This document shows positions 1 to 64,000 of a DNA stretch of 64,000 bases, piece after piece. The first letter of the stretch is position 1, and each line of letters opens with the position of its first letter. This DNA is from Thermoleophilaceae bacterium. Lineage in GTDB: Bacteria; Actinomycetota; Thermoleophilia; Solirubrobacterales; Thermoleophilaceae. The stretch lies in NCBI GenBank assembly GCA_036378175.1, contig DASUWY010000047.1, forward strand, positions 1-64,000, read 5' to 3'. The position numbers were made by a program, and so were the translations under genes. The notes under the pieces were generated by a model. The model had not been told where the DNA came from. It worked only from the letters and a program-made list of their open reading frames with translations, and did not search any database.

Positions 1-1
1 G

Positions 2-772
2 GGCGCGGGCAACCCCTCCAGCAAGCAGAAGCAGCATCCGAACACCGACGCGATCCTCAAGATCGATCTCGACCGCTCGCGCCCGACGTTCGGCCAGATC
101 GTGGCCGCGTATCCCGGCAACGTGGACCAGTACACGGACACGCTCCGGACGCTGAGCGGGACGCCGGTGTGCGCCGCGTCGGACAACTCGGCCGTTCCCT
201 ACCCGCTCGACGACCCGGCGTGCGGGCAGCTCGACCTCGACTTCGGCGCCTCGGCCAACCTGTTCAAGGACAGCCACGGAACGACGCTCGTGGGGGACCT
301 GCAGAAGTCGGGCGTCTATCACGCGGCCAACGCCGGCACGATGAAGCCGGCTTGGAGTCAGATAGTGGGTGTGTCGTGCCAGGCCTGCAACGCGGCGTCC
401 ACCGCCTTTGACGGTCAGGCGATCGAGGGCGTGGGCACGCCTGGAGGCGAGCTGTTCGCGCTCGGGCGCGACGACGGCAGGCCCGAGTGGCTCGTGCCGA
501 TAGCCGACGGCACCCACTACCAGTCCACGAGCGCCGCCGACGGCGTCATCTACACGGTGGACGGCAACGGCTTCCTCGACGTGATCGACGCCGACACGGG
601 CAACACGATCGCCAAGCGGCCGCTGACCACTGACGGCGGCACGCTCGCGGAGGGCGTGACGAGCAGCGGAGTGTCCATTGCCGAGCACATGGTGTTCGCG
701 TCGGCGAGCGAGCTGCCGATGATCACCGGGAGCGCGACGGCCGGACTGATCGTGGCTTACCGCCCCGGCTGA
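2..772 (+). CDS. PQQ-binding-like beta-propeller protein, 3' part
   Basis: The frame is open from the left edge of the window, so this is the C-terminal 256 residues of a longer protein; a GTG at 101 is internal. The residues read like the last blades of a pyrroloquinoline-quinone-type propeller: GGELFALGRDDGRPEW and GNGFLDVIDADTGNTI are the repeating 'value of variable, carried in a residue, display of content' blade strands with Trp/Asp-Gly turns. Two close Cys pairs (CQAC near 360-400) resemble those of polyvinyl-alcohol dehydrogenase-like quinoproteins. Function is probably extracytoplasmic oxidation or scaffold binding. The substrate cannot be told. The N-terminus and any signal peptide lie outside the window. 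Confidence 0.7.
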   Translation, partial: GAGNPSSKQKQHPNTDAILKIDLDRSRPTFGQIVAAYPGNVDQYTDTLRTLSGTPVCAASDNSAVPYPLDDPACGQLDLDFGASANLFKDSHGTTLVGDLQKSGVYHAANAGTMKPAWSQIVGVSCQACNAASTAFDGQAIEGVGTPGGELFALGRDDGRPEWLVPIADGTHYQSTSAADGVIYTVDGNGFLDVIDADTGNTIAKRPLTTDGGTLAEGVTSSGVSIAEHMVFASASELPMITGSATAGLIVAYRPG

Positions 773-780
773 CGCCCGAC

Positions 781-786
781 TAGGCT
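781..786 (+). promoter_or_regulatory. possible -10 element (TAGGCT) of the aminotransferase gene
   Basis: TAGGCT lies 11 nt ahead of the ATG at 797, with no Shine-Dalgarno sequence between. This arrangement fits a short-leader or leaderless actinobacterial transcript. No convincing -35 is visible. Confidence 0.35.
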
Positions 787-796
787 GGCGGCACTG

Positions 797-1945
797 ATGT
801 CCGGCACGCCCGCCGACACCACGATCTTCACCACCATGACGGCGCTCGCCGAGAGCACCGGCGCGATCAACCTCGGGCAGGGCTTTCCCGACGAGGACGG
901 CCCGCGGATCGTGGTCGACGCCGCGGTGGAAGCGCTCCGCAGCGGGCACAACCAGTACGCGCCACTGCCAGGCATACCGGCGCTCCGGCGGGCGATCGCA
1001 GAGCATCAGCGTGGCCACTACGGCATCGAGCTCGATCCGGATACCCAGGTGCAGGTGACCTTCGGCGCCACGGAGGCGCTCGCCTCGGCGCTGCTCGCGC
1101 TCGTGAGGCCCGGGGACGAGGTGGCGATGCTCGATCCCTCCTACGACTCCTATGCCGCGGTGGTGCGACTGGCGGGCGGGGTGCCTCGGCCGATCCCGCT
1201 CGAGCCGCCCGCCTGGCGGGTTGAGCGGCACGCGGTGGAGGCGGTGATCGGCGCGCGTACCCGCGTGCTGCTCGTGAACTCGCCGCACAACCCGACGGGC
1301 CGCGTGCTGGACGCGGACGAGCTCGACGTGCTGGCGGATGCCTGCCGCCGCCACGACGTTGTGGCGCTCACGGACGAGGTGTACGAGCACCTGATCTACG
1401 ACGGCGGGCGGCACATACCGATCGCCACGTGCGAGGGAATGGCGGAGCGCACGATCACGGTGTCGTCGCTCGGCAAGACGCATTCGTTCACCGGCTGGAA
1501 GATCGGCTGGGCCACTGGGCCGGCCGAGCTCGTGAGCGCGCTGCGAGGCGTCAAGCAGTTCCTCACCTTTGCGGGCGGCACTCCGCTGCAGCACGCCGCC
1601 GCCGTGGCGCTCCAGAGCGCGGGGGACGATGCGCGCGCTCTCGCCGCATCCCTGGCCGAGAAGCGTGACCTGCTCGCCGAAGGGCTGCGCGCGGCGGGTT
1701 TCGACGTGCTCCACACCTCCGGCACCTACTTCCTCACGGCGGACATCCGACCGCTCGGCAGCGACGATGCGGTGGCGTTCTGCGAGCGGCTTCCCCACGA
1801 GGCGGGAGTGGTGGGAATACCCATCTCCGCTTTCACCGCCGCGCCGGCTGACCGCGTGCGGCCGCTCGTGCGCTTCGCCTTCTGCAAGCGCGGCGAAGTG
1901 CTCGAGGAAGCGGTGGCCCGACTCAGGCGGGCTTTCGAGCGCTGA
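797..1945 (+). CDS. PLP-dependent class I/II aminotransferase (DapC/kynurenine-aminotransferase-like)
   Basis: This 382-residue fold-type I aminotransferase has the family's full length. INLGQGFPDEDGP (residues 24-36) is the N-terminal substrate loop. NPTG is at 165-168, the pyridine-binding Asp is D193 (TDEVYE), and the Schiff-base lysine is K227 in SSLGKTHSFTGWK. The C-terminal VRFAFCK carries the carboxylate-binding Arg. Actinobacterial relatives are annotated as N-succinyldiaminopimelate, methionine or kynurenine aminotransferases, and sequence alone does not separate them. The gene stands alone and converges on the methyltransferase gene, overlapping it by 23 bp at the 3' ends. Confidence 0.9.
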   Translation: MSGTPADTTIFTTMTALAESTGAINLGQGFPDEDGPRIVVDAAVEALRSGHNQYAPLPGIPALRRAIAEHQRGHYGIELDPDTQVQVTFGATEALASALLALVRPGDEVAMLDPSYDSYAAVVRLAGGVPRPIPLEPPAWRVERHAVEAVIGARTRVLLVNSPHNPTGRVLDADELDVLADACRRHDVVALTDEVYEHLIYDGGRHIPIATCEGMAERTITVSSLGKTHSFTGWKIGWATGPAELVSALRGVKQFLTFAGGTPLQHAAAVALQSAGDDARALAASLAEKRDLLAEGLRAAGFDVLHTSGTYFLTADIRPLGSDDAVAFCERLPHEAGVVGIPISAFTAAPADRVRPLVRFAFCKRGEVLEEAVARLRRAFER

Positions 1946-2489
1946 ACCGGAACGCCTTCGAGCCCTTGCTCACCCGGACGTCGCCGAATCCGGCGGCGGC
2001 AAGGCGGGCGGGCAGACCATCGGGATCCACGAGCACGAGCGTGTCACCGATGTGGATGAGCTTGAACGCCACGCCCCTCGGCAGGCTGTCGGTGCCGGCG
2101 AACACCGCGCCCGGCTGGAGCACGCGGAACACCTCGCCGAAGAGCTGGTCCTGCAACTCGGGCGAGGGCACGTGGTGGAGCATCGTGAAGCACGCGGCCC
2201 CCGAGAAGCGGGCATCGTCGAAGGGCATCCGCGTGGCGTCGCCCTGCACCACCTCAGCGCGATCGCCGAGGTCCGAGCGCAGCCGCCGGCAGTAGTCCTC
2301 CTCCAGCTCGAGGATGGTGAGGCGGCCGGGCCTCTCCGCCAGCACGCGGCTGGTCGCGCCGAATCCCGGCCCGATCTCCAGCGCGTCGTCGCCGAGCTCG
2401 ACCCCTTTCAGTCCCCATGGAAGGAGTTCGTTCTTGACGGAGCGCGCCCACCATCCGGATGAGCAGAGCAGGTTGTGTACGCGATTCAC
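1923..2489 (-). CDS. class I SAM-dependent methyltransferase
   Basis: The protein has 188 residues. The start is GTG at 2489, which overlaps the stop of the upstream secreted-protein gene as GTGA, so the two are co-transcribed. The protein opens MNRVHNLLCSSGWW, typical for this methyltransferase group. ALEIGPGFGATSRVLAE is motif I that binds the adenosyl moiety of SAM, followed by the acidic motif II (LTILELEEDY), VVQGDATRMPF (post II/III), and CFTMLHHVPS in the motif IV region. The acceptor substrate is unknown. A much longer open frame extends upstream on this strand, but it runs through the neighbouring secreted-protein gene and is not coding there. Confidence 0.85.
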   Translation of the reverse strand: MNRVHNLLCSSGWWARSVKNELLPWGLKGVELGDDALEIGPGFGATSRVLAERPGRLTILELEEDYCRRLRSDLGDRAEVVQGDATRMPFDDARFSGAACFTMLHHVPSPELQDQLFGEVFRVLQPGAVFAGTDSLPRGVAFKLIHIGDTLVLVDPDGLPARLAAAGFGDVRVSKGSKAFRFSARKPA

Positions 2490-2839
2490 GTGACGTGCAG
2501 CGTGATGTTCCCAAAGCTGCCGCCGCCGCAGCGGGCGCCCACGTGGTAGGCGCCAGGCGCGCGCGTGCTCGGGATGCGCGTCTTCGCGAAGAAGTTCCCG
2601 CTCGGCCGGATGTGGATGAAGATCGCATTCACCCCGGCGAACTCGTGCCCCGGATGCAGTGCGGCGGAAATCACGGTCACGCTGCCCTTGTGTGCGCAGC
2701 CGTTGCCCACGTTGCCGGACACATGGATGACCTTCCCGGCTCCGACGGTGTGCGGAGAGACGTGCAGTCCAACAGGTGCCGCGGTTGCGGCGGCAGGCAG
2801 AGCGAGGACGGTCGCGACGAAAGCCAGGAGGCGCTTCAC
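2486..2839 (-). CDS. small secreted beta-sandwich-like protein
   Basis: The protein has 117 residues. The GTG start at 2839 is set by a GGGAGG ribosome-binding site 8 nt upstream. Residues 1-20 (VKRLLAFVATVLALPAAATA) form a clear Sec signal peptide ending in an ATA-type cleavage site. The mature part of about 95 residues is rich in beta-prone segments (SVTVISAALHPG, FGNITLHVT) and has two cysteines (GNGCAHKG and GARCGGG) that could form a disulphide. No known family was recognised. The gene overlaps the methyltransferase gene by 4 bp and diverges from the beta-helix gene at 2923. Confidence 0.7.
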   Translation of the reverse strand: MKRLLAFVATVLALPAAATAAPVGLHVSPHTVGAGKVIHVSGNVGNGCAHKGSVTVISAALHPGHEFAGVNAIFIHIRPSGNFFAKTRIPSTRAPGAYHVGARCGGGSFGNITLHVT

Positions 2840-2922
2840 ATGCGCAGCCTCCCATCTGCGGGCGTGGTGGCGCAAGGGCTCGCGGGCTTTGCATAGAGTG
2901 CCGCGCCGGGGAGGTGCGGAAC

Positions 2923-4932
2923 ATGCACAGGTGCGGACTCTTTGGCGGCCGCGGTGGCCGCCTGGCGGTGATTTCATGCTTGATCGGGCTCGGCGTTCCG
3001 GCGACTGCTGTGGCGCACGTGGAGCGCACGTCGTACTGGCCGGATCCGGCTCCGGACACGGCGGTCAAGCCGCCGGCCGGCGGCGCGGTGCCGAAGGCGC
3101 GTTCACTCGGGTCGGCGCTGAACAGGAAGGCGCGCGGCACCACGCGCGTTGTGTGTGAGCCAGGCTCGCTCGCCCGCCTGCGCACCTCCATCAGGCGAGC
3201 CGAGGCGCACGGCTTCACCAACCGCCCCACGGAGACGCCTCGCAAGCTCCACGTGGCGGCGGGCCGCAGGCTGCTGAGCATCAACAAGCGCCTCTACAAG
3301 CGGTGCCGCTACCACGAAATCCAGCCTGCCGTGACCGCCTCGCACAACAACGACCGCGTGGTGATCATGCCCGGCATCTACGCCGAGCCGAGCTCACGCA
3401 AGGTTCCGGCGTTCCCGCCGCAGTGCGACAAGTACCGCACCGAGTCCGACCACGGCTCGGGCGCCGTGTCGTACGCGTACCAGTACCACTGCCCCAACGC
3501 GCAGAGCCTCGTGGCGGTGATCGGGCGCGCGCTCGGGCCGGGACAGGATCCTCCCACGTCACCCACGGGCCGTCCCGATCCCCACGGCATCCCCAACCTA
3601 GGCCGCTGCGTTCGCTGCAACCTGCAGATCGAGGGCTCCGGCGTGAACGCGGACGACACGGTGATCGATGCCGGCCGCGTGGCCTCCGGGAACGGAGCGC
3701 CGATCGACGCCAAGAAGGACGTGGGGCTGAAGGCCGATCGTGCTGACGGAATCGTCATCCGCGACATGACGGTGCGTCATGCGGCAGAGCACGACGTCTA
3801 CATCCTCGAGACAGACGGCTACCGGATGGCGCGCATGAAGTACTTCTACGCGGGCGAGTATGGCGCGCTGATGTTCGTCTCGGACCACGGGCTCACCGAC
3901 ACGTGCGAGGCGGCCGGCAACGGCGACTCGGGCGTGTACCCGGGCGGGGCGCCCGACACCGGCACCCGCCGGGACACCCGCTTCTACCCGACACCGCGGC
4001 TGAACCAGGAGATCACCCACTGCGACAGCCACCACAACAACCTCGGCTACTCGGGCACGATGGGCAACGCGACGCACGTGGTGGACAACAACTTCTACGA
4101 CAACACCACGGGCATCGCGACGGACTCGTTCTTCGCGGGCGGCCACCCCGGCTACCCGCAGGACTCCGCGGTGTTCGAGCACAACAAGATCTACTCGAAC
4201 AACTTCAACGTGTACGCGCCGAGCTCTGATGTGAAGTCGGCGGTGCCGGTGCCGATCGGGGTGGGCATCCTGATCGCGGGCGGCGACGACGACACCGTGT
4301 CGAGCAACTACATCTACGACAACTGGCGCCGCGGGACGATGCTCATAGCGGTGCCGGACGCGATCTCGTGCGCGCCCAGTCCGGATGAGGGCGCGCCGCC
4401 GTGCACTCCGCAAGGAGCCGCGACGACGTCGAACGGCAACCGCTACTTCGACAACGTGATGGGGCGCACCCCGGACGGCAAGCAGATGCCGAACGGAGTG
4501 GACTTCTGGTGGGACGAGTTTCCCACCAACACCGGCAACTGCTGGTACCGAAATATCGGCTCGAACGGAAGCACGAGCGGCATCACGTCCGACCCGCCGC
4601 CGCCACCGGTGGAGGGCACCTCGCTGCCGAAGTTCCTGCCCGAGGACTGCGCCGCACCCACGAATGTGGGCGTGGGGGATCCGAAGAAGGAGGCTGTTCT
4701 CGCTGCCTGCGTGGCGGACTTCGCGCAGGGAACGTACGACGCGACGGTGTGCGACTGGTTCGCGCCACCGCCGAAGCCGGGCGGATCCGGCTCGGGCGGC
4801 GGCGGAACTGGCTCATTGCCGGCGCTGCCGGTGCAGCCGGACAGCAAGGTGACGATCACCACGAGCCTTTGCGACCTGCTCGGTGGAGAGGGAGGCACGC
4901 TGACGTGCAGTCCGTTCATGCGCCGCATCTGA
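2923..4932 (+). CDS. secreted right-handed parallel beta-helix protein
   Basis: The protein has 669 residues. The ATG at 2923 has GGGGAGG 8 nt upstream; upstream in-frame codons would overlap the divergent gene. Residues 1-32 form a signal peptide (hydrophobic LAVISCLIGLGVPATAVA). The middle of the protein holds the asparagine- and aspartate-rich coils of a pectate-lyase-like beta-helix (for example DGIVIRDMTVRHAAEHDVY, GYSGTMGNATHVVDNNF, NKIYSNNFNVYAP). A Gly/Pro-rich linker (about residues 612-635) precedes a short C-terminal tail. Proteins of this type bind or cleave polysaccharides. Catalytic residues could not be assigned, so a purely structural cell-surface role is also possible. Confidence 0.8.
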   Translation: MHRCGLFGGRGGRLAVISCLIGLGVPATAVAHVERTSYWPDPAPDTAVKPPAGGAVPKARSLGSALNRKARGTTRVVCEPGSLARLRTSIRRAEAHGFTNRPTETPRKLHVAAGRRLLSINKRLYKRCRYHEIQPAVTASHNNDRVVIMPGIYAEPSSRKVPAFPPQCDKYRTESDHGSGAVSYAYQYHCPNAQSLVAVIGRALGPGQDPPTSPTGRPDPHGIPNLGRCVRCNLQIEGSGVNADDTVIDAGRVASGNGAPIDAKKDVGLKADRADGIVIRDMTVRHAAEHDVYILETDGYRMARMKYFYAGEYGALMFVSDHGLTDTCEAAGNGDSGVYPGGAPDTGTRRDTRFYPTPRLNQEITHCDSHHNNLGYSGTMGNATHVVDNNFYDNTTGIATDSFFAGGHPGYPQDSAVFEHNKIYSNNFNVYAPSSDVKSAVPVPIGVGILIAGGDDDTVSSNYIYDNWRRGTMLIAVPDAISCAPSPDEGAPPCTPQGAATTSNGNRYFDNVMGRTPDGKQMPNGVDFWWDEFPTNTGNCWYRNIGSNGSTSGITSDPPPPPVEGTSLPKFLPEDCAAPTNVGVGDPKKEAVLAACVADFAQGTYDATVCDWFAPPPKPGGSGSGGGGTGSLPALPVQPDSKVTITTSLCDLLGGEGGTLTCSPFMRRI

Positions 4933-5294
4933 TCCTGGGCGCACTCGCGGCGTGCGCGGCGGCGCTCGCCCTGTTCCTGACACTCGGCCACCAGGGCCCG
5001 CGGCACGCGCCGAGTACCCATGGGCTGGCGCTCATCGGCGGCAAGCCGCTCCAGCAGGCACGCTGCCAGCAGTGGCTCGGCGCGAGCCCGAGCGAGCGCG
5101 CCCGCGGCATCCAGGCGCTGCACGGCGTGGTGGGCGGGCCCACGCCGTTCGGGCGGGCCACGGCGCTCACGAGCGCGGAGGCCGAGCGGCTGTTCGACCG
5201 CACGTGCGCGAACGGCTACGCGCGCAACTTCCTCCTGTACGAGCTGTACACGCGCGCGGCCGGCTTCCGGTCGGTCGTCGACCCGCACGTGTAG
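4905..5294 (+). CDS. small membrane-anchored or secreted protein of unknown function
   Basis: The protein has 129 residues. The GTG start at 4905 is preceded by GGAGG at 4891-4895 (9-nt spacing) and lies inside the last 28 bp of the beta-helix gene, implying translational coupling. Residues 9-25 (LILGALAACAAALALFL) form a membrane anchor or uncleaved signal. The extracytoplasmic remainder contains two cysteines (ARCQQW and DRTCANG) and an alpha-helical C-terminus. No family was recognised. The coupling suggests that it works with, or is exported alongside, the beta-helix protein. Confidence 0.65.
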   Translation: MQSVHAPHLILGALAACAAALALFLTLGHQGPRHAPSTHGLALIGGKPLQQARCQQWLGASPSERARGIQALHGVVGGPTPFGRATALTSAEAERLFDRTCANGYARNFLLYELYTRAAGFRSVVDPHV

Positions 5295-5323
5295 CCACGC
5301 CCTCCTCATCGGGTAGGAATGCC

Positions 5324-6604
5324 GTGCTCGTGTTCCGGCGCCTGCGCACAATGCTCACGCCCGACGTGCGACCCCTGAGGGAGTCGCGCGACTACCGGCT
5401 GCTGATGATCGGCGCGATCGTCACCGGGCTCGGCACACAGGCCTCGCTCGTCGCTCTCCCGTACCAGGTGTACGTGACCACGCACGAGCCGGTGCTCGTG
5501 GGCCTGCTCGGCATCGTCGAGCTCGGCCCGCTGGTCACCGCGTCGCTGTTCGGCGGCGCGCTCGCCGACCGCTACGACCGCCGCCTGCTGCTGCTCGTCT
5601 ACCAGCTCGCGCTCGTGGCGGTGGCCGGCGGTCTCGCCGCGGCGTCCTTCCTCGGGACTCCACCGCTGTGGCTCCTCTACGTGCTCGCCGGCGCGCTGGC
5701 GGGTGCGGGGTCGCTCGAGCGGGTGGCGCGCTCGGCGATCGTGCCGAACGTGGTGCGCCCCGAGCATCTCCGTGCGGGCCTGTCGGCCATGTTCGGGATG
5801 CAGCAGCTCACCATGGTGGTCGGCCCGGCAGTGGGAGGCCTGCTCATCGCCGCCTTCGACGTGCAGGCCGCGTACACGGTGGACGCGGTGAGCTGCATGG
5901 GCATGGCGCTCGCCGCCGCCGCGATGTCGCCGCAGCCGCCGATCGGCGTGGAACGGCACGAGCCCGTGCTGCGCTCGATCGCTGAGGGGCTGCGCTTCGT
6001 GGGCCGCGAGCGCGCGCTCGTCGGCAGCTTCGCGATCGACATCGTGGCGATGACGTTCGGGATGCCGCGAGCGCTCTTCCCGGTGATGGCGCTGTCCCTC
6101 TACCACGCGGGCGCGAGCGGCACCGGCCTCCTGTTCGCAGCCGTGTCGGCGGGGGCGACGGTGGCGGCGCTCACCACCGGCTGGCTCGGCCATGCCCGCT
6201 ATCTCGGCCGCATCGTGATCGGCGCCGTGACGGTGTGGGGGTTCGCGATCGCCGCCGCGGGAGTGATGCCCACGATCGCACTGGCGGCGCTGCTCCTGGC
6301 CGTGGCGGGTGCCGCCGACAGCGTGAGCGCGGTTTGCCGCTCCACGATCTCGCAGACGCTCACGCCCGACCATTTGCGCGGCCGGATGTCGTCGGTGTTC
6401 AGCCTCGTGGTGGCCGGCGGTCCGCGACTCGGCGACGTGGAGTCCGGCGGGCTGGCGTCGCTCGCCTCCACGCGCATCTCGGTCATGTCCGGCGGCCTGG
6501 CGTGCGTGGCCGGCGTCGCGCTCATCATGATCGCCTTCCCGGAGCTCGCCGGTTACGACGGTGACGCTGTGGAGGCGCGGCTGGCCACCGCCGCCGCGTC
6601 CTAA
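5324..6604 (+). CDS. MFS transporter (EntS/MFS_3-like exporter)
   Basis: A 426-residue major facilitator protein with about 12 hydrophobic helices. The cytoplasmic loop 2-3 signature is GGALADRYDRR at residues 77-87, and the corresponding mid-protein loop precedes AALTTGWLGHARYLGR. Overall similarity is to the EntS-like exporters that extrude siderophores or small drugs. The substrate is unknown. GTG 5324 was chosen because of the GGGTAGGA at 5311-5318; GTG 5330 and ATG 5351 are in-frame alternatives. The next gene follows 10 bp downstream. Confidence 0.85.
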   Translation: MLVFRRLRTMLTPDVRPLRESRDYRLLMIGAIVTGLGTQASLVALPYQVYVTTHEPVLVGLLGIVELGPLVTASLFGGALADRYDRRLLLLVYQLALVAVAGGLAAASFLGTPPLWLLYVLAGALAGAGSLERVARSAIVPNVVRPEHLRAGLSAMFGMQQLTMVVGPAVGGLLIAAFDVQAAYTVDAVSCMGMALAAAAMSPQPPIGVERHEPVLRSIAEGLRFVGRERALVGSFAIDIVAMTFGMPRALFPVMALSLYHAGASGTGLLFAAVSAGATVAALTTGWLGHARYLGRIVIGAVTVWGFAIAAAGVMPTIALAALLLAVAGAADSVSAVCRSTISQTLTPDHLRGRMSSVFSLVVAGGPRLGDVESGGLASLASTRISVMSGGLACVAGVALIMIAFPELAGYDGDAVEARLATAAAS

Positions 6605-6614
6605 CCTCCGCTAT

Positions 6615-7499
6615 GTGAGCCTGCCCTTCGCGGTCTCCATCTCGTGCCTCGCGGCTGCGCAGGCCGCGGCCGTGCCTCTCCCGGCCGCACCACACATCCC
6701 GTTTCTCGAACGCTTCCGCAGTGGCTGGTGGGCGCTCATCCCGCTCGGGTCGATCGTGGCGGTGATCTTCGGGATCGAGGCTGCCTCGCAGAGCGCGCAC
6801 GCCCTCACCTACCTCGCGCTGATCGCCGTGCCGCCCCTGGCGGCGGTCGCGCTCGCCGGGGCGGCACGCGGCGGCCGGCCGGTCTACGCAGTGGCGGTGC
6901 TACCGCTGTTCGCGCTCGCGTGGGCCAACCGGCACGGCCTGATCGGCGAGGCGTGCGGCATCGCCCTGTCTCTCCTCGCGTGCGTCACCCTGGGCGTGTT
7001 GCTCGCCCAGGTGGCGCCGCTGTCCTGGCTCAAGGTGGGGATCGTCCTGATGGCGATCGGCGACACGATCCTCGTGATCTCCCAGCAGCTCCAGGCTCCG
7101 AACAACCTGCTCAACGTCGCGGCGCCCGGCCTTGGCCTCCCGCAGCTCCAGCGGGCGGAGTTCGGCTCAGCGATCATGGGCTTCGGCGACCTGTTCATCG
7201 CCGCGGTGTTCGGGGCGGTGCTGGCCGCCGAGGGGAGACGCCAGGCCGGGCCCGCGCGCCTCACGCTGCTCCTCGCTCTCGCGTTCAACCTCTTGTTCTT
7301 CGTCACGGACCTGCTGCCGGCCACCGTGCCGGTGGCGCTCGCGCTGATCGCTACCGAGCTGACCCGCGCTCGAACTCCCGCGCATCCATCGGTTCGTCGA
7401 GATCGAGCTCGGTGGTGGCCATCACGCGAGCAAGCATCGCGTATTGGCCGATCACCATCATCAGCTCCACCAGCTCGCGCGCCGACAAGAGCGCCTTAG
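6615..7499 (+). CDS. polytopic membrane protein of unknown function
   Basis: The protein has 294 residues from GTG 6615. About eight hydrophobic helices lie between residues 1 and 250 (for example WWALIPLGSIVAVIFGI and LTLLLALAFNLLFFVTDLL). The last 45 residues are Arg/Pro-rich and lie antisense to the 3' end of the convergent gene, so the natural C-terminus may be longer than the functional membrane part. No family was recognised; there are no transporter signatures or catalytic motifs. It is probably co-transcribed with the MFS gene 10 bp upstream. Confidence 0.6.
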   Translation: MSLPFAVSISCLAAAQAAAVPLPAAPHIPFLERFRSGWWALIPLGSIVAVIFGIEAASQSAHALTYLALIAVPPLAAVALAGAARGGRPVYAVAVLPLFALAWANRHGLIGEACGIALSLLACVTLGVLLAQVAPLSWLKVGIVLMAIGDTILVISQQLQAPNNLLNVAAPGLGLPQLQRAEFGSAIMGFGDLFIAAVFGAVLAAEGRRQAGPARLTLLLALAFNLLFFVTDLLPATVPVALALIATELTRARTPAHPSVRRDRARWWPSREQASRIGRSPSSAPPARAPTRAP

Positions 7500-7914
7500 C
7501 CGAGTCGAACGTCGCGTCCGACACGCGTGCGTCCTGCAGGAACTCGGTGGTGAAGCGCAGGACGGTGCGCTGGGCTTCCGTGAAGCAGTCCGCCTCGATC
7601 TCGTCGCGCTCGAGCGCCGCCACCTGATCATCGCCGGCGCCCACCGCCCGCGCGATCGGAGCGTGCTGCACCCACTCGTACTCGGCGTGCGGCGTGAGCC
7701 TCGACACGCGCAGGATCGTTAGTTCGCGCAGCAGCGGATCGAGCGCGAGGTCCGACAGGAGCACGCCGCCCCAGCGAGCCCACGGCCGGAACGCGCTCTC
7801 GGCGTTGGCCAGCATGCGGAAGATGCCGAGCGGCGGCATCGCGTCGAGGGCCTCACGAGTCTTCTCTGGGAGCCGGTCGAGATCGGCATAGGGGAGGCGG
7901 GTCACGTCGCGCAT
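7351..7914 (-). CDS. carboxymuconolactone decarboxylase/AhpD-like protein
   Basis: The protein has 187 residues, starting at ATG 7914 (MRDVTRLPYADLDRLPEK). It has the typical AhpD-fold layout of this family: RELTILRVSRLTPHAEYEWVQH followed by AIARAVGAGDDQVAALE. The usual CxxC peroxidatic pair is absent, as in many stand-alone carboxymuconolactone-decarboxylase relatives, so peroxidase activity is doubtful. Its 3' end overlaps the convergent membrane-protein gene by 149 bp. It diverges from pilA1, whose promoter lies about 20-40 bp beyond this start. Confidence 0.8.
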   Translation of the reverse strand: MRDVTRLPYADLDRLPEKTREALDAMPPLGIFRMLANAESAFRPWARWGGVLLSDLALDPLLRELTILRVSRLTPHAEYEWVQHAPIARAVGAGDDQVAALERDEIEADCFTEAQRTVLRFTTEFLQDARVSDATFDSAKALLSARELVELMMVIGQYAMLARVMATTELDLDEPMDAREFERGSAR

Positions 7915-7934
7915 CCTAATTGGCGCACGGGCGC

Positions 7935-7961
7935 TGAAGAACCGCTGACCGCTGCCGATTA
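7935..7961 (+). promoter_or_regulatory. sigma-28-type promoter of pilA1
   Basis: TGAA at 7935-7938, a 15-nt spacer, then GCCGATTA at 7954-7961. The -10 is close to the FliA/SigD/WhiG consensus GCCGATAA, and the -35 has one mismatch from TAAA. It is the weakest of the five related sites in this locus. The leader to the ATG at 8036 would be about 70 nt. Confidence 0.55.
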
Positions 7962-8035
7962 GCCGGGATGAGCCCAGATACCGCGGCGTTCGCCGTGGGC
8001 TGGCGAACGACCCAAACCCCCCAAGGAGGGCAACC

Positions 8036-8485
8036 ATGCTGCGGAAGCTCAGCGCCCGCATCAACTCGGAGGAGTCCGGCTTCACTCTGATCGAGCTCCT
8101 CGTCGTGATCCTGATCATCGGCATCCTCGCCGCGATCGCCCTGCCGAACTTCCTCGGCCAGCGCACCAAGGCTCAGGACAGCTCGGCCAAGTCCGACGCT
8201 CGCAACCTCGTGTCTCAGCTCGAGTCGTGCTACACGGACAACAACACCTACGCCGGCAGCACCGCTTCCGGCACCTCGCAGAGCACCTGCCTGCCGACCA
8301 ACACCGGCATCGCGATCGGCGCCGGCAAGGGCAAGGTCGACGTGACCGCGGCCGACGCCAGCACCTACACCGTCACCGCCACGTCGCAGTCCGGCAACAC
8401 CTTCACCATCAAGAAGGACTCCGCCGGCACGACCACTCGCAGCTGCACCGGCTCGAACGGCGGCTGCTCCGGCGGCACCTGGTAG
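8036..8485 (+). CDS. pilA: type IV major pilin PilA, copy 1
   Basis: A 149-residue prepilin. The type III signal is a short basic leader ending in EESG, with cleavage by prepilin peptidase after G15. The mature protein would begin FTLIELLVV with the conserved Glu at position 5 (E20), followed by the hydrophobic alpha1 spine to about residue 40. The globular domain carries paired cysteines (LESCYTDN and STCLPTN; a second pair SCTGSNGGC near the end) that fit two disulphides. An AAGGAGGG ribosome-binding site lies at 8023-8030. It is closely related to copies 2 and 3. It has its own promoter and terminator. Confidence 0.93.
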   Translation: MLRKLSARINSEESGFTLIELLVVILIIGILAAIALPNFLGQRTKAQDSSAKSDARNLVSQLESCYTDNNTYAGSTASGTSQSTCLPTNTGIAIGAGKGKVDVTAADASTYTVTATSQSGNTFTIKKDSAGTTTRSCTGSNGGCSGGTW

Positions 8486-8508
8486 CGCCGAGCCACATTC
8501 AGCTCTGA

Positions 8509-8546
8509 GACGGGGCGGGCCGGTCGTGGCTCGCCCCGTCCACTTT
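8509..8546 (+). terminator. rho-independent terminator after pilA1
   Basis: The 9-bp stem GACGGGGCG (8509-8517) pairs with CGCCCCGTC (8532-8540). The loop can extend the stem through GGCC/GGCT. CACTTTTC follows. Confidence 0.75.
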
Positions 8547-8558
8547 TCGGGGCAGGCC

Positions 8559-8586
8559 TAAAGGTCCGCTTTCTGACAGCCGATAG
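8559..8586 (+). promoter_or_regulatory. sigma-28-type promoter of pilA2
   Basis: TAAA at 8559-8562 (in CTAAAGG), a 16-nt spacer, and GCCGATAG at 8579-8586. This is nearly the full FliA/WhiG consensus. The leader to ATG 8628 would be about 35 nt, with AGGAGGT just upstream of the start. Confidence 0.75.
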
Positions 8587-8627
8587 GGGCGCGTAGACCC
8601 GCAAGTTCCCATCAGGAGGTCACCACA

Positions 8628-9077
8628 ATGCTGCGGAAGCTCCGCGCGCGTATTCAGTCCGAGGAGTCCGGTTTCACCCTTATCGAGCTCCTCGTCGTCA
8701 TCTTGATCATCGGCATCCTGGCCGCGATCGCTCTGCCGAACTTCCTCGGCCAGCGCACCAAGGCCCAGGACAGCTCCGCCAAGTCCGATGCTCGCAACAT
8801 GGTGTCGCAGCTCGAGTCCTGCTACACCGACAACAACACCTACACCGGCAGCACCGCTTCCGGGACCACGGCCAGCACCTGTCTGCCGACCAACACCGGT
8901 CTGTCGATCGGCGGCGGCAAGGGCCAGGTGAACGTGACGGCGGCCGACGACAGCACGTACACCGTCGTCGCGACGTCGAAGTCGAACAACACGTTCACGA
9001 TCACGAAGACGGCCGGCGGCACCACGAGCCGCACCTGCACCGGCTCGAACGGCGGCTGCTCCGGCGGCAGCTGGTAG
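8628..9077 (+). CDS. pilA: type IV major pilin PilA, copy 2
   Basis: A 149-residue prepilin with the same EESG/FTLIE cleavage site as copy 1. It differs from copy 3 at only four residues (two in the GTTAST segment, one N/D after GKGQV, one G/S near the end), so the two are a recent duplication or are kept alike by gene conversion. Two probable disulphides lie in the globular domain. AGGAGGT precedes the ATG. The gene is a monocistronic unit between its own sigma-28-type promoter and a strong terminator. Confidence 0.93.
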   Translation: MLRKLRARIQSEESGFTLIELLVVILIIGILAAIALPNFLGQRTKAQDSSAKSDARNMVSQLESCYTDNNTYTGSTASGTTASTCLPTNTGLSIGGGKGQVNVTAADDSTYTVVATSKSNNTFTITKTAGGTTSRTCTGSNGGCSGGSW

Positions 9078-9097
9078 TACCCGACGCCAGGCAGTAT

Positions 9098-9127
9098 GAC
9101 GAGGCGGGTCTTCGGACCCGCCTCGTC
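9098..9127 (+). terminator. rho-independent terminator after pilA2
   Basis: A perfect 13-bp stem (GACGAGGCGGGTC, 9098-9110, with its complement at 9115-9127) is closed by a TTCG tetraloop and followed by CGCTTTCT. It separates pilA2 from the riboswitch-controlled pilA3. Confidence 0.85.
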
Positions 9128-9146
9128 CGCTTTCTGACGGGCGGGC

Positions 9147-9174
9147 TAAAGGATCTCCCGCTTCCTGGCGATAA
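9147..9174 (+). promoter_or_regulatory. sigma-28-type promoter of the riboswitch-pilA3 unit
   Basis: TAAA at 9147-9150 (in CTAAAGG), a 16-nt spacer, then GGCGATAA at 9167-9174. Spacing is identical to the pilA2 and pilM sites. The predicted start, near 9181, places the riboswitch at the very 5' end of the transcript, which supports both calls. Confidence 0.75.
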
Positions 9175-9188
9175 GCCCTGCAAGTCAG

Positions 9189-9277
9189 GGCCACGGTGAA
9201 GGGCAAACCCGTCGCGAGGCGGGGGCGCAAAGCTACGGGGCTCCTGCGTGGAGCCGGCTGAGCTGCCAACCAAGGCC
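9189..9277 (+). ncRNA. c-di-GMP-I (GEMM) riboswitch upstream of pilA3
   Basis: The core reads AGGGCAAACC, then a helix CCCGTC/GGCGGG closed by a GCGA (GNRA) tetraloop, then GGGGCGCAAAGCTACGGG. A third helix, GGCTCC/GGAGCC, follows with loop TGCGT. The outer P1 helix is formed by GGCC..GGT (9189-9197) with ACC..GGCC near 9268-9277. Order, spacing and the conserved strings fit the GEMM-I fold, including the tetraloop that docks on the third helix. AGGGCAAACC is the same as in the Vibrio Vc2 aptamer as I remember it, which favours c-di-GMP over c-AMP-GMP. It regulates the downstream pilin. Confidence 0.88.
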
Positions 9278-9290
9278 GCCGCGGCGTTCT

Positions 9291-9324
9291 GACCACAACC
9301 CAAACAATCCTCATGGAGGAGGTC
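9291..9324 (+). promoter_or_regulatory. hairpin masking the pilA3 ribosome-binding site
   Basis: TCCTC (9308-9312) and GAGGA (9316-9320) flank an ATG loop, and GACC (9291-9294) can pair with GGTC (9321-9324) outside them. The helix occludes the GGAGGAGGT ribosome-binding site of pilA3. The ribosome-binding sites of the other pilins have no such partner. It lies 14 nt beyond the aptamer and is the obvious candidate for the riboswitch expression platform. Confidence 0.5.
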
Positions 9325-9330
9325 ACGCGA

Positions 9331-9780
9331 ATGCTGCGGAAGCTCCGCGCTCGTATTCAGTCCGAGGAGTCCGGTTTCACCCTGATCGAGCTCCTGGTCG
9401 TCATCCTGATCATCGGCATCCTGGCCGCGATCGCTCTGCCGAACTTCCTCGGCCAGCGCACCAAGGCCCAGGACAGCTCGGCGAAGTCTGACGCCCGCAA
9501 CATGGTGTCGCAGCTCGAGTCCTGCTACACCGACAACAACACCTACACCGGCAGCACCGCTTCCGGCACCTCGACCAGCACCTGTCTGCCGACCAACACC
9601 GGTCTGTCGATCGGCGGCGGCAAGGGCCAGGTCGACGTGACGGCGGCCGACGACAGCACGTACACCGTCGTCGCGACGTCGAAGTCGAACAACACGTTCA
9701 CGATCACGAAGACGGCCAGCGGCACCACGAGCCGCACCTGCACCGGCTCGAACGGCGGCTGCTCCGGCGGCAGCTGGTAG
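9331..9780 (+). CDS. pilA: type IV major pilin PilA, copy 3 (riboswitch-controlled)
   Basis: The start is taken at ATG 9331, giving the same 149-residue prepilin as copies 1 and 2. An upstream in-frame ATG at 9313 overlaps the GGAGGAGGT ribosome-binding site and is unlikely to be used. Cleavage falls after EESG (G15), then FTLIE. The protein is 145/149 identical to copy 2 and shares its two presumed disulphides. What sets it apart is the leader: a c-di-GMP-I aptamer and an anti-Shine-Dalgarno hairpin. Production of this copy should therefore respond to the second messenger directly at RNA level. Confidence 0.93.
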   Translation: MLRKLRARIQSEESGFTLIELLVVILIIGILAAIALPNFLGQRTKAQDSSAKSDARNMVSQLESCYTDNNTYTGSTASGTSTSTCLPTNTGLSIGGGKGQVDVTAADDSTYTVVATSKSNNTFTITKTASGTTSRTCTGSNGGCSGGSW

Positions 9781-9805
9781 TAGCAGCTAGGGAAAGCAGC
9801 ACCGC

Positions 9806-9835
9806 GACGAGGCGGGCCTCCGGGCCCGCCTCGTC
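9806..9835 (+). terminator. rho-independent terminator after pilA3
   Basis: A perfect 13-bp stem begins GACGAGGCGGGCC (9806-9818), closed by a TCCG loop and followed by CGTTTTCG. It is nearly the same sequence as the pilA2 terminator, consistent with duplication of the whole unit. Confidence 0.85.
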
Positions 9836-9854
9836 CGTTTTCGTGAGCCGTTCC

Positions 9855-9881
9855 TAACGATCCCGCGCGAGCGGTCGATAC
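9855..9881 (+). promoter_or_regulatory. sigma-28-type promoter of pilA4
   Basis: TAAC at 9855-9858, a 15-nt spacer, and GTCGATAC at 9874-9881. The -35 has one mismatch and the spacer is one base shorter than at pilA2, pilA3 and pilM. Confidence 0.55.
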
Positions 9882-9921
9882 GGACTCGACCCAAGAGACT
9901 TTCCGCACAGGAGGTCAACCC

Positions 9922-10374
9922 ATGTTTCAGAGGCTCGCCAAGCGCCTCGCAGTGGAGGAGTCCGGTTTCACCCTGATCGAGCTCCTCGTAGTCATCTTGA
10001 TCATCGGCATCCTGGCCGCAATCGCGCTGCCCAACTTCCTCAGCCAGCGCGACAAGGCGCAGGACTCGAACGCGAAGTCGGACGCCCGCAACCTCGTGTC
10101 GCAGCTCGAGTCGTGCTTCACCGACAACGACACCTACACGGGCAGCACCGTCTCCGGATCGAGCGTGAGCTCGTGTCTCGGCACGGATACGGGGCTGGCG
10201 ATCGGTCCCGGCAAGGCCAAGGTCGACGTGACCTTCGCCAACGACAAGGGCTTCATCGTCGTCGCGACCTCCCGGAACGGCGACACGTTCTCGATCACGA
10301 AGAACGTGAACAGCGGCGTGATCAGCCGCAGCTGCTCGGGATCGAACGGCAGCTGCATCGGCGGCAGCTGGTAG
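9922..10374 (+). CDS. pilA: type IV pilin PilA, copy 4 (divergent)
   Basis: A 150-residue prepilin with the EESG/FTLIE site after G15. The alpha1 helix is almost unchanged, but the globular domain diverges from copies 1-3 (for example AKVDVTFANDKGFIVVATS). The cysteine pattern is kept (LESCFTDN, SSCLGTD, RSCSGSNGSC). CAGGAGGTC at 9909-9917 is the ribosome-binding site. Probably an alternative major or abundant minor pilin. It has its own promoter and terminator. Confidence 0.92.
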   Translation: MFQRLAKRLAVEESGFTLIELLVVILIIGILAAIALPNFLSQRDKAQDSNAKSDARNLVSQLESCFTDNDTYTGSTVSGSSVSSCLGTDTGLAIGPGKAKVDVTFANDKGFIVVATSRNGDTFSITKNVNSGVISRSCSGSNGSCIGGSW

Positions 10375-10400
10375 CTCACTCGGGGCGATAGCGCACCCCA

Positions 10401-10429
10401 AAAGGGACCGGCACCTCGCCGGTCCCTTT
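10401..10429 (+). terminator. rho-independent terminator after pilA4
   Basis: A perfect 12-bp stem (AAAGGGACCGGC at 10401-10412 with its complement at 10418-10429) has an ACCTC loop and is followed by CTTTTG. It separates the pilins from the minor-pilin operon. Confidence 0.85.
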
Positions 10430-10512
10430 CTTTTGCGCCAACTTTGTGATGTAAAAGCGCCAACGCGCCAGGATCTATCAAGGGAATACCTGGGGCACCG
10501 ACAGCGATATTG

Positions 10513-12054
10513 ATGCTCTGTCGGCGTTCAGGCGGTGAGGGGGAACGCGGCTTCACCCTCATCGAAATCCTCGTGGCGATGTTCCTGCTCATCGTCGGGG
10601 TGTTGGGCACGATCGCGCTCGTGGATGGCGCGAACGCCAGCAGCAATGCGGCGGACACCCGCATCAGCGCCTCCAACCTCGCGCGCGAGATCACCGAGGA
10701 CGCCCACGCCGTCGACTACGACTCCCTGCTCACGTCAACCGTCGTATCCGCGCTGAGGACCTATCCCAGTCTCACCGGCACGGTGTCGGGCGGCACATGG
10801 ATCGTCACGCGGCACGGGGAGAAATACGCCGTCAGCGTGACGGCGTGCAAGTACGACAACCCGGAGGACGGGCTCGCCAAGAGCCACGACAGCTCGTTCT
10901 GCACCAACACGTCGGCCGATCCAAGCGGTACCGACTCGAACGGAGACGACTTCCGCCGAGTCGACGTGACGATCAACTGGACCTCTGAGGGCGGCCGGAC
11001 GCACACGCTCAAGCAGACGGCACTGATCGTCAACCCGTCGGGGGGACTCGGCCCGCGGATCACCAGCATGACTCCGCAGGTCACGGTGTACCAGCCCGAC
11101 TCTCCGTCCTGCCTGCCGGGGTGCACGTGGCTTTCGAGCGGAAACCAGGCGGGACCGTTCAGTGTCACCACCGCGACGCCCGCGAACTCGCTCAACTGGA
11201 GCACAAGCGACGGCTCGCCGGCCAACACGATCAGCCCGCCCTCGCCGACGACGACGTTCAGCTGGTCCTGGGACATCACGAACGTGCTGGACGGGACCTA
11301 CACCGTGAACGCGCAGCCGTTCGACGACCGCGGCGTCCCCGGAGACCTCAAGACCGCCACCGTCTACGTGAACAAGGCGGCGCCGGTGGCGCCCACCGCG
11401 TTCAGCGGTGGCTGGGACACGAACACCGCGCAGGGCGACGTGGTGGACCTTTCGTGGGCCTACAACCCCGAACACGACATCTCCGGCTACCGGGTCTACC
11501 GCGACGCGAACGGCAACGGTACGTACGACCCCGGCACGGATACGCGCGCGTGTCCGCCCGACGGCGCCGATCCCTCGATGCTCACCGTCAACTACTGCAC
11601 CGACACGAGCCCGATCGGCAATCACAGCAGCAATCCGAAGCCGACGTATTTCGTCATGGCGCTCGATCTCAAGGACGCGACCGCGCCCAGCTCGCTGCGC
11701 GAGGGTGCGGCCACGGCTGTGACCCTCCCGGACGTTGGCCCGGCGCCCACCTTCGATTGCGCGAGCGAGACGCTCACGTCGGCGGTGCAGGACGGCCTGC
11801 CGACAATCAGCTGGAGCGCGCCGGCGAGCGGCAACGTCGCCTTCTACCGGATCTACCGCGACCCCAGCCCCGACCCGCAGGCGTGCGGCGTGGCCCTGCC
11901 GCTGAGCTCGCGCTACGACTTCACCACGGGCAACGTGAGCTCCTACAGCGATCCGTCGCCCGGCTCGAGCAACAGCCACGTCTACTACATCACGGCCGTC
12001 GACAGCAACTTCAACGAGTCGCTGCCGCTCGGCCCCTTCCCGGCGATCCCATGA
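10513..12054 (+). CDS. PilV-like minor prepilin with large fibronectin-type exodomain
   Basis: The protein has 513 residues. A class III signal ends in ERG with cleavage after G13, followed by FTLIEILVAMFLLIVGVLG, as in PilV/type II pseudopilins. The long exodomain has two fibronectin III-like modules (VDLSWAYNPEHDISGYRVYRD and PTISWSAPASGNVAFYRIYRD), a fold common in adhesins. ATG 10513 follows a TTG in the same frame and has no clear ribosome-binding site. The next two genes follow with ATGA overlaps, so this is the first gene of a minor-pilin operon. Likely a pilus-tip or initiation-complex component with adhesive function. Confidence 0.8.
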   Translation: MLCRRSGGEGERGFTLIEILVAMFLLIVGVLGTIALVDGANASSNAADTRISASNLAREITEDAHAVDYDSLLTSTVVSALRTYPSLTGTVSGGTWIVTRHGEKYAVSVTACKYDNPEDGLAKSHDSSFCTNTSADPSGTDSNGDDFRRVDVTINWTSEGGRTHTLKQTALIVNPSGGLGPRITSMTPQVTVYQPDSPSCLPGCTWLSSGNQAGPFSVTTATPANSLNWSTSDGSPANTISPPSPTTTFSWSWDITNVLDGTYTVNAQPFDDRGVPGDLKTATVYVNKAAPVAPTAFSGGWDTNTAQGDVVDLSWAYNPEHDISGYRVYRDANGNGTYDPGTDTRACPPDGADPSMLTVNYCTDTSPIGNHSSNPKPTYFVMALDLKDATAPSSLREGAATAVTLPDVGPAPTFDCASETLTSAVQDGLPTISWSAPASGNVAFYRIYRDPSPDPQACGVALPLSSRYDFTTGNVSSYSDPSPGSSNSHVYYITAVDSNFNESLPLGPFPAIP

Positions 12055-13001
12055 GGCTGCGCGACGAGACCGGCTTCACGCTGCCGGAGATGCTGGTGGC
12101 GATGATCATGTTCGCGATCATCCTGCTCGCCACGCTCAGCGTGTTCGACACCAGCACGAAGGTGTCAGCGGCGAACACGCAGCAGAACGACGCGGTCGAG
12201 GAGTCGCGCGTGGCGGTCGATCAGGTCGCGCGCCAGCTTCGCAACCTCGCGAGCCCCACCACTCCGCTCTCGACGATCGACACCGCGGCGCCGTACAACC
12301 TGATCTTCCAGACGGATGATCCGAACAAGACGTGGGTTCGCTACTGCCTCGTCATGAACGGCTCGGGGCCGAAGGCGAAGGGCAACCTGTACTACGCCAG
12401 CTCCGCGGCCTCGACACTCACGGCTGCGCAGACGAATAGCACGTGCCCCGGCACGGGTTGGGACAGCGTGAAGGTGGTCGCGCAGGACGTGACCAACCGG
12501 ACGAACGGGCAGGACCGTCCCGTGTTCACCTACTCGTGCACCGACGGCTCGCCGAGCGGCTGTCCGGCGAGCAGCGCGGACAACTCGAGGATCGTGCTCG
12601 CGCGCGAGGACCTCTTCATCGACACGAATCCCGGGTTCGCGCCGGCCGAGCGGCGTGTGGCCACCGGCGTCTACCTCCGCAACCAGAACCAACAGCCCAC
12701 GGCGTCGTTCACCTGGGCGAACCAGCCGGCCTTCAAGCACACGGTGATCCTGAACGGCTCGGCTTCTGCCGATCCTGAGGGCCGCACACTCCACTTCTAC
12801 TGGTGCGAGGGATCCACAAGCACCTGCACGCCGACCTCGAGCTACTACATCGGGACGGGCGTGACGCTCACGTACACATTCCCATCGACAGACGCCTCGG
12901 GGAGCACTCCGACGATCGCCCTGTCCGTGTTCGACCCCGGCGGGCTCTCCGCCACGACCTCGACGCCGGCCAACGGCGCAGTAACGGTGCCAACACCATG
13001 A
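12051..13001 (+). CDS. PilW-like minor prepilin with PKD-like domain
   Basis: The protein has 316 residues. A short leader ends in ETG (cleavage after G8), then FTLPEMLVAMIMFAIILLATL with Glu at mature position 5. This is the PilW/PulJ arrangement. AVEESRVAVDQVARQLRNLA is the amphipathic continuation typical of PulJ. After residue about 220, PTASFTWANQPAF...LNGSASADPEG is a PKD-like beta-sandwich that may bind surfaces or other pilins. The ATG overlaps the previous stop (ATGA), and the gene is likewise coupled to the following one. Confidence 0.8.
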   Translation: MRLRDETGFTLPEMLVAMIMFAIILLATLSVFDTSTKVSAANTQQNDAVEESRVAVDQVARQLRNLASPTTPLSTIDTAAPYNLIFQTDDPNKTWVRYCLVMNGSGPKAKGNLYYASSAASTLTAAQTNSTCPGTGWDSVKVVAQDVTNRTNGQDRPVFTYSCTDGSPSGCPASSADNSRIVLAREDLFIDTNPGFAPAERRVATGVYLRNQNQQPTASFTWANQPAFKHTVILNGSASADPEGRTLHFYWCEGSTSTCTPTSSYYIGTGVTLTYTFPSTDASGSTPTIALSVFDPGGLSATTSTPANGAVTVPTP

Positions 13002-14368
13002 TCAAGAAACTTGCGCGCAATGAATCCGGATGGGCCGTTGCGACGGCCATCATTCTCACCGCTGTGATGCTTGGAGTTGGACTGGCCGCCATGGCAGTCG
13101 TCGACAACCAGCAGAGGCAGTCCGGCAACGAGCGTCAGCGGGAGTCGTCGTTCAATCTCGACGAGGCCGCGGTTTACGGCCAGGGGCTGATGCTCACGCA
13201 GACCTGGCCGAACGCATCCCTCAGCAGCCATCCACCAGCGGTGTGCACTCCGACCACCGTGAACTCGTGGTGTCCCGACCGCAACACGCTCGCCTCTGCC
13301 ACCGCACTGACTCCGTCGACGGCGAACTTCACCTCCGTCGACTTCAGCGCCAACGCCACCTGGACAACGAAGATACGCGACGACGGCGGCAGTCTCACCA
13401 CGTTCTACGACCCGGCCAGCGCGGACTCCGCGCAATCGGGTACGGACGCCTCGGGGCACAGCTACACGTGTGCCAGTCCGTGCACCTATGACGCGAACGG
13501 AAACCACCGTGTGTGGGTCCAGGCAACTGCGATCGTTCGGGGGCATCCCCGCGCGGTGGTGGCCCAGCTTCAGCTCGAACAGCTGACGGAGGATGTGCCG
13601 CAGATGGCGATGCAGGCCGGCAAGCTGACGATCTCGAACAGCGGTGGCCATGGCGGCACGCCGATCATCGACGGCTCCGGTTCACCCGTCCTCGTCCGGT
13701 GCGATCCCACCACCGGTACGAGCTGTGTCGACATCCCCAATCCAATCCAGGTGAATCCGCCGCCGGCGCAGATGCCGGGTGGCGTGTCCGCTCCGCCCTT
13801 GATGACGGCAAGCGAGCTCACGCGGCTCAAGCAGCGCGCGATCGCGGACGGCAACTACTACCCAGGATGCCCCACGAAGGGCGGGCCGAACAACAAGTAC
13901 GGCGACAACCAGTATCACCTCGAAGGACCGGTGGTCTGGGTGGACAACTGCACCTCGCCGCCGCAGCTCGGCAACGACGTCTACACAAAGGCATGTCCGG
14001 CAGCGCCGCCCGTCCCGGCCGGTATGAGCAGCAACTGCATCAACTCGCCCCTCGCGCCGGGCGTCCTGATCTGGCACGTCGGCTCGATACAGCTCAGCGG
14101 CAACTACACGTTCTGCGGCCTTGTGTATGCGGTCAACGACTCCGACGAGTCGGGAACACCGAGCGCCTCGAGTGGCGACGTGATCACGACGACGGGTGGT
14201 GCGGGCGTTTGGGGCGCGATCGCCATCGATGGGCCCGGCCGCCTGAACCTCGGGTCGAACGGGGTGCAGCTCAAGTACAACCCGAATGCCTTCTCGCCGA
14301 TCCAGTCGTACGGTACGGCTGGTCTCGTGCAGAACACCTGGCGCGAGCTGCCCGCCGGTACCCAGTAG
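12998..14368 (+). CDS. PilX-like pilus assembly protein
   Basis: The protein has 456 residues, with its ATG overlapping the previous stop (ATGA). N-terminal LARNESGWAVATAIILTAVMLG resembles PilX/PulK-type minor pilins: a Gly before a hydrophobic helix, without the FTLIE consensus and without Glu at position 5, as in PulK-like tip pseudopilins. NQQRQSGNERQRESSFNLDEAA matches the stretch that follows the helix in PilX N-terminal domains. The long C-terminal domain has several Cys and Gly-rich turns. It probably forms the initiation tip complex with the two preceding products. Confidence 0.7.
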   Translation: MIKKLARNESGWAVATAIILTAVMLGVGLAAMAVVDNQQRQSGNERQRESSFNLDEAAVYGQGLMLTQTWPNASLSSHPPAVCTPTTVNSWCPDRNTLASATALTPSTANFTSVDFSANATWTTKIRDDGGSLTTFYDPASADSAQSGTDASGHSYTCASPCTYDANGNHRVWVQATAIVRGHPRAVVAQLQLEQLTEDVPQMAMQAGKLTISNSGGHGGTPIIDGSGSPVLVRCDPTTGTSCVDIPNPIQVNPPPAQMPGGVSAPPLMTASELTRLKQRAIADGNYYPGCPTKGGPNNKYGDNQYHLEGPVVWVDNCTSPPQLGNDVYTKACPAAPPVPAGMSSNCINSPLAPGVLIWHVGSIQLSGNYTFCGLVYAVNDSDESGTPSASSGDVITTTGGAGVWGAIAIDGPGRLNLGSNGVQLKYNPNAFSPIQSYGTAGLVQNTWRELPAGTQ

Positions 14369-14383
14369 GCACAAGGCCGAAAG

Positions 14384-14399
14384 CGGGGCTCAAGCCCCG
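14384..14399 (+). terminator. small hairpin after the minor-pilin operon
   Basis: The 6-bp stem CGGGGC/GCCCCG has a TCAA loop. The following GGCCCGTTCTGG has only a weak T tract. It may partly terminate transcription ahead of the prepilin peptidase gene. Confidence 0.35.
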
Positions 14400-14429
14400 G
14401 CCCGTTCTGGACGAATAACCGAGTACACG

Positions 14430-15176
14430 ATGGAAACGGCCTTCGCAGGCATCTCTGGCGCCGTCATCGGCTCCTTCCTGAATGTGGTGGTGTACCGGCT
14501 CCCGATCGGGCAGTCGCTCGTGAAGCCGCGTTCGCACTGCCCGAGCTGCCAGACGCCGGTGTCGCCGCGCGACAACGTGCCGCTGCTCTCGTGGCTCTTC
14601 CTCAAGGGCCGCTGCCGGCACTGCGGCGAGACGATCTCGGCGCGCTACCCGGCGGTCGAGCTGCTCACGGCGCTCTGCTTCGTGGGCGTGGTGCTCGCGC
14701 ACGGGGTACACGCCGAGCTGATCGCGCTGATCCCGTTCACCGCCGTGTTGATCGCGGTCACGTTCATAGACCTCCAGCACAAGATCGTGCCCAACCGGAT
14801 CGTCGCGCCCGCGGCGGTGTACGGGCTCGTGACGGCGGTGGCGTTCAGAACACACGCGCTGCCCGAGCTCCTGATAGCCGGGGCCGGCGCGTTCACCTTC
14901 TTCCTCGTCGCCGCGCTCATCCACCCGAAGGGCATGGGGATGGGTGACGTGAAGCTCGCCGGCGTGATGGGCCTCTACCTCGGAAAGCTCGTGATCCCGG
15001 CGCTCGTGATCGCCTTCGTCGTGGGCACCGTGGTGGGCATCGTGCTGGTTGTCCGGCACGGCGCGCGCTCGCGCAAGGTCGGCGTCCCGTTCGCCCCGTT
15101 CATGGCGCTCGGGGGCCTCGTGGCGATGCTCGCCGGGCAGCAGCTCATCGACTTCTATCTGGACAACCTGCGCTGA
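14430..15176 (+). CDS. pilD: type IV prepilin peptidase (PilD/GspO)
   Basis: The protein has 248 residues. The N-terminal part GAVIGSFLNVVVYRLP is the family opening. Two CxxC pairs (CPSC and CRHC) form the zinc-binding cytoplasmic loop that accompanies N-methyltransferase activity. The two catalytic aspartates of the aspartyl protease are in FIDLQHKIVPN and GMGMGDVKLAG. About seven transmembrane helices are visible. It removes the leader from all prepilins encoded upstream and methylates the new N-terminal Phe. The ribosome-binding site is weak. Confidence 0.93.
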   Translation: METAFAGISGAVIGSFLNVVVYRLPIGQSLVKPRSHCPSCQTPVSPRDNVPLLSWLFLKGRCRHCGETISARYPAVELLTALCFVGVVLAHGVHAELIALIPFTAVLIAVTFIDLQHKIVPNRIVAPAAVYGLVTAVAFRTHALPELLIAGAGAFTFFLVAALIHPKGMGMGDVKLAGVMGLYLGKLVIPALVIAFVVGTVVGIVLVVRHGARSRKVGVPFAPFMALGGLVAMLAGQQLIDFYLDNLR

Positions 15177-15211
15177 CTCGGCGCGGTGTCCAGAAGTTGG
15201 TCCGGCTGGAC

Positions 15212-15239
15212 TAAAGGCTGATGGGCAAGCGGTCGATAG
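15212..15239 (+). promoter_or_regulatory. sigma-28-type promoter of pilMNOP
   Basis: TAAA at 15212-15215 (in CTAAAGG), a 16-nt spacer, and GTCGATAG at 15232-15239. The spacing is identical to the pilA2 and pilA3 promoters. It overlaps an upstream in-frame ATG (15221) of pilM, which supports the later ATG at 15260 as the true start. Confidence 0.7.
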
Positions 15240-15259
15240 GTGGGAAGCAGGCTCTTCTC

Positions 15260-16234
15260 ATGGCCCTAACCCTCGGCAAAAAGAACCCTCGCGGATCCGT
15301 CGGCCTTGACCTCGACGGCGCCTTCGTCGCCGCCGTGCAGGCGCAGGACGGCCGCATCTCCCGTGCCGCCAGCATGGAGCTGCCGAGCGGGGTGATCACG
15401 GACGGCGAGGTGACCGACGTCGACCGCCTCACCGAGAGCCTCAAGACCTTCTTCAAGGAGAACGATCTCCCGACCCGTGTCCGGCTTGGCGTGTCGAACC
15501 AGCAGATAGTCGTGCGCCATCTCGAGCTGCCACTGATCGAGGAGCAGGCCGAGCTGGCCGCCGCGGTGCGCTTCCAGGCCGCCGAGGCGATCGCCATGCC
15601 TCTTGACGAGGCGGTGCTCGACTATCAGGTGGTCGGTCAGGCGACGAGCCCCGAGGGTTCGCCTCGACTGCGCGTCGTCGTCGTGGCCGCCCGCCAGGCG
15701 ATGATCGAGCGCTTTGTCGAGGGCGTGCGCGCCGCCGGGCTCAAGCCCGAGGGCATCGACCTCAACGCGTTCGCCCTCGTCCGCGCGCTCGCCAAGGACG
15801 AGGCGAAGCAGGCGGCCGCCGCCGGTGAAGAGACCGCGCCGATCCCGATGCAGCAGCTCGCGTGCGTGTACTGCCACCTGGGCGGCGTGACCAACCTCGC
15901 CGTGGCCGTCGGCACGAGCTGCCTCTTCACGCGCCCGCTCTCCACGGACTGGAGCGACGAGGGCGATCACGTGGCCGCCGCGCTCGCGGAGGAGATCCGC
16001 CTCTCCATCGACTTCTACATGGCCCAGCCCGATGCCCGCCCGGTCGGCGAGGTGCAGCTGTCCGGCCCCGGCTCCGCCATCGCGGGCCTGGCCGATGAGC
16101 TGTCCGCCCTGATCCATCTTCCGGTGTCCGTGGCCGACCCGCTTGGCGGGCTCGACGCGAGCGGCGCCCTTGACGGCGAGGACCCGCACCGCCACACCGT
16201 GGCCGCCGGCCTCGCGCTCGGAGCGGCGGCATGA
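15260..16234 (+). CDS. pilM: type IV pilus assembly ATPase PilM
   Basis: A 324-residue actin-like cytoplasmic ring protein. GSVGLDLDGAFVAAVQ is the phosphate-1 strand, VRLGVSNQQIVVRHLELP and LDYQVVGQ are PilM landmarks, and EVQLSGPGSAIAGLADELS is the adenosine motif. ATG 15260 is preferred over ATG 15221 because the latter sits inside the promoter; AAGCAGG lies 9 nt upstream of 15260. The stop overlaps pilN as ATGA. PilM binds the N-terminus of PilN and connects the pilus motor to the periplasmic alignment complex. Confidence 0.9.
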   Translation: MALTLGKKNPRGSVGLDLDGAFVAAVQAQDGRISRAASMELPSGVITDGEVTDVDRLTESLKTFFKENDLPTRVRLGVSNQQIVVRHLELPLIEEQAELAAAVRFQAAEAIAMPLDEAVLDYQVVGQATSPEGSPRLRVVVVAARQAMIERFVEGVRAAGLKPEGIDLNAFALVRALAKDEAKQAAAAGEETAPIPMQQLACVYCHLGGVTNLAVAVGTSCLFTRPLSTDWSDEGDHVAAALAEEIRLSIDFYMAQPDARPVGEVQLSGPGSAIAGLADELSALIHLPVSVADPLGGLDASGALDGEDPHRHTVAAGLALGAAA

Positions 16235-16917
16235 GGCCCGTCAATCTTCTTCCGCAGAGCGCCCGCCCGTACGTGGCCACCGGCAAGGCCGGCGGCGGCT
16301 CCTATGTGCTGATCGGCGTGCTGGCCGCGCTCGTGATCGCGGTGGCGGCCTACGTGGTCACCACGAACAAGATCACGTCGAACAAGGACGAGATCGCCAA
16401 GGCGCAGAGCGAGACCGCGGCGGCGCAGGCGAAGGTGGCCGACCTTCAGAAGTACGGCGACTTCACAGCAGTCGCCGCCGCGCGCGTGCAGGACGTGACC
16501 GAGCTCGCCGTGAACCGCATCGACTACGAGCGGCTGCTGCGCGAGACCTCGCGCGTGCTGCCGGGCGGCGTCTGGCTCACCTCGCTCGACGCAGAGTCCA
16601 CGGGCGCCGGCTCGACCAGCTCGACCACGGCGACCACGGCCACGGGCCCGAGCGTCCACCTGAACGGCTGCGCGCCGTCGCAGAACTCGGTGGCCACCAC
16701 GCTCGTCCGGCTCCGCGCCATCCACGGCTCGGCCGACGTGCAGCTCAACGACTCCGGTCGCGCTCTCAAGCTCGGCCCCGCCGCCCAGAACAGCACTGGC
16801 GGAGGCGACTGCGGCAACAACTACGCGTTCGACATCCTCGTGAACCTGTCGAACGAGGTCACCGGCTTCGGCGACATGGGGCAGAGGGTGCCCGCGGACC
16901 TCGGAGGTGGCTCGTGA
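16231..16917 (+). CDS. pilN: type IV pilus alignment protein PilN
   Basis: The protein has 228 residues. The N-terminal MRPVNLLPQSARP is the PilM-binding motif (the INLLP of PilN). One transmembrane helix spans about residues 24-44 (YVLIGVLAALVIAVAAYVV), then a coiled coil (KDEIAKAQSETAAAQAKVADLQ) and a ferredoxin-like domain beginning ERLLRETSRVLPGGVWLTSLD. A low-complexity Thr/Ser patch and two cysteines interrupt the domain. Overlaps pilM and pilO by 4 bp each. Confidence 0.9.
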   Translation: MRPVNLLPQSARPYVATGKAGGGSYVLIGVLAALVIAVAAYVVTTNKITSNKDEIAKAQSETAAAQAKVADLQKYGDFTAVAAARVQDVTELAVNRIDYERLLRETSRVLPGGVWLTSLDAESTGAGSTSSTTATTATGPSVHLNGCAPSQNSVATTLVRLRAIHGSADVQLNDSGRALKLGPAAQNSTGGGDCGNNYAFDILVNLSNEVTGFGDMGQRVPADLGGGS

Positions 16918-17843
16918 GCCTCACCGATCGCGACCGCAAGATCGTCATCGCGATTATCCCGCTGATCCTCGTGGCGGTGTACTGGTTCATGATCCTCGCG
17001 CCCAAGCGCAAGGAGGCCCACAAGCTCGCCGCGCAGGTGACCACGGCGCAGCAGGCGCGCGACGCCGCCGTGTCGCAGGCCACCACGCTCGAGCAGGCCA
17101 AGACGAAGTTCGCCGCCCAGTACGCGCAGATGGTGCGCCTGGGCAAGGCAATCCCGACGCAGGTGGACATGCCGAGCCTGCTCGTGCAGCTCAACGCTGC
17201 CGCCCGCGGCACCGGGATCCAGTTCGGCGACATGAAGGTCGGCGCCCGCGTGGCCGCCGCCCCCGTGAGCTCCGGCACCACGACCCCGAGCACGCCGAGC
17301 ACCGGCACCACCGGCGCGACCGGCACGACGGGCCCGACCGGCAGCACGGCTCCGCCCGTGGCCGCCGGCGGCGCGACGGCGCAGACGGCCTTCGGCCAGG
17401 CCGTGGAGTCCGCGAACAACGCGGCCGCAAAGGGCAACGCTCAGGCCGCGAAGGAGTCCCAGCCGGCGGTCCCGCTGCTCGCTCCGGGCACCGCGGTTCC
17501 GGGCCTCGACACCGTCCCGCTCACCTTCACCTTCGGCGGCAAGTTCAGCAACCTCGCCCAGTTCTTCCACCGGCTCAAGCGCTTCGTGCACGTGGCCAAC
17601 AGCAGGATCAGGGTGCAGGGCCGCCTCATCACGATCGACAGCCTCAAGTTCACGAGCACCGCCGCGAACTTCCCCGACATCGAGGCCGACGTGAGTGCGA
17701 CCGTGTACCTGTCGCCGAAGGACGGCGGGGCCACGGGTGGCGCGACGTCCGCCGGCCCGGCCGCCACAACACCTGGCGCCGTGTCCAACGCTTCCGCGGC
17801 CGCGGCCGCAGTCACGCCCCCGACCAGCGCCATCACGCGATGA
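16914..17843 (+). CDS. pilO: type IV pilus alignment protein PilO
   Basis: A 309-residue bitopic protein: cytoplasmic SLTDRDRK, transmembrane helix at about residues 10-28, coiled coil to about 60, then QVDMPSLLVQLNAAARGTGIQF of the ferredoxin-like core. A Thr/Gly/Pro-rich insertion at about residues 115-145 and an Ala-rich tail are unusual additions for the family. The core resumes with VPLTFTFGGKFSNLAQFFHRLKRFV, the classical PilO signature. Start GTG 16914 overlaps the pilN stop. It pairs with PilN in the alignment complex. Confidence 0.9.
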   Translation: MSLTDRDRKIVIAIIPLILVAVYWFMILAPKRKEAHKLAAQVTTAQQARDAAVSQATTLEQAKTKFAAQYAQMVRLGKAIPTQVDMPSLLVQLNAAARGTGIQFGDMKVGARVAAAPVSSGTTTPSTPSTGTTGATGTTGPTGSTAPPVAAGGATAQTAFGQAVESANNAAAKGNAQAAKESQPAVPLLAPGTAVPGLDTVPLTFTFGGKFSNLAQFFHRLKRFVHVANSRIRVQGRLITIDSLKFTSTAANFPDIEADVSATVYLSPKDGGATGGATSAGPAATTPGAVSNASAAAAAVTPPTSAITR

Positions 17844-18787
17844 ACAAGTTCTTCCTCGAGCTCTGGCACGACCTGCGCGCCAAGCGCCTGTGGCCCGTGG
17901 CCGCGCTCCTCGTCGTGGCCCTGGTGGCGCTGCCGGTCGTGCTCAAGAAGCATTCGTCGGCGGACTCCACCGCGCCCGCGCCCGCGGCCGCCACGCCGAG
18001 CGGCGCCGACAACGCGAGCAAGGCTGTGGTGGTGGCCGACACCGGCAGCACGCCCAACTCCACGCTCGGCGTGTTCAACAAGAAGGACCCGTTCAAGCCG
18101 GACAAGGCCGCGCTGGCGGCCGCGCACCCGCAGAGCACCACGCCGAGCTCGAACTCGAACTCGAACTCGTCGAACCCGTCCTCGGGCGGTGGGCAGACGA
18201 GCCAGTCGGGCGGCAGCCTGGGCGGCGGCAACTCGGGCAACTCCGGCGGGTCGAGCGGCGGCAGCGCCCCGGTGGTCTCTCCGCAGCCGGTCAAGCCGAA
18301 GGGGCCGCAGGGTCCGTTCGCCTACACCGTCGACGTGAAGTTCGGCAAGCGCGGCGCGCTCCGCCTGCATCACAACGTGCAGAAGCTCGACGTGCTGCCC
18401 AACCAGAACAACCCGATGCTCGTGTTCATGGGAGTGACGAGCGACGGCAAGACCGCCGTGTTCCTCACCGACACGAGCCTGAAGGCCGCCGGCGAGGGCA
18501 CCTGCAAGCCTGACGCCAACACCTGCTCGTTCCTGTACCTCAAGCTCGATCCGAACTCGGACACCGAGGATCTGTCGCAGGTGGCGGCCGACGGGAGCGG
18601 CACCGAGTACACGCTCAAGCTCGAGGCGATCCACAAGGTGCCCGTGAGCCAGCTCGCGAAGAACGCGAAGAAGGCGGCCAAGGCCGCCCGCGCCGAGGCC
18701 CGCCGCGCACACATCGGCAAGGGCAAGCCGCCCACGCCGTTCAAGGTTCCGCTGAGCGCTCAGCTGGTCCCCGACACCGTCGGCTAG
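17840..18787 (+). CDS. PilP-like pilus protein with long Ser/Gly/Asn linker
   Basis: The protein has 315 residues. ATG 17840 overlaps the pilO stop. One transmembrane helix lies at about 19-36 (LWPVAALLVVALVALPVVL), then FNKKDPFKPDKAA, a segment resembling the PilP DPF motif that contacts PilN/PilO. A 50-residue Ser/Asn/Gly-rich linker follows, then a small C-terminal beta domain (AYTVDVKFGKRGALRLHH). The position after pilO is where pilP usually lies. In a monoderm there is no secretin to bind, so it may reach into the cell wall instead. Not recognisable by motif alone. Confidence 0.65.
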   Translation: MNKFFLELWHDLRAKRLWPVAALLVVALVALPVVLKKHSSADSTAPAPAAATPSGADNASKAVVVADTGSTPNSTLGVFNKKDPFKPDKAALAAAHPQSTTPSSNSNSNSSNPSSGGGQTSQSGGSLGGGNSGNSGGSSGGSAPVVSPQPVKPKGPQGPFAYTVDVKFGKRGALRLHHNVQKLDVLPNQNNPMLVFMGVTSDGKTAVFLTDTSLKAAGEGTCKPDANTCSFLYLKLDPNSDTEDLSQVAADGSGTEYTLKLEAIHKVPVSQLAKNAKKAAKAARAEARRAHIGKGKPPTPFKVPLSAQLVPDTVG

Positions 18788-18806
18788 ATCTCCTGAACTC
18801 GCCAAG

Positions 18807-18812
18807 TAGGGT
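18807..18812 (+). promoter_or_regulatory. possible -10 (TAGGGT) and hairpin before aroC
   Basis: TAGGGT lies 11 nt ahead of the aroC ATG, suggesting a very short leader. The same bases form GTAGGG (18806-18811) with CCCTAC (18818-18823), a 6-bp stem ending at the start codon. No ribosome-binding site is visible. Confidence 0.4.
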
Positions 18813-18823
18813 TCTGGCCCTAC

Positions 18824-19987
18824 ATGGCTCTGCGGTTCACAACCGCGGGGGAGTCGCACGGCCCCGGCCTCACGGCGGTGGTCGAGGGGCTGCCCGCGGG
18901 ACTCGTGCTCACCCCTGAGGACATCGATCGCGACCTCGCGCGTCGCCAGCTCGGGCATGGCCGGGGCGGGCGGATGAAGATCGAGAAGGACCGTGCGGAG
19001 GTGACCTCCGGCCTCAGGCACGGCCGCACGCTCGGCAGCCCCGTGGCCCTGCGGGTGGTGAACCGCGACTACGCGAACTGGGAAGAGCGGATGAACCCGT
19101 GGCCGGTGGAGGCTCAGGTGGACGAGGTTCACCTGCCGCGGCCGGGCCACGCCGACCTGGCGGGGGTGCAGAAGTTCGGCTTCAGCGACGTGCGCAACGT
19201 CCTGGAGCGCGCGAGCGCGCGCGAGACGGCGGCGCGGGTTGCGTGCGGCGCGCTCGCGAAGGTGTATCTGCGCGCGTTCGGCGTGGAGGTGCGCAGCCAC
19301 GTGATCCAGATCGGCTCGGTGAGCTCGCCGGCTCCCGAGGACCTGCCGCTCGGCGCGTTCGAGGGCGTGGACGAGTCGCCGGTCCGCTGCCTCGACGCCG
19401 AGGCCAGCCAGGCGATGGTCCACGAGATCGATGCTGCCCGCAAGGCGAACGAGTCGCTCGGCGGCGTGTACGAGGTGCGCGCCTACGGGCTGGTGCCCGG
19501 GATCGGCTCGTACGTGTCGTGGGACGGCCGGCTCGACGGGCGGCTGGCAATGGCGGTGATGTCGATCCAGGCGATGAAGGGCGTGGCGATCGGCGACGGC
19601 TTCGACGTGGCCGGCCGGGTGGGCTCGCAGGCTCACGACGAGATCTTCTGGTCCGAGGAGCACGGCTTCTTCCGCGAGACCAATCGCTCGGGCGGCCTCG
19701 AGGGCGGCATGACGAGCGGCGAGCCGCTGGTGGTGCGCGGCGCGATGAAGCCGCTGCCAACACTGACGAAGCCACTGCGCTCGGTGGACCTCGGGACGAA
19801 GGCGCCCGCGGCGGCGCTCCGGGAGCGCACCGACTCGTGCACCGTGCCGGCGGCAGCCGTGGTGGGCGAGGCGATGGTGGCGCTCGTGCTCGGCTCGGCG
19901 TACCGCGAGAAGTTCGGCGGGGACCACGTGGACGACGCGCGGGCGGCCCACGCCGCGTACAGGGAGCGGATCGGGTGGAAGCGGTAG
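18824..19987 (+). CDS. aroC: chorismate synthase
   Basis: The 387 residues are the usual bacterial length. The family signatures are in place: FTTAGESHGPGL near the N-terminus, LPRPGHADLAG around residue 105, RASARETAARVACGA around 130, and RGAMKPLPTLTKPLRSVDL near 305-325. It catalyses the FMN-dependent last common step to chorismate. The downstream aroKB start overlaps its end by 13 bp, followed by aroQ, so three shikimate genes form one operon. Confidence 0.96.
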   Translation: MALRFTTAGESHGPGLTAVVEGLPAGLVLTPEDIDRDLARRQLGHGRGGRMKIEKDRAEVTSGLRHGRTLGSPVALRVVNRDYANWEERMNPWPVEAQVDEVHLPRPGHADLAGVQKFGFSDVRNVLERASARETAARVACGALAKVYLRAFGVEVRSHVIQIGSVSSPAPEDLPLGAFEGVDESPVRCLDAEASQAMVHEIDAARKANESLGGVYEVRAYGLVPGIGSYVSWDGRLDGRLAMAVMSIQAMKGVAIGDGFDVAGRVGSQAHDEIFWSEEHGFFRETNRSGGLEGGMTSGEPLVVRGAMKPLPTLTKPLRSVDLGTKAPAAALRERTDSCTVPAAAVVGEAMVALVLGSAYREKFGGDHVDDARAAHAAYRERIGWKR

Positions 19988-21531
19988 GCGAGCCGGCGGC
20001 CGCGGCTCGGCGGGAAGAGCGCCCATCCCGCGCGCTCGTGCTCGTGGGGTTCATGGGCGCGGGCAAGTCGAGCACCGCGCGCATGCTCGCGGCCGAGCTC
20101 GGCGCGCAGCCGCTCGATTCCGATCGCGAGATCGAGCGTGAGCTCGGGGAGTCGATCCCCGACTTCTTCGACCGCGAGGGCGAGGCGGCCTTCCGCAGGG
20201 TGGAGGAGGACGTGGTGCTCCGGCTGCTGTCGGACCCGCGCGCGCAGGTGGTGGCGCTTGGCGGCGGCTCGCTCGGCTCTGAGCGCGTGCGGGAGGCGGC
20301 GTCGCGTCACGTGGTGGTGCACCTCGAGGTGACCCCCGAGGAGGCGTGGCGGCGCGCCTCCAACAAGGGGCGTCCGCTCGCCCGCGACCAGGCTCGGTTC
20401 GAGCAGCTCCACCGCGACCGCGCGGCCCTCTATGACTCCGTGGCGCACGCGATCCTGCCGGCCGGGGATCGCAACATGCCGCGCCGCGCCCTCGCCGCGC
20501 TGCACGCTCTGCGCACCGCGCCGGACCGAACGCGCCTCGTGTGGGCCGCGGCTCGCTCGGGGGACTACCCGGTCTTCCTCGGCCGCGGGCTCGCGGCGAG
20601 CGGGTTCTTCCACCCCCTAGACGGCAGGCGCTTCGCCGTGACCGACGAGAACGTGGCGCGGCACCATGTGCTTGCCGCTGAGGAGACGATCACGATTCCC
20701 GCCGGAGAGTCGGAGAAGACGCTCGCGCGCGCGGAGGAGGTGCTGCGCGCGCTCGCGCGCTCTGGCGCCACGCGCGGCGACATCGTCACGGCCGTGGGCG
20801 GCGGAGTGGTGGGCGACATCGCGGGCTTCTGCGCCGCGATCTACCAGCGTGGCATGCGGCACGTCCAGGTGCCCACAACTCTCGTGGCGCAGGTGGATTC
20901 CGCCTACGGCGGGAAGACCGGGGTGGACCTGCCGGAGGGCAAGAACTACGCGGGCGCGTATCTCCAGCCGTCGGCGGTGATCGTTGACCCCTCGGTGCTG
21001 GCCACGCTGCCAGCCGAGGAGGCCGCGGCGGGGTACGTGGAGGTGGTGAAGACAGCGCTGATCGCGGGCGGCCCGCTGTGGGCGCGCGTGCGCGCTGGCG
21101 GCGAGCCGGACGACGACGTGATCCTCGGCTGCCTGCGCACGAAGCTGGACGTGGTGGCCCAGGACGAGCGCGACGAGGGGCGCCGGCAGGTGCTGAATCT
21201 CGGCCACACCGTCGGCCACGCGATCGAGGCGGCCACCCGCTACACGCGCTACCGGCACGGCGAGGCGGTCGGCCTCGGGCTCCTGTGCGCGCTGCGCCTC
21301 TCCGGCCGCGACGCTCTGCGCCGAGAGGTGGCCGAGCTGCTCGCGTCACGCGGCCTGCCACTGCGCCTCGAGGGTGCGACGCCAGCAGAGGTGGCGGAGC
21401 TCGTATCGCGCGACAAGAAGCGTGTGGGCGACAGCGTCCCGTTCGTGCTCATACAGGCGCCCGGCGAGGTGACGCCCGGACACGAGGTGGACGCGCGCAC
21501 GCTCCTCGCGGCGATCGAGGAGCTCGCATGA
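19975..21531 (+). CDS. aroKB: fused shikimate kinase/3-dehydroquinate synthase (AroK-AroB)
   Basis: One uninterrupted frame of 518 residues. Residues about 18-180 are shikimate kinase: Walker A GFMGAGKSS (25-33), PLDSDREIE for Mg and shikimate, DFFDREGEAAFR and VVALGGGSLG. Residues about 185-518 are dehydroquinate synthase: GGGVVGDIAGF, VPTTLVAQVDSAYGGKTGVDLPEGKN, and the zinc ligands in EVVKTALI, LNLGHTVGHAIE and RHGEAV. It thus covers the second and fifth steps of the pathway. GTG 19975 follows AGGGAG by 8 nt. There is no internal start with a ribosome-binding site or stop between domains. Confidence 0.92.
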   Translation: MEAVGEPAAAARREERPSRALVLVGFMGAGKSSTARMLAAELGAQPLDSDREIERELGESIPDFFDREGEAAFRRVEEDVVLRLLSDPRAQVVALGGGSLGSERVREAASRHVVVHLEVTPEEAWRRASNKGRPLARDQARFEQLHRDRAALYDSVAHAILPAGDRNMPRRALAALHALRTAPDRTRLVWAAARSGDYPVFLGRGLAASGFFHPLDGRRFAVTDENVARHHVLAAEETITIPAGESEKTLARAEEVLRALARSGATRGDIVTAVGGGVVGDIAGFCAAIYQRGMRHVQVPTTLVAQVDSAYGGKTGVDLPEGKNYAGAYLQPSAVIVDPSVLATLPAEEAAAGYVEVVKTALIAGGPLWARVRAGGEPDDDVILGCLRTKLDVVAQDERDEGRRQVLNLGHTVGHAIEAATRYTRYRHGEAVGLGLLCALRLSGRDALRREVAELLASRGLPLRLEGATPAEVAELVSRDKKRVGDSVPFVLIQAPGEVTPGHEVDARTLLAAIEELA

Positions 21532-21971
21532 TCAAGAACCGCGTGGAGATCATGCACGGCGTGAACTTCGACGTGCTCGACAGGCGCGACCCCGCGATCT
21601 ACGGCGGGCTCTCCCTCACGGAGCTCGAGGTGAAGATCAAGCGTTTCGCGCACGACCTCGGCTTCGAACCCAGCTTCTCTCAGACGAACCACGAGGGCGA
21701 GTTCTGCGAGAGCCTCCACAACGCGGCGGACACCGCGGACGCGCTCGTGCTCAACCCCGGAGCGTGGACCCACTACTCCTACGCGATCCGCGATGCAATA
21801 GAGCTCACCAGGCTGCCGGCGGTGGAGGTGCATCTGTCCGACATCGACAACCGTGACGACTGGAGGCGAGTGTCAGTGATCCGCGACGTGTGCATCGGTC
21901 ACGTGGCCGGGAAGGGCGTGGACGGCTACCGCGACGCGCTCGACATGCTGCGCAAGGAGCTCGGCCAATGA
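21528..21971 (+). CDS. aroQ: type II 3-dehydroquinate dehydratase
   Basis: A 147-residue dodecameric dehydratase, normal family length. Catalytic residues are retained by alignment with the family: R20 and Y25 in RRDPAIYGG, QTNHEGEF, NPGAWTHYSYA (Asn and His), EVHLSDI (Glu and His), and the Arg in DDWRRVS. The segments around DIDNRDDWRRVS deviate from the common IHAREEFRHHS wording, so it belongs to a divergent branch. ATG overlaps the aroKB stop and the stop overlaps the peptidase start. Confidence 0.92.
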   Translation: MIKNRVEIMHGVNFDVLDRRDPAIYGGLSLTELEVKIKRFAHDLGFEPSFSQTNHEGEFCESLHNAADTADALVLNPGAWTHYSYAIRDAIELTRLPAVEVHLSDIDNRDDWRRVSVIRDVCIGHVAGKGVDGYRDALDMLRKELGQ

Positions 21972-23035
21972 GCGCCGCGCGCGCCGACCGTCTCGTGGAG
22001 CGGCTGCGAGATCGCGAGCTCGACTGGCTGCTCGTCACCGACCTCGTGAACGTGCGCTACCTGAGCGGCTTCACCGGCACCAACGGGGTGTGTGTGGTGG
22101 GGCCGGAGGGGCGCTTCTTCCTCACCGACTTCCGCTACGTGGAGCGGGCCAAGGCCGAGGTGCCCGATTTCGAGCGCGTGCGCGGCAAGCAGGATCTGCT
22201 CGGCGATGCCGCCGAGCGGCTCGGCGGGCGTGTGGGCTTCGAGGATCAGCACATGAGCGTGCGCACCTACGAGCGGCTGAAGGGCGTGCTTCCCGAGGGG
22301 GTCGAGCTGCAGCCCGCCGGCGGGCTCGTGGAGGACCTGCGGGCGGTGAAGGACTCCGATGAGCTGCGCGCGATGCGCGACGCGGCGTCGCTTGCTGACC
22401 ACATGTACGAGTACATCCGCGAGCGCGGCCTCGTCGGCCGGACAGAGCACGAGGTGGCCGTGGACGTGGAGCGTGAGATGCGCGCGCGAGGGGCGGAGGA
22501 CCCGTCATTTCCCTCGATCATCGCCGCCGGGGCAAACGGCGCGCTCCCGCATGCCACGCCCGGCGACACGCGGATCGGGCCCGACACCCTCGTGATCATC
22601 GACATGGGCTGCCGCGTGGACGGCTACTGCTCGGACTGCACCCGCACCTTCGCCACGGGCTCCTTGAGCGACGAGATGGGCGAGGTGTACGAGCTCGTGC
22701 TGGCCGCGCAGAAGGAGTCGCTCGCGGCCGTGCGGGCGGGGGCGGAGTGCAGCGCGGTGGACGGCGTGGCGCGTGACCGGATCGCGGCCGCCGGGCACGG
22801 CGAGCGCTTCGGCCACGGGCTCGGGCACGGCGTGGGCCTCGAGATCCACGAGGCGCCCCGGCTCGCTCAGAGCGCGGAGGGCACGCTCGTCAGCGGCAAC
22901 GCCGTGACGGTCGAGCCCGGCGTCTACATCCCGGGGGCGTTCGGCGTGCGGATCGAGGACCTCGTGGTCGTCACCGACGACGGCAGCGACGTGCTCAGCC
23001 ACTTCCCCAAAGAGCTCGTCACCGTCGGCGCGTAG
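21968..23035 (+). CDS. pepP: M24 Xaa-Pro dipeptidase/aminopeptidase P
   Basis: A 355-residue creatinase-fold protein. The N-terminal domain has VRYLSGFTGTNG. The C-terminal pita-bread domain carries the five metal ligands: D in IDMGCRVDGY, D in SDCTRTF, H in GHGLGHGVG, E in EIHEAPR and E in RIEDLVVV. It cleaves peptides with proline in second position in the cytoplasm. ATGA overlap with aroQ. In many actinobacteria this gene sits between aroQ and efp, but here efp lies some 19 kb away. Confidence 0.92.
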   Translation: MSAARADRLVERLRDRELDWLLVTDLVNVRYLSGFTGTNGVCVVGPEGRFFLTDFRYVERAKAEVPDFERVRGKQDLLGDAAERLGGRVGFEDQHMSVRTYERLKGVLPEGVELQPAGGLVEDLRAVKDSDELRAMRDAASLADHMYEYIRERGLVGRTEHEVAVDVEREMRARGAEDPSFPSIIAAGANGALPHATPGDTRIGPDTLVIIDMGCRVDGYCSDCTRTFATGSLSDEMGEVYELVLAAQKESLAAVRAGAECSAVDGVARDRIAAAGHGERFGHGLGHGVGLEIHEAPRLAQSAEGTLVSGNAVTVEPGVYIPGAFGVRIEDLVVVTDDGSDVLSHFPKELVTVGA

Positions 23036-24162
23036 ACCTTCGCGCCCAGATAGGCGGCGAGAGGGAGCGCCCAGGCGAGGTAGATCGTCGCCACCTTGTT
23101 CGGCTCGAGTCCCCACGGGATGCGCGCCACGAGCACCCACATCACGGCGCTCGAGATCAGGGTGAGAAGCGGCAGCCCGCGCCTGTGGAGCGCCTCGAGC
23201 GCGACGAGCGCCACCAGCAGCGGCACGTGGTAGTAGCCCACGGTCATCGGGTCGAGCACGCAGCGGAGCAGGAAGAGGAGTGCGAGGAGGGTGAGGGCGG
23301 TCTCGCGGCTCGCCGGTGCTCGGCGGATGAGCGCGAGTGGCAGGAGGACGCCGAGCGCGACGATCAGCGGATGCGTGAGGTTGGCCACCCGGCGCGGAAG
23401 GCTGTGCACCTCCACGGTCCACCCGGGCGCCTGCACGTGGTGGACATGGCCGAGCGGCCACCAGAGGCTCGCGGGCTCGATGAAGGTGTTGGCGTGCGAG
23501 ACCGAGCTGGCCGGCGAGAGCGCCTGGTGGGAGCCGATCAGGACCGGCATGAACGTGATCGCTCCAGCGAGTGCGATCGCCGTGACGGCGATCTGCGCGC
23601 GGCCGCGCGGCGCGGCCAGGAGCGCCGGCCCCGCGGCCAGGATCGCCCACTGCTTGGTGCCGAGGGCGAGGCCCAGCAGCAATCCGGCCGCGAGCGGGCT
23701 CCTGCCGCTGGCGGCCGCCACCACCGCAATCACGCAGAGGGCGGCGCCGAGGATCTCCTCGGGGTGCCCGTCGGCTATCGCGTGCCAGTTCATCGGGCCG
23801 AGCACCGCGAGCGCCAGCACCAGCCAGGTGGCCAGAAGCGTGGCGTTGCGCCTGCGCATGTTCGTCGCCAGCCAGACGCCGAGCGCGGCCATGAGGAGCA
23901 GGCAGGGGATGCTGCCCAGCTCGTACTCGAGCAGGCTCGATCCGTGACGCGCGAAGAACGCGAACGGGGTCCGGAACACGATCGCGAACCAGCCCATCGC
24001 GGGCTGATGGGCGAAGGCGGCGGTGAAGTCGCCGTTGACCAGCGGGTGCAGGCTGGGCCCGGCGTCGCGCGCGTAATCAGCGGTGTTGTGCGGCTGGAAC
24101 GCGAGGAACACCGCGGCCGCGGCGGCGGCAGCGCTCATCACGGCCGTTTCGACGCGCCTCAT
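22924..24162 (-). CDS. polytopic membrane protein, GT87-type mannosyltransferase-like
   Basis: The protein has 412 residues with about nine to ten transmembrane helices. The first outer loop contains NTADYARDAGPSLHPL, the kind of acidic loop seen in polyprenyl-phosphate-dependent glycosyltransferases (GT-C fold, GT87/DUF2029). HAIADGHPEEILGAALC and ALGTKQWAI also resemble this group. The last 37 residues are antisense to the end of pepP (112-bp overlap), and that tail is low-complexity Thr/Ser/Arg. ATG 24162 was chosen; ATG 24138 is an alternative. Confidence 0.6.
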   Translation of the reverse strand: MRRVETAVMSAAAAAAAVFLAFQPHNTADYARDAGPSLHPLVNGDFTAAFAHQPAMGWFAIVFRTPFAFFARHGSSLLEYELGSIPCLLLMAALGVWLATNMRRRNATLLATWLVLALAVLGPMNWHAIADGHPEEILGAALCVIAVVAAASGRSPLAAGLLLGLALGTKQWAILAAGPALLAAPRGRAQIAVTAIALAGAITFMPVLIGSHQALSPASSVSHANTFIEPASLWWPLGHVHHVQAPGWTVEVHSLPRRVANLTHPLIVALGVLLPLALIRRAPASRETALTLLALLFLLRCVLDPMTVGYYHVPLLVALVALEALHRRGLPLLTLISSAVMWVLVARIPWGLEPNKVATIYLAWALPLAAYLGAKVYAPTVTSSLGKWLSTSLPSSVTTTRSSIRTPNAPGM

Positions 24163-24198
24163 GCCCTCTAGATCGGCATTTGCGGCGCGCGCTTTGAG

Positions 24199-24534
24199 TT
24201 ACTCCAGGTTCTCCTGCACCATGGCGGGCGCGGGGTGGATGCTCACGAAGAGCAGCCGGGCGTCGCCGGTGTTGGTGAAGCCGTGCGGGGTGTTTGCCGG
24301 GACGATCACTATCTCGCCTCCCTCTGCGTCGATCTCGTCGTCTCCACGGCGGAACCTGGCGCTGCCCTCGAGGAGGATGAAGATCTCCTCGTACGGGTGG
24401 CGATGGAGGCTCGGCCCCTCGCCGGGCGCGTGGGTGTTGACGAAGAAGGAGGCGGTGGCCCCGTGGTCCTTGCCCTCGAACCGGCGGGCGCGCTCGCTGC
24501 CGGGGAGGTCTTCGATCTTGAGCTTTGCGGTCAT
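24199..24534 (-). CDS. cupin-domain protein
   Basis: A 111-residue single cupin starting at ATG 24534. Motif 1 is H-R-H-PYEEIFILLEG (two His, Glu) and motif 2 is PANTPHGFTNTG (His), giving a complete metal-binding set. Function is unknown; small cupins are often isomerases, oxygenases or sensors. Upstream in-frame codons to 24663 exist but lie over a strong hairpin and give no recognisable sequence. It is separated by 36 bp from the downstream membrane gene and may share its transcript. Confidence 0.8.
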   Translation of the reverse strand: MTAKLKIEDLPGSERARRFEGKDHGATASFFVNTHAPGEGPSLHRHPYEEIFILLEGSARFRRGDDEIDAEGGEIVIVPANTPHGFTNTGDARLLFVSIHPAPAMVQENLE

Positions 24535-24640
24535 GGACCGCAGTGTGCCGGATGGAGCTGAGGTATCCCAGCCAGGTGTTCTGTGGGCACAGCTGGTTGG
24601 GATAGCTCCCTGAGCGCCCGCGAATGTTCGCCGTAAAAAA

Positions 24641-24678
24641 GCCCACGGCCCGGCGGAGGCCATGGCCGGGCCGTGGGC
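24641..24678 (-). terminator. strong minus-strand terminator hairpin without an obvious gene
   Basis: A perfect 14-bp stem (24641-24654 with 24665-24678) is followed on the minus strand by TTTTTTA. It can only stop transcripts moving leftward. No minus-strand gene lies between it and the imuB start, so it would end a short transcript begun in 24690-24780, or attenuate a leader of the cupin gene. Confidence 0.7.
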
Positions 24679-24762
24679 AGGAGGAGAGAACGCGGCCAGT
24701 CTCCCCGCTCTACCTAAACGAGGTCTAAGACCTTCGAAGATTTCTCCTCGTCCACCTCATAT

Positions 24763-24778
24763 GCGAACATATGTTCGC
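24763..24778 (+). promoter_or_regulatory. LexA (SOS) box overlapping the imuB promoter
   Basis: GCGAACATATGTTCGC is a perfect palindrome with the actinobacterial/Gram-positive LexA core GAAC-N4-GTTC. It ends 2 nt before the ATG of imuB. TATGTT at 24770-24775 inside it is a plausible -10, placing the transcription start at or next to the ATG, so the messenger would be leaderless and LexA would cover the -10. Confidence 0.85.
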
Positions 24779-24780
24779 TC

Positions 24781-26022
24781 ATGGTCATCTGCGTCCTTCT
24801 AGCCCGCTTCGCCCTCGTGGCCGCTCTTGGAGACAGGCGCGCGCTTCTCTCGGAACCGGTCGCGCTCGCGCCCGAGGCGGGAGGGCCGCAGATCGTAGGG
24901 GAGGTGTCGGCGGCTGGCGAGGCGTTCGGGCTCCACGCCGGCATGCGGCTCGGGGAGGCGCTCGCGCGCTGCCCCGGGCTGAGGCTCGTGCCGCCGGATC
25001 CCGACGGCGTCCGTGGGCTCTGGAGCTCGTTGCTCGACCGTCTCGAGGGCATCGGGGCGAGCGTGGAGTCGGACCGCCCGGGTCAGGCGTTCTTCGAGGC
25101 GGGCGGGCTCACCGGCATCCACGGCGGCAACCTCGAGGGCGTGCTCGCGTCCACCCGCCGCACGCTTGCGGGGCGTGACGGGAGTGGCGCCGGCCGCGGC
25201 GCGCGCATTGGCGTGGCGCCCAGCCGCTTCAGCGCGTACGCGGCCGCGTTGCGCGCGCGCCCGCGGCGTTCCGCGGAGATCGTTTCCGCGGGCGCCGTTC
25301 GCGCGTTTCTCGCGCCGCTTCCGGTGCGGCTTCTGCGCGCGCGGCCTGAGCTCGCCACGCTGCCGGAGACGCTCGAGCGGCTGGGCGTGCTCACGCTCGG
25401 CGAGCTCGCGGCCATGCCCGCACCGGCGATGGCGGAGCGCTTCGGTCATCCGGGGCTGCTCGCGCTGGATCTGGCGCGCGGGCGCGACACTCCGCTCGAG
25501 CCGCGGCGTCCTCCCGAACCCGTGGTCGAGCGGCTGGCACTGCCTGAAGCGGCGTCGGGGCCGCAGCTCGAGCACGCCCTCGTGCTGCTCATCGCGCGCC
25601 TCCTGGCGCGGCCGGAGCGGCGCGGGCGGTCGCTGCGGTCGCTCGCGCTTTCGGCGCGTTTCGTCGAGGGCGGCACCTGGCGCACGCCGGTCACGCTGCG
25701 TCAGGCGAGTGCGGATCCGGACCGGCTACGCATTGTTCTCACGCCCAAGCTGGCGGAGCTGCCGGCGCCGGCGGAGTCGATCGCGGTCGAGGTCGAGGCA
25801 TTCGGGCCGCCCGCGCGGGAACAGGCGCGGCTGCTCGATGAGCGAGGGTCCGTCGAGTCGCGGCGAGAGCGGATCGGCGAGGCCGTGAGGCAGGCGCGGC
25901 AGGCCGCGGGCTCCGATGCCGCGCTGCGCGTCCTCGCCATCGATCCCGACTCGCGGCTGCCCGAGCGGCGCGCCGTGCTCGCGCCGTTTCCGGCTGAGCC
26001 GTCCGAGGAGCGGCGGCGGTGA
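24781..26022 (+). CDS. imuB: ImuB-type inactive Y-family polymerase, mutasome adaptor
   Basis: The protein has 413 residues. It is organised as a Y-family polymerase (N-terminal MVICVLLARFALVAALGDR, LHAGMRLGEALARCPGLRL palm/fingers, helix-hairpin-helix around TLGELAAMPAPAMAERFG, little-finger region). The acidic catalytic residues are missing: the first strand lacks the DxD, and the SxDE site reads QAFFEAGGLTGIHG. That is the mark of ImuB, which bridges DnaE2 and the beta clamp for error-prone repair. It is shorter than mycobacterial ImuB. It is directly preceded by an SOS box and coupled by GTGA to the next gene. Confidence 0.88.
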   Translation: MVICVLLARFALVAALGDRRALLSEPVALAPEAGGPQIVGEVSAAGEAFGLHAGMRLGEALARCPGLRLVPPDPDGVRGLWSSLLDRLEGIGASVESDRPGQAFFEAGGLTGIHGGNLEGVLASTRRTLAGRDGSGAGRGARIGVAPSRFSAYAAALRARPRRSAEIVSAGAVRAFLAPLPVRLLRARPELATLPETLERLGVLTLGELAAMPAPAMAERFGHPGLLALDLARGRDTPLEPRRPPEPVVERLALPEAASGPQLEHALVLLIARLLARPERRGRSLRSLALSARFVEGGTWRTPVTLRQASADPDRLRIVLTPKLAELPAPAESIAVEVEAFGPPAREQARLLDERGSVESRRERIGEAVRQARQAAGSDAALRVLAIDPDSRLPERRAVLAPFPAEPSEERRR

Positions 26023-26264
26023 GCGGGCTCCACCGTCTGGGCACACCTCGCCGCGCGACGGTGCGGGCCGGACCGGGAGGAGTACCGGCGGCTGTCGGCC
26101 GAACGCGCGTGGAGGCCGTCAACGAGGACTGGGTTGTGGAGGACCGCTGGTGGACGGGACGGCCGCTGCGGCGCCGCTACTTCGAGCTCGTGATGGTCGA
26201 CGGTCGCAACGTGGTCGTGTTTTTGGATCTGGTCAGTGGGCGCTGGTTCACACAGCGCGGATGA
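26019..26264 (+). CDS. small conserved protein behind imuB (DUF6504-like)
   Basis: The protein has 81 residues. GTG 26019 overlaps the imuB stop, with GAGGAG 8 nt upstream. After a basic, Gly-rich start, the conserved part reads VNEDWVVEDRWWTGRPLRRRYFELV and LVSGRWFTQRG, resembling the short DUF6504-type proteins encoded after imuB in other actinobacteria; that assignment is from memory. Trp- and Arg-rich, possibly DNA- or protein-binding. Coupled translation makes it part of the SOS cassette. Confidence 0.7.
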   Translation: MSGLHRLGTPRRATVRAGPGGVPAAVGRTRVEAVNEDWVVEDRWWTGRPLRRRYFELVMVDGRNVVVFLDLVSGRWFTQRG

Positions 26265-26277
26265 GAGGAGGAGATCG

Positions 26278-26676
26278 ATGCCGAGCTACACGCTCGTCAA
26301 CCTGAAGAACGACGTGGAGGACATGGCGCCGAAGTTCGGCTTCGCGCCCGACCTCGAATCGCGTTTCGCTCGCAAGACGCTCGAGCTCGAGAACTCGGGG
26401 CTCAGCTACTTCAAGGTGGCGCCGAACTACCGCATCCCCTTCGGCCACCGGCACGAGGAACAGGAGGAGATCTACCTCGTGGTCAGCGGGAGCGCGCGGG
26501 TGAAGCTGGACGACGAGGTCGTCGAGCTGGGGGCGTGGGACGCGCTGCGCATTCCTCCAAAGGTCACGCGCGGGCTCGAGGCAGGACCGGACGGCGCGGA
26601 GATCCTCGCCTTCGGCGCACCCAACAACGAGAACGCGGACTTGGAGATGCTGCAGGGGTGGTGGGCGGATGAGTAG
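26278..26676 (+). CDS. cupin-domain protein in the mutasome operon
   Basis: A 132-residue cupin. ATG 26278 follows GAGGAGGA. The first motif is FGHRHEEQEEIYLVVSG (His, His, Glu); the second is weak (PPKVTRGLEAG) and lacks the usual His, so metal binding is uncertain. It lies 13 bp after the small protein and ahead of dnaE2, so it is likely induced with them. Its stop codon is inside the left arm of an inverted repeat, meaning its last residues may have been reshaped by an insertion. Its part in mutagenesis, if any, is unknown. Confidence 0.75.
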   Translation: MPSYTLVNLKNDVEDMAPKFGFAPDLESRFARKTLELENSGLSYFKVAPNYRIPFGHRHEEQEEIYLVVSGSARVKLDDEVVELGAWDALRIPPKVTRGLEAGPDGAEILAFGAPNNENADLEMLQGWWADE

Positions 26677-26877
26677 GGCGTACGGAGTTGGGAGTAGGGA
26701 GTGGCGGTCTTCCGTGGGTGGCTCCTGTGCTTCGTGACGCTTACAGCAGCAATAAAGGGTTGGTTCCGGATGTGCCAGCAACTTTGAGGCCACCTTTTAT
26801 TGCTGCAGTTCAGGCCCAGGCCAGGAGGGCGCATCGCGGAGAACGCGCTCCCTACTCCCTACTCCTTACGCCCTACT
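26672..26877. repeat. palindromic element with imperfect 30-bp inverted-repeat ends
   Basis: The arms 26672-26701 and 26848-26877 are inverted copies matching at 28 of 30 positions and consist of AGTAGGG-type runs. Inside, GCAGCAATAAA (26746-26756) and TTTATTGCTGC (26796-26806) form a second perfect inverted pair. The inner part is AT-richer than the surroundings and codes for nothing. It spans the whole gap between the cupin stop and a point 7 nt before dnaE2, leaving dnaE2 without a normal ribosome-binding site. Probably a MITE-like or other short mobile palindromic element. No target-site duplication was identified. Confidence 0.6.
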
Positions 26878-26884
26878 GACCCAG

Positions 26885-29800
26885 ATGTACGTCGAGCTCC
26901 ATTCCCACTCCGCCTACTCGTTCCTCGACGGGGCATCTCTCCCTGTCGAGCTCGCCGCGGTCGCGGTCGAGCAGGGCTACTCGGCGATGGCACTCACCGA
27001 CCACGATGGCCTGCACGGCGCGATGGAGTTCGCGCAGGCTGCGGGGCCGCTCGGCCTGCGCCCGATCACGGGCGCCGAGGTCACGCTCGATGACGGTCAC
27101 CACTTAACCCTCCTGTGCGAGACACGCGAGGGTTACCGAAACCTCTGCCGGCTGATCACGAGTGCACACGAGCACACGCGCGTGAGGCCGGCAGAGCCCA
27201 CTCCGCCGAAGGTGTCCCTCGAGGATGTCGAGCGGCATGCTGATGGGCTCGTGTGCCTGTCCGGCTGCGCGCGTGACGGTGCGCTCGCGGCGCGGCTCGA
27301 GCGGCGCGAGCACGCCGCTGCGGCGGCGCTCGGGCGGCGGCTCTTGCGGGCTTTCGGCCGCGAGCGCTTTCGCGTGGAGCTCCAGCGCCCGTTCGCGCGG
27401 CACGATCGCCGGCGCAACCGGCTGCTCTCCGAGCTGGCGGAGAGGCTTGGAGTTCCGTGCGTGGCCACTGGCAACGTCCACGCGCATGTGCGTGCGCGGG
27501 TGGCGCTCCAGGACGCGTTCGTGGCGGTGCGGCTCGGCACCACGCTCGACGAGTCGGAGCCCGCGCGTCGTGGCAACACCTCGCACGTGCTCGCCTCGCC
27601 GGAGGCGATGGCCGCACGCTTTTCGGATCATCCCGAGGCGGTGCACGAGTCGGGTCGCCTCGCCGAGCGGCTCGAGTTCGACATCACGCGCGACCTCGGC
27701 TATCGCTATCCCGGCTCAGAGGACGGATCGGCGGACCGCCGGCTCGCGGAGCTCTGCACGCAGCGGCTGATCGAGCGCTACCACAACGGGGGCAACCGCG
27801 GCGGCCGCAGCAGCAACCTGCGCGAGGCCGAGGCACGGCTCGAGGAGGAGCTTCGGATCATCCGCACGCTGAAGCTGTCCGGCTTCTTCCTGCTCCACCG
27901 CGACATGCTCGAGCTGGCCCGGGAGGTCGCATGCGAGGTGCGCGGCCCGGATACCGCGCGCGCTCTGCTGCCGCCAGGGCGCGGGCGTGGGTCGAGCGTG
28001 TCGTCGATCGTCTGCTACCTCACCGGCCTCTCGCACATCGACCCGATCGAGAACCGGCTGCTCATGGGCCGCTTCCTCAACGAGGAGATAAGGGCGATGC
28101 CGGACATCGACCTCGACTTCCCGCGCGACATCCGCGAGGTGCTCATCCCGCGCGTGATCGAGCGCTACGGCGAGGACCGGGCGGCGCTCGTGTCTTCATT
28201 CGCCTGCTACCGCACGCGCGGGGCGGTGCGCGACTTCGCGAAGGCGCTCGGGCTGCCGCCGGGCGAGGTGGAGCGCGCGGCACGCTCGGTGGACCCGTGG
28301 AGTGCGGACGAGATCGAGCTCGACATGGAGAAGGCGATCGGCGGCGGCGTGGGGAAGGGGCGGATCGAGAACTCGCCTCGCTGGCGTGCGCTCGTGCAGC
28401 TCGTGCAGGACGCGCATGGGTTGCCGCGGCACGTGTCGCAGCATCCGGGCGGGATGGTGATCGCCACCGAGCCGCTATGCGAGATCTGCCCGATCCAGCC
28501 GGCGGCGATGACCGGCCGCCAGATCGTCCAGTGGGACAAGGACTCGTGCTCGGACGCCGGCTTTCTCAAGATCGATCTGCTCGGGCTGGGGATGCTGTCT
28601 GCGGTCGAGCGCTGCGTGGAGGAGATCGCGCGCGTACGCGGGGAGCGGATCGACCTGTCGCGGATCCCGTTCGACGATCAGGACGTGTTTCGCTCGATCC
28701 AGGTGGCGGACACCACCGGCACCTTCCAGATCGAGAGCCGCGCGCAGATGCAGATGCTCGTGCAGACGCTGCCCGAGTCGCTCGACGACCTCACGGTGCA
28801 GGTCGCACTCGTGCGGCCGGGTCCGATCCTCGGCGGCGCCGTGCATCCGTACATCGAGCGGCGCAAGCTGTTGCGCGCCGATCCCGAATACGAGGTTCCG
28901 TACGAGCATCCCTCTTTGGAGCCGGCGCTCAAGGACACCCTGGGCACGATCGTCTTTCAGGACCAGGTGATCGAGACGGCGATGGCGTTCGCCGGTTTCT
29001 CGGCCGGTGAGGCGGAGGGGCTGCGGCGCGCGATGAGTCGAAGGCGCTCCGAGGAAGCCATGCGCGCCTACGAGAAGAAGTTCATCGAAGGCGCCATGGC
29101 GAACGGCGCCTCACGTGAATCAGCCGAGCGCGTGTACAAGCAGATCGTGGGCTTCTCAGGCTTCGGATTCCCGAAAGCGCACTCCGCTGCATTCGGGTTG
29201 CTCGCCTACCAGTCCGCGTGGCTACGGGAGCACTACGGTCCCGAATTCCTCTGCGGTCTGCTGAACGAACAGCCGATGGGTTTCTATCCGCCGGACGCAT
29301 TGGTGCACGAGGCCCAGCGACGGAAGTTGGCGATCCTCCCGGCGGATGTGCTGGCCTCGGACGTCCTGTGCCGTGTGGAGGATGGAGAGTCGCTGGCGGT
29401 GCGGCTGGGGCTCGGTTACGTGCTCGGCGTACGCGAAGCGGATGTCCGCGGGATCGTCGAGGAGCGAGAGCGGGGTGGTCCGTTCACGTCGTTGGCTGAT
29501 TTGGCCGCCCGGTGTTCCGCGCAGTCTGATGCGCTCGAGAAGCTGGCGTGGGCGGGCGCGTGCGATTCGTTGTGTTCGGGGCGGCGAGAAGCGTTGTGGT
29601 TGCTTGGAGTCTCGGCGCCTGGTGTGTCCGTTCGCGGTGGCGTTCAGCTGGCGCTTCCTTTGGACACCGGCCACCCGCCCGAGTTCAAGGAGCTCACGCC
29701 GTGGGAGCGCATGGTCGCGGATTACGGCTCCACCCATGTGACGTTGCGCGAGCACCCGCTGGAGCTGCTGCGGCCGCGCCTGCCCGAGGACATGCTGTCC

Positions 29801-30193
29801 AGCAAGGAGCTCGAGCGCGCGCGGCCGGGGCGGCGGGTCAGGCTTGCCGGCCTCGTGGTGGCGCGGCAGCGGCCCGCGACGGCCAACGGTGTCACGTTCA
29901 TGCTGCTCGAGGATGAGCACGGAACGATCAACCTGATCGTGCCACCGCCGATATACGACCGCTGCCGGCTCGCGATTCGGACCGAGCCGCTCATCGCTGC
30001 GGAGGGCCGGCTCGAGCGCCGGTCCGGCACCACCAACGTGATCGTGGACGTGGTGAGCCGGCTCGAGCGGCCCGACCTTCCGCAGGCCGAGGTGCGGCAC
30101 ATCGAGCCGCGCCGTGTGTGGTCGAACGACGACACGGACGAGCTGCGCGCGGTCGCCCCGGTGGCGCACAGCTTCGGGAGGAGGGGAAGGTGA
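26885..30193 (+). CDS. dnaE2: error-prone DNA polymerase III alpha subunit DnaE2
   Basis: The protein has 1102 residues, DnaE2 length and clearly shorter than replicative DnaE1. N-terminal PHP domain: ELHSHSAYSFLDGASLP, LTDHDGLHGAMEF. The palm has the catalytic triad region GRGRGSSVSSIVCYLTGLSHIDP and MPDIDLDFPRDIRE (Asp residues). A helix-hairpin-helix region (SLADLAARCSAQSDALEKLAWAG) is followed by an OB fold (RRVRLAGLVVARQRPATANG). It performs translesion synthesis with ImuB under SOS. Reading through from the imuB promoter or a promoter within the palindromic element is possible; no SOS box lies directly ahead of it. Confidence 0.95.
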   Translation: MYVELHSHSAYSFLDGASLPVELAAVAVEQGYSAMALTDHDGLHGAMEFAQAAGPLGLRPITGAEVTLDDGHHLTLLCETREGYRNLCRLITSAHEHTRVRPAEPTPPKVSLEDVERHADGLVCLSGCARDGALAARLERREHAAAAALGRRLLRAFGRERFRVELQRPFARHDRRRNRLLSELAERLGVPCVATGNVHAHVRARVALQDAFVAVRLGTTLDESEPARRGNTSHVLASPEAMAARFSDHPEAVHESGRLAERLEFDITRDLGYRYPGSEDGSADRRLAELCTQRLIERYHNGGNRGGRSSNLREAEARLEEELRIIRTLKLSGFFLLHRDMLELAREVACEVRGPDTARALLPPGRGRGSSVSSIVCYLTGLSHIDPIENRLLMGRFLNEEIRAMPDIDLDFPRDIREVLIPRVIERYGEDRAALVSSFACYRTRGAVRDFAKALGLPPGEVERAARSVDPWSADEIELDMEKAIGGGVGKGRIENSPRWRALVQLVQDAHGLPRHVSQHPGGMVIATEPLCEICPIQPAAMTGRQIVQWDKDSCSDAGFLKIDLLGLGMLSAVERCVEEIARVRGERIDLSRIPFDDQDVFRSIQVADTTGTFQIESRAQMQMLVQTLPESLDDLTVQVALVRPGPILGGAVHPYIERRKLLRADPEYEVPYEHPSLEPALKDTLGTIVFQDQVIETAMAFAGFSAGEAEGLRRAMSRRRSEEAMRAYEKKFIEGAMANGASRESAERVYKQIVGFSGFGFPKAHSAAFGLLAYQSAWLREHYGPEFLCGLLNEQPMGFYPPDALVHEAQRRKLAILPADVLASDVLCRVEDGESLAVRLGLGYVLGVREADVRGIVEERERGGPFTSLADLAARCSAQSDALEKLAWAGACDSLCSGRREALWLLGVSAPGVSVRGGVQLALPLDTGHPPEFKELTPWERMVADYGSTHVTLREHPLELLRPRLPEDMLSSKELERARPGRRVRLAGLVVARQRPATANGVTFMLLEDEHGTINLIVPPPIYDRCRLAIRTEPLIAAEGRLERRSGTTNVIVDVVSRLERPDLPQAEVRHIEPRRVWSNDDTDELRAVAPVAHSFGRRGR

Positions 30194-30625
30194 TCAGGCC
30201 TCGGCCTTGGCGGCCTTGTCCGCGAGCGCCTTGAGCGACTCCTCGATCCAGCGCCGGAAGTAAGCGCGGCCGGCGGTGGCGTCGAACATGCGGTACACGA
30301 GGCCGTTCGGTTCCATGCCGAACTGCGCCTCCACGAACGTGTCGGCGCGCGCGGGGGTCAGCAGCCAGTGCGTGTAGGTGCCGGTGTCGCGACAGCGCAA
30401 GCTCAGCTCGCGCATGTCGTCGAGTTGGTCGATCTCGAGCGTTGTCTCGATGTTGCGAAAGGGTTGGTGGGTCACCTGGACGAAGGCGTCCCCGGCTCGG
30501 AAGCTGTCGCCGCGCACTTCCACAACGCGCGGAAACCATTCGGGATGCCGTGCGGGGTCACCCACCAGCTCCCACACCCGTTCGATCGGTGCCTGTATGA
30601 GCGCCTGATGCCGATACTCGGACAA
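30194..30625 (-). CDS. SRPBCC (START-like) family protein
   Basis: A 143-residue polyketide-cyclase/START-fold protein. TTG 30625 starts SEYRHQALIQAPIERVWELVGDPARHPEWFP, the classical N-terminal beta strand and helix with the PxxVWxxxxDxxxxPxW pattern. The C-terminal helix is RAYFRRWIEESLKALADKAAKAEA. It binds a small hydrophobic ligand. A GAGAGGA stretch lies about 12 nt upstream, somewhat far. It is tail-to-tail with dnaE2 with no spacing. Confidence 0.85.
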   Translation of the reverse strand: MSEYRHQALIQAPIERVWELVGDPARHPEWFPRVVEVRGDSFRAGDAFVQVTHQPFRNIETTLEIDQLDDMRELSLRCRDTGTYTHWLLTPARADTFVEAQFGMEPNGLVYRMFDATAGRAYFRRWIEESLKALADKAAKAEA

Positions 30626-30736
30626 GTCGATTCGATCCTCTCAGATAGCAACTCTCCGGCGCCGAGAAAAGAAAAGGGGTGACTCGCGCCGCGAAGAACC
30701 ATAGGCTTGCCAAGTCCCCCGTCAAAGAGGAGACCA

Positions 30737-31210
30737 ATGAGTCCTAGAGCAAGGACAACAGCCCCGAAGCGTTCGGGGACAACAACGCGCCGTGCAACCA
30801 CGGCGAAGCGCGGCAAGGGACACACCGCGCTCGATCGTCTGACCAAGTCGGTCGACGCTGCGCAGGACGCGCTGAAGGACCTGCGTGGTGAGATGAGCAA
30901 GAGCTCGAGTGGCGTCCTCAAGGAGGTCGACACGCAGCTCAAGGGCGTTCGCAAGAGCCTGCGCAGCACCAGCAAGTCGGTCCTCAAGGACCTCGACGAC
31001 CTGCAGCAGAAGCTGCCCGGTCGTGGCGGCGCAAAGAAGAGCACGAGCACGCGGTCGAGCACCGCGCGCAAGTCGACCGCTCGTAAGTCGACGGCTCGCA
31101 GCACCGCGTCGAAGTCCACGAGCTCGCGGTCGAGCTCCAGCCGGAGCAAGTCCACCACCTCGCCGCGCGCACGGACCACCGCGCCGCGCGCTCGCGCGAA
31201 GAAGAGCTGA
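30737..31210 (+). CDS. histone H1-like basic protein with Ala/Lys/Ser/Thr-rich tail
   Basis: The protein has 157 residues. AGAGGAGA lies 5-6 nt ahead of ATG 30737. A basic N-terminus (PRARTTAPKRSGTTTRRATTAKRG) is followed by an amphipathic helix, about residues 33-90 (LDRLTKSVDAAQDALKDL, VLKEVDTQLKGVRKSLRS). The tail is about 60 residues of STARKSTARKST and SSRSKSTTSPRAR type, almost free of hydrophobic residues. Such tails neutralise DNA, as in the C-terminus of actinobacterial HU/Hlp and histone H1 analogues. A role in nucleoid compaction is inferred. A long hairpin follows the stop. Confidence 0.65.
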   Translation: MSPRARTTAPKRSGTTTRRATTAKRGKGHTALDRLTKSVDAAQDALKDLRGEMSKSSSGVLKEVDTQLKGVRKSLRSTSKSVLKDLDDLQQKLPGRGGAKKSTSTRSSTARKSTARKSTARSTASKSTSSRSSSSRSKSTTSPRARTTAPRARAKKS

Positions 31211-31215
31211 GGCCC

Positions 31216-31252
31216 GAGCCTGGCCTCGGGCCCGCCGCCCGAGGCCAGGCTC
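31216..31252 (+). terminator. 16-bp hairpin after the histone-like gene
   Basis: 31216-31231 pairs perfectly with 31237-31252 around a CCGCC loop. There is no T tract, so it may act as a pause, an mRNA 3' protector or a weak terminator. Confidence 0.45.
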
Positions 31253-31271
31253 GACCCGCTACCGTCGGTCC

Positions 31272-32192
31272 GTGGCCGGAAAGATCCTCGTAGGCACATC
31301 CAGCTGGGCGGACCCGGGCTTTGTGGAGGAGTGGTATCCGCAGGGCCTTCCCGCGAAGGACCGCCTCCCGTACTACGCGCAACGCTTCCGTGCGGTGGAG
31401 GTGAACTCGAGCTTCTACGCGATCCCCGAGCGCGACACGGTGGGGCGCTGGGCGCGGATCACGCCGGACGAGTTCGTGTTCGACGTGAAGCTGCATCGGC
31501 TGCTCTCGCGCCACGCGGCGCAGCTCAAGGAGCTGCCGCCGGAGCTGCGTGACCTCGCGGACGTGGGCCAGCGCGGCCGCGTGTACCTCACGCCCGAGCT
31601 CGAGGAGAAGATGGTGGAGCAGGTGAAGCACGCCTGCGAGCCGCTCGACAAGGCGGGCAAGCTGCGCGCGTTCCTGCTCCAGCTCACGCCGGCGTTCTCG
31701 CCGGACAAGCACGAACTCGCCGAGCTCGACCCGATCATCGATGGCCTGGCGCCGCATCCGGTGGCGGTGGAGTTTCGCCACCGCGGCTGGGTCCGCGACA
31801 AACGCGTGGAACAGACGCTCGGCTACCTCTCAGAGCACCGCGCGGTGTTCGTGTGCGTGGACGCCCCGCCCGGCGACCACGTGCCCATCATGCCGCCGAT
31901 CGACGCGGTCACGCGCGACGACCTCGCGTACATGCGCCTGCACGGCCGCAACACAGACGGGTACCTGCGCGGCAAGAGCGTGGCGGAGCGCTTCGGCTGG
32001 CGCTATTCGGACGAGGAGCTCGAGGAGGTGGGCGGCCGCGTGCGCGAGCTCGCCGAGCAGGCCCGAGAGGTGCACGTGCTCTTCAACAACAACCGCGGTG
32101 ACGACGCGCCGACCTCGGCGCAACGGTTCATGTCTCTGCTCGGGCAGGACCCCGGTCCGCCGCCGCAGGAGGCCCAGCTCCGCCTCGCCTGA
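31272..32192 (+). CDS. DUF72 family TIM-barrel protein
   Basis: The protein has 306 residues. GTG 31272 starts AGKILVGTSSWADPGFVEEWYP, the fixed opening of DUF72 (YecE) proteins. AVEVNSSFYAIPERDTVGRWA and LHGRNTDGYLRGKS are further family hallmarks, and VHVLFNNNRGDDAPTSAQRF is the C-terminal signature. The fold is a TIM barrel of unknown reaction; conserved acidic and Tyr residues suggest an enzyme. The preceding hairpin and lack of a ribosome-binding site leave the start moderately certain. Confidence 0.88.
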   Translation: MAGKILVGTSSWADPGFVEEWYPQGLPAKDRLPYYAQRFRAVEVNSSFYAIPERDTVGRWARITPDEFVFDVKLHRLLSRHAAQLKELPPELRDLADVGQRGRVYLTPELEEKMVEQVKHACEPLDKAGKLRAFLLQLTPAFSPDKHELAELDPIIDGLAPHPVAVEFRHRGWVRDKRVEQTLGYLSEHRAVFVCVDAPPGDHVPIMPPIDAVTRDDLAYMRLHGRNTDGYLRGKSVAERFGWRYSDEELEEVGGRVRELAEQAREVHVLFNNNRGDDAPTSAQRFMSLLGQDPGPPPQEAQLRLA

Positions 32193-32223
32193 CGTGCGGG
32201 CGCGGATCGGGTATCACCAGCGG

Positions 32224-33381
32224 ATGGCGGTGAAGATCGGCACCGGTCTCGTGGTGGAGGACGCGGGCTTCGACTCGTTCGCGGAGGCCGCGGGACGAGC
32301 GGCCCTGGCGCTCGGCGGCGCACCGGCGGATCTCGTGTTCGTGTTCGCGGGCGCGGCGAACCTGGTGCACGTGGAGCAGGGTCTCGCGCACGTGCAGGAG
32401 CGCCTGCGGCCACGCGCGGTGGTGGGGTGCGGCGCGCAGGGAGTGGTGGGGTCCGGACACGAGGTGGAGCAGGGAGGCGTGGCGGTGTGGGCGGCCTCGC
32501 TGCCAGACGCCGAGCTCCAGCCGTTCCGCCTCGAGACGCTCGAGGCAGGGGATTCGGTGGCGATAACGGGCATGCCCGAACTGGATCGCGCCGAGGCGAT
32601 GTTCATGCTCGTGGATCCGTACTCGTTCCCCGCGGAGCCGCTTCTCGACCAGATCGCGGAAGACCATCCGGGCCTGCCTGTGCTTGGCGGGCTGGCCAGC
32701 GCCGGCGGCGGCCCGGGCTCGACCCTCCTGATGCTCGACGGCGACGTGGTCACCGATGGCGCCGTGGGCGTGACGCTTGCCGGCGTTGAGGTGTGGCCCT
32801 GCGTCTCGCAGGGCGCGCGTCCGATCGGCCCCGAGATGGCCATCACCGCCGCCGAGGCGAACGTGATTCACGAGCTGGCGAGCCGTCCGGCGCTCGAGCG
32901 GCTGAAGACGGCGATCACCGAGCTCGAGCCGGCGGAACGTGCGCTGGCGGCGGCAGGGCTGCTGATCGGCATCGTGATCGACGAGAACCGCCCGGAGTAC
33001 GAGCGCGGCGACTTCCTCGTGCGGGGCCTGCTCGGCGCGGACGAGGAGACGGGCTCGATCGCGGTGGGTGAGCGCGTGCGGATCGGCCAGACGGTGCGGC
33101 TTCACGTGCGCGACTCGGACTCAGCCGACGAAGATCTCCGCGAGGCGCTCGCCCGTGTGTCGCTCGGCCTGTCAGGCCCACCCGCCGGCGCGCTCATCTT
33201 CACCTGCAACGGCCGCGGGTCGCAGATGTTCCCGGCGCCGGATCACGACGCCTCGGCGGTGGAGCACGCGCTGAGCGGCGCCCCGGCGGCAGGTTTCTTC
33301 TGCGCGGGCGAGATCGGTCCGGTGGGCACGCGCAGCTTCGTGCACGGCTTCACCGCCACGATGGCCGTCTTCCCCGGTTAG
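32224..33381 (+). CDS. FIST-domain sensory protein
   Basis: The protein has 385 residues with both FIST_N (about 30-210; LVFVFAGAANLVHVEQGL, VVGCGAQGVVGSG) and FIST_C (about 215-365; CNGRGSQMFPAPDHDASAVE, GFFCAGEIGPVG) domains. FIST proteins bind small ligands, perhaps amino acids, and normally sit ahead of histidine kinase or chemoreceptor modules. Here the protein is free-standing, so it may feed a separate partner. ATG 32224 begins 31 bp after the DUF72 stop. Confidence 0.88.
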   Translation: MAVKIGTGLVVEDAGFDSFAEAAGRAALALGGAPADLVFVFAGAANLVHVEQGLAHVQERLRPRAVVGCGAQGVVGSGHEVEQGGVAVWAASLPDAELQPFRLETLEAGDSVAITGMPELDRAEAMFMLVDPYSFPAEPLLDQIAEDHPGLPVLGGLASAGGGPGSTLLMLDGDVVTDGAVGVTLAGVEVWPCVSQGARPIGPEMAITAAEANVIHELASRPALERLKTAITELEPAERALAAAGLLIGIVIDENRPEYERGDFLVRGLLGADEETGSIAVGERVRIGQTVRLHVRDSDSADEDLREALARVSLGLSGPPAGALIFTCNGRGSQMFPAPDHDASAVEHALSGAPAAGFFCAGEIGPVGTRSFVHGFTATMAVFPG

Positions 33382-33382
33382 G

Positions 33383-34819
33383 TCAGGCCACCGCCACGCC
33401 CGGCCGCCTGTCGCTCCACGGCGCGGCAGCCTCGAGCTGTGCGGCAAGCGAGAGCAGGAGCTCCTCGCCGGCCGGCGGCCCGACGAACTGCACGCCCACG
33501 GGCAGGCCCGCCTCCGTCTGATGTAGCGGCAGCGAGATCGCCGGCTGGCCGGTCACGTTCCAGACCGGGGTGAACGGCACCCACTCGCCCGAGTTCATCA
33601 GCATCTGCACGGGCGGCTCGCCCTCGCGCGGTTCGAGGGCCCCGATCTCGATCGGGGGCTTGGCGAGCGTGGGGGTGACGAGAAGGTCGATGCCGTCCCA
33701 CATCGCCACGAGACCGCGCGAGTAATCGTGCAGCCAGTCGAGCGCGCGGAGGTAGTCGGTGGCGGACATCTCGCGCGACATGTCGTACATCTGCCGCGAG
33801 AGCGGCTCGAGCTGCTCCACGTCTAGCTGCTGCCCGGAGATGCGGCCCCAGGTGTCCACCTCGTTCGCCGTGCCCGCGATCCACACTGTCACGAAGTTCG
33901 GCACGTAGCCCTCGTCGGCCTCGATCTCCACCTCCCGCACCTGGTGGCCGAGCGACTCGAGCAACCCTGCGGCGGCGCGCGTGGCGGCAACGCAGTCGGG
34001 ATCCACCGGCACGCCGTTCGGCGAGTCCACCACGAAGGCCACGCGCAGGCTCCCGGGATCGCGATCGACCGCGTCCGCAAAGGGAGCGGAGGGATCGGGC
34101 GCCCAGTACGGATCGCCCGGCTCATACCCGGCGAGCAGGTCGAGCCCGAGCGCGCTGTCGCGCACGGTGCGCGTGAGCACGCCGTCGGTGGCGAAGCCGG
34201 CGGCGAGCTCGGCGAGCGCCGGCGCCCAGGACACGCGGCCGCGGCTCGGCTTGAGGCCGACGAGCCCGCAGCAGGAGGCCGGGATCCGGATCGAGCCGCC
34301 GCCGTCATTGCCGTGCGCGATGGCCACCATGCCCGAGGCCACTCCCGCGGCGCTGCCGCCGGAGGAGCCGCCCGGCGTGCGCGACGTGTCCCACGGATTG
34401 CGCGCCGGGCCGAAGCGCAGCGGCTCGCTCACCGGCAGGATCCCCATCTCGGGAAGGTTGGTCTTGCCCACCACGATCGCGCCGGCGGCGCGGAGGCGCC
34501 GCACCGTTGCGCTGTCGAAGTCCGGGACCCACTCGCCCATGGCGCGCATGCCCATCGTGGTGCGCACGCCTTCCGTGATCGCGCCCAGGTCCTTAACGAG
34601 CAGCGGCACCCCGGCGAGCGGCCGTTCGTCGCCCGCCTGGACGGCGTCCGCCTCCGCAAGCGCGCGCTCGTCGCAGCGGGTGACCACGGCGTTCAGCTCG
34701 TCGTTCAGCGAGTCGATGGCCGCCAGCGAGGCCTCCACCATTTCCCGCGAGCTCACCTCGCCGGATCGCACGAGCGCCGCCTGTTCCGTGGCGGACTTGA
34801 ACATCAGGTCGTCGGGCAT
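33383..34819 (-). CDS. amidase-signature hydrolase
   Basis: The protein has 478 residues. The amidase-signature Ser-Ser-Lys triad fits K76 (LLVKDLGA), S152 (TPGGSSGGSAAG) and S176 (DGGGSIRIPAS), with the family spacing of 24 between the two serines. GAIVVGKTNLPEMG is the preceding conserved strand. It hydrolyses carboxylic amides. It is not GatA: there is no gatB/gatC nearby and the C-terminal part is shorter. GAGGAGACGG lies just upstream of ATG 34819. Its 3' end is 1 bp from the FIST gene. Confidence 0.92.
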   Translation of the reverse strand: MPDDLMFKSATEQAALVRSGEVSSREMVEASLAAIDSLNDELNAVVTRCDERALAEADAVQAGDERPLAGVPLLVKDLGAITEGVRTTMGMRAMGEWVPDFDSATVRRLRAAGAIVVGKTNLPEMGILPVSEPLRFGPARNPWDTSRTPGGSSGGSAAGVASGMVAIAHGNDGGGSIRIPASCCGLVGLKPSRGRVSWAPALAELAAGFATDGVLTRTVRDSALGLDLLAGYEPGDPYWAPDPSAPFADAVDRDPGSLRVAFVVDSPNGVPVDPDCVAATRAAAGLLESLGHQVREVEIEADEGYVPNFVTVWIAGTANEVDTWGRISGQQLDVEQLEPLSRQMYDMSREMSATDYLRALDWLHDYSRGLVAMWDGIDLLVTPTLAKPPIEIGALEPREGEPPVQMLMNSGEWVPFTPVWNVTGQPAISLPLHQTEAGLPVGVQFVGPPAGEELLLSLAAQLEAAAPWSDRRPGVAVA

Positions 34820-34876
34820 TCCGTCTCCTCGCTTCGTGGGCCAGTGCGGCGCAGCCTAACCGCGCGCAGCGGGGGC

Positions 34877-35908
34877 CTACGGCTTGAGGCGGATCTTGAA
34901 GCGCTTGACGGCGGGGTTGTTGCCGCTCGCGGTGGTGGTGACCACCGCTCTGGCGAAAAGCTTGCGGTGTGACCGAAGCGCCCTCTTCACACGGCCGAGC
35001 CGTGATTTCGACAGCCTCAGCTTCAGCGTGGCCCTGCTGTTCGCGGCCACGTTCTTGGTCGCGCGCGTGAACCGCAGCACCTTTCCCGCGGCGGGGATGC
35101 TGACGGTGGCAGTCGCGCTGACCTTGCTCGCAAGCGACGGCTGGACGACGAGCACGATCCCGTGCTGGCGAAGGACGTGCTGCACCCGGCTCGCGCGCGC
35201 GTTCACGCTGAGCGGAAGGAGGGGCTCGGGTGGCGGCGGCACGACCACGGGCGGAACGGGGCAGCCGTTGTCCGTGCCGCTCACGCCGACGCACTTGTCC
35301 TGCGTCTCGTCGCCGAACCCATCACCATCCGCATCGGGCTCGACGACGGCCGCGATGTTCACGAGCGCATGCTTGTCGTCGTTGTTGAAGGTGACCTCGC
35401 TCCCTACGGGAGGATCGCTGCTAGTCGGTGACAGTGGGTTGAAGCCGAGGGCGTGGTAGTCGGTGCCTAGATTCGCGGCGCCCGGGAACCAACACGGGCC
35501 GCCATCGTCACTCGACACCCGCAGGCCGATCCGATCGCCGCCTTGCACGCTGACGCGGGCGGGAACTGTGTTCAGGGTGTTTGGCGTCAATCGCTTGAGA
35601 GGTGTGTGGGCCACCACCGTCCAGGTGTCGGAGGCTGCCGTCGGGCTGTAGACCTTGAGGCTCATGCCGGCACCGGCGTTCGCGCCGCCCTCGGTCTTCC
35701 ACGACGTGATCACGCCGCCCGGCGCCGGGACGTCGTAGCTCGGTCCGCCGGTCGGCACGCCGCCCTGGATGTACTCCCAGTTCGGCGGGCAGTCGTTCGG
35801 AGCGCTCGTGGCCACCATTCCGATCGTCGTGGACGCGTGCGCCGGCGCCGCGAACGCGAGCGCGGCAAGGCACGGCAGAACAGCGCGAGTGGGCCAGGCA
35901 CCTCCCAT
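34877..35908 (-). CDS. secreted protein with thrombospondin-type-3-like calcium motif
   Basis: The protein has 343 residues. Residues 1-26 (RAVLPCLAALAFAAPAHAS) form a Sec signal peptide. A beta-sandwich-like region with two Trp follows. Then PDADGDGFGDETQDKC, a DxDxDGxxD calcium-binding repeat of the TSP3/dockerin-like kind, and a Pro-rich hinge PVVVPPPPEP. The last 130 residues (RLSKSRLGRVKRALRSHRKLFA) resemble the bacterial Ig-like/'channel-forming' tails common in this phylum's secreted proteins. Function unknown; probably cell-surface. Confidence 0.75.
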   Translation of the reverse strand: MGGAWPTRAVLPCLAALAFAAPAHASTTIGMVATSAPNDCPPNWEYIQGGVPTGGPSYDVPAPGGVITSWKTEGGANAGAGMSLKVYSPTAASDTWTVVAHTPLKRLTPNTLNTVPARVSVQGGDRIGLRVSSDDGGPCWFPGAANLGTDYHALGFNPLSPTSSDPPVGSEVTFNNDDKHALVNIAAVVEPDADGDGFGDETQDKCVGVSGTDNGCPVPPVVVPPPPEPLLPLSVNARASRVQHVLRQHGIVLVVQPSLASKVSATATVSIPAAGKVLRFTRATKNVAANSRATLKLRLSKSRLGRVKRALRSHRKLFARAVVTTTASGNNPAVKRFKIRLKP

Positions 35909-35969
35909 GGGAATCGCCAGGGTACGTCACGTCCCGGCCGTTTCGCCAGCGCTCAGCCATGATTCAGTC

Positions 35970-36704
35970 ATGGATCGGACGGAGCGCATTCCCGACGGCG
36001 TGGCCCGCGTTCGCGCGCCGAACGCGTCGGCCTTCACCCTCGACGGCACCAACACCTACATCGTCGAGGGCTGGGTGATCGATCCCGGGCCGAACGATTC
36101 GCGCCACCTCGACGAGGTGCTGGCGGCGGCGGGCGGCGGCATCGAGGGAATCGCGATCACCCACGCGCATCCCGACCATGACGAGGGTGCGCCCGCGCTC
36201 GCGGATCGGGCCGGCGGCGTGCAGATCGTGCGACCGGCAGATGGCGACCAAGTCGGGCCGCTGACCGCCATGGCCACGCCTGGGCACGCGCCGGACCACG
36301 TGGCGTTCCTGTACGGGAAGGTCGCCTTCACGGGCGACGCCGTGGCCGGGACGGGCAGCAGCTTCATCATTCCCGGCGGTGGCGGGCTCGGCCGCTATCT
36401 GGAGGCGCTGAAACGGCTGCGCGAGCTCGAGCTCGAGGCGCTCTGCCCCGGCCACGGACCGATCGTGAACGACCCGCGAGCGAAGCTCGACGAGTACATC
36501 GACCACCGGCTCGAGCGCGAGCGGAAGCTGCTCGCCGCGTTCGAGATGGGATTGCGCGACCGGGACGAGCTGCTCGACGCCGCCTGGGACGACGTGCCGT
36601 GGCACGTGTCGCCCGATCTTCGTCGCGCGGCAGCTGTGACGCTCGACGCCCACCTCGAGAAGCTCCGCGACGAGGGAAGGCTCCCCGCGGACGTGACCGC
36701 CTAG
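35970..36704 (+). CDS. metallo-beta-lactamase-fold hydrolase (glyoxalase II/LACTB2-like)
   Basis: The protein has 244 residues. The zinc motif is THAHPDHDEG with H65, H67, D69 and H70. Later ligands are in ATPGHAPDHVAF (His), FTGDAVAG (Asp) and CPGHGPIV (His). NTYIVEGWVIDPGP is the conserved first strand pair, and a C-terminal winged-helix-like region (LLDAAWDDVPWHVSPDLRRAAAVTLDAHLEKL) is typical of LACTB2-like proteins. Substrate unknown: a thioester, lactone or RNA. It is convergent with ppk2, 1 bp apart. Confidence 0.9.
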   Translation: MDRTERIPDGVARVRAPNASAFTLDGTNTYIVEGWVIDPGPNDSRHLDEVLAAAGGGIEGIAITHAHPDHDEGAPALADRAGGVQIVRPADGDQVGPLTAMATPGHAPDHVAFLYGKVAFTGDAVAGTGSSFIIPGGGGLGRYLEALKRLRELELEALCPGHGPIVNDPRAKLDEYIDHRLERERKLLAAFEMGLRDRDELLDAAWDDVPWHVSPDLRRAAAVTLDAHLEKLRDEGRLPADVTA

Positions 36705-36705
36705 G

Positions 36706-37464
36706 TCACGCCGCGTGCGTGGCGATCCCGTGGCGCTCGAGCCCGCGTTCGATCTCGGCGATCACCGTCTCGAGCACGTGCACGCGCGCGTAGTGCTTCG
36801 ACTCCGCCGGCACGATGTGCCACGGAGCGTGCTCTGAGTCGGTGCGCTCGAACATGTCCTCAGCTGCGCGCTTGTACTCCTTGCGCAGGCCCCGGTTCTT
36901 CCAGTCGTTGTCGCTCAGCTTCCAGCGCTTCAGGGGGTTCTCCTTGCGCTCCTCGAAGCGGCGGATCTGCTCCTTGCCGGAGATGTGCATCCAGAACTTC
37001 ACGAGCACCATGCCCTCGTCGTAGAGCATCCGCTCGAACTCCACGATCTGCCCGTAGGCGCGCGTCCACTCGTCGTCGGTCGCGAGCTCTTCCACCCGCT
37101 CCACGAGCACGCGCCCGTACCACGAGCGGTCGAGCACCGCCACGCCACCCCAGCCCGGCAGCGCCGGCCAGAAGCGCCAGAGGAAGTGGTGGCGCTTGGC
37201 TGTGGGCGTGGGCGCCTCGAACTCCGCCACCCGCACGTGGCGGGGATCGAGCGGCTGCACGAGCCGCTTGATCGCGCCGCCCTTGCCCGACGCGTCCCAC
37301 CCCTCGAAGAGGATGCACACCGGCGGCCCGAGGCGTCCCTCGCCGAGCAGCCCGGCGAGTATCAGCCGCAGCTCGAGCACGCGTTCCTGGAGCTCCCCGA
37401 TCCGCCGCTGCGACTCCTCCTTCGACAGCGACAGGCTGAGATCTACCTCGTCGAGGCGGCCCAC
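36706..37464 (-). CDS. ppk2: polyphosphate kinase 2 (PPK2 family)
   Basis: A 252-residue single-domain PPK2. Walker A is FEGWDASGKGGAIKRL, Walker B VLDRSWYGRVLVERVE, and the lid region WKNRGLRKEYKRAAEDMFERT. It uses polyphosphate to phosphorylate nucleotides; class I or II against class III cannot be decided from sequence reading. GTG 37464 lies 2 nt after the stop of the upstream SnoaL-like gene, so the two are coupled. A much longer open frame upstream is an artefact over that gene. Confidence 0.9.
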   Translation of the reverse strand: MGRLDEVDLSLSLSKEESQRRIGELQERVLELRLILAGLLGEGRLGPPVCILFEGWDASGKGGAIKRLVQPLDPRHVRVAEFEAPTPTAKRHHFLWRFWPALPGWGGVAVLDRSWYGRVLVERVEELATDDEWTRAYGQIVEFERMLYDEGMVLVKFWMHISGKEQIRRFEERKENPLKRWKLSDNDWKNRGLRKEYKRAAEDMFERTDSEHAPWHIVPAESKHYARVHVLETVIAEIERGLERHGIATHAA

Positions 37465-37466
37465 GC

Positions 37467-37988
37467 TCAGCGGCGACTGAAGCGGGCGCCGAGCCGCTGG
37501 AGCATCACCATCGCCTTCTCGCCACGCGACCCGGGCGGCGCGACGATCCCGAGCTGGCGCATGAGCCCGAGCGAGTCGTAGTCGGCGCGGTAGCGGCATA
37601 CGAGGCCGTCGCGGAACCACCAGTGGTCCACGCCCTCGAGGACGATCGACTTGCCGGTGGGAGCGAAGCCGGGCGGGTCGATCGGCCCGGTGTTGGTGCC
37701 CCGCATGAGCCACGGCGCGATCGCCTTCGCACGGTCGCTGGACACGTAACCGGGCTCGGGCTCCTCGAACGTGAAGTCCGGGAACGCACGGGCGCATTGA
37801 CGCACCCACTCGGCCACGGGCGCTCGGCCGCGCACCGTGCCGATCGCCGGGTCGAAGAACTCGACGTCCTCGGTCACGAGCTGGGCGAGAGCGTCGCCGT
37901 CGCGTTTGTTCCATGCATCGAGCCAGCGGTGCGAGAAGTCCGCGAGAAACGCCGGGTCGACGCGTTCCGTCGTGGTTGCTTCGGTCAT
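37467..37988 (-). CDS. SnoaL-like (NTF2-fold) protein
   Basis: The protein has 173 residues from ATG 37988, with GGAGGATTC upstream. It has the NTF2-like opening FSHRWLDAWNKRDGDALAQLVTEDVEFFDPAIG, then VAEWVRQCARAFPDFTFE and VLEGVDHWWFRDGLVCRYRADYD, as in SnoaL polyketide cyclases. The C-terminal basic segment after residue 150 is an extra. Function unknown. It is co-directional and coupled with ppk2 and divergent from the hydrolase at 38048. Confidence 0.85.
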   Translation of the reverse strand: MTEATTTERVDPAFLADFSHRWLDAWNKRDGDALAQLVTEDVEFFDPAIGTVRGRAPVAEWVRQCARAFPDFTFEEPEPGYVSSDRAKAIAPWLMRGTNTGPIDPPGFAPTGKSIVLEGVDHWWFRDGLVCRYRADYDSLGLMRQLGIVAPPGSRGEKAMVMLQRLGARFSRR

Positions 37989-38047
37989 GCGAATCCTCCG
38001 TTCGGGCGCACCCCATACTCCCGCCGGATCGGCGAGCATGTCAACCG

Positions 38048-38845
38048 GTGGACACTCTTCATACGCGATCGGCGGACGGCACACTCGTGGGCTGCGAGGT
38101 GCTGGGGGAGGGCCCGCATCTGCTGGCCATCCACGGCAGCACCGCCGATCGCCATCGCTGGGACTCCGTGCGCGAGCCGCTGGCTCGGCGGTTCCGGCTG
38201 TACCTGATGGACCGCCGCGGCCGCGGGCTGAGCAGCGAGGAGAACACCGATGGCTACGAGTTCGCGAGGGAGGCGGAGGACATCCGGGCGCTCGTGGAGG
38301 CGATTGGAGAGCCGGTGCTGGTGCTCTCGCACTCGTACGGCGGCGCCGCCTCGCTCGAGGCAGCCACCTGCTGCCCCGGCATCGCCCGGATGCTCGTGTA
38401 CGAGCCGGCGCTCAGCACCGCCGCCGCACCGCTGAACCCCCACGGCGCGGTCGCCGAAATCGAGGCCGCGGGCTCGGACCGCGACGCGATCATCACACTC
38501 TTCTACAGCCGCGTACTCGAGTTCGACGACGCTGCGATCGAAGCCCTGCGCGCCACGCCGATGTGGCAGCACCGGCTTGCTGCGGCGCACACCCTCGCGC
38601 GCGAGCTCCGCGCCGCCAACGGCTACGTGGCGGACCCGGCGCGCCTCGACGCGATCGCCGTGCCGGTGCGCATCCTGCTCGGCACGGCCACGACGCCGGC
38701 GCTCACGCGTGCCGCCCACGCCGCGCAGGCTGCGGTGCCCGGGGCCGAGCTGGTGGAGCTGCCCGGCCATGGGCATGCAGCCATGGACGTGGACCCGGAG
38801 ATGTTCGTCTCCCAGGTCGAGGACTGGCTCCTGCCGGCTACTTGA
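38048..38845 (+). CDS. alpha/beta hydrolase
   Basis: The protein has 265 residues from GTG 38048. The nucleophile is S96 in [12 protein letters not shown], where the first Gly of GxSxG is Ser. The catalytic His is in [10 protein letters not shown], and the oxyanion region is [14 protein letters not shown] with the RRGRGLS turn after strand 4. The acid after strand 7 is not obvious ([11 protein letters not shown]). Probably an esterase or lactonase of unknown substrate. It diverges from the SnoaL gene and converges with the next gene with an 8-bp overlap. Confidence 0.85.
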
Positions 38846-39269
38846 TCCGCCGCTCCGACTCGTCGATCTTGTAGTCGTTGATGCTCGCATCCCGGCGGCG
38901 CATCAGCCCGGTCTCCTCGTCGAACTCCCAGTGTTCGTTGCCGTGGCTTCGCCACCACTGGCCGTCCGGATCGTGGCTCTCGTACTCGAACCTCACGGAG
39001 ATGCGGTTGTGGTGGAAGCACCAGAGCTCCTTGCGCAGCCGGTAGTCGAGCTCGCGCGCCCATTTGCGCCTGAGGAACTCCACGATCGCCTCCCGCCCGC
39101 TGAAGAACTCGTCGCGGTTGCGCCACTGCGAGTCCTCCGTGTAGGCGAGAGACACGCGCTCCGGGTCGCGCGTGTTCCAGGCGTCCTCGGCGGCCTGCAC
39201 CTTCGCGCGCGCCGTCTCCTCGGTGAAGGGCGGGACGATCTTCGGAGGCGCGCCCGGCTGGTCGCTCAT
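38838..39269 (-). CDS. DUF1348/NTF2-like protein
   Basis: The protein has 143 residues. [30 protein letters not shown] and [18 protein letters not shown], ending in [28 protein letters not shown], are the fixed features of the DUF1348 family, an NTF2-like fold without assigned reaction. The ATG overlaps the stop of the upstream small gene (ATGA), forming a two-gene operon. Confidence 0.9.
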
Positions 39270-39562
39270 TCCACCGGCCCCGCGTCCACGATCATCGGCG
39301 TGCCGCCTCGCTCCTCCCAGCGGGAGCGGACCGTCACCGTCTTGTCCTCGCCGGTGTACCGGATGTGGACGATCGCGTGGTCGTCCGCGGGCTCGACGCT
39401 CAGCACCTCAGCCTTGGTGCACGGATTGGGAAGGATCTGGCCGATCACCGGCAGCTGCGGATGCAGGTCCTCGATGAGATCGCTCGCAACCGCCGCCATG
39501 TCGCCGCGCTCGACCGACTTGGCGTGACGCTCGGCGTACTCGCGCGCCTTGGCTTCTTCCAC
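39266..39562 (-). CDS. small protein of unknown function, possibly NTF2-like
   Basis: The protein has 98 residues. GTG 39562 is preceded by GGAGGACAA. N-terminal helix [28 protein letters not shown], then beta-rich [30 protein letters not shown], an order seen in small SnoaL/NTF2-like proteins. There is no cysteine cluster or catalytic motif. Coupled by ATGA to the DUF1348 gene. Confidence 0.7.
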
Positions 39563-39663
39563 TTGTCCTCCGATCGTGGGTGGGGTTACCCTTGAAGCCT
39601 CATGGAGTAGAGCGCAGACGTCAATCCGTTCCGCCCACCTCGACCTTCGAGGACGTTCGCTCC

Positions 39664-40851
39664 GTGATCGCCGCAGTACCCACTCCCTCTCGAGCAGCAG
39701 TTCACCGCCTGGCCGCAGCGCGGCTCGTGTCCATCGCCGGAAGCGTGTCGTCGGGCGTGGCGCTCGCGGTGGTGCTGTATGCGCGCACCGGCTCGGCCAC
39801 CTGGGTGGGCGCGGCGCTGCTGATCGCGTTCGCGGTTCCCGCTGTGTTCAGCCCGGTGACCGGTCTGATCGGCGACCGTTTCGACCGCCGGCTCGTGCTC
39901 ATCGCATCCGATCTGCTCGGCGCGGCCTGCTTCGTCGGCATGGCCGCCGTGCACGCTCCCGCGGCCCTGCTCGCGCTGGCGTTCGCGGGGGCGGTGGCGG
40001 CGGCGCCGTTCCTGCCCACCGCGGGCTCCCTGGTTCCCGCCCTGGCCACCGACGATGACCTGACCTGGGCGAACTCGCGGCTGACGATGGCCATGACCGC
40101 GGGCCGGCTCGTCGGGCCGCTGATCGGTGCAGGACTCGTGGCTGCCATCAGCGGATCCGCCGCGTTCATCGCGAACGCGTGCACCTTCCTCATCTCTGCA
40201 CTGCTGATCTCGACCCTCCGCGGGAGCTTCAGGGCTGCTGAAACGGAGGCGGGAGCACCGCGCTTCAGCGTGACGGAGGGGTTTCGCCTGCTCTTCTCTC
40301 ACCCCACGTTGCGCGCGCTCACTCTCGGCTTCGCGCTCGTGGATGTGGGCAACGGGCTGGTGTTGCCCGCGGAGGTGCCGCTTGCCCATGTGCTCGGTGC
40401 GGGAACGTTCGGCTACGGGGCTATGGTGGCGATCTGGAGCGTGGGTGGCCTGGCCGGAGCGCAGCTCTACCCGCGCACCCTCGGGCGGCGGGACGAGCCT
40501 CGAGTGATCCTCGGAGCCGCGGTGGGGCTGTGCTTTGCGTTCGGGCTCGTGGCCATCGCGCCCTGGCTCGCGCTTGCGCTGGCCGGGTTCGTCATCGCCG
40601 GCGCGACCATGAGCATCGTGCAGGTGGGGGAGGACCTCATCCTCCAGCGCAGGGTCTCCGACGACATCCGCGGGCGCGTGTACGCCGCGCACATAGCGGT
40701 GGTGCAGCTGTCGCTTGCGCTGCCTCTGCTGGTGGCGGGCGCGCTCTCCGACGCGCTGGGGCCGCGCGCGGTGTTCGGGATCGCCGCGGCCTCGGTGGCT
40801 TTGGGGGTGGCGGCGCTGAGCACGCTGCTCGCCCGGGTCAGCGTTCGCTGA
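39664..40851 (+). CDS. MFS transporter (EntS/MFS_3-like)
   Basis: The protein has 395 residues with about 12 hydrophobic helices. The loop 2-3 signature is GLIGDRFDRR at residues 67-76. DLILQRRVSDDIRGRVYAAHIAV in the C-terminal half is typical of the macrolide/enterobactin exporter group. GTG 39664 with GAGGA 10 nt upstream is preferred; GTG 39580 would add a polar 28-residue extension. Export substrate unknown. The 3' end overlaps the convergent OsmC gene by 14 bp. Confidence 0.85.
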   Translation: MIAAVPTPSRAAVHRLAAARLVSIAGSVSSGVALAVVLYARTGSATWVGAALLIAFAVPAVFSPVTGLIGDRFDRRLVLIASDLLGAACFVGMAAVHAPAALLALAFAGAVAAAPFLPTAGSLVPALATDDDLTWANSRLTMAMTAGRLVGPLIGAGLVAAISGSAAFIANACTFLISALLISTLRGSFRAAETEAGAPRFSVTEGFRLLFSHPTLRALTLGFALVDVGNGLVLPAEVPLAHVLGAGTFGYGAMVAIWSVGGLAGAQLYPRTLGRRDEPRVILGAAVGLCFAFGLVAIAPWLALALAGFVIAGATMSIVQVGEDLILQRRVSDDIRGRVYAAHIAVVQLSLALPLLVAGALSDALGPRAVFGIAAASVALGVAALSTLLARVSVR

Positions 40852-41248
40852 CGCGCACCTCGCCGAGCCGCACCTCGGTGGCGCCTCGGAGCGAGTTCGG
40901 GATCTCAGCGATGCGGTCCACGTGATCAACCAGCTCGCGCAGACGCTCCGGGTCGTCGCCGGTGATCTCGACCTCGTATTCGATTGGTCCCGACACGGGA
41001 GGATCGCCGCCGAAGTCGCCCGTCACGCGCACGCGCACGCTCTCCACGTGCACCCCCATGCCGGGAGCCTCGCGGTAGATGTCGTTCGACACGCAGCCCG
41101 CCACCGCCAGATACAGCAGCTGGCCGCCGTTGAAGCCGATCCCGTCGCCGCCACCGTCCGTCGGCCGGTCCACCACAAGCGTGTAGGGGCCGGCGCTGCC
41201 GATGGCCGCGGGGCGCCCGGGGATCGTGCGTGTCTCGACCTCGAACAC
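40838..41248 (-). CDS. OsmC-family protein
   Basis: The protein has 136 residues from GTG 41248. GGQLLYLAVAGCVSNDIYREA contains the first peroxidatic-type Cys of the OsmC/Ohr fold. The second conserved Cys, usually about 65 residues later, is not present, so it is an OsmC-like relative and not a typical Ohr peroxidase. RVRVTGDFGGDPPVSG and YEVEITGDDPERLRELVDHV are the usual strand and helix. It may share transcription with the glycosyltransferase gene 15 bp upstream. Confidence 0.85.
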   Translation of the reverse strand: MFEVETRTIPGRPAAIGSAGPYTLVVDRPTDGGGDGIGFNGGQLLYLAVAGCVSNDIYREAPGMGVHVESVRVRVTGDFGGDPPVSGPIEYEVEITGDDPERLRELVDHVDRIAEIPNSLRGATEVRLGEVRVSER

Positions 41249-41263
41249 GGGCGCGACGCTATC

Positions 41264-42445
41264 TCAGTTCGGCGTCGCGCGGGCGGCCAGCTGTTCAAGC
41301 ATCCGAACAGCGGGGGCGCCGCCCTCGTAGCCTCGGATCACCGAGCTCATCGAGGTCGCGTGCTGCCGGTAGGCCGGCGCATCGAGCACCTCCGCGAGGG
41401 CGGCTGCGATGTCCGCGACCTCCGCGCCTGGGTCGATCGCGAAGCCGAGCCCGAGCTCGGCGACCCTCCGCGCGTTCTGCGGCTGATCCCGCCCGAGTGG
41501 CACGCAGAGCACCGGCAGGCCCGCGGCGAACGCGGCGAGCAGGGTGCCGGTTCCTGCATGAGTGACGACCACCGATGCGTCGGACAGGACGGTTTCGTGA
41601 GGGACGTACGACTCGATCGCGAGATTCGCGCCGCCCGGGATCTCGGCGGGGTCGATCTCTCCGGTGAGCACCAGCCCGCGCACAGGCGCCGCGCGCAGCG
41701 CATCCGCGATTCGGCGCAGCACGTCGGTCTGATGCATGTACTGAGTGCCCAGACTGACCACCACTAGGGGCCGCGCGTCGGCTGAACCCCACGGCGGGCT
41801 CCAGCGCGTCATCCGGCCCGGGCGCTCGATGATCGGCCCGGCGTGGACCACGTTCGCCGGCGGGTCGTCCCAGTCGTCGAACTCGCGCGGCAGAGCCACG
41901 ATCGCCCCCGCCGCGCGGCGCGTGAGCTCGACCGTCACCGAATCGGAACCAACCGGGAGCCCTTCGACGCCGAGGGAGCGGCGCGCGGCGTTCACGGGCT
42001 CGAACCAGCGCCTCCGCGCGGCCCTGTCGTCGGCGGCGCCGCCATGGAAGCCGAAGATGGTGTGGATCAGCAGCACGTGCGGCGCCGGGAGGAGCTCAGC
42101 CACCGCGGCCGCCGAGCGCAAGAGGTAATCGACGACGATCACGTCGGCTCGGGCTCGCACGACCTCCCTCCGCACGGCGTCGGCCAGCTCGGGGCCGTGG
42201 AAGATCCGCTCGAGCACCGCCCGCTGCTCCTCGACGCGTTGCCCCGGCTCGAGTTCGAGCTCAGGCGGAAACGGGCAGTGCATGCACCCGGCTGCCGCAA
42301 CACGCTCGGCATCCGCCGCGGGTGCCAGCACACGCACGCGATGCCCTCGCTGCGCGAGCGACCGCCCGAGCCCGAGGGCGACCTGTGTTCCACCACCCGC
42401 CTGCCAGGTGACTATCAAGGCCTCCACGCGGCGCGATGATCCCAT
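41264..42445 (-). CDS. GT1/MGT-type glycosyltransferase
   Basis: A 393-residue GT-B enzyme. The N-terminal acceptor domain opens [30 protein letters not shown]. The C-terminal donor domain has [19 protein letters not shown] and [34 protein letters not shown], the UDP/dTDP-sugar binding signature of macrolide and flavonoid glycosyltransferases. Acceptor unknown. ATG 42445 has only a weak ribosome-binding site. It diverges from efp. Confidence 0.88.
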
Positions 42446-42502
42446 GCGGCAGGCCTGGTGGGCACCAGGCCCGCGTCTCAGCGGCAGCTACCCTTCCCAA
42501 CC

Positions 42503-43063
42503 GTGATCAGCACCAACCAGTTCAAGAACGGCACCCACATCGAGGTCGATGGGGTCGTCTACAAGATCGTCGAGTTCCAGCACGTCAAGCCCGGCAAGGG
42601 CGGCGCGTTCGTGCGCACCAAGCTCAAGCGGAGCGCCGACGGAGCCGTGATCGACAAGACCTTCCGCGCGGGCGAGAAGTTCCGCCCGATCCGCACCGAG
42701 ACGCGCAAGATGCAGTTCCTCTATGCCGACGGCACGGACGCGCACCTGATGGACCTGGAGAGCTACGAGCAGATCACCGTGCCCGAGGCGACGGTGAGCG
42801 AGGCGCTCAAGTGGATCATCCCCAACGAGAGCGTGGACGTGCTCTACGTGGACGAGGAGCCGGCCGATTTCCAGGTTCCAAGCGCTGTCGAGCTCGCGGT
42901 GACCGAGACCGAGCCGGGCGTGCGAGGCGACACCGCAAGCGGTGGCGGCGACAAGCCGGCGCAACTCGAGTCCGGCGTGACGGTCCGCGTGCCGCTGTTC
43001 GTCAACGTGGGCGATCGCGTGCGGGTGGACACGCGCTCGGGCGAATACGTCTCAAGGGCCTGA
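42503..43063 (+). CDS. efp: translation elongation factor P
   Basis: The 186 residues are the normal three-domain length. GTG 42503 gives [16 protein letters not shown], matching family starts. The domain I loop with the tip Lys is PGKGGAF (K32). Domain III ends [30 protein letters not shown], the standard EF-P C-terminus. It relieves ribosome stalling on polyproline. First gene of the efp-nusB-xseB-prenyl synthase-dxs run; nusB begins 6 nt after the stop. Confidence 0.96.
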
Positions 43064-43068
43064 TCGGC

Positions 43069-43458
43069 TTGACGCGCAGCGAGCAGCGCCGGGCCGCCGT
43101 GGTGGCCCTCTACCAGCGCGACGTCACCGGCCGCCCCCTCGAGACGCTGCTCAGCAGGGAAACGAAGGCGTTCACGCGCGAGCTCGCCGAGGGCACGGCG
43201 GCCGGCCAACCGGAGCTCGACGCGCTGATCGAGCGCCACGCCGTAGGCTGGACGCTCGACAGAATCGCGCCGCTCGAGCGAAACATCCTGCGGGTTGCGC
43301 TGTACGAGCTACTGAGGAGGGAAGACGTGCCCGCTGAGGTAGCGATCGACGAAGCCATAGAGGCAGCCAAGGAGCTGTGCGGCGCAGACGCGCCCGGCTT
43401 CATCAACGGCATCCTGGGCGCGGTACAGCGCGAGCAGGGGAGCGCGTCCCCGCTATGA
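43069..43458 (+). CDS. nusB: transcription antitermination factor NusB
   Basis: A 129-residue all-helical protein. TTG 43069 gives TRSEQRRAAVVALYQRDV, the usual N-terminus; AAGGG lies 10 nt upstream at 43054-43058, inside the end of efp. DRIAPLERNILRVALYELLRREDVPAEVAIDEAIEAAKELC and FINGILGAV are the conserved core. With NusE it binds boxA RNA to promote rRNA antitermination. The stop overlaps the xseB start (ATGA). Confidence 0.93.
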   Translation: MTRSEQRRAAVVALYQRDVTGRPLETLLSRETKAFTRELAEGTAAGQPELDALIERHAVGWTLDRIAPLERNILRVALYELLRREDVPAEVAIDEAIEAAKELCGADAPGFINGILGAVQREQGSASPL

Positions 43459-43652
43459 GCCGCCTGGACGCGCTCATCGACGAGCTGGAGCAGACCGCCG
43501 CGCGCCTTCGCTCCGGGGAGCTCGACTCCGATGCCGCGGCCCAGGCGGTGGAGCGCTGCGCCGAGCTCGCGCAGCAGCTCGGCTCGGAACTCGACGTGCA
43601 GGCTCGCGCCGCCACCGCCGGCGAGCCGCCGGGCCAGGAGAAGCTGCTGTGA
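43455..43652 (+). CDS. xseB: exodeoxyribonuclease VII small subunit
   Basis: A 65-residue helical protein. LIDELEQTAARLRSGELDSDAAAQAVERCAELAQQLGSELD is the XseB pattern: two helices with the SGEL turn. No xseA lies beside it in this window, so the large subunit must be encoded elsewhere if it is functional. 4-bp overlaps on both sides. Confidence 0.78.
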   Translation: MSRLDALIDELEQTAARLRSGELDSDAAAQAVERCAELAQQLGSELDVQARAATAGEPPGQEKLL

Positions 43653-44539
43653 GCGCGCCGGCGCGCCAGGCCGAGTACCCGGTGGCTCTGCAGCGGGAGG
43701 TGGATGCCTATCTCCAGCAGCTGAAATTCTCTGAGGAGAGCACCACAGCCGGTCTGGAGGAGGCGATGCGCTACTCGCTGCTGGCCGGCGGCAAGCGGAT
43801 CCGGCCGGTGCTCGCGCTCGCCACCGCGGAGGCGCTGGGCAGAAGCCAGGACGACGTGATGGCGTTCGCCGGCGCGATCGAGCTGATCCACACTTACTCC
43901 CTGATCCATGACGACCTCCCGGCGATGGACGACGACGACCTTCGCCGCGGCAAGCCCACCTGCCACGTGGTCTACGGCGAGGACGTGGCCATCCTGGCGG
44001 GCGACGGCCTCTTCGCCGAGGCGATCAAGCTGGTGCTCGACGAGCAGGACGGCCAGCCCGAGCGGGTGCTGAGGGCGCTGCGCCATCTTGTGGCCGCAAT
44101 CTCGGTTAGCGGGATGGTGGGCGGGCAATACGTAGACGTGAAGGAGACGGCGCCGCACGACCAGGCAGGCCTTCGCCACCTGCACGAGCTGAAAACCGGG
44201 CGCCTCATCGCGGCCGCAATCGAGTGCCCACTCCTTTTGTTTGGGGCCGGAGAAGCTGCGACAATGGGACTGCGCCGCTTCGCGGCGGAGTTGGGGGTGC
44301 TCTTCCAAATCGTCGACGACATACTCGATGTGACCGGTGACGAGGCCGCGCTCGGCAAGCCCCAGGGCTCTGACGAGCGGCATGGCAAGCGCACATACGT
44401 AAGCGTGTTCGGACTGGATCGCGCGAGGGAGCTGGCCCGGGAGTCACATCGAAACGCGCGCGCCGCGCTCGCGGATGCGGGCGGGCAGACGGCCACGCTC
44501 GAACAGATCACCGACTACATCCTCACCAGAGACACATGA
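43649..44539 (+). CDS. polyprenyl (geranyl/farnesyl-type) diphosphate synthase
   Basis: A 296-residue trans-prenyltransferase. First aspartate-rich motif DDLPAMDDDDLRRG (about residue 88), second motif DDILD (about 223). LLAGGKRIRPVL binds the substrate diphosphate and KTGRLIAAA is also conserved. The DDxxxxD first motif places it with FPP/GGPP synthases of the IspA type. GTG 43649 overlaps xseB and the stop overlaps dxs (ATGA). With dxs it supplies isoprenoid precursors. Confidence 0.93.
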   Translation: MSAPARQAEYPVALQREVDAYLQQLKFSEESTTAGLEEAMRYSLLAGGKRIRPVLALATAEALGRSQDDVMAFAGAIELIHTYSLIHDDLPAMDDDDLRRGKPTCHVVYGEDVAILAGDGLFAEAIKLVLDEQDGQPERVLRALRHLVAAISVSGMVGGQYVDVKETAPHDQAGLRHLHELKTGRLIAAAIECPLLLFGAGEAATMGLRRFAAELGVLFQIVDDILDVTGDEAALGKPQGSDERHGKRTYVSVFGLDRARELARESHRNARAALADAGGQTATLEQITDYILTRDT

Positions 44540-46485
44540 GCCTTCTCGAAAACGTCAACAAGCCCCAGGATCTCCACGAGCTGGACGACGAGCAGCTCCA
44601 GCAGCTTGCGCAGGAGGTGCGCGAGCACGTGATCGACACGATCGGCGAGATCGGCGGTCACTTCGGCGCCAACCTGGGCGTATGCGAGCTGGCCGTGGCG
44701 CTCCACAGCCTGCTCAACTCGCCGAAGGACAAGATCATCTGGGACGTCGGCCACCAGGCGTACCCGCACAAGGTGCTCACCGGCCGCCGCGACCAGCTTC
44801 AGACCATCCGTCAGTACGGCGGCCTCGCGCCCTTCTGCTCGATCTTCGAGTCGGAGCACGACATCATCGGCGCGGGCCACGCCTCCACCTCGGTGTCCTA
44901 CGCGGTCGGCCTGAAGGAAGCGATGCGCCACGGGGTCGGCGAGGACGGCAAGGTGGTGGCCGTGATCGGCGACGGCGCGCTCACGGGCGGCGTCGCGTTC
45001 GAGGCCCTCCACAACGCCGGCGGCCTGGACGTGCCGATCGTGATCATCCTCAACGACAACGGCATGTCGATCGCGCCGAACGTGGGCGCGCTCTCGCGCT
45101 ACTTCAACCGCGTGCGGCTCAATCCCAAGCTTCATCGTGCGCGCGAGGGCGTGGAGACCGGGCTCACCAAGCTTCCGGCCGGCATCGGCGACCGCATCGA
45201 GCGGCTCGGCCCGCAGATCAAGGAGTCGATCAAGGCGTTCTGGGCGCCGGGCCTCTTGTTCGAGGAGCTCGACCTCGCCTACGTGGGCGTGGTGGACGGC
45301 CATGACGTGCACGCGCTGCGCAACGCGATCGGGGAGGCGCTGAAGGCGGACCGGCCCGTGGTGGTCCACATCAAGACCGTGAAGGGGAAGGGCTTCGCGC
45401 CCGCGGAGGACGGCGGACTCGAGGGCATGGAGAAGTGGCACGCGGCCAAGCCGGCCTCGATCGTGAACGGCGCTCCCGCGCCCGCGCCGAAGAAGAACGG
45501 CGCCGCGCGCTTCGCGAAGCCCGCTCCGCCGCAGTACACCACCGTGTTCGGCAACGCGCTCGTGGAGGAGTGCAAGCGCGACGAGCGCGTCTGCGGCATC
45601 ACTGCCGCGATGAACTCGGGCACCGGGCTCAACATCCTCCAGAAGGAGATGCCCGAGCGCTACTACGACGTGGGTATCGCCGAGCAGCACGCCGTGCTGT
45701 TCGCCGCGGGCATGGCGCTGCAGGGGATGAAGCCGGTGGCGGCCATCTACTCGACCTTCCTGCAGCGCGCGTTTGACCAGATCGTCCACGACGTCTGCCT
45801 GCAGAGCCTCAATGTCGTGTTCGCCATGGATCGCGCCGGCCTCGTGGGCGACGACGGCCCGACCCACCACGGCGCGTTCGACATCGCGTACCTGCGGCCG
45901 CTCCCGAACATCGTGCTGATGGCGCCGCGCGACGAGGCGATGCTGGTGAACATGCTGCGCACCGCCACGCTCTACGACAGCGGGCCGATCGCTCTGCGCT
46001 ACCCGCGCGGCGAGGCAGAGGGCGTGCGGCTGCCGGCGAGGCCGGAGCGGATCGAGATCGGTCGCGGCGAGGTGCTGCGCGAGGGCGAGCGCGTTGCGCT
46101 CCTCGGCTACGGATTCGGAGTGCCGCTCGCGATGGGCGCGGCACGGGAGCTCCAGGCGCACGGCCTCGAGGTGACCGTGGCCGACGCTCGCTTCGCGAAG
46201 CCGCTCGACGTCGAGCTGATCGAGTCGCTGGCCGCCGAGCACGACCTCATAGCCACGATCGAGGACGGTGTGCTGATGGGCGGGTTCGGCTCGGGCGTGG
46301 GCGAGGCGATGCTCGACCGCGGCCTGGCGGCGGACACGCACCTGCTGCGCATCGGGCTGCCGGATCGCTACGTCACCCACGGCAAGCCCGCGTTGCTGCA
46401 CGAGGAGGTCGGACTCACGCCGACCTCCATCGCCGAGCGTGTGGCCGAGGCCGTGCTCGATCCGCGCGCGCTTCAGTCTGCCTAG
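44536..46485 (+). CDS. dxs: 1-deoxy-D-xylulose-5-phosphate synthase
   Basis: A 649-residue thiamine-diphosphate enzyme of normal length. GHFGANLGVCELAVALH, WDVGHQAYPHKVLTGR and the ThDP motif VIGDGALTGGVAFEALHNAG with NDNGMSI are present. The transketolase C-terminal half has DVGIAEQHAVLFAAGMA and ATIEDGVLMGGFGSGV. It condenses pyruvate and glyceraldehyde 3-phosphate at the start of the MEP pathway. ATGA overlap with the prenyl synthase; convergent with the MarR gene (4-bp overlap). Confidence 0.97.
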   Translation: MSLLENVNKPQDLHELDDEQLQQLAQEVREHVIDTIGEIGGHFGANLGVCELAVALHSLLNSPKDKIIWDVGHQAYPHKVLTGRRDQLQTIRQYGGLAPFCSIFESEHDIIGAGHASTSVSYAVGLKEAMRHGVGEDGKVVAVIGDGALTGGVAFEALHNAGGLDVPIVIILNDNGMSIAPNVGALSRYFNRVRLNPKLHRAREGVETGLTKLPAGIGDRIERLGPQIKESIKAFWAPGLLFEELDLAYVGVVDGHDVHALRNAIGEALKADRPVVVHIKTVKGKGFAPAEDGGLEGMEKWHAAKPASIVNGAPAPAPKKNGAARFAKPAPPQYTTVFGNALVEECKRDERVCGITAAMNSGTGLNILQKEMPERYYDVGIAEQHAVLFAAGMALQGMKPVAAIYSTFLQRAFDQIVHDVCLQSLNVVFAMDRAGLVGDDGPTHHGAFDIAYLRPLPNIVLMAPRDEAMLVNMLRTATLYDSGPIALRYPRGEAEGVRLPARPERIEIGRGEVLREGERVALLGYGFGVPLAMGAARELQAHGLEVTVADARFAKPLDVELIESLAAEHDLIATIEDGVLMGGFGSGVGEAMLDRGLAADTHLLRIGLPDRYVTHGKPALLHEEVGLTPTSIAERVAEAVLDPRALQSA

Positions 46486-46964
46486 CGAGGGGGCGGAGGC
46501 GGGTGCGGGCGCCGTGGCGGCGGTTGGCCCAATAGCGCTGCCTCAACGCGCTCGAGCAGGCGCGTGAGCGCGTCGGCCTCCGGCTTCGGCAGGTCTGACA
46601 GCAGGTTCGCGAGCCGATCGGCCACGAGCGCGGTGGCCGAGCGCAGCGTGCGGTTACCGGCGGGCGTGAGGGCGAGGGCGCTTCTGCGGCGGTCCTCATC
46701 GCTGCTGCGGCGTTCCACCAGCCCGGCGTCCACCAGCGCCGACACGAGCTGAGACACCGCCGGGCCCGATACGCCAGTGCCCCGCGCCAGCTCCGACGCC
46801 GAACGGGGAGCTGCGGCGATCGTTCTCAGGGCGAGGTACTGCGCCACCGTGAGCGGTGGCTCGTGCGCCGCCAGCACGCGCTCGACCCAGCGTGTGGCCA
46901 GCGGCGCGGCGGCGGCCAGGGCGGCGCCGGCCTCGCGCGTGTGCGATCGCGGCTTCGGGGGCAT
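46482..46964 (-). CDS. MarR-family transcriptional regulator
   Basis: The protein has 160 residues. Winged-helix core: LTVAQYLALRTIAAAPRSASELARGTGVSGPAVSQLVSALVDAGLVERRSSDEDRRRSALALTPAG, with the recognition helix at SGPAVSQLVSALV and the wing at RRSSDEDRRRS. A Pro-rich tail (PPPRRPHPPPPP) is unusual. It diverges from the ion-pump gene across only 25 bp that contain a large palindrome, so it probably represses the pump and itself. Confidence 0.92.
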   Translation of the reverse strand: MPPKPRSHTREAGAALAAAAPLATRWVERVLAAHEPPLTVAQYLALRTIAAAPRSASELARGTGVSGPAVSQLVSALVDAGLVERRSSDEDRRRSALALTPAGNRTLRSATALVADRLANLLSDLPKPEADALTRLLERVEAALLGQPPPRRPHPPPPPR

Positions 46965-46999
46965 AGATAAGTAGCCTTAACGATTAACTGTGCTTATCT
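46965..46999. promoter_or_regulatory. palindromic operator between marR and pump genes
   Basis: AGATAAG (46965-46971) and CTTATCT (46993-46999) are perfect inverted arms around an AT-rich centre with TTAACGATTAA. The sequence spans both start codons: marR ATG at 46964 and pump GTG at 46990. AT content far above the surroundings also suits overlapping divergent promoters. A MarR dimer, or two dimers, could shut off both genes. Confidence 0.65.
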
Positions 47000-48162
47000 T
47001 CCGCATCATTCTTGCAGCAGTGGCGATCGCGTTCGTCGCGGCGCGCCCGAGGAGCTGGCTGGGCGCCGCCGGCGCGGCCGCCTGTGCCGCGCTCACGCTC
47101 GTTACTGCCGGTGCGGCGCCCGCCGCCCTGGCGGCCGCCGGCCCGCCTGTGGCGTTCATCGCCGCGGTGATGGCCCTCGCGCTGCTCGCGGACGAGTCCG
47201 GTCTGGCGGGGAGCCTGGCGGCCTGGCTCGCCCATGCCGGGCGTGGCAGAAGCGGAGTGCTGTTCGCGCTCGTGTGCGTGATGTGCGCGCTTCTCACCGC
47301 AGCGCTTTCTCTGGACGGCGCGGTGGTGGTGATGGTGCCGGTGGTCGTCGCGCTCGCCCGGCGCCACGGTGCTCCGCTGCGCCCGCTGCTGCTCGCCACC
47401 GTGGGGGTGGCCAACAGCTTCTCGGCAGCTTTGCCGGCCGGCAATCCCACCAACCTCGTGGTGATGGAGCGGCTCGGCCTCTCGCCGGGCGGGTTCACCG
47501 CCCGGATGCTCCTGCCGTCACTCGCCGCCACCGTGGCGTGCGCGGCCGTGCTGTGGCTCGTGGAGCGGCGGAGCCTCGCCCGCGGCTACAGGGCGGCCGG
47601 CGGCAGCTTGCCGGGAGGTGGCGCCGGAGCCGCAGTGACCATCGCGGCGCTTGCGGCGGCCATCGCCGCGGACTGGCTTTCGCCGCTGGTGGGAGTCTCG
47701 CCCTGGCTTCCGGTGAGCGTCGTGGCGGCCCTGGCCCTTGCCGCCGCAAGGCGCCGGCCGCTAATCGCGCTTCCTGTTCGGCTCGGCGTCCAGATCGGGT
47801 CGCTGCTCGTGGTGGTCGATGCGCTCCGGGCAGCGCTTCACCTCGGCAGGCTCGGCATCGCTTCGCCCACGCTCGCCGGGCTCGCAATGGTGGCTGCCGC
47901 GGTCACATTTGGCGCCGCGCTTGCCAACAACCTGCCCGCGAGCGCGGCCGTGGCCGGGCTGCTCAGCGCGGGCCCGGGCTCGTACGCTGCGCTGCTCGGC
48001 CTGTCGGCGGGCGCGCTGGCCACTCCTCATGGGTCGGTGGCAACGCTCGTCTCGCTCGACATGTCCCACTGCCACGGCGCCCGCGGGCTCGCCCGTGTCT
48101 GGGCGGCCGCCGCCCTGGCCGCCGTGGCCGCGGGCGTGCTCCTGCTTCGCCTCACCTCCTGA
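46990..48162 (+). CDS. ArsB/SLC13-type ion or arsenite permease
   Basis: The protein has 390 residues with about 11 helices. AALPAGNPTNLVVMERLGLS and FGAALANNLPASAAVAGLL are the two re-entrant loop signatures (GNPTN and NNLP) of the ion-transporter superfamily that includes ArsB and citrate/sodium carriers. No arsR or arsC lies nearby; the divergent MarR suggests induction by an organic compound or a metalloid. GTG 46990 lies inside the operator and has no ribosome-binding site, which suggests a leaderless message. Confidence 0.85.
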   Translation: MLIFRIILAAVAIAFVAARPRSWLGAAGAAACAALTLVTAGAAPAALAAAGPPVAFIAAVMALALLADESGLAGSLAAWLAHAGRGRSGVLFALVCVMCALLTAALSLDGAVVVMVPVVVALARRHGAPLRPLLLATVGVANSFSAALPAGNPTNLVVMERLGLSPGGFTARMLLPSLAATVACAAVLWLVERRSLARGYRAAGGSLPGGGAGAAVTIAALAAAIAADWLSPLVGVSPWLPVSVVAALALAAARRRPLIALPVRLGVQIGSLLVVVDALRAALHLGRLGIASPTLAGLAMVAAAVTFGAALANNLPASAAVAGLLSAGPGSYAALLGLSAGALATPHGSVATLVSLDMSHCHGARGLARVWAAAALAAVAAGVLLLRLTS

Positions 48163-48169
48163 AAAGGGA

Positions 48170-48197
48170 AGCGGCCCGCCGGGGAAGACGGGCCGCT
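48170..48197 (-). terminator. terminator between the pump and the small membrane gene
   Basis: AGCGGCCCG (48170-48178) pairs with CGGGCCGCT (48189-48197). On the minus strand the stem is followed by TCCCTTTTC, so it mainly serves the leftward gene ending at 48245. It could also stop the pump transcript weakly. Confidence 0.55.
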
Positions 48198-48244
48198 AGA
48201 GGGAGGAGTGATGCGTATGTGTGATTGATCGTGTGAGAGAAGAT

Positions 48245-48604
48245 CTATGCCCTGGTGGGGCGGTAGCTCGTGGCGCCGGCAAGCGTGAACTCGATTAGGC
48301 CGGCTGCGAGGAAGAAGATGAATGCGCCAGGTCCGACCGCAAGTCCGAGCACGATTCCGGCGCAGAGGAGGGCGGTGCCGAGCGCCCAGTCGTAGGTCAC
48401 GTGCGCCGACAGCGGGAGCCCGCCTCGGCTCGCGGGGTCGGAGCCTGAGATCGCGAGGCCGGCAAGCACGGCGCCAACGCCGATTCCCACCATGATCGCC
48501 GCCGGGGCGAGCCCGAGCGCGTACGGAGCGAGGATGAGCGCCGCGGCGAGGGCGAGCTCCAGGGCTCCGTGTAGCTCGATCGTGAGTGGCTTGGTGCGCC
48601 GCAC
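48245..48604 (-). CDS. small four-helix membrane protein
   Basis: The protein has 119 residues from GTG 48604. Four hydrophobic helices are visible: LELALAAALILAPYALGL, AAIMVGIGVGAVLAGLAI, WALGTALLCAGIVLGLAV and AFIFFLAAGLIEFTLAG. The arrangement is like SPW-repeat membrane proteins, without a clear SPW motif. Function unknown. It diverges from tlyA, 63 bp away. Confidence 0.65.
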   Translation of the reverse strand: MRRTKPLTIELHGALELALAAALILAPYALGLAPAAIMVGIGVGAVLAGLAISGSDPASRGGLPLSAHVTYDWALGTALLCAGIVLGLAVGPGAFIFFLAAGLIEFTLAGATSYRPTRA

Positions 48605-48667
48605 GACTCGAAGCTACCCCGGGGCCGGGCGGAGTTATGTGAGCCTGTTCACGTATACGCTCCGCCG

Positions 48668-49459
48668 GTGGCGAAGACGCGCCTAGATGCGCTGCTCGTT
48701 GAGCGGGGGCTGTTCGAGTCTCGCTCGCGCGCCGCGGCCGCGGTGATGGCGGGCGAGGTGAGGCTCGGCTCCGGTGGCGAGCGCGCCCAGAAGCCCGGGC
48801 AGCTCGTGCAGGGCGACGCTGAAATCGCGGTCGACGAGCTCCCCGGCTACGTGTCACGCGGCGGTGTGAAGCTCGCGAACGCGCTGGACGCGTTCGGGCT
48901 CGACCCCGACGGACGCTGCTGCCTCGACGTCGGCGCCTCCACCGGGGGCTTCACGGATTGCCTGCTTCAGCGCGGCGCTGAGCATGTGGTGGCGCTTGAC
49001 GTGGCCTACGGAGAGCTGCACTGGACCATGAGAAACCACTCGCGCGTGACCGTGATCGAGCGGGTGAACGCACGGGCACTCGAGCCGTCCGATCTCCCGT
49101 ATGCGCCGGATCTGATCGTCGTGGACGTGTCCTTCATCTCACTGACGAAGGTGCTGCCGGCCGTGCTGGCTTGCGTGGCGGGCCGCTTCGACTGCCTCGC
49201 GCTCGTCAAGCCGCAGTTCGAGGTGGGCCGCGAGCGGGTGGGAAAGGGCGGCGTGGTGCGCTCCGCGGACGACAGGCGAGCGGCCCTCGTGTCGGTGGGC
49301 GAGGCCGTTCGGGCACTGGGCCACGCGGTACTCGGCTTTGCGTCGTCCGGGTTGCCGGGGCCCGCGGGCAACCGCGAGAGCTTCGTCTGGGCGGCAGAGG
49401 CCGGGCGCGACGATGATGTCCAGGACATCGAGGCCGCGGCTCGGGAGGTGGAGGCGTGA
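48668..49459 (+). CDS. tlyA: TlyA-type rRNA 2'-O-methyltransferase/hemolysin-like protein
   Basis: The protein has 263 residues. N-terminal S4 RNA-binding domain (RLDALLVERGLFESRSRAAAAVMAGEVRL), then YVSRGGVKLANALDAF and an FtsJ-like methyltransferase: CLDVGASTGGFTDCLLQRGA (SAM motif), VVDVSFISLTKVLP, LALVKPQFEVGRE with the catalytic Lys. The actinobacterial TlyA methylates 16S and 23S rRNA and sets capreomycin sensitivity. First gene of the conserved tlyA-nadK-recN block; GTGA overlap with nadK. Confidence 0.94.
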   Translation: MAKTRLDALLVERGLFESRSRAAAAVMAGEVRLGSGGERAQKPGQLVQGDAEIAVDELPGYVSRGGVKLANALDAFGLDPDGRCCLDVGASTGGFTDCLLQRGAEHVVALDVAYGELHWTMRNHSRVTVIERVNARALEPSDLPYAPDLIVVDVSFISLTKVLPAVLACVAGRFDCLALVKPQFEVGRERVGKGGVVRSADDRRAALVSVGEAVRALGHAVLGFASSGLPGPAGNRESFVWAAEAGRDDDVQDIEAAAREVEA

Positions 49460-50313
49460 AGCGGCCGAGCGTCGTCACGCTGCTCACGCATCAGGCGGCG
49501 GAGGAGACCACCGCGGGCGTCCATACCGTGATCGACGAGCTGATCGCCGCCGGCGTTCGCGTGCGTGTGGACGCTGAGGAGGTTCAAAAGCACGGGCTCG
49601 AGCCGCGCGACGGGCTCACGCTCGACGCGGACCAGGAGGATGGGACGGAGGTCGCCGTCGTACTGGGTGGCGACGGCACGATGCTCCGGGCGATGCGCAC
49701 GTTCGCCGGCCGGGGAGTGCCCGTCTTCTCCTTCAACTTCGGCGCGATCGGGTTCCTGGCCACCGTCGAGCGCGACGAGCTCGAGGAGGGCATCCGGCGG
49801 GTCCTCGAGGGCGACTACGACCTGATCAACATGCCCGCGCTCGCCATCGAGACGGGCGGCGAGCGCTACCTCGGCGTGAACGACATCTCATTCCACCGGC
49901 GGGCGAACAACCGCGTGGCGGAGCTCGCCTACAGCGTCGGGCCCGACCAGCTCGGGAGCGTGCGATGCGACGGGCTCGTGGTGTCCACCCCCGTGGGATC
50001 CACGGGCTACAACCTCGCCAACGGCGGCCCGGTGCTCGCGTGGGGCGTGCAGGGCTACGTGGTGTCGTTCATCGCTCCGCACACGCTCACCGCACGGGCG
50101 CTCGTGGTGGCGACGGACGCGGTGCTCACCGTGCAGAACGGGTCGGAGAGCGAGCCGGTGGACGTGACCACCGACGGCCGGATCGTGTGCGCGCTCGAGC
50201 CGCAGGCGGAGATGGACATCCGCTTCGAGCCCGACAAGGTGCTGCTCGCCCAGCGGCCCGGGTCGAACTTCTACCACCGGTTGCGGGAGAAGTTCGGGCG
50301 GTTGGCCTCGTAG
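49456..50313 (+). CDS. nadK: NAD kinase
   Basis: The protein has 285 residues. The GGDGT motif is at 71-75 (VVLGGDGTMLRAMR). GVNDISFHR is at the usual NE site, with Asp replacing Glu. DGLVVSTPVGSTGYNLANGGP is the second kinase signature. It phosphorylates NAD to NADP in the cytosol. GTG start overlaps the tlyA stop; recN follows after a small membrane gene. Confidence 0.95.
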   Translation: MKRPSVVTLLTHQAAEETTAGVHTVIDELIAAGVRVRVDAEEVQKHGLEPRDGLTLDADQEDGTEVAVVLGGDGTMLRAMRTFAGRGVPVFSFNFGAIGFLATVERDELEEGIRRVLEGDYDLINMPALAIETGGERYLGVNDISFHRRANNRVAELAYSVGPDQLGSVRCDGLVVSTPVGSTGYNLANGGPVLAWGVQGYVVSFIAPHTLTARALVVATDAVLTVQNGSESEPVDVTTDGRIVCALEPQAEMDIRFEPDKVLLAQRPGSNFYHRLREKFGRLAS

Positions 50314-50342
50314 GACCTCCGGCGTACGCTGTAGTCGCGCCC

Positions 50343-50564
50343 ATGGTCAAGAAGACGCAATGGAAGGACATGTCGCCGCGGCAGCGCGCCACGGTGATCG
50401 GTGTGCTCGCCGTCGCGCTCCCGCTCATCGCGGCTGCGCAGCGCGACATCCAGCAGCGGCCCGCGTCCGAGATACGTGGGGAGAAGTGGATCTGGCGGCT
50501 CGTGTGCCTGAACGCACTCGGCGCGGTCGTCTACTTCAGCTGGGGCCGGCGGCGCGCCGCCTGA
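50343..50564 (+). CDS. small membrane protein between nadK and recN
   Basis: A 73-residue protein with an amphipathic basic start (KKTQWKDMSPRQRA), one helix VIGVLAVALPLIAAA, the acidic/polar loop QRDIQQRPASEIRGEKWIWR and a second helix LVCLNALGAVVYFSWGRRRAA. Such short proteins are common in actinobacteria and have no assigned function. No ribosome-binding site is seen 5-10 nt upstream. Confidence 0.7.
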   Translation: MVKKTQWKDMSPRQRATVIGVLAVALPLIAAAQRDIQQRPASEIRGEKWIWRLVCLNALGAVVYFSWGRRRAA

Positions 50565-50743
50565 GCGCCACCGCCGCCCTACGGGACGGGCGTCAGACGC
50601 CGTTCTGCTTCGATCAGCACGCCGTTGCCCCAGTTCAGGCGATCACTGCTGCTGAAGCTCGTGACCCTCGCGCACAAGCGGGGTCGGCCTCGCTACTCGC
50701 CTTGGTCGTAAGACCTCTGCGACTCCCGTGACAGTTCCGTAAC

Positions 50744-50759
50744 GGGAACGCGTGTTCGA
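50744..50759 (+). promoter_or_regulatory. LexA (SOS) box upstream of recN
   Basis: GGGAACGCGTGTTCGA contains the core GAAC-N4-GTTC (50746-50757) with the full right half-site GTTCGA. It lies 36 nt before the recN GTG in a 231-bp intergenic region that holds no other recognisable feature. RecN is SOS-controlled in many bacteria. Confidence 0.75.
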
Positions 50760-50795
50760 CGCGGATCCGTCGGGCGCGGCTGGTACACAGGAGTC

Positions 50796-52475
50796 GTGCT
50801 GCTTGAACTGCGAGTGGAGAACCTGCTGCTGATCGACCGCGCGGAGCTGCGTCTGGGCGACGGCCTGAATGCGGTCACGGGCGAGACGGGCGCCGGGAAG
50901 ACGATGCTCGCGCACGCTCTCGACCTCCTTTTGGGCGGCAAGCCGCGCCCTGGCATCGTGAGGCCGGGCGCCTCGGAGGCATATGTGGAGGGCGTTTTCG
51001 CACCCCCGCCGGGGCTGCTCGAGGATCCGGCCCTTGAGGAGCTTCTCGAGCGGCTGCCGGAGGACGAGCCGGAGATCGTGCTCGCGCGGCGGGTCAGTGC
51101 CGAGGGGCGCTCGCGCGCGTACATCCAGGGCCGCTCCGCCACGGCGGCCGATCTCGCGGAGCTCGGCGGCCGGCTCGTCGCCTTTTACGGGCAGCACGAG
51201 CACCGGCGGCTCGTCGTCTCATCCGCGCAGCTCCACACGCTCGACGCTTTCTGCGGCCCGCAGCACCTGGCGGCGCGCGAGGAGTTCGCCGCCGCGCACG
51301 CGCGCGTTCTCGCGCTCGAGCGGCGGCTCGAGGAGCTGCGCTCGCGGGCGGGCGCCAGCGAGCGCGAGCGTGACCTGCTCGCCTACGAGCTGGCGGAGAT
51401 TGAGAGCCTTGCGCCCGATGAGGCCGAGAAGGCGGAGCTGCTCGCTGAGCGTGGGCGCCTGCGAGCGCTCGATGGCCTTCGCGCCGCGGCGGGCGGCGGC
51501 GCCGAGGCGATCGCCCCCGAGGGAGGCGACCCCGGGGTTGCGCTCCTGCTCGCGGACGCGGAGCGGCTTGCCGATGCGGTCGCCGGAGCCGATCCGGAGC
51601 TGGACGCGCTTGCGGCCCGGCTGCGCGAGCTCAGAATCGAGGCCGAGGATCTGGGCGCCGAGCTGCGGCGCTACGAGGCCGGCCTCGAGGGCGATCCCGA
51701 GCGGCTCCAGCATGTCGAAGAACGTCTTGCGCTCTATGACCGGCTCGAGCGAAAGCACGGCGGGAGCGTCGGCGCCGTGCTCGAGCATGCGGAGCGCTGC
51801 CGTGCCGAGCTCGCGCTTCTCGAGGACACGGGCGCCGCGCTCGAGTCGGTGCAGGCCGAGCTGTCGGACGCGTGGGCGGAAGCCGATCGGCGGGCCGCTG
51901 CGCTGGGTGCCGCGCGCCGCAAGGCCGCGCCGAAGCTCGCCAAGGCGGTGCTGAAGGAGCTGGCGGACCTCGCGATGGAGGGCGCGACCTTCGAGGTGCG
52001 GATCGAGGCGCGGGACTCGCGCACCCGCGCCGGCGACGAGCGCGTGGAGTTCATGATCTCGCCGAACGCGGGGGTGGCGCCGCAACCGCTGCGCGACACG
52101 GCGTCCGGCGGCGAGAGCTCGCGCGTGATGCTCGCGTTGATGACGGTCGCGAGCGGTGGAGGCAGCGGGCGAACGCTCGTGTTCGACGAGGTTGACGCCG
52201 GCATCGGCGGCCAGACCGCGCGCGTGGTTGGAGACAAGCTGCGCGACCTCGCGCGCGGCGGGCAGGTGCTGTGCATCACCCACCTGCCGCAGATCGCGTC
52301 ACTCGCGGAGCGGCACTTCGCGATCGAGAAGGAGCAGTCGGGTGAGCTGGCGCGCGCCCAGGTTGCGCAGCTCGCCGGTGACGCGGTGGTGGAGGAGCTC
52401 TGCCGGATGCTGGGCGCGGATAGCGCCGACAGCGGCGCGCGGCGGCACGCGAAAGAGTTGCTTGCGGCTGCGTGA
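50796..52475 (+). CDS. recN: DNA repair protein RecN
   Basis: A 559-residue SMC-like ATPase. Walker A is GETGAGKT at 29-36. RSRAYIQGRSATAADLAELGGRL and FYGQHEHRRL are typical of RecN. A long alpha-helical coiled coil lies between about residues 150 and 390. The C-terminal head has RDTASGGESSRVMLAL (signature) and TLVFDEVDAGIGGQTA (Walker B). It works early in double-strand break repair. The upstream LexA box implies SOS induction; AGGAG lies just ahead of GTG 50796. Confidence 0.96.
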   Translation: MLLELRVENLLLIDRAELRLGDGLNAVTGETGAGKTMLAHALDLLLGGKPRPGIVRPGASEAYVEGVFAPPPGLLEDPALEELLERLPEDEPEIVLARRVSAEGRSRAYIQGRSATAADLAELGGRLVAFYGQHEHRRLVVSSAQLHTLDAFCGPQHLAAREEFAAAHARVLALERRLEELRSRAGASERERDLLAYELAEIESLAPDEAEKAELLAERGRLRALDGLRAAAGGGAEAIAPEGGDPGVALLLADAERLADAVAGADPELDALAARLRELRIEAEDLGAELRRYEAGLEGDPERLQHVEERLALYDRLERKHGGSVGAVLEHAERCRAELALLEDTGAALESVQAELSDAWAEADRRAAALGAARRKAAPKLAKAVLKELADLAMEGATFEVRIEARDSRTRAGDERVEFMISPNAGVAPQPLRDTASGGESSRVMLALMTVASGGGSGRTLVFDEVDAGIGGQTARVVGDKLRDLARGGQVLCITHLPQIASLAERHFAIEKEQSGELARAQVAQLAGDAVVEELCRMLGADSADSGARRHAKELLAAA

Positions 52476-52513
52476 CAGTGGGTAGTGCGGCAGTCGATAC
52501 CGCTGAAGCCGCG

Positions 52514-52519
52514 TAGACT
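52514..52519 (+). promoter_or_regulatory. possible -10 element (TAGACT) before steA
   Basis: TAGACT lies in the 75-bp gap after recN and would start a transcript about 30 nt ahead of ATG 52551. No clear -35 is visible. Confidence 0.35.
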
Positions 52520-52550
52520 GGCACGCGGCCGAATCGGGCCAGTCGCACAA

Positions 52551-53756
52551 ATGGCCGCCCCACGCCTCACACGACGCGCACCGCGTACCGGCGCCCCGCG
52601 CGCGTCCGCGAACGGGCGCAACGGCCGCGTGCCCGAATACTCGGGTCCGGCGAAGCTCGGGAAGCGCACAAAGCGGCTGGTGAAGCGGCTCGAGGCGGGC
52701 GACATCGCGATCGTCGACCACGAGGACATCGACCGGGTGTCGGCGGACGACCTCGTGGCCTGCGGCGTTCGCTGTGTGATCAACGTCGCGCGTTCGTCGT
52801 CCGGCAGCTATCCCAACAGCGGGCCGCTGATCCTCGCGGAGGCCGGCGTGCATCTCGTGGACGCTCCGGGCGCCCCGCTGTTCGAGGAGCTGGGGGACGG
52901 GGACGAGATCCGCGTGTCCGGCGGGCGCGTGATGTCCGGCGGACAGGTGCTGGCAGAGGGCTCGGTGCAGGACCTCGAGACGGTCAGGCGTGCCCACGAG
53001 GACGCGCGCAGGCGAATTGGTGAGGCGATCGAGTCGTTCGCCGCGAACACCATGGACCACATCCGCGAGGAGCGCGATCTGCTCGCCGGGCGGCTGGAGC
53101 TACCGGACTTCGACACGAAGTTCCGCGACCGACCCGCGCTCGTGGTGGTTCGCGGGGTCGATCATCAGAAGGACCTGCGCATCCTGCGCCCGTACGTCCG
53201 GGACGTCCGGCCGGTGCTCGTGGCGGTGGACGGCGGGGCGGACGCCATCCTGGAGGCGGGCTTCAAGCCCGACATGATCGTGGGGGACATGGACTCCGCC
53301 ACCGACGCCGCCCTGAAGTGCGGCGCCGAGCTGGTGGTTCATGCCTATCCGGACGGGCGCGCGCCCGGGCGCGAGCGGCTCGACGCGCTCGGCCTGAGCT
53401 ACAAGCTCGTTCCGGCGCCCGCCACCAGCGAGGACGTGGCGATGCTCGTGGCCGCGGAGAAGGGCGCGGAGTTGATCGTGGCGGTGGGATCGCACTTCAA
53501 CCTCGTGGAGTTCCTCGAGAAGAACCGGGCCGGGATGTCCTCGACCTTCCTCACGCGCCTGCGGATCGGCGAGATCCTGGTGGACGCCAAGGGCGTGAGC
53601 CGGCTGTACCGGCCGTCGGCCGGGCGCGGCCCGCTCGTGATCCTCATCTGCGCCGCGCTGCTCGCCCTCGTGGTGATCATCGCGTTCTCGCGCAACCTGG
53701 GTCCGTTGTTCGATCTGCTCTGGTTAAAGCTGCAGATCCTGCTCGGCTTGAAGTAA
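52551..53756 (+). CDS. steA: SteA-like cytokinetic-ring protein (TPPK-like domain)
   Basis: The protein has 401 residues. ATG 52551 was chosen; a GTG at 52485 would add 22 residues before the -10. The core resembles a thiamine-pyrophosphokinase catalytic fold (VLVAVDGGADAILEAGFKPDMIVGDMDSA) that lost enzymatic function in the SteA family. The C-terminus has one transmembrane helix (LVILICAALLALVVIIAF). In Corynebacterium and Mycobacterium this gene also follows recN. SteA and SteB act together in cell separation through peptidoglycan hydrolases. steB begins 4 nt downstream. Confidence 0.88.
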   Translation: MAAPRLTRRAPRTGAPRASANGRNGRVPEYSGPAKLGKRTKRLVKRLEAGDIAIVDHEDIDRVSADDLVACGVRCVINVARSSSGSYPNSGPLILAEAGVHLVDAPGAPLFEELGDGDEIRVSGGRVMSGGQVLAEGSVQDLETVRRAHEDARRRIGEAIESFAANTMDHIREERDLLAGRLELPDFDTKFRDRPALVVVRGVDHQKDLRILRPYVRDVRPVLVAVDGGADAILEAGFKPDMIVGDMDSATDAALKCGAELVVHAYPDGRAPGRERLDALGLSYKLVPAPATSEDVAMLVAAEKGAELIVAVGSHFNLVEFLEKNRAGMSSTFLTRLRIGEILVDAKGVSRLYRPSAGRGPLVILICAALLALVVIIAFSRNLGPLFDLLWLKLQILLGLK

Positions 53757-53760
53757 CTCG

Positions 53761-54609
53761 ATGTTCGATTTCCGCTACCACGCGTTGTCGCTCGTGGCCG
53801 TCTTCCTCGCGCTCGCAATCGGGATCCTGCTCGGCGCGACGATCGGCAACTCACTCGTGTCCGATGCCGACAAGGGCATCCGCTCATCCCTGCACAACGA
53901 CGTGCTGAACGCGCGCAACGCGGCGAGCCAGGCGCAGTCGCAGCTCAGCCAGCGCGACAAGATCATCTCGAGCGCGCTGCCGATGCTCGTGCAGGGCGAG
54001 CTGAGCGGCCAGCGGGTTGCGATCGTGGCGACGGGTGGGCTTCCCGGGAGCGTGGAGTCGGAGGTGCGCCAGACCGTGGAGACCGCCGGCGGCACGGTGA
54101 GCTCGGTCTCCACCTTCGACGTTCCATCTCAGCTCGACTCCATCGAGCAGGCCGCCGGCGTCCGCGGACACAACCCGGCGGCGCTCCAGGGATTCGCGCG
54201 GCGGGTGGCGCGGTCGCTCGTGAGCGGTACCGGCGTGGCGATCCGGATGCACCGCTCGCTGCCGGACGCGATGCGCGGCGACTTCCGGGGCGCTGGCCTC
54301 GTGGTCTTCTACCGCTCGCCGCCGCCCGACCAGGAGGCTGACCAGGACAAGGCCATGCGCGAGGCGTTCGAGAACGGCCTGACCGACGGGCTGAAGTCGG
54401 AGGGGGTGCAGACGGTGGGGGTGGAGGAGCAGGGCACCGATCCCTCGCAGGTGGGCTGGTACAAGGACCACGGGATGTCGACCGTGGACAGCGTCGACCT
54501 GCCCGGCGGCCAGATCGCCCTCGTGTTCGTGCTCACCGGCCAGAAGGGCAACTTCGGCGTGAAGGGCGGCGCCACGCCGCTCCCGAAGCTGCCGATCGGC
54601 TCGGGCTAG
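53761..54609 (+). CDS. steB: SteB/MctB-family membrane-anchored protein
   Basis: The protein has 282 residues. N-terminal MFDFRYHALSLVAVFLALAIGILLG is the invariant start of this family, with one transmembrane helix. A coiled coil (LNARNAASQAQSQLSQRDK) follows, then an extracytoplasmic domain to the Pro/Gly-rich end. Mycobacterial MctB has been linked to copper efflux and corynebacterial SteB to cell separation with SteA; position behind steA favours the second role here. Confidence 0.9.
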   Translation: MFDFRYHALSLVAVFLALAIGILLGATIGNSLVSDADKGIRSSLHNDVLNARNAASQAQSQLSQRDKIISSALPMLVQGELSGQRVAIVATGGLPGSVESEVRQTVETAGGTVSSVSTFDVPSQLDSIEQAAGVRGHNPAALQGFARRVARSLVSGTGVAIRMHRSLPDAMRGDFRGAGLVVFYRSPPPDQEADQDKAMREAFENGLTDGLKSEGVQTVGVEEQGTDPSQVGWYKDHGMSTVDSVDLPGGQIALVFVLTGQKGNFGVKGGATPLPKLPIGSG

Positions 54610-54649
54610 CCGTCGCCGGCGCGTCCGGGGTGGGCGCTAGGGTGACTTG

Positions 54650-55483
54650 GTGCAGTCATTGCCGTTCCTGGTCTCGCTGGGAGTGGCGGTCGGAGTGGTG
54701 CCGGCCGCCGTGCGGGGCCTCCGGCGGCAGGGGTTCGTGCGGGAGAACTACAGGGGCGCGGAGGTCGCGTTCCCGAGCGGCGTCGGGATCGTGGCGGCCG
54801 CGCTCGTGGCGCTCGTGCCGCTGGCGCTGATCGACGAGCTCGGCGATTCGAACGTCTTCACCTCGGATACCGGGCGTGCCGTGACGTACGTGCTGGCGGT
54901 CGCTCTTCTCGGGCTGCTCGACGATCTCGTGGGCAGCGCCCGCGAGGGCCTGCCCCGCGGCTGGCGCGGCCATGCGCGCGCCACGCTCTCCGGCGGCTTC
55001 TCGACCGGGGCGCTCAAGGCGGTGGGTTCCCTCGGGGCAGCGCTCTTCGTGCTGAGGGGCCGCGGCGCCTCCACCGGCGAGTACCTGCTGGCGGTGGCGC
55101 TGGTCGTGCTCGCCACCAACTTCTTCAACCTGCTCGACCTGCGCCCCGGCCGCTCGATCAAGGCGCTGATCCTCCTCGGCGCGGGGCTCACCATCGGCGC
55201 CTCCAACGTCCACCCGCTGTGGACGGTCGGCCTCTTCGCCGGGCCGGTGCTGCTCGTGCTGCCGTTCGACCTGCGCGAGCGGGCGATGCTCGGGGACACC
55301 GGGTCGAACCTGCTTGGCGCCGTCGCGGGCATCTGGATGGTGCTCGCGCTGTCCACCCTGGGGCAGGAGATAGCCCTCGGGCTAATCGCAGTTGCCACTG
55401 TTTACGGGGAATTCCGGTCGCTCTCCGAGCTGATCGAGCGGACTCCGATACTTCGTCAATTAGACTCACTCGGGAGAGCGTGA
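54650..55483 (+). CDS. MraY/WecA-like (GT4) polyprenyl-phosphate sugar transferase homologue
   Basis: The protein has 277 residues with about eight transmembrane helices. Catalytic-site elements: LLGLLDDLVGSAREGLP (DD), TNFFNLLDLRPGRSIK in place of the usual NxxNxxDGxDG, and RAMLGDTGSNLLGAV. These fit a divergent clade of the MraY/WbpL superfamily. It may attach a sugar phosphate to a lipid carrier for wall polymers. GTG 54650 or the TTG just before it can be the start. It is inserted between steB and pyrG, which are adjacent in Mycobacterium. Confidence 0.8.
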   Translation: MQSLPFLVSLGVAVGVVPAAVRGLRRQGFVRENYRGAEVAFPSGVGIVAAALVALVPLALIDELGDSNVFTSDTGRAVTYVLAVALLGLLDDLVGSAREGLPRGWRGHARATLSGGFSTGALKAVGSLGAALFVLRGRGASTGEYLLAVALVVLATNFFNLLDLRPGRSIKALILLGAGLTIGASNVHPLWTVGLFAGPVLLVLPFDLRERAMLGDTGSNLLGAVAGIWMVLALSTLGQEIALGLIAVATVYGEFRSLSELIERTPILRQLDSLGRA

Positions 55484-57172
<1,689 letters not shown>

Positions 57173-57206
57173 CGTTGCGCTTTAGCTGATCGGCGCCAAG
57201 AGCGGT

Positions 57207-57212
57207 TTGACA
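57207..57212 (+). promoter_or_regulatory. possible -35 (TTGACA) before the membrane gene at 57240
   Basis: An exact TTGACA lies 27 nt before the ATG at 57240. No matching -10 at 16-18 nt spacing is clear, because the region is GC-rich. Confidence 0.3.
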
Positions 57213-57239
57213 CGACCGGCTCCGGGCACACCGCCCGGT

Positions 57240-57938
57240 ATGAGGACGATTCCACGCACAAAAGGCGCACTGTCGGGCTTCATCATCATCGTGCTGGGCG
57301 TTTGGGGTGGGCTCATCCCCTTCGTCGGGCCGTATTTCAACTACGCGATGCACACGGACCAGACGTGGCACTGGTTCGCTGACCGCGGCTGGCTCGAGGT
57401 GCTGCCTGGAGCCGTGGCGGTCGTAGGCGGCTTCCTGCTGATGACCGGGAAGACGCGCAGCACCACGATGCTGGGTGCATTGCTCGGAATCGGGGCGGGC
57501 CTCTGGTTCACGGTCGGACCGACCGTGAGCATGCTGTGGCACCACGGCGCGATTACCGTCGGGCCTCCGATCGCGAGGCACACGGTCACCCGCATGCTCG
57601 AGTGGCTCGGCTTCTTCTACGGGGTCGGCGGCCTGATCACCCTGTTCTCCGCGTACGCGCTCGGCTTCCTCGCGGCGCTGCCGATCGTGGACGAGCGGGT
57701 GGTGGGCAGGACTGTCGCCACGGGCACGGCCGGCGCCGCCGGCGGCTATGCGGCCGGGCGCGCCACCGCCCCGCGTGAGCGCGAGCCAGTGGCCGCACCC
57801 GCGCGCACCGGCGACGGCGTGGACACCACCGACGGTGTCGACCGAACCGACGAGACCGTGGCGGATCGTCCCGCCACCGCTCCACGCAGGCGCACCGGCC
57901 GCTTCTTCCGCCGGCGCAAGGCCACCACCCGCACCTGA
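57240..57938 (+). CDS. membrane protein with charged C-terminal tail, function unknown
   Basis: The protein has 232 residues. Four hydrophobic helices are visible (ALSGFIIIVLGVWGGLIPF, LEVLPGAVAVVGGFLLM, TMLGALLGIGAGLWFTV, MLEWLGFFYGVGGLITLFSAY). The loop AMHTDQTWHWFADRGW contains His/Trp residues. From about residue 155 the sequence becomes an Ala/Gly- then Arg/Thr/Asp-rich cytoplasmic tail. No family was recognised. It is set apart by flanking gaps. Confidence 0.65.
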   Translation: MRTIPRTKGALSGFIIIVLGVWGGLIPFVGPYFNYAMHTDQTWHWFADRGWLEVLPGAVAVVGGFLLMTGKTRSTTMLGALLGIGAGLWFTVGPTVSMLWHHGAITVGPPIARHTVTRMLEWLGFFYGVGGLITLFSAYALGFLAALPIVDERVVGRTVATGTAGAAGGYAAGRATAPREREPVAAPARTGDGVDTTDGVDRTDETVADRPATAPRRRTGRFFRRRKATTRT

Positions 57939-57959
57939 CACTCAGCCACCACGACGGTC

Positions 57960-57989
57960 GCCCGCGCCCCGCGCAGACGGGGGGCGGGC
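57960..57989 (+). terminator. GC-rich hairpin after the membrane gene
   Basis: An 11-nt arm (57960-57970) pairs with 57979-57989 with a single mismatch. No T tract follows. Possible weak terminator before the M20 peptidase gene. Confidence 0.4.
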
Positions 57990-58035
57990 GCACCGCTGCC
58001 TGCGCACGAGCGGCTAAAGCGATAAACCTCTGCGG

Positions 58036-59175
58036 GTGAGCACCGCAGCAGTCCCGCGCGCATCCCGCGAGGAGAAGGATCGCCTGGTGGCGGACTTCAT
58101 CCGCCTGTGCGAGATCGAGAGCCCGTCGCGCAAGGAGCGGCCGGCGGTGGACGCGATGGCGGACGAGCTCCGCCGGCTCGGGCTCGAGGTGCAGGAGGAC
58201 TCGAGCGGGAGTGAGACCGGCTCGGACTCCGGGAACCTGATCGCCCGCATCCCCGGGCCGGACGGCGCCCGGACAATCCTCCTCTGCGCGCACCTCGACA
58301 CGGTGCCGCTCGTGGCCCCCGTGGAGGTGGCGCGCGAGAACGGTCTCCTCACCAACAGCCACGAGGCGATCCTCGGCGCCGACAACAAGGCGGCGGTGGC
58401 GACGATCCTCGGCGTAGCGAGGCGACTCGTGAGGGAGGGCTCGCCCGTGGGCGTGGAGCTGGTGTTCACCACCTGCGAGGAGATCGGGCTGCGCGGGGCG
58501 AAGGCGCTCGACCGCTCGCAGCTCCGGTCCGAATACGGCTTCGTGTTCGACCACGCGTCGCCGATCGGGGAGCTGATCGTGGCGGCGCCGACCTACTACC
58601 GGATCGACGCGCGTTTCCGCGGCCATGCCGCTCACGCCGGCATCCGGCCGGAGGCGGGGCGAAACGCGATCTCGGCCGCGGCCGGCGCGATCTCGCGGAT
58701 CGACTTCGGGAGGCTCGATGCGGACACCACGGCCAACGTAGGCACGATCAGCGGCGGCACCGCGCCCAACGTCGTCGCCGAGCACTGCTTCGTGGAACTC
58801 GAGGCGCGCAGCCTCGACGACTCGCGCGCGGCGTCGGTGGTCAGCCAGATGGTGGACGCGATCACGGAGGCAGCGAGCGACGCCGAATGCGACGTTGAGA
58901 CCGCGGTGGAGGAGCAGAACCGCGGCTACCGCATGGCGCGCACGTCGCCGCCCGTGGTGGCCGCCGCCGCGGCGCTCGAGGCGCTTGGGTTCGAGCCCAC
59001 CTACCTGCCCACCGGCGGCTGCAGCGACGCGAACATCTTCGTGGCGTCAGGTATCCCATGCCTCAACGTGGCGAACGGGACGGAGCGCAACCACCAGCCC
59101 GACGAGAGCGTGACCGTGGAGGCGCTCGAGACGATGCTCGACGTGACGCTCGGGATCGTCGCCCAGAGCGCGTGA
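58036..59175 (+). CDS. M20-family metallopeptidase (PepT-like)
   Basis: The protein has 379 residues. Metal-binding motifs: LLCAHLDTVP (His/Asp), GADNKAAVAT (Asp), TTCEEIGLRGAK (catalytic and ligand Glu), FDHASPIG (Asp) and, near the C-terminus, NGTERNHQPDE (His). The dimerisation domain starts RIDARFRGHAAHAGIRPEAGRNAI. Closest in layout to tripeptidase T-like enzymes. GTG 58036 follows GATAAA by about 10 nt, suggesting a very short leader. GTGA overlap with the next gene. Confidence 0.92.
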   Translation: MSTAAVPRASREEKDRLVADFIRLCEIESPSRKERPAVDAMADELRRLGLEVQEDSSGSETGSDSGNLIARIPGPDGARTILLCAHLDTVPLVAPVEVARENGLLTNSHEAILGADNKAAVATILGVARRLVREGSPVGVELVFTTCEEIGLRGAKALDRSQLRSEYGFVFDHASPIGELIVAAPTYYRIDARFRGHAAHAGIRPEAGRNAISAAAGAISRIDFGRLDADTTANVGTISGGTAPNVVAEHCFVELEARSLDDSRAASVVSQMVDAITEAASDAECDVETAVEEQNRGYRMARTSPPVVAAAAALEALGFEPTYLPTGGCSDANIFVASGIPCLNVANGTERNHQPDESVTVEALETMLDVTLGIVAQSA

Positions 59176-60191
59176 GCCGCCTGGTTCTGCGTCGGGGAAC
59201 CGTTGCCGACGTGGAGAGCCGGGGCGCCGTCGTGCGGCTGCGCGTTGACGTGGACGGAGAGCTGCGGCCCGCGATCTCGTACACCGAGCTGAGCGGCGAG
59301 GTCGAGCCAGGCGACGATGTGGTGGTGAACTGCGCGGCGCTCGACCTCGAGCTCGGCAGCGGCGGCTTCGACATCGTGCACGTGAACCTCACGCGCGGCC
59401 TGGGCGGCCCCGGCGAGGCCGATGCGCACGTGATGAAGCTGAACTACACATCCCTCCAGCACGCGGTGAGGCCGTTCGAGGAGCGCTCGCCCGCGGGCGG
59501 GCCGCATCGCACCGGCCCGGTGGCCGTGATCGCCGTGCACGGCCAGCTTCCCGGGGTGGCTTGGGCCGCTTCGGGCGGCGGGGCCACGCCCAGGCGGATC
59601 GGATACGTGCAGACCGTGGGCGGCGCGCTGCCGGGGCCGTTCTCGAACGTCGTCCGGGAGCTGCGCGACCGGGGCTTCCTGGCGGCGCACGTGACCGCGG
59701 GCGCGGCGTTCAGCGGCGAGTACGACGCGATCACCGTGGCGGGCGCGCTAGAGGCGGGCTTCGCGGCGGACGGGTGGGACGGTGCGATCGTCGGCCCCGG
59801 GCCGGGGATCCTAGGCTCAGCCACCCGGCTCGGCCACGGCGGCATGGCCGCACTCGACTCGGCGCACGCCGCGCTGGCCCTCGGCTGCCGCACGATGATC
59901 GTGCCGCGCCTCTCTGAGGGGGATCCGCGCGACCGCCACCGCGGCATGTCCCATCACACGATCACCGTGCTCCAGATGCTGCTCATGCCCGTGCTGGTGC
60001 CCCTGCCGGCGGACGTGCCCGTGGAGGTGGGCCAGCACGAGCGGGCGGAATTCGCCGTCGACCTCCAGGGCTATGCTGGCTCCGGCTTGCCCATGACCAC
60101 GATGGGGCGCAGGCTGGAGGAGGACGAGCTCTTCTTCAAGGCTGCCCTGGCAGGTGGAGAGGCGCTCGCAAAGGAGATCGATGGCGTTTGA
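59172..60191 (+). CDS. DUF3866 family protein
   Basis: The protein has 339 residues. LRRGTVADVESRGAVVRLRVDVDG starts the family domain. ADAHVMKLNYTSLQHAVRPFEE, IVGPGPGILGSATRLGHGGMAALDSAHAALALG and RHRGMSHHTITVLQMLL are the conserved blocks, all diagnostic of DUF3866. No function is known. It is regularly found close to the Nudix-xerD-pyrG block in actinobacteria. It overlaps the M20 peptidase gene by 4 bp and the Nudix gene by 11 bp. Confidence 0.9.
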   Translation: MSRLVLRRGTVADVESRGAVVRLRVDVDGELRPAISYTELSGEVEPGDDVVVNCAALDLELGSGGFDIVHVNLTRGLGGPGEADAHVMKLNYTSLQHAVRPFEERSPAGGPHRTGPVAVIAVHGQLPGVAWAASGGGATPRRIGYVQTVGGALPGPFSNVVRELRDRGFLAAHVTAGAAFSGEYDAITVAGALEAGFAADGWDGAIVGPGPGILGSATRLGHGGMAALDSAHAALALGCRTMIVPRLSEGDPRDRHRGMSHHTITVLQMLLMPVLVPLPADVPVEVGQHERAEFAVDLQGYAGSGLPMTTMGRRLEEDELFFKAALAGGEALAKEIDGV

Positions 60192-60711
60192 GCGGATAGG
60201 CGTGGACGAGGTGTGGAGCGGCCGCATCGCGAGCGTGCGCGTCGAGCGCTGGCGCCAGGAGGACGGCGAGGAGGTGGAGCGCGAGGTGGTGGCGCACCCT
60301 GGCGCCGTGGGCGTGGTCGCGCACGACGGCGAGCAGCTCTACCTGGTCCGCCAGCCGCGGGAGCCCGTGGGCGATCCGGCGCTGCTCGAGCTGCCCGCGG
60401 GCAAGCTCGACGAGGAGGGTGAGGACACGCTCACCACAGCCAAGCGCGAGCTCGCGGAGGAGATCGGGAAGGGCGCGCGGAGCTGGAAGCACCTCACAAC
60501 TTTCTGGGCATCGCCGGGTTTCTCCGACGAGGAAATTCACGTGTATCTGGCCACGGACCTCTACGACGAGCACGCCGAGACCGACGAGAACGAGCGGATC
60601 GAGATCGAGACCGTTCCGCTCTCCGAGCTCGACCGCGTGATCCGCGACTGCAAGGACTCGAAGACCCTTGTCGGCCTGCTGTGGCTGAAGGCGATGGGCG
60701 GCGGCGAGTGA
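60181..60711 (+). CDS. Nudix hydrolase (ADP-ribose pyrophosphatase-like)
   Basis: The protein has 176 residues. AAAGGAG precedes ATG 60181, which lies inside the end of the DUF3866 gene. The Nudix box is PAGKLDEEGED...KRELAEEIG: the REXXEEXG helix is intact, but the GX5E segment has one extra residue. WASPGFSDEEIHVYLATDL is the loop with the catalytic Glu in ADP-ribose pyrophosphatases. It overlaps the next gene as GTGA. Corresponds in position to Rv1700 of Mycobacterium. Confidence 0.92.
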   Translation: MAFERIGVDEVWSGRIASVRVERWRQEDGEEVEREVVAHPGAVGVVAHDGEQLYLVRQPREPVGDPALLELPAGKLDEEGEDTLTTAKRELAEEIGKGARSWKHLTTFWASPGFSDEEIHVYLATDLYDEHAETDENERIEIETVPLSELDRVIRDCKDSKTLVGLLWLKAMGGGE

Positions 60712-62096
60712 CGAGGCGCCTGTTCGCGTTGCCGCTTGCGCTGGTGGCGCTGGCGCTCGGACCTGCCGTGGCCCGGGCGGCCACCGTGGACAACAGCGGT
60801 GACGATCTGGTGGGCAACCCCGCCAACTGCCTCACGCCGGGCAACTGCACGCTGCGCGACGCCGTGGCCGGCGGCGGCACGATCGACTTCGCTCCCGGGC
60901 TCGGGCCGATCCAGCTCACGTCCACGCTCACCGTCAGCTCCACGGGCGTGACCATCTCGGATCCCGAAGGCGACGTGACGGTGGGCCCGTCCGGAAGCGT
61001 CGATCCGCTGGTGGACTTCGCCGCCGGAAACGCTCTCGTGAAGGGCGTGACCTTCACCAACCCGGGCGGCACGGGAATCAAGGTCGACGACGGCGTGACC
61101 GGCGTAAAGATCCAGCGGAGCCCGATCTTCAACGTCACCACTCCCATCGCGCTCGGCACCGGCTCGAACGGGGGCATAGCCGCTCCCACCGGCCTGAAGA
61201 TAGGCCCGCGGCAGCCGGACGGCACGCTGCCCGTCACCGGCACCGCGCCGGGCGACGCGCGGGTGGACGTGTACTCGGGCGATCCCGCCGGCACCACCGC
61301 CACGAAGTTCCTGGGTGCCACCACCGCGAGCGGGTCGGGCTCGTTCTCGCTCGTGCCGAATCCCGAGCTCACGCCGGGCACGAAGGTGAGCGCCACGAGC
61401 ACGGGCGCGGGCACGTCGCGCTACTCCGAGACCGCCACCGTGCCCGCCGACATCGCCTCGCCCAGCCTCAGGACGGCGTTCGCCTTCAGCACGAACGAGG
61501 TGATCGTGATCCCGAGCGAGCCCCTTGCGGCCGGATCGCTCAACCTCAGCGACTTCAGCCTTCAGATGGCGGGTGTTCCGCGGGCGATCGTGCAGGGCGC
61601 CGTGTCGCCGGACGGCGGGCGGGTCTATCTGATCTCGTCGCAGCCGTGGGGCCCGGGTGAGGCGGGCGGCATCTCGCTCACCGGCCCCGGCGTGCTCACG
61701 GACGCCGCCGGCAACTTCAACACCGCCACGAGCCCGGTGGGCGTGGGCGCCGCGCCCGGCGACTTCCAGGCGCCCGTGGTTCAGAACCTCAAGCTCACGC
61801 CGTCCAAGCCGTGCCTGATCAAGAGCCGCAGGTGCAGGCATCCCGGCATCACGATCAGCTTCATCACCAATGAGCCGGGCAAGGCCGTGGTGGTGATCAA
61901 CCGCGCGAGCAACCGCCGCGCGGGCGAGTTCGTGAAGAAGGTGGCGAAGGCCGGCGTGGTGAAGATCAAGTGGCACGGCACGATCCACGGCCGCCGGCTG
62001 CGCGCGGGCCGTTACGTGGTGGAAGTGTCGATGGAGGACCTGGTGGGCAACGTCACCGACAGCCCGCCGTTCCAGGTCATCCACATCCGCCGCTAG
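60708..62096 (+). CDS. secreted beta-helix/Ig-like surface protein
   Basis: The protein has 462 residues. A signal peptide ends ALGPAVARA. After it, NCLTPGNCTLRDAVAGGG resembles the CSLREA-type opening of secreted parallel beta-helix proteins, followed by beta-helix-like coils to about residue 170. Ig-like sandwiches follow (LRTAFAFSTNEVIVIPSEPL), and the C-terminal VVVINRASNRRAGEFVKKVAKAGVVKIKWHG domain is common in exported proteins of this phylum. Function unknown. GTGA overlap with the Nudix gene implies co-translation, unusual for a secreted protein next to a house-cleaning enzyme. Confidence 0.75.
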   Translation: MTRRLFALPLALVALALGPAVARAATVDNSGDDLVGNPANCLTPGNCTLRDAVAGGGTIDFAPGLGPIQLTSTLTVSSTGVTISDPEGDVTVGPSGSVDPLVDFAAGNALVKGVTFTNPGGTGIKVDDGVTGVKIQRSPIFNVTTPIALGTGSNGGIAAPTGLKIGPRQPDGTLPVTGTAPGDARVDVYSGDPAGTTATKFLGATTASGSGSFSLVPNPELTPGTKVSATSTGAGTSRYSETATVPADIASPSLRTAFAFSTNEVIVIPSEPLAAGSLNLSDFSLQMAGVPRAIVQGAVSPDGGRVYLISSQPWGPGEAGGISLTGPGVLTDAAGNFNTATSPVGVGAAPGDFQAPVVQNLKLTPSKPCLIKSRRCRHPGITISFITNEPGKAVVVINRASNRRAGEFVKKVAKAGVVKIKWHGTIHGRRLRAGRYVVEVSMEDLVGNVTDSPPFQVIHIRR

Positions 62097-62157
62097 GTGC
62101 GCTGACCGATGCGTTGCAGCGTCAAGGGATGACGGGGATGCGAACGAAAGCTGTCTC

Positions 62158-63099
62158 GTGGCCATCGCCGCGCGACCCCCGCAGACCCTTCCGTTCGAGC
62201 ACCTGATGCTGGACTTCCTGGCCTATCTCGAGTTCGAGCGCGGCCTCTCGCGCAACACCCTCGAGGCGTACCGCTCCGACCTGCTGCAGTTCGGCCGCTT
62301 CCTCGAGAAGCGCGGCACCTCGGCGGTCACCGCCTCGAGCGCCGACGTGTCCGACTTCCTCGCGGGGCTCGCCCAGGGGAATGGCAAGCCGCCCGCCTCC
62401 ACGGCCACGATCCACCGCAAGGCCGCCTGCCTGCGCTCGTTCTACCGGCACCTGCGCCGCGAGGGCGTGCGCGACTCCGATCCCACCGCTGCTCTGAGCG
62501 CGCCCCGCCGCGGGCGGAAGCTGCCGCACGTGCTCACGCGCGACGAGGTGAACCGGCTGCTCTCACAGCCGAAGGGCACGGAGCCCGCCGACCTGCGCGA
62601 CCGTGCCCTGCTCGAGACCATGTACGCCTGCGGGCTGCGCGCCTCCGAGACGATTGGGCTCGAGCTGCGCGACATCGACCTCGAGGAGCAGGTGCTCCGA
62701 GCCCGCGGCAAGGGCTCGAAGGAGCGGATCGTGCCCATCGGCCGCAAGGCGGTGGAGGCGCTCCGCGCCTACCTCGAGCGCGGTCGCCCGCGGCTCGTGG
62801 GCAGCCGGCCCGAGCCGCACCTGTTCGTGAACTTCCGCGGCGGCGCGCTCACCCGCCAGGGCCTCTACAAGATCGTTCGCCGCCACGCCATCCGCGCGGG
62901 CCTCGCCGACCGGATGAGCCCGCACACGCTGCGCCACACCTTCGCCACGCATCTGCTCTCGGGCGGCTGCGACCTCCGCTCGGTGCAGGAGATGCTCGGC
63001 CACGCCGACGTGTCCACCACGCAGCTCTACACCCACCTGTCGAGCCAGCGCCTGAAGGACGTGTACTTCAGGGCGCACCCGCGGGCCACAACGAGCTGA
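62158..63099 (+). CDS. xerD: site-specific tyrosine recombinase XerD
   Basis: The protein has 313 residues. N-terminal SAM-like core-binding domain (FLAYLEFERGLSRNTLEAYRSDL). Catalytic residues: Arg in YACGLRASE, Lys in GKGSKERIVPIG, His and Arg in SPHTLRHTFATHLL, His in LGHADVSTTQ and nucleophile Tyr in LYTHLSS. It resolves chromosome dimers at dif with XerC. GTG 62158 gives a short N-terminal extension; ATG 62206 would begin directly at the core-binding domain. Confidence 0.95.
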   Translation: MAIAARPPQTLPFEHLMLDFLAYLEFERGLSRNTLEAYRSDLLQFGRFLEKRGTSAVTASSADVSDFLAGLAQGNGKPPASTATIHRKAACLRSFYRHLRREGVRDSDPTAALSAPRRGRKLPHVLTRDEVNRLLSQPKGTEPADLRDRALLETMYACGLRASETIGLELRDIDLEEQVLRARGKGSKERIVPIGRKAVEALRAYLERGRPRLVGSRPEPHLFVNFRGGALTRQGLYKIVRRHAIRAGLADRMSPHTLRHTFATHLLSGGCDLRSVQEMLGHADVSTTQLYTHLSSQRLKDVYFRAHPRATTS

Positions 63100-63115
63100 A
63101 TACCCTCGGGTGTAG

Positions 63116-63976
63116 ATGCCCGAGCTTCCCGAAGTAGAGACGATCCGCCGCCAGCTCGCCCCCGCCGTGGAGGGCCGCGTGCTCGAGCGGATGGAGGTGC
63201 TGGACGCGCGCTGGTGCGAGCCGGCGGCGCCGGAGGAGGTGGCGGACGCTGTGCGCGGCCGCCGCGTGGAGCGCCTGTCGCGGCGCGGGAAGTACCTGAT
63301 CTGGGAGCTCGAGGACGAGGTCTATCTCGCCATGCATCTGCGCATGACGGGCAACCTGCTCGTGGTTCCGGAGGCCGAGGACTCGGCGGACCGCCCGCAC
63401 CTGCGCGTGCGGCTCGTGCTCAGCGAGGGCAAGCGCGTGCTGTTCGTGGACGTGCGGCGCTTCGGCACCGGGATCGTGCTGCTCGGCGAGGCGGCTCTCG
63501 AGGAGTACTTCTCGTCCCGCCTGGGAGTGGAGCCGCTCAGCCCTGAGTTCACCGCGGACGCTCTGCGCGCTCTGGCGCGCGGCCGCAAGGCGCCGGTGAA
63601 GGCGTTCCTGCTCTCGCAGGAGCGCGTGGCGGGCGTGGGGAACATCTACGCGGACGAGGCGCTCTTCCGTGCGCGCATCCATCCGCTGCGCCCGGTGGGG
63701 ACCCTGAAGCGCGCGCAGATCGTCGCGTTGCGGGACGCGGTTGTGGAATCGCTCGAGGCCGGCATCGACGCCAAGGGCGCCTCGATCGACGACTTCCGCC
63801 ATACCGACGGCGCTCAGGGCTCGTTCCAGGACCGCTTCCTGATCCACCTGCGCGAGGGCGAGCCCTGCGTTCGCTGCGGCAACACCGTGAAGAAGATGCG
63901 CGCCGCGGGGCGCGGCACGTACGTGTGCGAGCGCTGCCAGCCGCGGCCGCGGCAGCTGGGCGGTCATACTCGCTGA
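63116..63976 (+). CDS. mutM: formamidopyrimidine-DNA glycosylase
   Basis: The 286 residues match the usual Fpg length. Catalytic N-terminal P2-E3 (PELPEVETIRR), Lys in RRGKYLIWEL, MHLRMTGNLL, helix-two-turn-helix GVGNIYADEALFRARIHP with the catalytic Asn/Asp, and a C-terminal zinc finger CVRCG...CERCQ. It removes 8-oxoguanine and FaPy lesions. It follows xerD by 16 bp. Confidence 0.96.
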   Translation: MPELPEVETIRRQLAPAVEGRVLERMEVLDARWCEPAAPEEVADAVRGRRVERLSRRGKYLIWELEDEVYLAMHLRMTGNLLVVPEAEDSADRPHLRVRLVLSEGKRVLFVDVRRFGTGIVLLGEAALEEYFSSRLGVEPLSPEFTADALRALARGRKAPVKAFLLSQERVAGVGNIYADEALFRARIHPLRPVGTLKRAQIVALRDAVVESLEAGIDAKGASIDDFRHTDGAQGSFQDRFLIHLREGEPCVRCGNTVKKMRAAGRGTYVCERCQPRPRQLGGHTR

Positions 63977-64000
63977 ATGGACCTTCGCGCTACACAGCAA
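63977..64000 (+). CDS. possible start of a gene cut by the window edge
   Basis: ATG 63977 directly follows the mutM stop and opens MDLRATQQ before the sequence ends. Only eight codons are visible, so coding status and identity cannot be judged. Confidence 0.3.

What the first reader, a model, noticed from the sequence alone, without database searches (positions are those of the whole stretch)
9189..9277. c-di-GMP-I riboswitch controlling a major type IV pilin in an actinobacterium
The sequence between the pilA2 terminator and pilA3 has the GEMM-I core in the right order: AGGGCAAACC, a GNRA-capped second helix, GCGCAAAGCTACGGG, a third hairpin and a closing P1 helix. Only one of four tandem pilins carries it, so the cell can change pilin supply or composition directly with c-di-GMP.
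Basis: partly seen in the sequence, partly recalled or inferred. Interest (0 to 1): 0.85.

Follow-up and report, generated by a model that had tools for sequence, protein, structure and literature searches.

The report
c-di-GMP riboswitch on a pilin gene
The stretch before one of four neighbouring pilin genes in this actinobacterium is a real, ordinary-looking c-di-GMP riboswitch; comparison shows that it is conserved on pilin genes across the class Thermoleophilia, together with a promoter of the WhiG type that c-di-GMP is known to control elsewhere, so the same small molecule probably acts twice on the same pilin message.

Summary
Window 9193-9271 (+) matches Rfam's c-di-GMP-I (GEMM-I) models at about 60 bits (E 1e-11 in 64 kb), the only RNA-family hit in the window; only pilA3 of four tandem pilins carries it. 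The top Rfam name is the variant RF03167 (GGC), but RF01051 scores 60.6 and the pocket base that separates the two consensus lines is the canonical A in 45 of 45 pilA aptamers, so I call it canonical c-di-GMP-I. It is not isolated: 45 pilA leaders in 5 families of the class carry the aptamer. In three families these leaders start at a WhiG/sigma-28-type promoter (23 of 44 with at most 2 mismatches; none in simulations) and enclose the aptamer in an outer helix P0 (swap test P 0.00014). The genome encodes WhiG and a single-motif RsiG, the c-di-GMP-dependent anti-sigma pair. So c-di-GMP probably acts on this pilin at transcription and again in the leader. The window leader has no terminator; I infer translational control, c-di-GMP most likely OFF, but folding does not settle the sign. 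The window copy has the shortest P1-P2 joint of 45 and needs testing. Known kind of riboswitch, interesting two-tier wiring.

The parts
9147..9174 (+). WhiG/sigma-28-type promoter of pilA3: TAAA (9147-9150), 16 nt, GGCGATAA (9167-9174); transcript start predicted near 9181
   Evidence: 1 mismatch to TAAA-N15/16-GCCGATAA; same motif before 23/44 riboswitch-pilA leaders at <=2 mismatches, Markov expectation 0
9184..9196 (+). 5' strand of outer helix P0 (GUCAGGGCCACGG)
   Evidence: pairs with 9279-9293; own-versus-swapped test P 0.00014 on 37 leaders; MFE of the nascent leader
9193..9271 (+). c-di-GMP-I (GEMM-I) riboswitch aptamer; pocket bases by homology G20=9202, C46=9228, A47=9229, C92=9266
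   Evidence: pocket numbering from knowledge of Vc2
9195..9198 (+). P1 5' strand (GGUG); partner 9267-9271 (C-A-ACC). Joint to P2 is only 4 nt, shortest of 45 leaders
9279..9294 (+). segment X, 3' strand of P0; can pair instead with the pilA3 ribosome-binding site and start (9321-9339)
   Evidence: searches show the two exclusive folds; X:coding swap test P 0.012, 0.07 without one outlier
9308..9320 (+). small hairpin UCCUC-AUG-GAGGA at the Shine-Dalgarno sequence
   Evidence: sequence; not specific to riboswitch-bearing pilins
9331..9780 (+). pilA3, type IV pilin (N-methylation motif), the regulated gene; in-frame AUG also at 9313
8036..8485 (+). pilA1, no aptamer; WhiG-type promoter 7935-7961; leader keeps a P0-like hairpin
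8628..9077 (+). pilA2, no aptamer, 97% identical to PilA3; WhiG-type promoter 8559-8586
9922..10374 (+). pilA4, no aptamer; weaker WhiG-like promoter at 9855 (3 mismatches)
9806..9835 (+). intrinsic terminator after pilA3, so pilA3 looks monocistronic

Best explanation
This is a canonical c-di-GMP-I riboswitch in the leader of pilA3. Shown by sequence: aptamer, promoter, outer helix P0, absence of a terminator in the leader. Inferred: WhiG transcribes pilA3 from 9147-9174; the nascent leader first folds with P0 (9184-9196 with 9279-9293), which keeps segment X away from the ribosome-binding site. When c-di-GMP binds, P1 (9195-9198 with 9267-9271), which shares bases with the inner part of P0, is stabilised; P0 weakens; X pairs with the pilA3 start (9321-9339), and translation falls. 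c-di-GMP would then shut pilA3 twice, through RsiG-WhiG at the promoter and through the leader. The aptamer identity is near certain (about 0.95); translational rather than transcriptional action about 0.75; the OFF sign about 0.5. The confidence given is for the whole chain short of the exact sign-setting helix.
For: Covariance-model hits. Canonical pocket: A at position 47 in 45/45 pilA aptamers, as in the RF01051 consensus and unlike RF03167. 45 pilA leaders in families f1, f2, f3, f8, f9 carry it. P0 swap test P 0.00014 overall, 0.0045 in f1, 0.0034 in f2, control segment pairs not significant. Nascent leader folds with P0; adding RBS and coding sequence moves X to the start. WhiG-type promoters. 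WhiG with best PDB hit S. venezuelae WhiG 2e-87 and the c-di-GMP-contacting K-x3-G-R, and a 90-aa RsiG with E(X)3S(X)2R(X)3H(X)3D, PDB RsiG hits 2e-12 to 3e-9 (PMC8325347). 29 GGDEF domains in the genome. OFF sign elsewhere in the class: in f8/f9 pilA leaders a terminator with U-run follows P1 and its 5' arm overlaps a 10-base perfect complement of the aptamer core.
Against: Equilibrium folding with P1 forced makes the start more closed in 13 and more open in 10 of 45 leaders, and for the window itself slightly more open (-1.5 kcal/mol). P1-P0 coupling favours OFF on average over full-length leaders (+1.1 kcal/mol, 23 against 9) but is about zero in nascent ones, and is negative in the window. 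X:coding covariation is marginal. The window aptamer has a 4-nt joint and an imperfect P1 and could be weak.
Confidence: 0.5

Rival explanations
1. ON switch: ligand-bound P1 stacks on P0 and closes its loop, P0 holds X away from the start, and pilA3 is translated only at high c-di-GMP, opposing the RsiG-WhiG arm.
For: Some paralogous leaders without aptamer (window pilA1, L178, L179, L184) keep a constitutive P0-like hairpin, so P0 is likely the permissive state. In f3, P0 and P1 do not overlap. In the window P1 favours P0 by 2.4 kcal/mol. C. difficile pilA1 is switched on by c-di-GMP, though by a class II riboswitch (PMC6366702).
Against: In the f1 leaders P0 inner pairs use the P1 5' strand; coupling across 40 leaders is on average unfavourable.
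Confidence: 0.25
2. Decayed riboswitch: the window copy no longer binds c-di-GMP well and the leader acts mainly through P0 (for example mRNA stability).
For: Shortest joint of 45 and an extra A in the P1 3' strand; leaders of other pilA paralogs look like decayed aptamers, L226, L239, L243.
Against: All pocket bases, the GNRA loop and P2/P3 are intact and the CM score is above both cut-offs.
Confidence: 0.1
3. Transcriptional (Rho- or terminator-dependent) control in the leader.
For: f8/f9 homologues have an obvious terminator.
Against: No terminator between 9271 and 9331 in the window scan; no U-run hairpin seen in the f1-f3 linkers printed.
Confidence: 0.12
4. The ligand is not c-di-GMP (a GGC-variant ligand or cGAMP).
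For: Best Rfam name is the variant family RF03167.
Against: G20, A47 and C92 are canonical; RF01051 scores at least as well.
Confidence: 0.03

Closest known systems
c-di-GMP-I riboswitch (GEMM-I, RF01051; Vc2, Cd1)
   Same: Aptamer core, pocket bases, GNRA-capped helix, position in a 5' leader
   Different: Leader adds the outer helix P0 and starts at a WhiG-type promoter; no terminator in the window leader, unlike Cd1
c-di-GMP-I-GGC variant (RF03167)
   Same: Scores just above its cut-off (60.1 against 59)
   Different: Consensus G at position 47 is A here and in all 45 pilA relatives
Cdi-2-4, class II c-di-GMP riboswitch of C. difficile pilA1 (PMC6366702, PMC6200980)
   Same: c-di-GMP riboswitch on a major type IV pilin
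   Different: Unrelated aptamer class, transcriptional ON switch, Bacillota
Geobacter pilM GEMM-I riboswitch (PMC9262584)
   Same: GEMM-I aptamer on a type IV pilus gene; P1 depends on ligand
   Different: Binds cGAMP, transcriptional ON switch
[quoted passage not shown]
   Same: WhiG-type promoters before pil genes, single-motif RsiG and WhiG present
   Different: That paper contains no mention of a riboswitch (text search)

Membership tests
c-di-GMP-I riboswitch RF01051 | Covariance-model score over the curated cut-off | tested here: met
   60.6 bits against 35
c-di-GMP-I riboswitch RF01051 | Conserved pocket bases (G20, A47, C92) and GNRA-capped helix | tested here: met
   Bases read at 9202, 9229, 9266; consensus compared; A47 in 45/45; numbering from knowledge
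c-di-GMP-I riboswitch RF01051 | P1 helix closing the junction | tested here: inconclusive
   GGUG:CACC in most relatives, GGCG:CGCC in L105, L109, L253; imperfect in the window
c-di-GMP-I riboswitch RF01051 | Selective c-di-GMP binding and ligand-dependent expression | not testable with these tools
   needs binding and reporter assays
c-di-GMP-I-GGC RF03167 | Score over cut-off | tested here: met
   60.1 against 59
c-di-GMP-I-GGC RF03167 | G in place of A47 (its consensus CGCGAA) | tested here: not met
   CGCAAA in the window and in 45/45 pilA aptamers; that this base defines the variant is my inference from the two consensus lines
RsiG-WhiG regulon (promoter) | TAAA-N15-GCCGATAA promoter | tested here: met
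   pilA3 1 mismatch with 16-nt spacer; 23/44 relatives <=2 mismatches
RsiG-WhiG regulon (promoter) | WhiG and c-di-GMP-binding RsiG encoded in the genome | tested here: met
   by sequence only
RsiG-WhiG regulon (promoter) | Transcription start mapped and WhiG-dependent | not testable with these tools
   needs TSS mapping and a whiG deletion

The most novel reading that the evidence does not exclude
Across Thermoleophilia one second messenger acts twice on the same pilin transcript: c-di-GMP-armed RsiG holds back the sigma factor WhiG at the promoter, and a c-di-GMP riboswitch enclosed in a conserved outer helix P0 tunes the message that escapes, while sister pilins in the same array keep only the first tier.
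Probability: 0.55. Interest if true: 0.68.

Novelty: new member of a known kind. Interest (0 to 1): 0.52.

Why it matters
c-di-GMP is known to act on pili through sigma/anti-sigma pairs, riboswitches or motor ATPases, each shown separately. Here sequence evidence puts two of these on the same leader, conserved over a class, with natural controls: paralogous pilins in the same array with the promoter but without the aptamer. That makes it testable why a cell would use two sensors of one signal in series.

Tried and rejected
Shine-Dalgarno hairpin as the switch: rejected, equally present in pilA paralogs without aptamer (Mann-Whitney p 0.89). Sign from ensemble folding: undecided. X:coding helix: only marginal covariation. 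MAFFT alignment of the linker for formal pair counting: strands of P0 misaligned, so an alignment-free swap test was used. First strict RsiG motif pattern found only chance hits; allowing His at the Gln position found the real one. First aptamer regex was too strict. Papers that, from memory, defined the GGC variant were not held.

Full report
The observation. cmscan of all 64 kb at gathering thresholds finds one RNA family, at 9193-9271 (+), RF03167 c-di-GMP-I-GGC, 60.1 bits (cut-off 59), E 1.1e-11. The parent model RF01051 scores the same place 60.6 bits against a cut-off of 35. None of the other three pilin leaders in the window gives a hit. The four genes pilA1-4 each have the type IV N-methylation motif; PilA2 and PilA3 are 97% identical. 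pilA3 is followed by an intrinsic terminator, so it looks monocistronic.

Which variant. The two Rfam consensus lines differ at the first A of CGCAAAG (RF01051) against CGCGAA (RF03167). By homology to Vc2 (from knowledge) this is A47, which stacks between the two guanines of the ligand. The window has A, and so do all 45 pilA-associated aptamers collected here. G20 is G, which by established knowledge favours c-di-GMP over cGAMP. I therefore treat the element as canonical c-di-GMP-I and the RF03167 label as a near tie. That the letters GGC name the pocket bases is my recollection; the papers I believe defined it were not held.

Distribution. The genome has a second copy, before a 31-aa hydrophobic peptide and a GGDEF-EAL gene. 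In the class, 165 of 399 genomes have an RF03167 match. Named relatives are Thermoleophilaceae and Solirubrobacterales MAGs, so the class is Thermoleophilia. In the window's family 13 aptamers lie 55-84 nt before PilA orthologues. Upstream regions of 100 further pilA genes were fetched. Aptamers were recognised there by a core pattern and the flanking sequence; cmscan on 20 of these loci, chosen mostly among the pattern hits, confirmed 17 at gathering thresholds. Counting one of two identical copies (L213/L214) once, 32 leaders carry the aptamer, in families f2, f3, f8 and f9. Total 45 with the window's family. A mosaic of pilins with and without aptamer in one array recurs, for instance in G224. 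Other family members of the riboswitch sit 8-14 nt before signal-peptide-like proteins, with the Shine-Dalgarno sequence right after the P1 3' strand, which suggests direct OFF control there.

Promoter. A scan for TAAA-N14-17-GCCGATAA, the consensus that PMC8325347 used for WhiG in Rubrobacter, finds five places with at most 2 mismatches on the + strand of the window (0.6 expected in Markov sequence): before pilA1, pilA2, pilA3, before the pilM-like gene at 15266, and one at 29928 that I did not examine. Upstream of 44 riboswitch-pilA leaders, 23 have at most 2 mismatches and 31 at most 3; simulated sequence gives 0 and 1%. The five f8/f9 leaders lack it. The genome encodes WhiG (best PDB match S. 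venezuelae WhiG, 2.4e-87) with K-x3-G-R at the c-di-GMP contact, and a 90-aa protein with one E(X)3S(X)2R(X)3H(X)3D motif that matches RsiG structures at 2e-12 to 3e-9. In Rubrobacter c-di-GMP arms RsiG to hold WhiG, and WhiG promoters drive pil genes (PMC8325347). Transfer to this organism is inference.

Leader architecture. In f1-f3 the predicted transcript begins just before a strand (window GUCAG, most others GCCAG) whose complement lies after the aptamer: GUCAG with CUGAC, GCCAG with CUGGC, in others GAGCUGGGGCU with GGCUCCGGCUC or GCCAAGGUC with GGCCUUGGC. An alignment-free test, pairing each leader's own strands against strands of other leaders, gives P 0.00014 for 37 leaders (f1 0.0045, f2 0.0034, f3 0.07; 0.00018 without the window), while the control segment pairs (5' leader with RBS or coding, aptamer core with linker or coding, linker with RBS) are not significant. 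The permutation ignores phylogeny, so P is nominal. Some aptamer-less paralogs, including window pilA1, keep a P0-like hairpin; by motif 13 of 65 do against about 8% expected, a modest excess.

Switching. The nascent window leader folds with P0; with ribosome-binding site and coding sequence present the 3' strand of P0 moves to the start codon region, and P1 can extend. This gives two exclusive states. Neither fold is much more stable than shuffled sequence (z about -1.3), so the folds are hypotheses, supported mainly by comparison. Across leaders the X:coding pairing has only marginal support (P 0.012; 0.07 without L224). Forcing P1 in ensemble folding does not give a consistent sign. A hairpin at the Shine-Dalgarno sequence is not specific to riboswitch-bearing genes. 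In f8/f9, however, four leaders have a terminator with a U-run after P1 and a 10-base perfect complement of the aptamer core GGCAAACCAC reaching into its 5' arm: an antiterminator that a folded aptamer would prevent, so c-di-GMP should be OFF there. On that and on agreement with RsiG-WhiG I commit to OFF for the window at about 0.5.

Caveats. The window copy has the shortest joint between P1 and P2 of 45 (4 nt; 30 have 6) and an extra A in the P1 3' strand. Whether it binds as well as its relatives is open. No experiment was possible. PMC6366702 notes that regulatory attributes of c-di-GMP riboswitches cannot necessarily be carried from one species to another.

Comparison. A c-di-GMP riboswitch on a pilin is known from C. 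difficile (class II, ON; PMC6366702, PMC6200980) and a GEMM-I aptamer on a pilus gene from Geobacter (cGAMP, ON; PMC9262584). A search of the held literature for the combination with Thermoleophilia listed no paper holding all terms; subscription papers are mostly missing, so this is weak evidence of novelty. So: a new member of a known kind, with wiring that I have not found described.

Noticed in passing
L001:1501-1582 and downstream (C51:37226 of the same genome): Second c-di-GMP-I aptamer before a 31-aa hydrophobic peptide and a GGDEF-EAL gene; same arrangement twice in a genus relative (L093, L097), with a hairpin between P1 and the Shine-Dalgarno sequence.
   Followed up: partly
L270, L271, L274, L275 (pilA leaders of families f8/f9): Terminator plus perfect 10-base complement of the aptamer core: a clear terminator/antiterminator platform that predicts c-di-GMP OFF.
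   Followed up: partly
L143:668-940 (-): Single-motif RsiG (90 aa) in the window's genome, with WhiG in L132.
   Followed up: yes
window 9313-9331: In-frame AUG inside the Shine-Dalgarno region of pilA3 that would add six residues (MEEVTR) to the pilin leader peptide.
   Followed up: no
L226, L239, L236, L243, L244: pilA paralogs whose leaders keep P0-like or aptamer-like pieces but gave no aptamer match in my pattern scan, as if aptamers are being lost.
   Followed up: partly
L096, L098, L100, L103, L110 and others: c-di-GMP-I aptamers whose P1 3' strand runs straight into the Shine-Dalgarno sequence of signal-peptide proteins of unknown function.
   Followed up: no
G392 contig C108 (L108, L125): Two tandem pilins, each with its own riboswitch, and a third divergent pilin with one at 14647-14727.
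   Followed up: no
window 29928-29954: Another WhiG-like promoter match (2 mismatches), downstream gene not examined.
   Followed up: no
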